Virus record (IMG/VR): IMGVR_UViG_3300036985_000848
Span: 1-21,517 of that record
Source: a virus
Direction: 5' to 3' (one strand)
Length of the DNA stretch: 21,517 bases
In this document: positions 1 to 21,517 of the stretch, one piece after another
How positions within the stretch are numbered: position 1 is the first letter of the stretch
Layout of the letters: every line of letters begins with the position of its first letter
Made by a program: the position numbers and the translations under genes
The notes under the pieces: generated by a model
The model's database searches: none
What the model saw: only the letters and a program-made list of their open reading frames with translations
Told to the model about the DNA's origin: nothing

Positions 1-143
1 GACAATTTACATATACTGTTTACGAATCTGCGAATCCTATTGTCATTGTAGACCAAGCTATTGATTATTATAGCACTCTAAGTGTAGTAGAAGAAGGAAG
101 AATGGTAGTAGCAGGAGTAGTAACAAATACAATTTACGATTAA
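1..143 (+). CDS. C-terminal end of an unidentified phage protein (5' truncated)
   Basis: An open frame enters from the left edge and gives 46 residues ending in TVVTNTIYD-like sequence before a TAA stop at 141-143. The stop overlaps the ATG of the portal gene (TAATG), so the two genes are translationally coupled and cotranscribed. The visible tail is rich in valine, isoleucine and threonine, compatible with a beta-structured protein, but there is no recognisable motif. A structural or virion role is only inferred from position directly before the portal. The start and most of the gene lie outside the window. Confidence 0.7.
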   Translation, partial: QFTYTVYESANPIVIVDQAIDYYSTLSVVEEGRMVVAGVVTNTIYD

Positions 144-1468
144 TGAAAATTTTAGGTTTTGAATTCGGAGCAAATAAATCCGTAGAAGTACAAGAATTAG
201 GAGGGTATCAAGCATTCTCTACACCATTCTTGAAAGTAGGAAGAGGAGATTTGTCTCTACCTTATGTAAATGCTCGTTTAAACGTTGGTAATTTCGTTAG
301 ATTTGGTTCGGACAATCTTTTCCCTCAGCTTTTAAATCAGATGTATTATACATCACCTTTGCACGGTGCAGTAGTTGACTTTAAAACGAATGCTGCAGTA
401 GGTGGTGGTTATGAATTGCAATATCCTCAAATATCTTCACCGATGGAGAAAGTAGACATCTATGCTTTTGAAAAGCGAATGAATCTAAAGAAGGTTTTAC
501 CTGCAGTTACTAAAGAAAAAATCATTCACGGTAGAGTATACTTTCATTTGCGATTCAATCAAACTGGAACACTTATATTTTGTAAGCATATAGCTGCAGA
601 TAAAGTAAGAAAGAACGCAACAAACGATTTATACTACATTTGCGATGATTGGAGTACACAGATAAATATTCAGACCATTTGTCCATATAAATTCAACACC
701 AAAGAACGTGAATTTCTTTATTGTTATGAAGATTATTCAGTTGGTCAAGACGTTTACACACTTCCACAGTATTCATCTTGTATGAATTGGGCGTTTTTAG
801 ATGGCGAGATGTCATATCTTCAAAAGTCAAACATACAAAATTCTATTTTTCCATCGTTTGCTATGATGTTTCCAAAGAAGCCACAGAACGAAGAAGAAAA
901 GCAGAACATAAAAACTACAATAGACAGGGCAAAAGGTGCTACAAACGCAGGAAAAGCTATTGCATTTTTCGCTAATAACAAGGAATCACTTCCAACGATT
1001 GAAGCAATACCTACAAATTCAAATGACAACTTATTTCAAGTAACTACAGAAAGCATAGATTCAAAGATTTGCCAAGCACATATCATAGATCCTATCTTGA
1101 TGGGTATTCGTGTAAGTGGTAAGCTAGGAAGTGGTAGCGACATTAAACAATCGTATGTAATATTTGAAAAAAATAGTATTATTCCATTGCGTAATTCAGT
1201 AGAAGAAATCTTTAACGAGATTCTAGACATTTGTAAGATTAATGCAAAATTAGTAATCAATAACTTTCAGATTGTTAATGAAACGATTGTAGAACTAGAC
1301 TCTACTTCATCTGCTACTTCAGATGCATTAAATGCAATGTCTCCTTTAGTAGCTAACAAGGTACTAGATTCAATGACACAAAATGAAATTCGTAAGTTAG
1401 CTAGTTTGCCTCCAGTAGATGGTGGTGATGTAGCTTCTTCTTCAACTTCTTCAACTCCTGCACTATGA
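143..1468 (+). CDS. phage portal protein
   Basis: Predicted portal, the dodecameric ring at one capsid vertex through which DNA enters and leaves. The 441-residue length fits the family. An early segment (about residues 55-95) reads FGSDNLFPQLLNQMYYTSPL followed by a hydrophobic stretch and AAVGGGYEL, the usual pattern of portals from Bacteroidetes phages (ordered residues before an N-x-x-P, then a helix, then a glycine-rich turn). Around residues 310-360 an A-H-x-x-x-P-x-x-x-G-I segment, a G-x-L-G-S motif and a helix ending in IIPLRNSVEEIFNEIL match the wing/stem region typical of portals. The C-terminus is a low-complexity Ser/Thr tail. The ATG overlaps the upstream TAA, and the 3' end overlaps the next gene by four bases. 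Family assignment rests on sequence pattern only; SPP1-type portal is the likely class. Confidence 0.75.
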   Translation: MKILGFEFGANKSVEVQELGGYQAFSTPFLKVGRGDLSLPYVNARLNVGNFVRFGSDNLFPQLLNQMYYTSPLHGAVVDFKTNAAVGGGYELQYPQISSPMEKVDIYAFEKRMNLKKVLPAVTKEKIIHGRVYFHLRFNQTGTLIFCKHIAADKVRKNATNDLYYICDDWSTQINIQTICPYKFNTKEREFLYCYEDYSVGQDVYTLPQYSSCMNWAFLDGEMSYLQKSNIQNSIFPSFAMMFPKKPQNEEEKQNIKTTIDRAKGATNAGKAIAFFANNKESLPTIEAIPTNSNDNLFQVTTESIDSKICQAHIIDPILMGIRVSGKLGSGSDIKQSYVIFEKNSIIPLRNSVEEIFNEILDICKINAKLVINNFQIVNETIVELDSTSSATSDALNAMSPLVANKVLDSMTQNEIRKLASLPPVDGGDVASSSTSSTPAL

Positions 1469-1974
1469 TTTACTTTGTAACAGAAAACTATTTAAAAACG
1501 CAAACACCAATTACTGCGAATATTGATGTTAACAACATCGTACCGTTTATTAAAACTCAAAGTGATATGAGAATAATGCCAATTCTAGGTACTTACTTTT
1601 ATAACTACATATTGACTGCATACAACGATCAAACGTTAACAGTTGACGAAGAAGAGTTAGTCACATATATTCAACCTGCGATAGCTTGGCGAAGTGCAGA
1701 AGATGCTGCTTTCGGTTTATCTTATCAATTAAAGAATAAAGGAATACAAACGCAGAACGGTGACTATTCTAATAACGTGAATCAAAGTGAAGTTAACTTT
1801 GTTCAAGACCATTACGCACAAAAAGCAAGTTTCTACGAATCAAGATTATGGAAGTATCTTGATACTAATAGAGATTTGTTTGCGAACTTTATTTCACAGT
1901 TAAACAAAGATTCAGACATCAGACCTGCAGTACAACAAACACAAGGATTTAACGATTCTATACTTTTTTTATAA
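1465..1974 (+). CDS. putative head-tail connector protein (DUF6712-like)
   Basis: The 169-residue product begins MIYFVTENYLKTQTPITANI and continues with a segment rich in conserved-looking hydrophobics (MRIMPILGTYFYNYIL, then a helix with IQPAIAWRSAEDAAF). This resembles the DUF6712 proteins found beside portals in Bacteroidetes phages, which I take to be head-completion or adaptor proteins similar in role to gp6/gp15. The ATG overlaps the portal stop (ATGA), so coupled translation and a shared neck assembly role are reasonable. No catalytic motif is seen. The role is inferred from position and recalled family resemblance rather than from a diagnostic motif. Confidence 0.5.
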   Translation: MIYFVTENYLKTQTPITANIDVNNIVPFIKTQSDMRIMPILGTYFYNYILTAYNDQTLTVDEEELVTYIQPAIAWRSAEDAAFGLSYQLKNKGIQTQNGDYSNNVNQSEVNFVQDHYAQKASFYESRLWKYLDTNRDLFANFISQLNKDSDIRPAVQQTQGFNDSILFL

Positions 1975-1983
1975 TAAACCACA

Positions 1984-2220
1984 ATGCTTGAAATTTTAGA
2001 AACCATCAAAAAGCACGGTGCTTTAGGAATGACCGTAATTGCTTTAATATGGATGAACAGTAGATTGTCATCTGTAGAAGAAAGATTATTCCAGTGCTTG
2101 AATGATCGTCAAGAAGTTAAACAAGCATCTACCCATAGTGAGCTATTTATAAAGAATAAACTAATTGCAATGCTACCGAATGAACAACGTAAAAAGAATA
2201 TTAAAAGAGTTATTTCGTGA
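1984..2220 (+). CDS. small single-membrane-span protein, holin or holin-accessory candidate
   Basis: A 78-residue protein with one hydrophobic segment near the N-terminus (about residues 12-25, GALGMTVIALIWM) followed by a charged, probably helical domain (SSVEERLFQCLNDRQEV). One N-terminal span with a soluble amphipathic tail resembles small membrane proteins of phage lysis cassettes, although the polarity cannot be settled by eye. It lies between the connector gene and a second membrane protein, upstream of the spanin and endolysin candidates, which supports a lysis role. The start is ATG at 1984, nine bases after the previous stop. The end overlaps the next gene by about 40 bases. Confidence 0.55.
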   Translation: MLEILETIKKHGALGMTVIALIWMNSRLSSVEERLFQCLNDRQEVKQASTHSELFIKNKLIAMLPNEQRKKNIKRVIS

Positions 2221-2410
2221 CACTTTAAAGAAAGACGGCAAATGGTCAAGAACTTCGCTTACAATGTTTACTTCTTTTTCTATATGTGTGCTTGTTGGCT
2301 TAATAGATTTCTTTCATTGTGGTTTTAATACTGAAGTATTCTTCGGTTTCTTATCTGTTGCAGTAGGTAGTAAGATTTCGGATGCATTTAGCAAGAAGAT
2401 TCATAGCTAA
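2180..2410 (+). CDS. two-span membrane protein, holin candidate
   Basis: I chose ATG 2180 (MNNVKRILKELFRDTL) over a TTG at 2165 because the downstream start gives a basic amphipathic N-terminus followed directly by KKDGKWSRTSLTMF, a pattern I recall from small membrane proteins of Bacteroidetes phages. The 76-residue product has two hydrophobic segments (about 27-45 and 49-64) joined by a short polar loop, and a charged C-terminus (SDAFSKKIHS). Two spans in under 80 residues with charged ends fits a class II holin, which would release the signal-less endolysin encoded downstream. It overlaps the 3' end of the preceding membrane-protein gene in another frame. The holin role is inferred from topology and neighbourhood. 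Confidence 0.55.
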   Translation: MNNVKRILKELFRDTLKKDGKWSRTSLTMFTSFSICVLVGLIDFFHCGFNTEVFFGFLSVAVGSKISDAFSKKIHS

Positions 2411-2417
2411 TATATTA

Positions 2418-2425
2418 TACATTTG
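2418..2425 (+). promoter_or_regulatory. candidate Bacteroidetes promoter -7 element before the spanin gene
   Basis: TACATTTG matches the TAnnTTTG consensus. No clean -33 TTG lies 19-21 bases upstream, so strength is uncertain. It would give the spanin gene at 2518 a leader of roughly 85 bases, in a gap containing two paired repeats: TATATTATAC at 2411-2420 and 2452-2461, and CACATATAAAA at 2467-2477 and 2507-2517. Confidence 0.35.
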
Positions 2426-2517
2426 TAACAAATTAAGTACATTTTAGCTATTATATTATACGTTATCACATATAAAAAAACGGATTATCTATACATTATA
2501 TTTAAACACATATAAAA

Positions 2518-2958
2518 ATGAAAATAAACTACACACATTTAGCAACATTGATTTTTATGTTTCTGCTATCTATTTATCTATTCTTTTTGATTTCTTGTTC
2601 AGCTAAGTTTCATCAAAGAAAATTTATTCAGAAAGGTGGTAAGATAATATGCGACACTACAATGGTTACTGTAACCGACACAATTCGAGTAAACGGTAAA
2701 GATTCAATTATTTACCGTCAAGTTTCTGTTAAATGTCCTGAACTACAAGCACCATTAACTAGATATGAGATTAGATACCAATATAAGACGATTAGAGATA
2801 GCTTTGAGACGATTCGATACATCACGAAGTTTAAATATAAAGAAGCTATTAAAACGATTAAAAACGATAAAAGAAAAGGTTTTGCTTTTAACTTTAGATT
2901 TCTAGGTATAATCGCATTTCTTATCTTATTAATTATACTTTTGTTTAAATTTAAATAG
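2518..2958 (+). CDS. putative unimolecular spanin: lipoprotein with C-terminal membrane anchor
   Basis: The 146-residue protein begins with a short polar stretch and a hydrophobic segment (residues 9-26) ending in the lipobox L24-I25-S26-C27, predicting acylation at Cys27 and outer-membrane attachment. The middle (about 45-120) is polar and rich in Thr, Val, Ile and Tyr, consistent with beta strands spanning the periplasm. Residues 128-143 (FLGIIAFLILLIILLF) form a C-terminal membrane helix followed by KFK, which suits an inner-membrane anchor with a positive cytoplasmic end. This is the architecture of phage T1 gp11, the type u-spanin, which fuses inner and outer membranes in the last step of lysis of Gram-negative hosts. 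It sits between holin candidates and the endolysin candidate. Function is inferred from topology and context; I see no sequence motif specific to spanins. Confidence 0.6.
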   Translation: MKINYTHLATLIFMFLLSIYLFFLISCSAKFHQRKFIQKGGKIICDTTMVTVTDTIRVNGKDSIIYRQVSVKCPELQAPLTRYEIRYQYKTIRDSFETIRYITKFKYKEAIKTIKNDKRKGFAFNFRFLGIIAFLILLIILLFKFK

Positions 2959-2964
2959 AACTAT

Positions 2965-3564
2965 ATGGATATTGAAAAGTATAAAGGAGTGACCATCAAC
3001 GGCTCACATTTTCCTGATAAACCGATTTCAAATAATGCTAAGATTTCATTTAACGATGAGATACTAAAAGAGTACATTCCAACGATTGAAAAGATGAATA
3101 TCTCTAAAGGTTTGAAATTGCTTTTAATAGTAATGACTGATCACGAAGGATTCAAAGTAGGTACACGAAGTTATAGAACAAACAATCCCGGTAATATCGG
3201 AAATACTGATAGTGGTGCAAATGTGAAACTAGCAAGTTTAGAGATTGGAATAGGTAGACAAATAGATTACTTTACTAAAATTATTGAAGGTAGGTCTAAT
3301 ACATATCCAATGAATAAACAAGTCAACATCAAACCGTATTATTCAAGTGAGATAGCAAAGAATATTAAGACTTATCAGATGTCACCTTATGTACCGGGTT
3401 ATCGTTTTATCTTTACAGGGCAATTAGACCAATTTATTAAAATCTATTCAACTGGAGCAAGAGCAGGAAACAGTTATTTAAGTGAGATAATTTCATTCTT
3501 TAAAAATCACGGTATTGAACTAGATTCAAAAAGCACATTGCAAGAAATCAATAATATTAAATAA
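2965..3564 (+). CDS. endolysin candidate (lysozyme/transglycosylase-like glycan hydrolase)
   Basis: A 199-residue protein with no signal peptide. Residues 50-80 read as a helix followed by T58-D-H-E61-G and then N73-N-P-G-N-I-G79, a combination seen in glycan-cleaving endolysins and lytic transglycosylase-like folds, where the Glu after the first helix is the usual catalytic acid. E61 is the best catalytic candidate. The following LASLEIGIGRQIDYF and a helical region complete a single compact domain. No cell-wall-binding domain is visible. It lies six bases after the spanin candidate and is followed directly by an intrinsic terminator, so it closes the lysis cassette. The exact bond cleaved (muramidase or glucosaminidase type) cannot be settled by eye, and a virion-associated role is possible. 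Confidence 0.6.
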   Translation: MDIEKYKGVTINGSHFPDKPISNNAKISFNDEILKEYIPTIEKMNISKGLKLLLIVMTDHEGFKVGTRSYRTNNPGNIGNTDSGANVKLASLEIGIGRQIDYFTKIIEGRSNTYPMNKQVNIKPYYSSEIAKNIKTYQMSPYVPGYRFIFTGQLDQFIKIYSTGARAGNSYLSEIISFFKNHGIELDSKSTLQEINNIK

Positions 3565-3569
3565 TGCTA

Positions 3570-3594
3570 AAGCCTTCATAACGAAGGTTTTTTT
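3570..3594 (+). terminator. intrinsic terminator closing the lysis cassette
   Basis: AAGCCTTC (3570-3577) pairs with GAAGGTTT (3583-3590) with one G-T wobble around an ATAAC loop, followed by a run of seven T. It begins six bases after the endolysin stop. Confidence 0.85.
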
Positions 3595-3658
3595 ATCGCA
3601 AAATGTCACGTTTATTACTTAAAAAACTAGACAAATCATTTACCTAAAACATAAACAA

Positions 3659-4693
3659 ATGTCGAATAATAGAATAAGATTGAAGCCAGATGAACTAGAG
3701 ATAATTAAACAATATAGAGGAATAAAAAACGCAACAGATTCAGCAGATGTAAACGATGAAGACGTTAAGCACGGTTGGTTAAAGACTGACAAAGCTAGTT
3801 TATTCTTTAAAAATCCAAACTTTAAAACAGAACAAGAACAAGGATTTGCTATAATAAAAGAAGAAACAATACAAGCAACAAAGAAGCATTCACCAAAGTA
3901 TAAGCAGATAGAACGTGTTGAAGATAAAGAAGCTAACTTATTAGTGATTGATATTGCAGATTTACACATCGGTAAACTATCATCAGCATTTGAAACTGGA
4001 GAAACTTATAACTGTCAAATCGCAGTACAAAGAGCAAAGGAAGGTTTAATAGGAATCATTCAAAAGAGTAAAGGTTATTCAATAGATAAAATACTATTTG
4101 TTGCAGGAAACGATATTCTTCACACAGATAATACAAAGAGTTCGACTACTGCAGGAACGCCACAAGATACGGATGGAATGTGGTATGATAATTTTCTAAC
4201 TGCAAAACAACTATACATAGATCTATTAGAGATGTTAATACCTATTGCAGAAGTTGAAGTAGTTTATAATCCATCAAATCACGATTACACACACGGTTTC
4301 TTTTTGTTGCAATTAATTGAAGCACATTTTCACAAGAGCAATAACATTGTTTTTAACGTTGACTTGAAACATCGCAAAGCATTCCAGTACTATGACAACT
4401 TCATAGGCACTACGCATGGAGATGGTGCAAAACTAGAAGCATTACCATTATTATATGCAACAGAACATTCAATACTTTGGGCGAATACTAAACACAGATA
4501 CGTTTATACGCATCATGTTCACCATAAATCAGGAAAAGACTTTCCGGGTATCACAATAGAAAGCCTACGTTCACCTTCAGGTACTGATTCTTGGCATCAC
4601 AGAAACGGTTTTTGTGGAGGAGTAAAAGCAGTAGAAGGTTATATTCATTCAAAATATAATGGGCAAGTCGCTAGGTTAACACATTTATTTTAA
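3659..4693 (+). CDS. calcineurin-like metallophosphoesterase
   Basis: The 344-residue protein carries the two-metal phosphoesterase motifs in order: D101-x-H103 (IADLHIG), G150-N-D152, N207-H208-D209 (in the place of the usual GNHD), H253-G-D255 and a histidine cluster H285-H286-V-H288-H289 corresponding to the GHxH motif. About 90 residues precede the first motif and begin with a short helix-like LKPDELEIIKQYRG. The family hydrolyses phosphomono- or diesters, including DNA ends and cyclic nucleotides; the substrate here is unknown. It stands between the lysis terminator and the control region, as a single-gene transcription unit with no clear TAnnTTTG box in its 64-base upstream gap. SbcD-like nuclease activity is conceivable, but no SbcC partner is seen. 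Confidence 0.8.
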   Translation: MSNNRIRLKPDELEIIKQYRGIKNATDSADVNDEDVKHGWLKTDKASLFFKNPNFKTEQEQGFAIIKEETIQATKKHSPKYKQIERVEDKEANLLVIDIADLHIGKLSSAFETGETYNCQIAVQRAKEGLIGIIQKSKGYSIDKILFVAGNDILHTDNTKSSTTAGTPQDTDGMWYDNFLTAKQLYIDLLEMLIPIAEVEVVYNPSNHDYTHGFFLLQLIEAHFHKSNNIVFNVDLKHRKAFQYYDNFIGTTHGDGAKLEALPLLYATEHSILWANTKHRYVYTHHVHHKSGKDFPGITIESLRSPSGTDSWHHRNGFCGGVKAVEGYIHSKYNGQVARLTHLF

Positions 4694-4701
4694 TATATTT
4701 G
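4694..4701 (+). promoter_or_regulatory. candidate -7 element just after the phosphoesterase stop
   Basis: TATATTTG is a perfect TAnnTTTG match starting on the base after the TAA at 4691-4693. No TTG lies at the preferred distance upstream. A transcript from here would run only about 60 bases to the terminator at 4742-4766, so it would be either a short RNA or a leader subject to read-through control. Confidence 0.3.
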
Positions 4702-4741
4702 CAGAGTTAAAATTTTTGTTTTGTTTAGGTTTGGATTGATT

Positions 4742-4766
4742 GGAGGTGTAATAGCCTCCTTTTTTT
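4742..4766 (+). terminator. intrinsic terminator, first of two identical copies
   Basis: GGAGG pairs with CCTCC around TGTAATAG (the inner T and G can add a wobble pair), followed by seven T. The hairpin and T-run are identical in sequence to the terminator at 8718-8741. It ends transcription from the phosphoesterase gene before the early control region. Confidence 0.85.
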
Positions 4767-4792
4767 GTCTGAATTAAACGTTAATAATAACA

Positions 4793-4881
4793 TTTTGTAA
4801 GGTTATAAGCTGATATTATGTAAAGTTTTGTAAGGTTATAACCTTAAATTAAGTATTTTTCACCTTAATTAAGTGTTTTTC
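4793..4881 (+). repeat. clustered direct repeats and palindromes upstream of the early promoter
   Basis: A 16-base direct repeat TTTTGTAAGGTTATAA occurs at 4793-4808 and 4826-4841, exactly 33 bases apart, with a weaker related copy at about 4816-4827. The second copy is part of a perfect 16-base palindrome TAAGGTTATAACCTTA (4831-4846). It is followed by a 20-base imperfect tandem pair at 4842-4861 and 4862-4881 (both CCTTAA-type followed by AAGT and a T-run), the second containing the palindrome CTTAATTAAG (4864-4873). No gene is present between 4694 and 5017. The arrangement suggests operator sites or origin iterons; which one is not decided by the sequence. Confidence 0.7.
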
Positions 4882-4957
4882 TCCATCTTGAAAGCCTTAT
4901 AAACATTGACATCTTAAAAATAAATGAAAATATTTGTGATAAAATTGTTGAAAAGTA

Positions 4958-4987
4958 TTGTTTATATAAACATTGTACATATATTTG
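4958..4987 (+). promoter_or_regulatory. strong early promoter, Bacteroidetes type
   Basis: TTG at 4958-4960 (-33) and TATATTTG at 4980-4987 (-7) are separated by 19 bases, matching the Bacteroidetes primary sigma consensus. Transcription would start at about 4992-4995, giving a short A-rich leader to the ATG at 5018 and driving the long early operon to the terminator at 8718. This is the only box in the window with both elements at ideal spacing. Confidence 0.75.
4959..4972. promoter_or_regulatory. 14-base perfect palindrome in the promoter spacer, operator candidate
   Basis: TGTTTATATAAACA is perfectly self-complementary and lies between the -33 and -7 elements of the early promoter, overlapping the last two bases of the -33 TTG. 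A protein bound here would compete with RNA polymerase. The half-site context ATAAACATTG recurs at 4899-4908 and 4966-4975. The binding protein is not identified; the ribbon-helix-helix protein at 7966 is a possible candidate. Confidence 0.5.
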
Positions 4988-5017
4988 CATATATCAATTA
5001 ACTAAAAACAAAACAAA

Positions 5018-5296
5018 ATGAAAATTAACGTAACAAAAACAGTAACAACAGAAAGCATTGTAGAATTAAATTTCCCTTGCTATGTTAAATCTAAATCAGG
5101 TTATCACCTGTACAAGTTCAAATCTGAAAATGAGATTATTCAAATCTTTGAAGGTGCATCAGGTTTATCTAATTACTATCATTCATCTATTTTAAATGTT
5201 GCAATGGCTACTGCTCTTCAAGAAGGTTGGGAGTTTACTACAGAAGAAGAATTCAATACAATGTTATCAATCATTTTAAAATCATTTGCGTTATGA
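5018..5296 (+). CDS. hypothetical protein, first gene of the early operon
   Basis: A 92-residue protein beginning MKINVTKTVTTESIVELNFP, alternating polar and hydrophobic residues typical of beta strands, followed by a Tyr/Lys-rich segment and a C-terminal helix-like region (EEFNTMLSIILKS). I recognise no domain. It is the first gene after the early promoter, with the A-rich leader AAAACAAA directly before ATG, so it is probably made early and abundantly. First genes of phage early operons often act on the host, but nothing in the sequence shows a target. Its stop overlaps the next ATG (ATGA). Confidence 0.75.
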   Translation: MKINVTKTVTTESIVELNFPCYVKSKSGYHLYKFKSENEIIQIFEGASGLSNYYHSSILNVAMATALQEGWEFTTEEEFNTMLSIILKSFAL

Positions 5297-5508
5297 ATAT
5301 AGGAGATAGAATCGTTGAAAGATACGAAGGTAGAACTGCGACTGCAAGTCACGGAATAGTTAGAATTGTTCACGTTATTAAATCTATTAATGAAATAGAT
5401 CAAACGTGTGAATGTGAAAAATTAGAAGATAACACACAATTAATGTTTAGTTCAGGAAGAATTGCAACATTAAATTTTAATTACATTTTAAAATACTTAT
5501 CAAAATGA
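5293..5508 (+). CDS. hypothetical small early protein
   Basis: I start this gene at ATG 5293 (MNIGDRIVERYEG), which overlaps the previous stop, rather than at a TTG 66 bases upstream inside the preceding gene. The 71-residue product has a charged N-terminus and strands such as GIVRIVHVIKSI and TQLMFSSGRIATLNF, suggesting a small beta-rich or SH3-like fold. The opening GDRI-V pattern is common in small phage proteins with an SH3-like domain, but no family is recognised. It is coupled at both ends by ATGA overlaps. Confidence 0.65.
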   Translation: MNIGDRIVERYEGRTATASHGIVRIVHVIKSINEIDQTCECEKLEDNTQLMFSSGRIATLNFNYILKYLSK

Positions 5509-5777
5509 AAAAGCAACAAGTAATAGATTTGATTGTAGAAATGTCTGCAACTAATCCAGAGATGTCGAATAGCATTCTAGGTAGTGCAATTGTAAATGCT
5601 GCGAATGAATGCAACGATCAAAATTTAAATATTCAGCAATTAAAAGCAAACTTTGAAGCTGGTCTTTATTTAATAGAACAAATAAAAATATGTGAAAATG
5701 ATGTTCAAGATTTAGATATGATTAGACAACGAACAAAATTTTACTTAAGCCTTCACAAAATACTAAACGAATTATGA
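5505..5777 (+). CDS. hypothetical helical early protein
   Basis: The 90-residue protein (MKKQQVIDLIVEMSATNPEM) reads as a bundle of amphipathic helices with no strand-like segments and is mildly acidic. No motif or family is recognised. It is embedded in the early operon with ATGA overlaps at both ends. Confidence 0.65.
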   Translation: MKKQQVIDLIVEMSATNPEMSNSILGSAIVNAANECNDQNLNIQQLKANFEAGLYLIEQIKICENDVQDLDMIRQRTKFYLSLHKILNEL

Positions 5778-5926
5778 ACGAGAGAATCAAAGAACTAGAG
5801 CATCAATTATACTTATCAGATTTCAGAATTAAAAAGCATAATCAAAACAATGAATTTGATGCAGCTGAAAGAGAAGAATACGAAAGAATGTTAATACAAA
5901 CAGAACTAAAAAAACTAAAGAAATGA
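5774..5926 (+). CDS. small coiled-coil-like early protein (50 residues)
   Basis: ATG 5774 overlaps the previous stop as ATGA, and the reading frame gives 50 residues to TGA at 5924-5926. The product (MNERIKELEHQLYLSDFRIK...) is almost entirely charged amphipathic helix with leucines at heptad-like spacing, ending ELKKLKK. Coupled overlaps at both ends and a clean frame support it as a real gene. Function is unknown; a dimeric accessory or DNA-mimic/adaptor role would be speculation. Confidence 0.6.
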   Translation: MNERIKELEHQLYLSDFRIKKHNQNNEFDAAEREEYERMLIQTELKKLKK

Positions 5927-6075
5927 AAGCAATACTAAAAATAAAAAGTACTATTAAACCTGAATTACAAAACACATATACTCCTGCATTGAGTGTGTGT
6001 GATGCTAAAAGAAAGCAATTCTTTACAAGCTACAATATTGATTTAATGAATCAAATTAGACAAGCAAGATTATGA
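5923..6075 (+). CDS. small early protein (50 residues)
   Basis: ATG 5923 overlaps the preceding stop and the frame ends at TGA 6073-6075, which overlaps the next ATG. The 50-residue product is basic (MKAILKIKSTIKPELQ..., ending NQIRQARL) with a single Cys. No family is recognised. It is supported mainly by the unbroken chain of ATGA overlaps in this operon. Confidence 0.55.
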   Translation: MKAILKIKSTIKPELQNTYTPALSVCDAKRKQFFTSYNIDLMNQIRQARL

Positions 6076-6311
6076 AAACAGAAACAAAACTACTTGGTGC
6101 AATCGGAATAATGCCAGTACTAGCAGACTTCCTAGAAGACCAAGAATTCAACCAACAGATGAAGATGGTAGCAAATGATTTAATAGCATCAATAAGACGG
6201 TTTGACAACTATTTTATGCGAGATGCTGACATCGAATTAATAGACCAACAAGTAAACATTCAACGAGCCTTTAGACAATGGCTAAAACAACTAGAAGATG
6301 AGAGAGATTGA
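6072..6311 (+). CDS. hypothetical helical early protein
   Basis: A 79-residue protein (MKTETKLLGAIGIMPVLADF) with a short hydrophobic N-terminal helix and then acidic helices (LEDQEFNQQMKMVANDL; FRQWLKQLEDERD). The length of the hydrophobic part is too short for a confident membrane span. No domain is recognised. Its last 14 bases overlap the DnaA-like gene. Confidence 0.65.
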   Translation: MKTETKLLGAIGIMPVLADFLEDQEFNQQMKMVANDLIASIRRFDNYFMRDADIELIDQQVNIQRAFRQWLKQLEDERD

Positions 6312-6708
6312 CATTAATAGTTTAACACAGATTATAGAGTTTCATAATTTACGTTCAAAAAGTAGAAAGCGAAATCTAGTCTACAAGCGTTCTTTTTTAT
6401 GCAGAACTTTGAGAGATATGAATTTTACACTTTCTTTCATTGGTGATTTAATCAATAAAGACCATGCAACAGTTATTCATGCATTAAAAGTTTATGACGA
6501 CAACGTAAACTACATTGATTTTGTAGAATATATTGGAGAATTACCTACTGATATTGAAAAATGCTTTATAGATACTGCAGAATTTGCACCAATAAGCAAC
6601 AATAAGATTTCAATTACAGAACATCAACTACTAAAAACAACTAAATACGGTGACTTTATAAAATTAAAACAAGAATTAATTAAATTAATTTCAGATAAAA
6701 GCATTTAA
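6298..6708 (+). CDS. DnaA domain IV-like DNA-binding protein
   Basis: The 136-residue protein has a short basic segment (KSRKRNLVYKRSFLCRTLRD, about 21-40) followed by a helix-turn-helix around residues 44-66 containing K54-D55-H56-A57-T58-V59-I60-H61-A. This matches the DnaA signature in which R-x-H-T/A-T-V followed by a basic helix reads the DnaA box, and the preceding pattern of R-x-x-x-V-Y-x-R-x-x-L matches domain IV. No AAA+ domain is present, so this is a stand-alone DNA-binding module with a C-terminal extension of about 65 residues. It could bind a phage or host DnaA-box-like site to recruit replication proteins, or act as a competitor of host DnaA. It is in the early operon just before the recombination genes. 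Confidence 0.75.
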   Translation: MREIDINSLTQIIEFHNLRSKSRKRNLVYKRSFLCRTLRDMNFTLSFIGDLINKDHATVIHALKVYDDNVNYIDFVEYIGELPTDIEKCFIDTAEFAPISNNKISITEHQLLKTTKYGDFIKLKQELIKLISDKSI

Positions 6709-6723
6709 TAAGTTAATAAGTAT

Positions 6724-6731
6724 TACATTTG
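6724..6731 (+). promoter_or_regulatory. candidate -7 element before the ERF gene
   Basis: TACATTTG matches TAnnTTTG and lies 24 bases before the ERF ATG at 6756, in one of the few gaps of the early operon (47 bases). A clear -33 TTG is absent, so it may be a weak internal promoter boosting the recombination module. Confidence 0.45.
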
Positions 6732-6755
6732 TAAACAATCTAAAAATAAAACAAA

Positions 6756-7289
6756 ATGAAAAACGAAACATTTGAAGACGCAATTCCAAGACCAAACGGA
6801 ATTTATTTTAAGCTACACTTGGCTAAACAAGAAATCGGTAAGATTAATAAATCTGCTGACAATCCATTTTTTAAATCTAAATATGCTGATTTAAACACTA
6901 TTCTAGATGTAGTTGAACCGATACTACATAAATACAATTTACTTCTATTACAACCTATTATGAATGGATGTGTGCATAGTGTAATAGTTGACATTGAAAC
7001 TGGAGAAGATATTAATGCTGAAATTAAATTACCTGAGTTAAACGACCCACAGAAGTTAGGAGGTTGTATTTCGTATTTTAGACGTTACACACTTCAATCT
7101 TTATTATCTTTATCTATGCAAGATGATGATGCCAACGATGTTACTAAACACGTTAACAAGAAACCTACAATGCCACAAGAAAGATTTGAAAAAGCATTAA
7201 CTGCAATATCTGAAGGCAAAGCTAAAGTTTCAGACTTGAATCAATTTGAATTAACTGAGTTACAAAAAGCAGCAATAAAATTATTATGA
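6756..7289 (+). CDS. erf: ERF family single-strand annealing recombinase
   Basis: A 177-residue ERF superfamily protein, which pairs complementary single strands during phage recombination. Diagnostic segments are N36-P-F-F-K-S-K-Y-A-D45-L-N (about 36-52, followed by a helix and HKYNLLLLQ), the D97-P-Q-K-L-G-G segment, S106-Y-F-R-R-Y-T (106-112), and the acidic D123-D-D-A-N127. The length suits a short ERF with core domain and a brief helical tail. The downstream gene, overlapping by ATGA, is a YqaJ-type exonuclease, giving the classic annealase-exonuclease pair equivalent to lambda Bet-Exo. The ATG is preceded by the same AAAACAAA leader as the first early gene. Confidence 0.9.
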   Translation: MKNETFEDAIPRPNGIYFKLHLAKQEIGKINKSADNPFFKSKYADLNTILDVVEPILHKYNLLLLQPIMNGCVHSVIVDIETGEDINAEIKLPELNDPQKLGGCISYFRRYTLQSLLSLSMQDDDANDVTKHVNKKPTMPQERFEKALTAISEGKAKVSDLNQFELTELQKAAIKLL

Positions 7290-7969
7290 GCGAATTATTA
7301 TTTAGATGTTCATCACTAGGAAAGCTGATGACAGACGCAAGAACAAAATCAGAAGTACTATCTGAAACTGCAAAGACATACATTCAAGATGTATTCAAAG
7401 AGAAAGAATTAGGTATATATAAAGACTTCTCAAGCCGTTATACTGACAAAGGTATACAAATGGAAGATGAAGCTATCCAGTTCGCATCAGAAGTTCTTAA
7501 ATGGGATTTCGTAGTAAAGAACGAAACGAGATTTAATAACGAATGGTTAACTGGAGAGCCTGACATTTGTACAGATAATCTTTTAGCTGATATTAAATGC
7601 AGTTGGAACGGTAGCACGTTTCCAATGTTTGATTCAGCTTTAAAAAATAAAGATTACTTTTGGCAATTACAAGGTTATATGATGCTAACGAATCACGATA
7701 CTAGTGAGTTAGTGTATTGTCTAATGAATACGCCATTTGAAATAGTTGAAGATGAAGTAAGAAGAGAACATTGGAAGTTACATTTAATTGATGAAGATTT
7801 AGATGTAAGAGATGCAGTACAACTTTCACATAACTTTGACCAAATACCGAATGAATTAAGAATTAAAAGATTTATTGTGCAAAAAGACGAAGAAGCACAA
7901 GCAAAGATAATTGAACGTGTAAAAGTTGCACGTCAATATTATAACCAATTAAAAACAATTTTAAGATGA
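7286..7969 (+). CDS. YqaJ-like alkaline exonuclease (PD-(D/E)XK)
   Basis: The 227-residue protein carries the phage recombination exonuclease core: an early acidic helix with G56-x-x-M-E60-D-E (residues 56-62), then L-T-G90-E91-P-D93 (motif II Asp at 93), A-D102-I-K104-C (motif III D-x-K), and Q127-L-Q-G-Y131-M (motif with conserved Gln and Tyr). These match lambda Exo/YqaJ nucleases, which resect double-stranded ends to feed the annealing protein. Length is typical for the family. It overlaps the ERF gene by four bases, and the two would be produced together. The N-terminal region (MSELLFRCSSLGKLMT) is the usual start seen in Bacteroidetes phage homologues. Confidence 0.85.
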   Translation: MSELLFRCSSLGKLMTDARTKSEVLSETAKTYIQDVFKEKELGIYKDFSSRYTDKGIQMEDEAIQFASEVLKWDFVVKNETRFNNEWLTGEPDICTDNLLADIKCSWNGSTFPMFDSALKNKDYFWQLQGYMMLTNHDTSELVYCLMNTPFEIVEDEVRREHWKLHLIDEDLDVRDAVQLSHNFDQIPNELRIKRFIVQKDEEAQAKIIERVKVARQYYNQLKTILR

Positions 7970-8160
7970 GTAGACCAAAAGAAATAAATCGTGAAGAAAT
8001 TAAAGATTGTAAATTTGTTATTAGATGCACTAAAAAACAATTAGAATTAATAAACAAAAAAGCTAAAAAATTAAATTTATCTGCTTCTGCTTATGTTAGA
8101 ATGAGTTCACTTGGTGATTTTACAATTAGTATGACTAATTTATTAAACAATCAATTATGA
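7966..8160 (+). CDS. small ribbon-helix-helix-like DNA-binding protein
   Basis: The 64-residue protein has a basic, polar start (MSRPKEINREEIKDCK), a strand-like segment FVIRCTKKQLELINKKAKKL and then NLSASAYVRMSSLG. The arrangement of a strand followed by two helices with S-x-S-x-Y-x-R in the second helix resembles the ribbon-helix-helix of MobC-like mobilisation proteins and of Arc-type repressors. In this context a transcriptional regulator of the early operon or an accessory DNA-binding protein is more likely than conjugation. It is linked by ATGA overlaps on both sides. The family call is by pattern only. Confidence 0.6.
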   Translation: MSRPKEINREEIKDCKFVIRCTKKQLELINKKAKKLNLSASAYVRMSSLGDFTISMTNLLNNQL

Positions 8161-8399
8161 ATGCATTAGATAAATTAATAATAAATAGAACAAAAGTTTT
8201 TGTAATTCCTGACGATGATAATGAAAATGGATTTACTGGAATTGTTATAGATTATAACATTGAAGATTTTTATTTTTATGAAAAGAATGAATGTATATAT
8301 GTAACAGTTAATATAATTCCTGATAAATTTACTGAATTTGATGATGAAGATAAATTTAGTAATATCAGTTTAGATAAAATTTTAATTAGTAACAAATAA
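8157..8399 (+). CDS. acidic hypothetical protein
   Basis: The 80-residue protein is strongly acidic (PDDDNENGF, DFYFYEKNE, EFDDEDKF) with alternating hydrophobic residues that suggest a small beta-sheet protein. No domain is recognised. High acidity can indicate a DNA mimic, but this is speculation. Its ATG overlaps the previous stop. The stop leads into four tandem AAAT units (8394-8409) that extend up to the next ATG at 8412. Confidence 0.6.
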   Translation: MNALDKLIINRTKVFVIPDDDNENGFTGIVIDYNIEDFYFYEKNECIYVTVNIIPDKFTEFDDEDKFSNISLDKILISNK

Positions 8400-8411
8400 A
8401 TAAATAAATAT

Positions 8412-8711
8412 ATGTCTAGCTTAATTAATTTCAGTATGAAGAACGCACAAGGTGGTTACGATAAGTATACTATGAGTGTTAATGACAAACAAGATGACTA
8501 TGGCAATAATGCTAGTATCTTTGTTGCACAGTCAAAAGAAGACCGAGAAGCAAAAGTTAAAAAGAACTTTGTAGGTAACGGTAAAGTAGCTTGGACAGAT
8601 GGCAACATTGTAAAAGCTGAATTTGTCGAAAGAACGGAAGCAAAGCCAACAGGAATGTCAATGCAGTCTACAAGTAGTAAACTAGCAGAAACAGACGATT
8701 TACCTTTTTAA
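8412..8711 (+). CDS. SSB-like single-stranded DNA-binding protein candidate
   Basis: The 99-residue protein has a beta-rich first part (INFSMKNAQGGYDKYTMSV, ASIFVAQSKEDREA, FVGNGKVAWTDGNIVKAEFVE), then a flexible Ser/Thr/Met-rich linker (about 78-92), and ends E93-T-D-D-L-P-F99. The acidic tip D-D-L-P-F matches the C-terminal peptide of bacterial SSB (D-D-I-P-F), which docks helicases and nucleases. It is shorter than a typical OB-fold SSB (about 110 residues plus tail), and I cannot see classical SSB core motifs, so the fold is inferred. Position beside ERF and YqaJ exonuclease genes, and directly before a terminator, supports a recombination/replication role. The leader is the (AAAT)4 repeat. 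Confidence 0.6.
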   Translation: MSSLINFSMKNAQGGYDKYTMSVNDKQDDYGNNASIFVAQSKEDREAKVKKNFVGNGKVAWTDGNIVKAEFVERTEAKPTGMSMQSTSSKLAETDDLPF

Positions 8712-8717
8712 TTAAAC

Positions 8718-8741
8718 GGAGGTGTAATAGCCTCCTTTTTT
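8718..8741 (+). terminator. intrinsic terminator, second of two identical copies
   Basis: GGAGG (8718-8722) pairs with CCTCC (8731-8735) around TGTAATAG, then six T. It follows the SSB-like gene stop (8709-8711) and repeats the hairpin at 4742. It ends the first early operon. Confidence 0.85.
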
Positions 8742-8773
8742 GAATTGTATTTTATAAAAAAAACTGGACTTTT

Positions 8774-8965
8774 ATGGCAGATATAACGATGTGTACGGGT
8801 GAAGGTTGCCCACTTAAAGAAAGCTGTTACCGATTCACAGCTGAAAAAAGTGATTTTATGCAAAGCTACTTCTTCACACCACCATTTGATGGTAAGATTT
8901 GTGAGATGTACTGGGAATCTATTTATAAACAACTAAAAAATATTACAAATGAAAATAACGATTGA
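8774..8965 (+). CDS. small cysteine-containing conserved phage protein, metal-binding candidate
   Basis: The 63-residue protein begins MADITMCTGEGCPLKESCYRFTA and has cysteines at 7, 12, 18 and 43, in a C-x4-C-x5-C-x24-C arrangement that could hold zinc or an iron-sulfur cluster. The motif C-P-L-K-E-S-C-Y-R with a following aromatic segment (SYFFTPPF) recurs, as far as I recall, in many Bacteroidetes phages without known function. It is the first gene after the terminator at 8718, and no clear TAnnTTTG promoter is visible in the 32 bases before it. Its end overlaps the next gene by 17 bases. Confidence 0.65.
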   Translation: MADITMCTGEGCPLKESCYRFTAEKSDFMQSYFFTPPFDGKICEMYWESIYKQLKNITNENND

Positions 8966-9170
8966 ATATGACGATGTAGAAGATGCTAAGTTAGCAATGG
9001 AAGCATTTGATTGGAAGGGCACAGTTTTGCAGCTTGATCAATTATTAAGGTCAACTACTAAGCACGGTGTGTACAAAAATAGAGATGCTTCAGAAAGTGA
9101 ACTAAATATGGCTGACTATTTAAGAGAACAAATTAGAGAATTTTTGAACGATAACAACCTAGTGATATGA
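8949..9170 (+). CDS. conserved phage protein of unknown function
   Basis: The 73-residue product (MKITIEYDDVEDAKLAMEAFDW) has an acidic N-terminal strand-helix followed by LQLDQLLRSTTKHGVYKNRD and a helical C-terminus (ADYLREQIREFLNDNN). The D-Q-x-L-R-x-x-x-K-H segment is a pattern I recall from small proteins of many unrelated phages, but I know no function. It overlaps its neighbours at both ends. Confidence 0.65.
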   Translation: MKITIEYDDVEDAKLAMEAFDWKGTVLQLDQLLRSTTKHGVYKNRDASESELNMADYLREQIREFLNDNNLVI

Positions 9171-9382
9171 GTTACTATAAAGTGTTTTACACAAGAGAAA
9201 ATCAACCTGCATACTGGATTGGCAAAGCTAATTCAAAAGAACACGCAATAGAAAAAGCTGATATACTTCCTAGTTTGATATACGATGTATGGCTACTAGA
9301 TGAATGGGAAGATGAATGCGATTCAAGGCGAGGAATAATTAGCAAAAATTTAACAATTAAAAACGCAACTAATACGGAATAA
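9167..9382 (+). CDS. hypothetical small protein
   Basis: The 71-residue protein starts MSYYKVFYTRENQPAYWIGK, with paired strands rich in Tyr and Trp, then ANSKEHAIEKADILPS and an acidic patch (DEWEDECDSRRG). The K-V-x-Y-x-x-x-x-Q-P-A-Y-W-I-x-K-A-x-S-x-x-H-A-I/V-x-K pattern looks like a small alpha/beta module that may sense or bind a ligand, but I cannot name it. ATGA overlap with the previous gene. The stop is seven bases before the -7 element of the downstream RNA leader. Confidence 0.6.
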   Translation: MSYYKVFYTRENQPAYWIGKANSKEHAIEKADILPSLIYDVWLLDEWEDECDSRRGIISKNLTIKNATNTE

Positions 9383-9388
9383 TTACGT

Positions 9389-9396
9389 TATATTTG
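9389..9396 (+). promoter_or_regulatory. candidate promoter -7 element for the structured leader RNA
   Basis: TATATTTG is a perfect TAnnTTTG match in a 122-base gap. Transcription would begin at about 9401-9404, right at the first hairpin of the structured RNA. A TTG at the ideal -33 distance is not seen, so the promoter may be weak or activator-dependent. Confidence 0.5.
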
Positions 9397-9401
9397 CATA
9401 C

Positions 9402-9484
9402 GAAGCGTAGGAACTTCAAGAAATTTTTACAGAAAAGTCAGTCGACAAATGGTTATCCTACGCACCATTTTAGATTGGCTTTTC
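9402..9484 (+). ncRNA. structured RNA leader with kissing-loop or pseudoknot, unassigned
   Basis: Three helices can be drawn directly. GAAG (9402-9405) pairs with CTTC (9414-9417) around an eight-base loop. A 12-pair helix joins 9432-9443 and 9473-9484 with two G-U pairs. Within it, AAATGGT (9447-9453) pairs with ACCATTT (9464-9470), leaving a ten-base loop at 9454-9463. That loop contains TCCTACGC (9456-9463), perfectly complementary to GCGTAGGA (9405-9412), which is the loop of the first hairpin. The loops can therefore kiss with seven or eight pairs, including several G-C pairs in AT-rich DNA. The element starts where transcription from the box at 9389 should begin and ends 20 bases before the replication gene at 9505. 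It could be a riboswitch-like leader, a translational operator, a ribozyme-like or a free small RNA. I cannot match it to a known family. Confidence 0.6.
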
Positions 9485-9504
9485 GCATTTTATAATATTT
9501 AAAG

Positions 9505-10170
9505 ATGGAAAAACCAACTAAAAGAAAAGCATTTAATTTTTTGAGGAGTTATTTTGATGTAATAAATGAATTGCAAAATGATACTGATAAATTAGAATTT
9601 GTTATGGCAGTAATTAATAAACAATTTTTAGATGAAGACCCTAAAGAATTAAATTTTGTAGTTAATCTATGTTATCAAAGTCAAAAACACGCAGTAGAAT
9701 CTAGCGTAAAGGGATGGAAAAGAGTAAGTAATACTGATTTAATCGGTAACCCCACGACTAACCCTACGACCATCCCTATGACTAACCCCACGACTAACCC
9801 CCAAGAAGTAGAAGAGAAAGTAAAAGTAGAAGAGAAAGAGAAAGTACAAAACGTAAAAGAAAAACTTTCTAAAAAAGATGTAGATAAATTTCTTTTGTGG
9901 TTTAATAATACAAAGTTGAAATATAAAAATTCAGTAGGTAAATTTAAGATTTTAAATGCTACCGACATAAACAACTTACTATTACTTAAAAAATTAAATT
10001 ATACTGCTGAAGATTTTGATATTGCTTTTAAAGAAATGTGTAATTCTGCTTGGGTAAATGAAAACAATATGTGTACTCCTGCTCACTTCTTAAGAAACGA
10101 TAACTTTACAAGATATTTAAACGCATCAGAAACAGAATCAGAGGTTAAATTTAAAGCAGCTTGGCAATAA
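9505..10170 (+). CDS. replisome organiser-like phage replication protein (DUF6291-like N-terminus)
   Basis: The 221-residue protein starts MEKPTKRKAFNFLRSYFDVINEL and continues with NDTDKLEFVMAVINKQFLDEDP, resembling the N-terminal domain of Bacteroidetes phage replication proteins related to DUF6291. Residues about 81-99 form a tetrapeptide repeat (NPTTNPTTIPMTNPTTNP), followed by a highly charged linker (EEKVKVEEKEKV). The C-terminal domain (about 120-221) ends with MCTPAHFLRNDNFTRYLNA, the pattern of DnaD/replisome-organiser-like C-termini (T-P-x-H-x-L-x-x-x-x-F-x-R-Y-L). It is followed, through a TAATG overlap, by the helicase gene, as organiser and helicase-loader genes usually are. It probably recognises the phage origin and brings in the helicase. 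Its leader holds the structured RNA. Confidence 0.65.
   Translation: MEKPTKRKAFNFLRSYFDVINELQNDTDKLEFVMAVINKQFLDEDPKELNFVVNLCYQSQKHAVESSVKGWKRVSNTDLIGNPTTNPTTIPMTNPTTNPQEVEEKVKVEEKEKVQNVKEKLSKKDVDKFLLWFNNTKLKYKNSVGKFKILNATDINNLLLLKKLNYTAEDFDIAFKEMCNSAWVNENNMCTPAHFLRNDNFTRYLNASETESEVKFKAAWQ
9748..9801 (+). repeat. 12-base tandem repeat inside the replication protein gene
   Basis: Four and a half 12-base units of the type AACCCCACGACT, with units 1 and 4 identical, run through the linker of the organiser-like gene and encode NPTT repeats (one unit reads IPMT). The block is C-rich in otherwise AT-rich DNA. Iterons within the initiator gene form the origin in lambda (within O) and in lactococcal phages, so this is an origin candidate, though it may simply be a flexible protein linker. 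Confidence 0.75.
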
Positions 10171-11159
10171 TGGAAGGATTTAAAATAACAGAGCCTAGCG
10201 ATGTTCTTAAACAACTAAAGGAATATAGAGATAACTATCACGATAAAGGAGTTTATTTAGGATTCGACAAGATAGATAAACACTATTCGATGCAGTTGGG
10301 TAATTGTACAGATTGGACTGGGTTTCCAATGAGTGGTAAAACTCAAGTGTTAATGGAGTTACTAATGAATACTTCTTTATTCTACGGATGGAAGCATTTA
10401 ATATACTTTCCTGACGTTGGAAATAATGTTGAAATAATTGCAGACTTTATTCATAAAAAAACAAGTAAGACGTTTGACCCTAAAAAAGTAAACTCAATTA
10501 CTGATTCTGAAATTGAAGATAATATTAAATGGGTAACGGATCATTTTAAAGTTTTAACTAAAACAGATGTGAAAGCAAAATTAACTCCGATGCAGTTTTG
10601 GGATATAGCAGCAACGATTAAACAAACTGAAGAACTTCACACAGCAAGTATTGATAGTTGGAAGGATATGAGTCACGACTATGAAAAATATGGAGGATAT
10701 GCAACTTATTTAGAAGTAGTTTTGCCTTATAGAAATCATATTGCAGAACAACATAACTTACATTTGCACACAATTATTCATCCTAAACTAACTGAAAAGA
10801 TAAACGGAGTTAGAAATCCTCCAAGTCCTTACGATTTAAAAGGTGGTAGTGAATGGTTTAATAGTGGTAAGTGTATGATTACAGTACATAGAGCAGACAT
10901 AGAACATAATCAAGCTGAAATACATTTTAACAAGATTAAACCACGTTCAGTAGGTAGTGTTGGAAAGATTGACATTCATTTTGATTTAAATACTTTGACG
11001 TATTACGATATTGATGTTGCTGCTCCGAATACACATAACAAAATTTATGCTGCTAAACGAGGTGAGGTTAAAAAATATAATCCATTACCAGAAGAAGTAC
11101 AGAATTTTTATAAGCCATTAGAACAAAATAATAACTTTGACGATGGAATGCCATTTTAA
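10170..11159 (+). CDS. DnaB/Twinkle-like RecA-fold helicase, no primase domain
   Basis: I start at ATG 10170, which overlaps the preceding TAA (TAATG), rather than at an upstream TTG at 10161. The 329-residue protein has a Walker A G51-F-P-M-S-G56-K57-T58-Q, preceded by a typical strand-turn. Near residues 200-240 the order I-I-H-P-K-L, then N-P-P-S-P-Y-D-L-K-G-G-S-E-W, then M-I-T-V-H-R follows the arrangement of replicative DnaB/gp4/Twinkle helicases (H-P-K, G-S-x-x-x-x-x-x-D, arginine finger region). There is no N-terminal primase zinc domain, so it would use host primase. It ends N-N-F-D-D-G-M-P-F, similar to the acidic tip of SSB, which is unusual for a helicase. It acts with the organiser-like protein at the phage origin. 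Confidence 0.65.
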   Translation: MEGFKITEPSDVLKQLKEYRDNYHDKGVYLGFDKIDKHYSMQLGNCTDWTGFPMSGKTQVLMELLMNTSLFYGWKHLIYFPDVGNNVEIIADFIHKKTSKTFDPKKVNSITDSEIEDNIKWVTDHFKVLTKTDVKAKLTPMQFWDIAATIKQTEELHTASIDSWKDMSHDYEKYGGYATYLEVVLPYRNHIAEQHNLHLHTIIHPKLTEKINGVRNPPSPYDLKGGSEWFNSGKCMITVHRADIEHNQAEIHFNKIKPRSVGSVGKIDIHFDLNTLTYYDIDVAAPNTHNKIYAAKRGEVKKYNPLPEEVQNFYKPLEQNNNFDDGMPF

Positions 11160-11171
11160 AAACACGAACAA

Positions 11172-11444
11172 ATGAAAGATACAGATATAGCAACTGCAAG
11201 ACTAAACATAAAGATAAGTATTAATAGATTGCTTTTTAGGTCAAAATTAGAACGTGTAAGCGAAGATAAAGTAAAAATGATACAACGTGAAGCAAATGAT
11301 TTGAACTATAGCTTAGAAGTCTTTAAAATGCTTGAAGAAGATAATGCTACATTAACACGAACAAATACAAGTTTACGATTAGAAATATTATATTTGAAGC
11401 AGGAACTAATTAAACAACAAGAAGATGAAAGAATACAAGTTTAA
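11172..11444 (+). CDS. coiled-coil protein of unknown function
   Basis: The 90-residue product (MKDTDIATARLNIKISINRLLF) is helical throughout, with heptad-like leucine/isoleucine spacing in LEVFKMLEEDNATLTRTNTS and LRLEILYLKQELIKQQ. It is probably a dimeric or trimeric coiled coil. No family is recognised. ATG 11173-11175 region is preceded by one copy of the AACACGAAC motif (11161-11169), three bases before the start codon region. The 3' end overlaps the methyltransferase gene by 20 bases. Confidence 0.6.
   Translation: MKDTDIATARLNIKISINRLLFRSKLERVSEDKVKMIQREANDLNYSLEVFKMLEEDNATLTRTNTSLRLEILYLKQELIKQQEDERIQV
11389..11396 (+). promoter_or_regulatory. possible -7 element before the methyltransferase gene
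   Basis: TATATTTG lies inside the coiled-coil gene, 28 bases before the methyltransferase ATG. The match is perfect, but no -33 TTG stands at the right distance and chance matches are expected in AT-rich coding sequence, so this is weak. Confidence 0.2.
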
Positions 11445-12495
11445 ATACAACTGGACTTTAAAAGATGTAGTTTTTACAAAGGATAAAGGTAAAGTATTTA
11501 GTTGCTTTGCGTGTGGTGGTGGTTCTACTATGGGTTACAAATTAGCAGGGTTTGATGTAATTGGGCACAACGATATTGATAAAAAAATGATTGAAGTTTA
11601 TAAAGCAAATCATAATCCTAAATTTTCATTTTTAGAATCAATTACAACTTTTGCAAAAAGAAAAGATTTACCGAAAGAATTGTATCAATTAGATATTTTA
11701 GATGGCTCACCGCCTTGCAGTAGTTTTTCAATGGCAGGAAATAGAGAAAAAGACTGGGGAAAAGAAAAGAAATTTAGAGAAGGTCAAGCTGAACAAGTTT
11801 TAGATACATTGTTTTTTGATTTTATAGATTTAGCTAAAGAGTTACAACCTAAAGTAGTAGTTGCTGAAAATGTAAAAGGATTGCTTTTAGGTAACGCAAA
11901 GGAATATGTTAAAGAAATATACAAACAATTTGATTCAGTTGGATATTATTGTCAACATTTTTTATTAGATGCATCAACTATGGGTATACCACAAAAAAGA
12001 GAACGAGTATTTTTTATTTGTTTGCGTAAAGATTTGGCGAAAGATTTTTTATACTGGCAGGATATGTTTACTGAAACTCCTAAAATTAAAATTGAATTTA
12101 ACGAGCCAAAAATACCATTTAAAAAAATATATGAATTAAATAATAAAGAAAGATTATTAACTGGTAAGGCTTTAGAATTATGGAATGATAGAATAGATAC
12201 AGATATTGATTTAGATAATATATCAACTAGAAACGGTAGGCCAAATTTTATGTTTAATTACAAATTTTTAAAATTATCAAAGGTTGCTAATACAATTATA
12301 GCAAATGACACTTGTTGTTTATACGAAGAGCCAAGATATAGAAGTAAAAAAGAACTATGCGATTGTGGAACATATCCTCAAGATTATAATTTTTTAAAAT
12401 TAAGACCTGAATATTTAATCGGTATGTCAGTACCACCAGTTATGACTGCACAAGTGGCATCTAATATTTATGAACAATGGTTAAGTAAATTATGA
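11425..12495 (+). CDS. DNA cytosine-5 methyltransferase (orphan)
   Basis: A 356-residue C5-cytosine DNA methyltransferase with the motifs in order: motif I FSCFACGGGSTMGYKLAGF at about 25-43 (S-adenosylmethionine binding), motif IV D93-G-S-P-P-C98-S-S with C98 as the catalytic cysteine, motif VI E148-N149-V150, motif VIII Q190-K-R192-E-R194, and a C-terminal motif IX/X region with SVPPVMTAQVASNIYEQWL near the end. The target-recognition region lies at about 210-320 and includes C-D-C-G-T-Y-P. No restriction enzyme gene is adjacent, so it is an orphan enzyme. It may protect the phage genome from host restriction or mark it for packaging or replication control. The recognition sequence cannot be read from the protein. 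Confidence 0.9.
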   Translation: MKEYKFKYNWTLKDVVFTKDKGKVFSCFACGGGSTMGYKLAGFDVIGHNDIDKKMIEVYKANHNPKFSFLESITTFAKRKDLPKELYQLDILDGSPPCSSFSMAGNREKDWGKEKKFREGQAEQVLDTLFFDFIDLAKELQPKVVVAENVKGLLLGNAKEYVKEIYKQFDSVGYYCQHFLLDASTMGIPQKRERVFFICLRKDLAKDFLYWQDMFTETPKIKIEFNEPKIPFKKIYELNNKERLLTGKALELWNDRIDTDIDLDNISTRNGRPNFMFNYKFLKLSKVANTIIANDTCCLYEEPRYRSKKELCDCGTYPQDYNFLKLRPEYLIGMSVPPVMTAQVASNIYEQWLSKL

Positions 12496-13016
12496 AACAA
12501 TGTAAAACCTGCTCTGAATCATTCGAGCCTAAACAAAAGTTTAATTCAACTATTAAAACTAATCGATGCGATATATGTTTAAAAACTGCTCAAGCATTGA
12601 AGAATCTCGCTATTATGAAAAAGGAGAAGAAGATTAAGCAGAAAGAAGATTTATTAACGTTGCAAGACTACTTGAAGATGACGCAGCAAGTATTTAATTC
12701 TTGGATTAGACAACGTGACAAAGGTTTAAATTGTATATCGTGTGACAAGCCTTGCAAGAAAGAGAATGCTGGTCACTACTTTTCATCAGGAGGTCACGCA
12801 AATGTTAGATTTGATGAGGACAATGTACATCTTCAATGTGAATATTGCAATACTTTTCTACACGGTAACTTAATTTTATACGGAGTGAATCTTGAGAAGA
12901 AGATAGGAAAAGACGAATTTACAATTTTGCGTGAAAAAGCATACGAAGTAAAAAAATTCACGAAGATTGAACTAAAAGAATTACTTTTAACATACAAACA
13001 AAAACTAAAACAATGA
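12492..13016 (+). CDS. ninG: NinG-like recombination protein
   Basis: The 174-residue protein has an N-terminal zinc-ribbon-like C4-x2-C7 with C26-x2-C29, a basic helical middle (about 40-55), and then LNCISCDKP (C81-x2-C84), A-G-H95-Y-F-S-S-G-G-H102, and N-V-H-L-Q-C116-x-x-C119-N120. The AGHYFS and C-E-x-C-N elements are characteristic of NinG (Rap), a structure-specific protein that resolves branched recombination intermediates in lambda. The C/H arrangement with N120 and H124 resembles an HNH-type nuclease core. It follows the methyltransferase by an ATGA overlap and belongs functionally with ERF and the exonuclease. The NinG length in lambda is similar. Confidence 0.85.
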   Translation: MKQCKTCSESFEPKQKFNSTIKTNRCDICLKTAQALKNLAIMKKEKKIKQKEDLLTLQDYLKMTQQVFNSWIRQRDKGLNCISCDKPCKKENAGHYFSSGGHANVRFDEDNVHLQCEYCNTFLHGNLILYGVNLEKKIGKDEFTILREKAYEVKKFTKIELKELLLTYKQKLKQ

Positions 13017-13096
13017 GTAGAGAAATAATAATAGGTTTAATAGCCATTGGATTGATATTGATAAGTGTAGTAATTGATAAATACACTAGGTTATAA
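13013..13096 (+). CDS. 27-residue single-span membrane microprotein
   Basis: ATG 13013 overlaps the NinG stop (ATGA) and the frame runs to TAA 13094-13096. The product MSREIIIGLIAIGLILISVV is nearly all hydrophobic, followed by IDKYTRL, so it would be one membrane helix with a charged end on both sides. Composition and coupling support translation, but the ORF is very short and no homologue is recognised. Confidence 0.45.
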   Translation: MSREIIIGLIAIGLILISVVIDKYTRL

Positions 13097-13128
13097 CATA
13101 TCGTTGACGTTAACAAAAAGATAAAATT

Positions 13129-13509
13129 ATGAAAGTAGGAGATAAAGTAAGATACAAAGGTGGTAAAAATGATTTTTGGATTAGCCGTGATGCTTTTGAA
13201 GTAGATGAGATATATAAAATATCTTATGTGGATAAATATCAAGTAATGGTAAATGGAGAAGATGGAAAATATACTTATACTTTAAAAGAATTATCTAAGT
13301 TCTTTGAAGTAATTGATGTTGAAAAAGACCAGCACTATGATAACACGAATGGAAGTCTTTACCTATTCGCTGAACAACACGAACTAAATGCGTATGAATT
13401 TGATATTATTAAACGTATTGTAAGATGTCGCAAGAAAGGACAGTTCAAAGAAGATTTGGAGAAGACAATAAGAGTTATTGAATTATATTTAAAAGAAACG
13501 GAATTATGA
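13129..13509 (+). CDS. DUF3310-like protein with N-terminal SH3-like domain
   Basis: The 126-residue protein has two parts. Residues 1-62 begin MKVGDKVRYKGG, with a strand pattern (DAFEVDEIYKISYVDK, KELSKFFEVID) of a small SH3-like barrel. Residues 67-123 read D67-Q-H-Y70-D-N, F80, F91-D-I-I-K95-R-I-V-R99-C-R-K-K-G104 and D109-L, matching the DUF3310 helical domain found in many phage proteins (H-Y, then N-x-I-K-Y-L-x-R-x-x-x-K-G, then D-L-x-K). DUF3310 proteins are often annotated as nucleotide kinase-like, though the function is not established. The fused barrel suggests a regulated or DNA/RNA-binding form. The gene follows a 32-base gap after the 27-residue microprotein. Confidence 0.6.
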   Translation: MKVGDKVRYKGGKNDFWISRDAFEVDEIYKISYVDKYQVMVNGEDGKYTYTLKELSKFFEVIDVEKDQHYDNTNGSLYLFAEQHELNAYEFDIIKRIVRCRKKGQFKEDLEKTIRVIELYLKETEL

Positions 13510-13718
13510 AAACAGCAGTAGAATGGTTAATTGAAGAATATTTTGGAGGTATAGAAAATTGCACTCCCAATTTTAGAAAACACATTAACCAAGCCAAAGA
13601 AATGGAGAAGCAGCAAATAATAGATGCGCATATTCATGGTGGGGAACCTGATTGGGATGGAGTTCAATTACAAGCAGAACAATACTACAACGAAACCTAT
13701 AAAAACACGAACAAATGA
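13506..13718 (+). CDS. conserved Bacteroidetes phage protein of unknown function
   Basis: The 70-residue protein begins MKTAVEWLIEEYFGGIENCT and contains A-K-E-M-E-K-Q-Q-I-I-D-A, ending E-Q-Y-Y-N-E-T-Y. I recognise this W-L, A-K-x-M-E-K-x-Q-I and Q-Y-Y-x-x-T-Y/F pattern as very common in small proteins of Bacteroidetes phages, without known role. It is probably an all-helical protein. Its last codons carry one AACACGAAC copy (13704-13712) and the stop overlaps the next tiny ORF. Confidence 0.7.
   Translation: MKTAVEWLIEEYFGGIENCTPNFRKHINQAKEMEKQQIIDAHIHGGEPDWDGVQLQAEQYYNETYKNTNK
13704..13712 (+). repeat. representative of a seven-copy AACACGAAC motif family
   Basis: The nine-base motif occurs on the + strand at 11161-11169, 11354-11362, 13376-13384, 13704-13712, 14724-14732, 15123-15131 and 17504-17512. 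I found no copy on the other strand. Five copies lie 2-23 bases before a start codon, and two lie inside genes. It is read in all three codon frames or lies between genes, so protein coding does not explain it. Near-variants precede the starts at 15488 (ATACGAATA) and 14887 (AAACGAATA). Confidence 0.7.
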
Positions 13719-13771
13719 GAAATCTAATATACATATTTATAATTAATTTGTTATATAAAGGTATTGATTAG
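13715..13771 (+). CDS. 18-residue hydrophobic peptide ORF (uncertain)
   Basis: ATG 13715 overlaps the previous stop (ATGA), and the frame encodes MRNLIYIFIINLLYKGID before TAG. The hydrophobic core and the ATGA coupling resemble a tiny membrane peptide, but the length is so short that chance is plausible. It could instead be a regulatory leader peptide for the membrane-protein gene downstream. Confidence 0.3.
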   Translation: MRNLIYIFIINLLYKGID

Positions 13772-13781
13772 AATTTAATCT

Positions 13782-13789
13782 TATATTTG
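13782..13789 (+). promoter_or_regulatory. candidate -7 element before the CxxC membrane-protein gene
   Basis: TATATTTG is a perfect TAnnTTTG match. A TTG at 13764-13766 is 15 bases upstream, shorter than ideal. The start of transcription would be at about 13794-13797, giving a very short leader to the ATG at 13805. It may drive the late-switch genes through to the terminase genes. Confidence 0.45.
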
Positions 13790-13804
13790 ACGAAAAAAAC
13801 GTCT

Positions 13805-14053
13805 ATGGAGTATTTAATAATTATTGCTTTTGCTTGGTGGTTTGTAGAATTTGAGCCTATTCAATTTGTAATAGATTGGGCTTTCAACTATTTGCCGATT
13901 AGCTTTTTAACCGACTGGATATATTCGGGGTTAGGTTGTTTTAAATGTATGGGATTTTGGAGTGGCTTGATCTACTCAGGTAGTTTCAGCTTTGCTTGTA
14001 TCACGTCTTTATTAACTTACATCACATCGTTATGTTTGAGCAAGATGAACTAG
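13805..14053 (+). CDS. small membrane protein with a CxxC motif
   Basis: I use ATG 13805 rather than a TTG 18 bases upstream that would overlap the promoter. The 82-residue protein has a hydrophobic N-terminus (MEYLIIIAFAWWFV), then F-E-P-I-Q-F-V-I-D-W, and a segment G-L-G-C45-F-K-C48-M-G-F-W-S-G-L-I followed by another hydrophobic stretch (FSFACITSLLTYIT). Three membrane segments are likely. The G-C-x-K-C-x-x-F-W pattern is one I recall from Bacteroidetes phage membrane proteins with no known function. C-x-x-C may bind metal or form a disulfide. It overlaps the next gene by about 22 bases. Confidence 0.65.
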   Translation: MEYLIIIAFAWWFVEFEPIQFVIDWAFNYLPISFLTDWIYSGLGCFKCMGFWSGLIYSGSFSFACITSLLTYITSLCLSKMN

Positions 14054-14238
14054 ATTACATCGAATCAATCAAGATAGCAGATTCAACTATTCAAACGGCT
14101 AAATTGACCTGTAAGAAATTAGATGCAATTTACGCAAGAGTAAACGGAATAAAAAGCAAAGATTGTTTCTGTTCAATGGTAAGACGAAAGATATTTATTA
14201 AGGACTTTTTTATTTGGTATGAAGGACTCACTGGATAG
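14032..14238 (+). CDS. hypothetical protein before the sigma-like gene
   Basis: I start at ATG 14032 (MFEQDELDYIESIKIA) because the earlier in-frame ATG at 13996 lies deep within the preceding gene. The 68-residue product has an acidic N-terminus and a middle that suggests an adaptor helix, and ends with C-S-M-V-R-R-K-I-F-I-K-D-F-F-I-W-Y-E. The final R-R-K-x-x-x-x-x-F-x-x-W-Y-E pattern is one I recall from phage proteins upstream of terminase genes, but the role is unknown. It overlaps the next gene by 20 bases. Confidence 0.6.
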   Translation: MFEQDELDYIESIKIADSTIQTAKLTCKKLDAIYARVNGIKSKDCFCSMVRRKIFIKDFFIWYEGLTG

Positions 14239-14755
14239 ATACCTACAACATCACTACATTGATGTGAAGAAGTACACAATGTATCTTTTGAATCGTATAA
14301 AAATACGGATTGAAGTAGATACTGTCATCTCTAATGCTTATCTGAACTGTTTAAAAAACGAATCAAAGTTTAAATACGGAAACGTTAAAGATTTTCTATT
14401 TCATTTTATCAAATGTGAGTTACTATTTAGAGATACAAATAGCAAGATAGAGTTAGTCAATAGTGTAGAAAATAATATGCCTATTGAAGAGGCTGAAGAT
14501 GAATTGAAAGATAAGATTCTATTTGAACTGAACTATCAGGAGCAGAAATCAGTTATTGAAATCTATCGTAATACAGTAGATGACAGAATCAAGTTAATAT
14601 TCTTTGAGACATATCACGACAAAGGATATAATACTACTAGAAGTATTGCAGACCATTTTAGTATATCGGTATTTACTGCACACGCAATGATAACAGAAAT
14701 GAAATCAGATTTAAGACGATTAAAACACGAACTAAAAAAAGACCATTATGAGTAG
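14219..14755 (+). CDS. sigma-factor-like transcription regulator, late switch candidate
   Basis: The 178-residue protein has helices resembling the region-2 bundle of sigma factors in its first 70 residues (VDTVISNAYLNCLKNESKF, NVKDFLFHFIKCELLFR), an acidic linker at about 85-100, and a C-terminal helix-turn-helix at about 139-165 (N-T-T-R-S-I-A-D-H-F-S-I-S-V-F-T-A-H-A-M-I-T) like region 4, followed by a basic tail. Two-domain proteins of this size are expected of phage sigma-like late activators. It stands 0.7 kb before the small terminase, the usual place for a late-gene activator. Region-2 core motifs are not clear enough to be certain; a simple DNA-binding activator is the alternative. 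Confidence 0.5.
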   Translation: MKDSLDRYLQHHYIDVKKYTMYLLNRIKIRIEVDTVISNAYLNCLKNESKFKYGNVKDFLFHFIKCELLFRDTNSKIELVNSVENNMPIEEAEDELKDKILFELNYQEQKSVIEIYRNTVDDRIKLIFFETYHDKGYNTTRSIADHFSISVFTAHAMITEMKSDLRRLKHELKKDHYE

Positions 14756-14918
14756 ATGGATAGCATTAAGCACATTTGTTCTATCTATTGGAATGACTGT
14801 GGCAATATGGAATGATTACGAATATCAGAATAAGTTTATAGCTGCTGCGATTCTTAGTCATATAATATTTTTATTAATAAACGAATATGAGAAAAATGCA
14901 AATAAAGGAGGAATATAA
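14748..14918 (+). CDS. 56-residue two-span membrane protein
   Basis: ATG 14748 overlaps the end of the sigma-like gene, and the frame reaches TAA 14916-14918. The product MSRWIALSTFVLSIGMTVAI, then a polar WNDYEYQNK loop, then FIAAAILSHIIFLLI and a polar tail NEYEKNANKGGI is a convincing two-helix hairpin membrane protein. Coupling, composition and a clean frame support it. Its last 32 bases overlap the next gene. A second holin or a membrane-linked accessory is possible, but there is no motif to decide. Confidence 0.5.
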   Translation: MSRWIALSTFVLSIGMTVAIWNDYEYQNKFIAAAILSHIIFLLINEYEKNANKGGI

Positions 14919-15144
14919 AGGTAAGACTGTAATAGTGTATAATAGTGTTCTAGGCAATCAGAATGTTATCATTGATAAAATACTACCAAAGCACTACGAT
15001 TGGTATTCAAGAAACGGATTAGGTCACATCTTTGAAGCTGAAGTTACAATTAAACCAACGTATGTGTGGAGTGATGTGTTGGATGAGGAAGAAGAAGTGA
15101 TTGAAGTACCAGTAGTGAAAAAAACACGAACTAAGAAGAAGTGA
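14887..15144 (+). CDS. hypothetical protein with basic C-terminal tail
   Basis: The 85-residue product (MRKMQIKEEYKGKTVIVYNS) has a strand-rich body (VIIDKILPKHYDWYSRNGLGHIFE, VTIKPTYVW) and then an acidic stretch (DVLDEEEEVIEV) followed by a very basic end (VVKKTRTKKK). An ATG three codons later (14896) is an alternative start. The polyacidic-then-polybasic tail suggests a DNA- or RNA-binding accessory protein. It carries one AACACGAAC copy near its 3' end (15123-15131). No family is recognised. Confidence 0.6.
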   Translation: MRKMQIKEEYKGKTVIVYNSVLGNQNVIIDKILPKHYDWYSRNGLGHIFEAEVTIKPTYVWSDVLDEEEEVIEVPVVKKTRTKKK

Positions 15145-15296
15145 ATCTCGATTATATGATAGCATCAGTTAAAGAATATATATTTCAACAGAAAGGAATA
15201 TACATAGAGATAGATGCAAACTTTATTAAATCAGATGTAAGACAGATTCAACTACTTTATCAAGCATTCAACTACATTCAAAGTGTCAAAGGATAG
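15141..15296 (+). CDS. small hypothetical protein (about 51 residues)
   Basis: GTG 15141 overlaps the preceding TGA (GTGA) and opens a frame of 51 residues to TAG 15294-15296; ATG 15156 is an in-frame alternative giving 46 residues. The core MIASVKEYIFQQKGIYIEID followed by a helix (SDVRQIQLLYQAFNYIQSVKG) suggests a small alpha/beta protein. No family is recognised. The gene overlaps its downstream neighbour by 14 bases. Confidence 0.5.
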   Translation: MNLDYMIASVKEYIFQQKGIYIEIDANFIKSDVRQIQLLYQAFNYIQSVKG

Positions 15297-15474
15297 AAAG
15301 TATTACATCGCAGTAATTAATCAAGAGTTACATTCTAAACAATGGAGTAAGATAAAGAAACTATTGAAAGCGACTGATTCTTCTTACTGTGTTTTTTACT
15401 CAGATGTGAAACAAATAGAATTCAATCAAGTTACACAAAATGTGTACCACGAAATGTGTTATCAAGAAAACTAG
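15283..15474 (+). CDS. small hypothetical protein (63 residues), GTG start
   Basis: GTG 15283 opens a frame beginning SKDRKYYIAVINQELHSKQW and ending CYQEN at TAG 15472-15474. The protein is moderately basic with alternating strands. The overlap with the preceding gene supports a GTG start, since no ATG is available near the 5' end. No domain is recognised, and the gene is placed just before the packaging genes. Confidence 0.45.
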   Translation: MSKDRKYYIAVINQELHSKQWSKIKKLLKATDSSYCVFYSDVKQIEFNQVTQNVYHEMCYQEN

Positions 15475-15487
15475 AAAAATACGAATA

Positions 15488-15907
15488 ATGGCTAAACATA
15501 AGTATATAGAAACACCTGAGAAACTATGGGAATTATTTCAAGGTTATCAATCAAGTTTAAAACCAAGAGAGATACAGAAAGCAACTGCAGCAGGAGTAAA
15601 ATCAGAATTTCACACACCACCACTTACAATGGAAGGATTCGAAAACTATTGTGAAGATAACATCTGTTTTGTACATCAGTATTTTGTAAATCAGAATGAG
15701 GCTTATAATGAATATATGAACATCTGTTCACGCATAAAGAGAAAGATACGTCAAGACCAAATCGAAGGAGGTATGGTTGGACAATTCAATCCAAGTATTA
15801 CACAAAGGTTAAATTCGTTAACTGAAAAAACGGATGTAACAAGTCAAGGTGAAAAGATAAACAAAATTGAAATTGAAATAATCCGATCAAGAAGTGAAGG
15901 CAATTAA
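15488..15907 (+). CDS. terS: terminase small subunit
   Basis: I start at ATG 15488 (MAKHKYIETPEKLWELF); an upstream ATG at 15440 adds 16 basic residues that overlap the previous gene. The 139-residue protein has the small-terminase pattern T-P-E-K-L-W-E-L-F at residues 9-17, helical DNA-binding stretches, and the closing segment G-G-M-V-G-Q-F-N101-P-S-I-T-Q-R-L-N-S-L-T-E-K114, characteristic of phage DNA-packaging proteins (A-G-x-x-N-P-x-I-x-x-x-L-x-x-L-x-E-K). It binds the packaging site and loads the large subunit. Its 3' end overlaps the nuclease-like gene by 14 bases. Confidence 0.75.
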   Translation: MAKHKYIETPEKLWELFQGYQSSLKPREIQKATAAGVKSEFHTPPLTMEGFENYCEDNICFVHQYFVNQNEAYNEYMNICSRIKRKIRQDQIEGGMVGQFNPSITQRLNSLTEKTDVTSQGEKINKIEIEIIRSRSEGN

Positions 15908-16373
15908 AATTACTGACGAGATTTTAAGCAAAGCCAAAGATTGGTCAACATTTTCTGGTAACAATTTCAGTATACGAAAAGACGGAGGCAATAGATTAGT
16001 AGGTGATATAGCTGAAGTAGTATTTCAGTTAATGTATCCAACTGCTAAAAGAATATCAGATACTGATAGAAACGCAGATTTTTTGATTAAAGGTAAACGA
16101 GTAGATGTAAAGTGTAAAGATCGAAGTGTAGACTGCAAACTAAATTACGATGTATCTATTGAGGCAAGGCAATTAAATTTTGATGTTGATTGGTATGCAT
16201 TCTTTTCGTTTAATAACAAAACTTCAGTTATTCAATTTTTAGGATGGATAAGTAAAGAAGATTACTTAAACAAATCTAAGCAACTAAAAAAAGGTGATGT
16301 TGACCTAACAAATGGGTGGATAGTAAATGTAGATTGCAACAACTTAAAAGTATGCGAATTAAAAGCACCGTAA
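15894..16373 (+). CDS. PD-(D/E)XK nuclease-like protein between the terminase genes
   Basis: GTG 15894 opens a 159-residue frame. The pattern G37-D-I-A-E41 (helix with acidic residue), then R59-N-A-D62-F-L-I-K-G-K-R-V-D71-V-K73-C-K75, followed by strands (VSIEARQLNFDVDWYAFFSF) is that of a PD-(D/E)XK restriction-like fold, with E41, D62, D71 and K73 as likely metal and catalytic residues. A single-domain nuclease of this size is unusual between the terminase subunits. Possible roles are a site-specific nick or trimming near the packaging site, a homing-type nuclease, or a Holliday junction resolvase-like activity. It overlaps the large terminase gene by 22 bases. Confidence 0.65.
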   Translation: MKAIKITDEILSKAKDWSTFSGNNFSIRKDGGNRLVGDIAEVVFQLMYPTAKRISDTDRNADFLIKGKRVDVKCKDRSVDCKLNYDVSIEARQLNFDVDWYAFFSFNNKTSVIQFLGWISKEDYLNKSKQLKKGDVDLTNGWIVNVDCNNLKVCELKAP

Positions 16374-17503
16374 TTTTTGAGGAGAATTGGAAAGCACTTC
16401 TAAACTCAAATTTGCGTTTTATCGTAAATCAAGGTGGCTCACGATCATCTAAGACCTATTCACTTTGTCAAGTTATAATCGTTTACTGCCTACAGAATCC
16501 TAACAAGGTAGTGTCAATTGTTAGAAAGACGTTTCCTGCTTTACGTGCTACCGTAATGCGTGACTTCTTTGAGATAATGAAAGACTTAGAAATCTATGAG
16601 GTGACAAGTCATAATAAGTCTGAGAATATATATCGGTTTAGTAATGGATCTATAGTTGAGTTCTTCTCAGTAGATGACGAGCAAAAGATTAGAGGTCGTA
16701 AACGTGATATCGGTTGGTGCAATGAGGCGAATGAACTTTGGTTTGAAGATTTTCAGCAACTTAATATGAGAACTGAGAACACAATGATATTCGATTATAA
16801 TCCTTCCGATAGTTCTTCTTGGTTATATGAACTTCCCGAAGACGAAAGCATACTAATCAAATCTACATACAAAGATAATCCATTCTTACCTGATAGCATC
16901 AAGCGACAGATAGAAGACCTTAAACGAACAGATGAAGCATTGTATCAAATCTATGCTTTAGGTGAGAAGACTATATCTAAAACAAACATCTATAGTAACT
17001 GGCAATTTGTTAAAGAAAGACCTGCTAGGTTTGAATCATTCTGCTATGGTTTAGACTTTGGGTATAACCATCCAACTGCATTAATGAAGGTATGGTGGAA
17101 TGAGAAAGATATATTTGTTGAGCCTATAATATATGAATCATATCTAACAACTACAATGTTGATAGAACGAATGAATGATTTAGGAGTTGACAAGAATGCT
17201 GATATCTTAGGTGACCATTCAAGACCTGAAATAATAGCAGAGATACAGATAGCAGGGTACAATATAAACAACGCAACGAAAGGAGTAAAGAAAGGAATTG
17301 ATAACGTGAAGACATTCGGTGTAATCTGTCTAGACAATCCAAACTTGAAACGAGAATACGAGAACTACAAATGGAAGAAAGTAGGTGACAGTATTACAGA
17401 TGAGCCTATCAAACTATTTGACGATGCAATGGATGCTATTCAGTATGCAGGTCGATTCATAAAAGATAATTACTACACAGACGATAGTTACTTCAGCTTC
17501 TAA
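16352..17503 (+). CDS. terL: terminase large subunit (ATPase-nuclease)
   Basis: ATG 16352 overlaps the preceding gene; an upstream GTG at 16316 gives 12 more residues, but they fall in the preceding gene and do not continue the family pattern. The 383-residue protein has a Walker A-like G28-G29-S-R-S-S-K34-T35 and a Walker B-like I-G-W-C-N-E125-A-N at about 120-128, followed by the coupling motif near 150 (NPSDSSSWLY). The nuclease domain starts at about 230 with G-L-D235-F-G-Y, continues with L-G-D288-H-S, and has a closing F-D357-D358-A-M-D361-A-I-Q-Y-A. The motifs match the terminase_3/PBSX-like class. It drives DNA translocation into the head and cuts the genome. Confidence 0.92.
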   Translation: MRIKSTVIFEENWKALLNSNLRFIVNQGGSRSSKTYSLCQVIIVYCLQNPNKVVSIVRKTFPALRATVMRDFFEIMKDLEIYEVTSHNKSENIYRFSNGSIVEFFSVDDEQKIRGRKRDIGWCNEANELWFEDFQQLNMRTENTMIFDYNPSDSSSWLYELPEDESILIKSTYKDNPFLPDSIKRQIEDLKRTDEALYQIYALGEKTISKTNIYSNWQFVKERPARFESFCYGLDFGYNHPTALMKVWWNEKDIFVEPIIYESYLTTTMLIERMNDLGVDKNADILGDHSRPEIIAEIQIAGYNINNATKGVKKGIDNVKTFGVICLDNPNLKREYENYKWKKVGDSITDEPIKLFDDAMDAIQYAGRFIKDNYYTDDSYFSF

Positions 17504-17534
17504 AACACGAACTTAATAAACACCATTATAAGAT

Positions 17535-18956
17535 ATGGCAATAACATCAATAGCAGCACCACAAGATTTTACACCTGCGTACAATCCGATTAAGTTCATA
17601 GTAGATGGCACGAACAAGAATCTACTAGGCTATAAATATATCTTTGATATCTATCCACAAGGTGGTGCAACAAAGATAGCAGAGTATAGAGTGTTTCCAG
17701 AGTTTGGCACTGGATACGGTAGAATAGATATATCTAAACTACTACAAACGAAAGTAAGTTATGATAGTGATTTATATAACACAGTCACATATCCTGCTAT
17801 CAATTCATTCTACAAATACGATGTGAAGATAGGTGAGGAGTATATCACTTCAATTACATATACTTCTTCTTTGTCTAATAACTCAGGTAACGTAAGAATA
17901 ACTGCTACACATTCCTATGTTGTAGGTGACCAAGTTAGAATTAATCAAGCAGATAGTGGTGCAGCTAATCCAAACTTAGAAGGTTTATTTACCGTTTTAT
18001 CAATAGTTGGTACTACTTCTTTTACAGTTAATTCATTGTGGTCTCAAGTGACGAATGCTGCGATTGATGGAACTGTAAGCTACTCAGATAATAGAAAGAC
18101 TATTACATTAAACATATTGACTGATTTAGATAAAATAGTATTCAATGGTGCAATGTCATTTTTAGAGTTTATTAATTGGTCGGCAGGTAACTATATCTTA
18201 TCTACAACAACTGATTATCTGTTAACTGATATGCCATTAACGGGATTCTATTCTACGTTGAATCAAGACTTGATAATCAACTTTGGTAATGCCAATGTAA
18301 TTACAGGATTTGTTTACTTTGAGAATGATGGTGGTAATATATTCAGTAAAGATATAGATACTAATTCTTATATATCAGGTGTTCAAGTAGGTACTAACAA
18401 CTATGGTACTTTGACTACGGTAAGTGGTAGTGGTGTGCTTGTAGATACTAATACACAGTATTATGATTTTTGGTATGCTAATTCAGCAGGAACAAGAAAT
18501 TCACAAAAGTACAGAGTAAACATAGACCACAGATGTTTGATAGAAGATTATTCTTTATTGTTCTTGGATAGGATGGGAAGCTATGGAAGTTTTGCTTTTC
18601 AGTTGAGAGCATACGAAAAAGGCAATGTACAGAAGCAATCATTCAATAGAGATATTGAAGGAAGTGTTGCAAGTTTAGAATGGGGTTATGCTACTGAAGC
18701 ATTCGGACAAAATGTCTATTCTTCTAACGTTACTAAAACTTTAGATTTAAATACTAATTGGATGACTGAAGAAATGTCTATCTACTTTGAGCAGTTGATT
18801 ACTTCACCTTTGGTTTATATTAAACTACCAAACAATATTTATGCATCAGTCGTAATAAATGAGAATTCGTTTGAAGTGAACAATCAACGGAATAAGAAAC
18901 TATTTAAGAAGTCAATAACGGTAACATACGCAAATCAAAATACTGTCAATGTATAA
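17535..18956 (+). CDS. virion structural protein, tail or baseplate candidate
   Basis: The 473-residue protein begins MAITSIAAPQDFTPAYNPIK and continues F-I-V-D-x-T-N-K-N-L-L-G-Y-K-Y-I-F-D-I, a pattern I recall from Bacteroidetes phage structural proteins placed directly after the large terminase. At about residues 105-185 there is an insert-like domain with H-S-Y-V-V-G-D-Q-V and S-F-T-V-N, similar to small beta modules repeated in virion proteins (V-G-D-x-V ... F-T-V). The rest is beta-rich with many aromatic residues. It would be one component of the tail or baseplate. No enzymatic motif is seen. A 31-base gap with one AACACGAAC copy (17504-17512) precedes the start. Confidence 0.55.
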   Translation: MAITSIAAPQDFTPAYNPIKFIVDGTNKNLLGYKYIFDIYPQGGATKIAEYRVFPEFGTGYGRIDISKLLQTKVSYDSDLYNTVTYPAINSFYKYDVKIGEEYITSITYTSSLSNNSGNVRITATHSYVVGDQVRINQADSGAANPNLEGLFTVLSIVGTTSFTVNSLWSQVTNAAIDGTVSYSDNRKTITLNILTDLDKIVFNGAMSFLEFINWSAGNYILSTTTDYLLTDMPLTGFYSTLNQDLIINFGNANVITGFVYFENDGGNIFSKDIDTNSYISGVQVGTNNYGTLTTVSGSGVLVDTNTQYYDFWYANSAGTRNSQKYRVNIDHRCLIEDYSLLFLDRMGSYGSFAFQLRAYEKGNVQKQSFNRDIEGSVASLEWGYATEAFGQNVYSSNVTKTLDLNTNWMTEEMSIYFEQLITSPLVYIKLPNNIYASVVINENSFEVNNQRNKKLFKKSITVTYANQNTVNV

Positions 18957-21517
18957 CGTAAGAATTCAATTAGCAACAGGTTATTTAGATGTTAAAGAAG
19001 ATACTGCTTTTCCTTTAAACTTTGGAGTAGCAGATATTCGTGATGTAAGCAAAAGAGCAGGAGCATTCTCTAAGACCATCACACTTGTAGGAACTAAGAA
19101 TAACCACGATTTATTAAACCATTACTACGATGTAAATATAGTTGCAGGTACATTCGACATAAATGCTTTGACTAAATGTACGGTTGTTCAAAATGGTATT
19201 CCTATTCTTGCAGATGCCTTTGTTCAGTTGTTGTCAGTCAATAAGATTCAGAAGGATTCTAGCTTTGAACAAGATATTGAATATTCGGTATTAATTAAAG
19301 ACCAAGCATCAACATTCTTTACTGACATAGATACAAAGGAACTAAAAGACATTGACTATTCAGATTTAAACCACGCAATCAATTCAGCTAACATCTATTC
19401 TTCATTTACTCACGATGTAACGGATGGATATAAATATGGCTTAACTTGGATGACTGGCAACTTGTATAATCTTTCTGATTTTAGACCTGCTATATATGCT
19501 AAGGTTTATTTCGATAGAATCTTTCAGAATGCAGGATATAACTATTCTTGGTCTTCATTAACTGCGTGTGGATTTGACAAACTTATTATTCCTTATAATG
19601 GTGATTTAGTAAAGATTGATTATTCTAATTATACAGTTGAAGCAACACACGCAGCTGATATTGTAAGTATAGTTCAAACACCATATACTGCAGGTTTCAC
19701 AGAGCAGTTAACTTCATTTACTGAAGTAGTAGATACTCAAAGTTTATTTGATCCTGCTACTGGAGTTTACACTTGTGCTTTTCCATTATCAGGAGGAGAA
19801 TGTGTTAATATAAATATTGACATAGTAGGAGATGTTCAGCTTGTGAATGCTACTGCAGGAGATTTGCGTTTATTAAACACTTTCTTTTCATATACATCAC
19901 TTCCTAAACAAACATATTATTTAGATATAAAAGTATTCAGAAGTGCATTCGCTGCTTTTCCTATAAGTACCTATTCTATACCTTACGACATTATGACTGA
20001 TGGTATAAATTCTGCTCCATTTGCAAGTGGTACAACAACTCTATTCAGTTTAAATAATAGTTATACTATTCCAGTTAGCAATGTATTAGCAGGGGGGCAA
20101 TTAACTTTTGAAATAGGATTAAGAGTAGTCAACTCTAATACTTCTTTACATTGGGTAGATGCTTCAGTAGTAGATGCTATAATGACACCTCAACTCAACT
20201 ATACATCTTTAAAATTAAGTGCTAATATTTCATCGAATACTTTGTCTGTAGGAACTCTTTTGAATATGAATCAGTTTGTTCCTGATAAGATTAAGCAGAA
20301 AGATTTTGTTAAGTCAATATTTCAGATGTTCAATCTGTATGTTGAGATAGACAAGAATAACGCAAATACACTTATACTAAAAACTAGAGATGACTTCTAT
20401 GATAGTGGTATAGAGAAAGATTGGACTTATAAACTAGCAAAAGACAAAGAGCAGGTTTTAAACTTCTTGCCTGAACTATCTTCTAAGAAACTTATACTTA
20501 CATATAAACAAGACAAGGATACACCTAACGTCACTTACTACGATACTACAAGAGAAATATACGGACAAGTGGAATACGTCTTTGAAAACGAGTATGTAAA
20601 AGGAATAGACACGAAAGAATTAATCTTCTCACCTTCACCGATTGGTCAAACTATCTTTGGTGCTTATGTTCCAATAGTAGCAGGTAGTTCACCTAAAACA
20701 AATCTTCGTATATTATACGATGGTGGAATGAAGTCTTGCAGTCAATATACGATTATAGATTCAGGTTCTGCAGGTTTGTATGGTATCTTAGAATATCCTT
20801 TACTTCATCACTATGACGATGCATTGAATCCAACGTTAGATATTAATTTCGCTTTGTGTGATTTTATGTATTATGATAACTACACACCGACAGATAACAA
20901 TCTTTATAATTCATACTGGAGACGTACAATAAGCCAAATCAATACTGGCAAGATGTTGATAGCTTACTTCAATTTAAAAGAAGATGACATTCAGAAGTTA
21001 AAGCTAAATGACAAGATTAGAATAGATAATTCTTGGTGGTCCATAAACAAGATTATAGACTACGATGCTAATAATAAACAGTTAACTAAAGTTGAACTAT
21101 TATCTACAGATAGTGAGATAGATTTCGCTCCATTTAAAACGAAGAAACCAATTAAGCCACACGGTGGATTTGCTGCAGTTTACACAGAAGTAAATAAAAT
21201 AATCACAGACAATAGCAATCTTGTAGGAATAGGAGCAGATGTAATTATTAAAGGCAAGAATAACATAGTAATGCCTAACGTTAAAGCAGTTATTGAAGGA
21301 GATGGATTTGTCGTAAGTGAGAACGGAATATACAAAGGTACGAATGGAGTAAATGTAAATGGCGAGAATTATGCAAATGCTGATTTAACTTTTACAGATG
21401 ACAGAAATCATTCTACAAATGGATTTGATTTAATAGAATCTACAGATGGTGGTAGTTTACTACAATCGTTTAGAAAAATGACACCTACTAATTCTGAATA
21501 TGGATTTGAAGGATACA
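18949..21517 (+). CDS. large virion protein, tail/baseplate or fibre candidate (3' truncated)
   Basis: ATG 18949 overlaps the preceding stop and the frame stays open for more than 850 residues to the window end. The N-terminus (MYNVRIQLATGYLDVKED, FPLNFGVADIRD, SKRAGAFSKTITLVGTKNN) and the following beta-rich body match structural proteins of Bacteroidetes phages that follow the gene above. At about residues 740-800 the pattern becomes glycine/asparagine-rich (I-K-G-K-N-N-I, V-I-E-G-D-G-F), suggesting a beta-helix or fibre-like section. The role is inferred from context; tail tip or baseplate wedge is the best guess. No hydrolase motif is visible. Confidence 0.55.
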   Translation, partial: MYNVRIQLATGYLDVKEDTAFPLNFGVADIRDVSKRAGAFSKTITLVGTKNNHDLLNHYYDVNIVAGTFDINALTKCTVVQNGIPILADAFVQLLSVNKIQKDSSFEQDIEYSVLIKDQASTFFTDIDTKELKDIDYSDLNHAINSANIYSSFTHDVTDGYKYGLTWMTGNLYNLSDFRPAIYAKVYFDRIFQNAGYNYSWSSLTACGFDKLIIPYNGDLVKIDYSNYTVEATHAADIVSIVQTPYTAGFTEQLTSFTEVVDTQSLFDPATGVYTCAFPLSGGECVNINIDIVGDVQLVNATAGDLRLLNTFFSYTSLPKQTYYLDIKVFRSAFAAFPISTYSIPYDIMTDGINSAPFASGTTTLFSLNNSYTIPVSNVLAGGQLTFEIGLRVVNSNTSLHWVDASVVDAIMTPQLNYTSLKLSANISSNTLSVGTLLNMNQFVPDKIKQKDFVKSIFQMFNLYVEIDKNNANTLILKTRDDFYDSGIEKDWTYKLAKDKEQVLNFLPELSSKKLILTYKQDKDTPNVTYYDTTREIYGQVEYVFENEYVKGIDTKELIFSPSPIGQTIFGAYVPIVAGSSPKTNLRILYDGGMKSCSQYTIIDSGSAGLYGILEYPLLHHYDDALNPTLDINFALCDFMYYDNYTPTDNNLYNSYWRRTISQINTGKMLIAYFNLKEDDIQKLKLNDKIRIDNSWWSINKIIDYDANNKQLTKVELLSTDSEIDFAPFKTKKPIKPHGGFAAVYTEVNKIITDNSNLVGIGADVIIKGKNNIVMPNVKAVIEGDGFVVSENGIYKGTNGVNVNGENYANADLTFTDDRNHSTNGFDLIESTDGGSLLQSFRKMTPTNSEYGFEGY

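Follow-up and report, generated by a model that had tools for sequence, protein, structure and literature searches.

The window analyzed here is the whole of the virus record IMGVR_UViG_3300036985_000848, 21,517 nt in length, with the genes of interest all on the + strand. Upstream of an ORF encoding a 221-amino acid protein, we examined a predicted leader that can form three helices (P1, P2 and P3) as well as a loop-loop (pseudoknot) helix. The features of this region are:

9389-9396, + strand: TATATTTG, sigma-A -7 box (TAnnTTTG) of the leader promoter
9401-9402, + strand: predicted transcription start, inferred from box spacing, such that P1 opens the 5´ end of the RNA
9402-9417, + strand: P1, the 5´-terminal hairpin GAAG-CGTAGGAA-CTTC, with the stem formed by GAAG (9402-9405) and CTTC (9414-9417)
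9405-9412, + strand: 5´ strand of the loop-loop helix, GCGTAGGA, which pairs with 9456-9463
9418-9431, + strand: linker from P1 to P2, A-rich and then U-rich, AAGAAATTTTTACA, conserved across clusters
9432-9443/9473-9484 (span 9432-9484), + strand: P2, a 12-pair helix, terminator-like in most relatives
9447-9453/9464-9470, + strand: P3, an apical helix of seven pairs, which closes a 10-nt loop (9454-9463)
9456-9463, + strand: 3´ strand of the loop-loop helix, TCCTACGC, within the loop that caps P2/P3 and exactly complementary to GCGTAGGA
9480-9491, + strand: TTTT-CGCA-TTTT, a U-tract with an interruption, closing the 3´ side of P2, where no canonical terminator was called
9505-10170, + strand: gene for a replication-organiser-like protein (P0001 family, 221 aa), its role inferred from neighbors, iterons and position
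9747-9801, + strand: iteron-like 12-bp repeat TAACCCCACGAC, 4.6 copies, inside the 9505-10170 gene and ~260 nt downstream of P2

An initial annotation, made from the sequence alone, had proposed P1, P2, P3 and the loop-loop pairing, and all were present at these coordinates, with the ATG of the replication gene (9505) 20 nt past the end of P2, as it had also said. Its statement that the two paired strands are the loops of two hairpins needs one small correction: 9405-9412 is complementary to 9456-9463, but the P1 stem ends with G9405 and the P1 loop proper is 9406-9413. Since G9405 both closes the P1 stem and opens the loop-loop helix, it can take part in only one of these helices at a time. 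The 9402-9504 segment folds with an energy of -23.7 kcal/mol, compared to -12.95 ± 2.95 in shuffles (z -3.6, with none of 200 shuffles as good), a value that leaves out the loop-loop helix. The annotation had judged the pairings hard to explain by chance, and both this z-score and the compensatory changes described below bear this out. Chance inverted repeats were likewise excluded by the frequency of the element above shuffles and by compensatory change. When the window was scanned with a promoter-anchored descriptor (a box, P1, at least seven loop-loop pairs and a P2 enclosing the partner strand), this leader was the single strong element.

Other repeats were also noted in the window. AAAACACGAAC occurs in five exact + strand copies (at 11159, 13702, 14722, 15121 and 17502), several of them at gene junctions, and in a one-mismatch copy at 13374; these six matches compare to 0.86 expected, and no shuffle reached six. 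Two 36-nt copies (4730-4765 and 8706-8741), 86% alike, have a GGAGG...CCTCC hairpin and then T6, a terminator-like arrangement, after ORFs. A 33-bp tandem repeat (1.9 copies, 4793-4855) lies in the gap between ORFs ending at 4693 and starting at 5018, and two similar leaders (4985-5024 and 6723-6762, 80% alike), which end in CTAAAAA(C/T)AAAACAAAATGAAAA, are found at two ORF starts.

P1 is predicted to open the transcript

A TAnnTTTG box had been noted just upstream of the hairpins, and TATATTTG was found there. The sigma-A box in F. psychrophilum was measured at -12 to -5 (PMC9723704), which would place +1 of the window transcript at 9401, in agreement with a start near 9402. The relatives also have a box ahead of the element, and a TAnnTT[TA]G box precedes 44 of the 62 clusters from a scan that had not used the promoter. 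P1 begins ~6 nt past the box (median, 54 clusters); given this spacing and the F. psychrophilum box position, the RNA would begin directly with P1. The transcript was not observed, and both its existence and its start near 9402 are inferred from the sequence.

The pairings are conserved through compensatory change

Covariation was assessed in 36 distinct sequences aligned with a covariance model on which P2 was imposed. Two-sided changes were detected at all 12 pairs of P2, and the covariation score for P1, P2 and P3 jointly was 0.518 vs 0.153 ± 0.013 in shuffles and no more than 0.122 in controls for which the partner strand was slid. The alignment was fitted to the tested P1/P2/P3 structure and thus favors that structure; the margin is nonetheless large. 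The loop-loop helix, which was not part of the covariance model behind the alignment, was paired in 100% of the cells in the same 36 sequences, with four of its eight pairs compensated and none broken. RNAalifold, given a MAFFT alignment and no structure, returned the loop-loop helix as the best nested structure and missed P2 because the arms were shifted, while the covariance model with P2 imposed recovered it. P1 is nearly invariant within the 36-sequence clade, and the support for this hairpin comes from the wider family, where relatives have the stem swapped for unrelated complementary stems (e.g. ATGTAATG/CATTACAT, TGTAG/CTACA and GGTTC/GAACC).

We also carried out a second scan in which the promoter box and P1 stem were fixed, the loop was set to N and the 3´ side was ignored. 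The 36 hits included ~20 true members, several of which had other loops (GCATCGGA, GCCTCGGA, GCGTCGGA, GCATAGGA and GCCTGAGA) with an exact complement in the P2 loop in each case. Because the scan was blind to the 3´ side, the matching strands in the P2 loops are an unbiased test of the loop-loop helix. The initial annotation had named compensatory changes in 9405-9412/9456-9463 and 9432-9443/9473-9484 as support for its proposal, and such changes are present in both helices. Taken together, these data establish the pairings and show that they are conserved via compensatory change.

Two variants of the fold were seen among the leaders. For L016, the P1 loop and its partner match almost completely over 17 nt (TGCGAAACGTTATGGAA / TTCCATAATGTTTCGCA). 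An ordinary kissing loop would not be this long, and here the loop-loop helix may compete with P2. The GGTTC-type leaders of one clade (among them L132, L133, L137, L141 and L142), read by eye, have a conserved GAA/GG internal loop that splits P2.

A family of leaders with one architecture and unrelated sequences

The exact pattern GCGTAGGAACTTC-N25-50-TCCTACGC was found in 23 viral contigs and two further overlapping loci; these copies follow a TATATTTG-like box, and many lie ahead of differing genes. The exact GAAG-type pattern had no match in 84,980 bacterial and archaeal GTDB genomes, and a pattern search of GTDB genomes likewise gave no confirmed relative of the downstream protein family. 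In the absence of a cellular copy of either in GTDB, a prophage or host origin was rejected.

When the regions preceding homologues of the downstream gene were read, the architecture recurred although the sequences were unrelated. With the descriptor, 89 loci yielded 66 hits and shuffles yielded none, while the promoter-free scan of 82 loci around the downstream gene gave 62 clusters, 54 of them on the strand of the gene. Over the 1.33 Mb fetched, 104 elements in 54 sequence clusters were detected at 4,010 promoter-like sites (2.6%), compared to five elements in 19,840 regions of the shuffled background (0.025%). The loci were mostly fetched for carrying the pattern or the gene, so the value of 2.6% is not a rate for phages generally. 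The loop-loop strands are 58% G+C vs 29% G+C in the surrounding DNA. The sole sequence shared in the family is the P1-P2 linker, roughly AAARRAAWWTTTWTTWA, for which 6-mers such as GAAATT (12 observed vs 0.8 in shuffles) and TTTATT (12 vs 1.0) were enriched. The element is 5´-terminal and on the same strand as the gene that follows, with the first ATG a median of 38 nt past the loop-loop strand. Copies per genome are few, with two each in contigs L032, L036 and L059.

Comparison to Rfam 15, a check that had been suggested for the leader, gave nothing at the gathering threshold for the window and eight relatives and only sub-threshold, chance-level matches at a permissive threshold; no known family was met, and the element is absent from Rfam 15. 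No tRNA or tmRNA was found. The element was undescribed in the literature searched, though a listing in the supplements of large computational catalogues (e.g. PMC8040213) is not excluded. We conclude that this is a large RNA family in which the fold is kept and the sequence replaced, suggesting a hitherto undescribed element through which RNA controls phage replication.

The element is present in isolated phages

The isolates were not found by blastn of the window leader against named phages because the leader sequence is not conserved; they were located via their helicase and initiator proteins, or by named accession. Flavobacterium phage FCL-2 has one copy, before gp54, and none elsewhere in the genome in the promoter-anchored scan. 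A single copy occupies the same position in FCV-1 and in its relatives F56, VK48 and FCOV-S2; in it, the P1, loop-loop and P2 sequences are unrelated to those of FCL-2 and the architecture is identical. We detected one copy each in Flavobacterium 11b and Polaribacter P12002L, and the element is also present in Polaribacter P12002S, Cellulophaga phi13:2 and phi19:3 (both with a weak P1) and Parabacteroides PD691P6. For elemoA (Flavobacterium), the descriptor made no call, and P1 (GTTATTA/TAATAAC), the loop-loop helix (TGAGAGC/GCTCTCA) and P2 (AATCC/GGATT) were read by eye. In the isolates, the element lies before the replication gene or before a small ORF leading into that gene.

The descriptor found no element in Cellulophaga phi10:1 and phi38:1 (first 50 kb of each), Cellulophaga phi12:1 or Croceibacter P2559S. 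There was also none in the 28-42 kb examined of Flavobacterium 1/32, none just before the initiator homologue of Riemerella PT33, and none before the homologous initiators of Pseudomonas phiAH14a and Acinetobacter WCHABP12, where there is almost no intergenic space. Weak hits in L162 and L164 fell inside coding sequence and were taken as chance.

Genes behind the leader and a candidate origin

The downstream gene in the window had no confident Pfam or PHROG match. That it is replication-organiser-like is inferred from its neighbors (ERF, exonuclease and helicase), its internal iterons and a position equivalent to that of the initiators in the isolates. For FCL-2, FCV-1 and P12002L, the downstream replication gene encodes a lambda O-like or DnaD-like initiator: FCL-2 gp54 matches PHROG 428 (4.7e-32), P12002L gp44 matches PHROG 678, replication initiation O-like (1.1e-37), and FCV-1 gp53 has weaker matches to initiators and a helix-turn-helix domain. 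The 11b gp63 is assigned to DUF6291, and its one primosomal match is weak. A small ORF sits between the leader and the replication gene in FCV-1, 11b and elemoA, and in most viral contigs the element is followed directly by a homologue of the replication organiser or by a small ORF that precedes such a homologue. Some copies precede other genes (HNH, methylase, acetyltransferase-like), and the second L036 copy precedes the gene for a 786-aa protein. Given these copies and the two-copy contigs, the link of the element to replication is strong but not absolute.

Among the small first ORFs, we noted a family of ~60-80-aa proteins with a C-terminal motif like STAIKLSKTLRTEI, encoded directly after the element in L012, L026, L028, L032, L035, L055, L057, L060, L066, L073, L075, L079 and L086. 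A stretch resembling AGTTACTGGTAATCTAAAAACCTTTATTAAAATTATGG recurs between P2 and the small first ORF in L055, L057, L060, L075, L079, L086, L037 and L050.

The repeats inside the window gene are a candidate origin, an inference for which there are no origin-activity data; a purine-rich stretch follows them. Of 65 homologous genes, 54 contain tandem repeats, and the location is similar in most of the homologues, compared to 13 of 119 background pieces with such repeats, with some of the homologues having purine-rich coding repeats, not iterons. FCL-2 gp54 and P12002L gp44 have 22-23-bp repeats at a similar place. The lambda O gene likewise holds its origin inside.

A proposed cis-acting leader for replication initiation and alternative roles

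An uninterrupted U-tract (at least six T in 8 nt) follows P2 in 39 of the 54 clusters, compared to two of 53 control windows with such a tract. The tract is interrupted in the window (TTTTCGCATTTT), FCV-1 and 13 other clusters, and a terminator scan called nothing at the window P2; termination is therefore not universal. In the window, P2 could either terminate weakly or serve another purpose.

The reading we prefer, to which we assign an even chance, is that the element is a cis-acting 5´ leader through which the replication-initiation operon is gated, at the level of transcription or translation; attenuation is the likeliest mode, and the mechanism is inferred. In this Bacteroidota phage, the RNA would form the 5´ untranslated part of the transcript for replication initiation, starting at ~9401-9402. 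Its first bases would fold as P1, and, in a folding order that is inferred, the P2/P3 apical loop would emerge as the polymerase progresses and pair with the P1 loop. The result would be an intramolecular kissing complex whose two hairpins are connected by the conserved A/U-rich linker. This complex may set the transcript level in cis, and with it the amount of initiator protein and the transcription through the downstream origin. Attenuation is suggested by an intrinsic-terminator-like P2 between promoter and gene, and we suppose that the kissing interaction might alter either P2 efficiency or ribosome loading downstream. The trigger is probably general; candidates are RNA polymerase, an RNA-binding protein from host or phage, and simply the rate of folding. 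As the initiators behind the leader are from unrelated families, binding of an initiator to its own leader is probably not the trigger.

Some observations fit this reading poorly. A classical attenuator would have a conserved alternative fold that excludes P2, whereas none was identified, albeit without a systematic search, and in cases with 7-10 pairs the loop-loop helix and P2 look able to coexist. Additionally, some copies precede non-initiator genes, P1 in the window has just four pairs and no RNA was measured. With respect to other forms of leader control, nine antisense promoter boxes were seen vs 11.9 expected by base rate, and the lack of an excess of opposing boxes indicates that a countertranscript is not required, leading us to reject an antisense-controlled leader. 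A leader peptide was also rejected: one clade has an AUG within P2, but reading by eye showed that stops come early after it, in differing frames.

The central proposal of the initial annotation, a structured leader with loop-loop pairing before the replication gene, is thus supported by the compensatory changes seen for P2, for P3 and for the loop-loop pairing, by the promoter position and by recurrence before initiators in unrelated phages. It had offered three functions. A classical riboswitch is unlikely given that the family shares only the A/U-rich linker, with no core like a ligand pocket. An operator for replication, translational or transcriptional, fits best of the three. The third, a free small RNA, cannot be excluded. 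Here P2 would terminate transcription and release a ~85-110-nt RNA acting in trans on host or phage RNA or protein, with the gene expressed via read-through, as could be expected from the uninterrupted U-tract in 39 of 54 clusters, a compact structure with a hairpin at each end and a conserved A/U-rich linker that could be protein-bound. However, loops and stems are unrelated between the close relatives FCL-2 and FCV-1, so that a conserved antisense seed is lacking, the leaders that were read showed no noticeable promoter box of the gene's own after P2, and the U-tract of the window is interrupted. A co-directional gene also follows, mostly within tens of bases in the set examined, and we regard a small RNA as unlikely.

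Stable 5´ stem-loops and exonuclease-resistant pseudoknots are known to protect RNAs from 5´-end-dependent decay, and the 5´ hairpin and kissing complex could similarly shield the replication mRNA. P1 at the predicted +1 is consistent with this role, as is a conserved fold with little sequence conservation, which is expected if shape alone matters. A stability element would leave unexplained the frequent terminator-like U-tract, and also why the element, present in few copies per genome, is linked to the replication module and not to other long transcripts; we consider it improbable.

Transcription through lambda ori activates replication, and the RNA could in the same way start transcription that activates or primes replication at the iterons of the initiator gene, with the fold controlling R-loop formation or primer processing. 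The 12-bp iteron-like repeats ~220-300 nt into many of the 54 repeat-bearing homologous genes (of 65), the 22-23-bp repeats in FCL-2 gp54 and P12002L gp44, the promoter directly upstream and the same position before unrelated initiators are all compatible with an origin transcript. Several copies are nevertheless a gene or more from the initiator and the window has no switch in GC skew where the element lies, making this role quite doubtful. A put-like antitermination RNA, which would bind RNA polymerase and make it resistant to later operon terminators, has very little to recommend it: the setting is that of HK022 putL (~70-90 nt, two stem-loops, at a phage promoter), but putL and putR share sequence and need specific residues while the P1, P2 and loops of this family share none, and the kissing helix is without a counterpart in put, as far as the part of the source available to us goes (PMC9378689).

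Implications

Little was found on RNA control in Bacteroidota phages, although gut, freshwater and marine habitats all harbor these in abundance. The element described here is common to phages of Flavobacterium, Polaribacter, Cellulophaga and Parabacteroides and sits at the decision point for replication. With the fold kept while the sequence is replaced, such elements are missed by sequence-based RNA searches and Rfam; their presence in the isolated phages FCL-2, FCV-1 and 11b makes the function directly testable. We tentatively raise the possibility, without thinking it the probable outcome, that they constitute a new class of Bacteroidota phage RNA for which only the fold, a hairpin at the 5´ end that kisses a terminator-like one, is selected and the sequence is free, serving as a common replication-start switch before non-homologous initiators. 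The rapid sequence turnover may reflect self/non-self discrimination between co-infecting phages.

Comparison with known systems

Among the closest known systems is the repZ/repA leader pseudoknot, reportedly described by Asano and Mizobuchi in 1998 for IncI-alpha, IncB and IncL/M plasmids. Both it and the phage element have a loop-loop pseudoknot of two stem-loops upstream of the start codon of a replication initiator. The plasmid system, however, has an antisense RNA that competes with the pseudoknot, a coupled short leader ORF and a RepZ/RepA initiator, whereas the phage element, found in Bacteroidota phages, has no excess of antisense promoters, no leader ORF that we noticed, a 5´-terminal hairpin and a terminator-like second hairpin. 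That the phage pseudoknot is needed for initiator translation, as for the repZ type, could at most be inferred by analogy, there being no reporter data. The T4 gene 32 translational operator is a 5´ pseudoknot, and gp32 binds its own leader; the phage family resembles this operator in having a 5´ leader pseudoknot before a phage replication gene but differs in that the genes behind the leader are unrelated. In pT181-type attenuators of a replication gene, which use a countertranscript and a pre-emptor, there is similarly a terminator-like hairpin in the leader of an initiator gene, though we saw no sign of a countertranscript promoter for the phage element. Finally, HK022 putL and putR, as described in the part of the source available to us (PMC9378689), are also phage RNAs with two stem-loops, with putL directly at an early promoter, and act on RNA polymerase. 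The put copies share sequence, in contrast to the 54 clusters of the family described here, which have unrelated stems and loops and share the A/U-rich linker alone.
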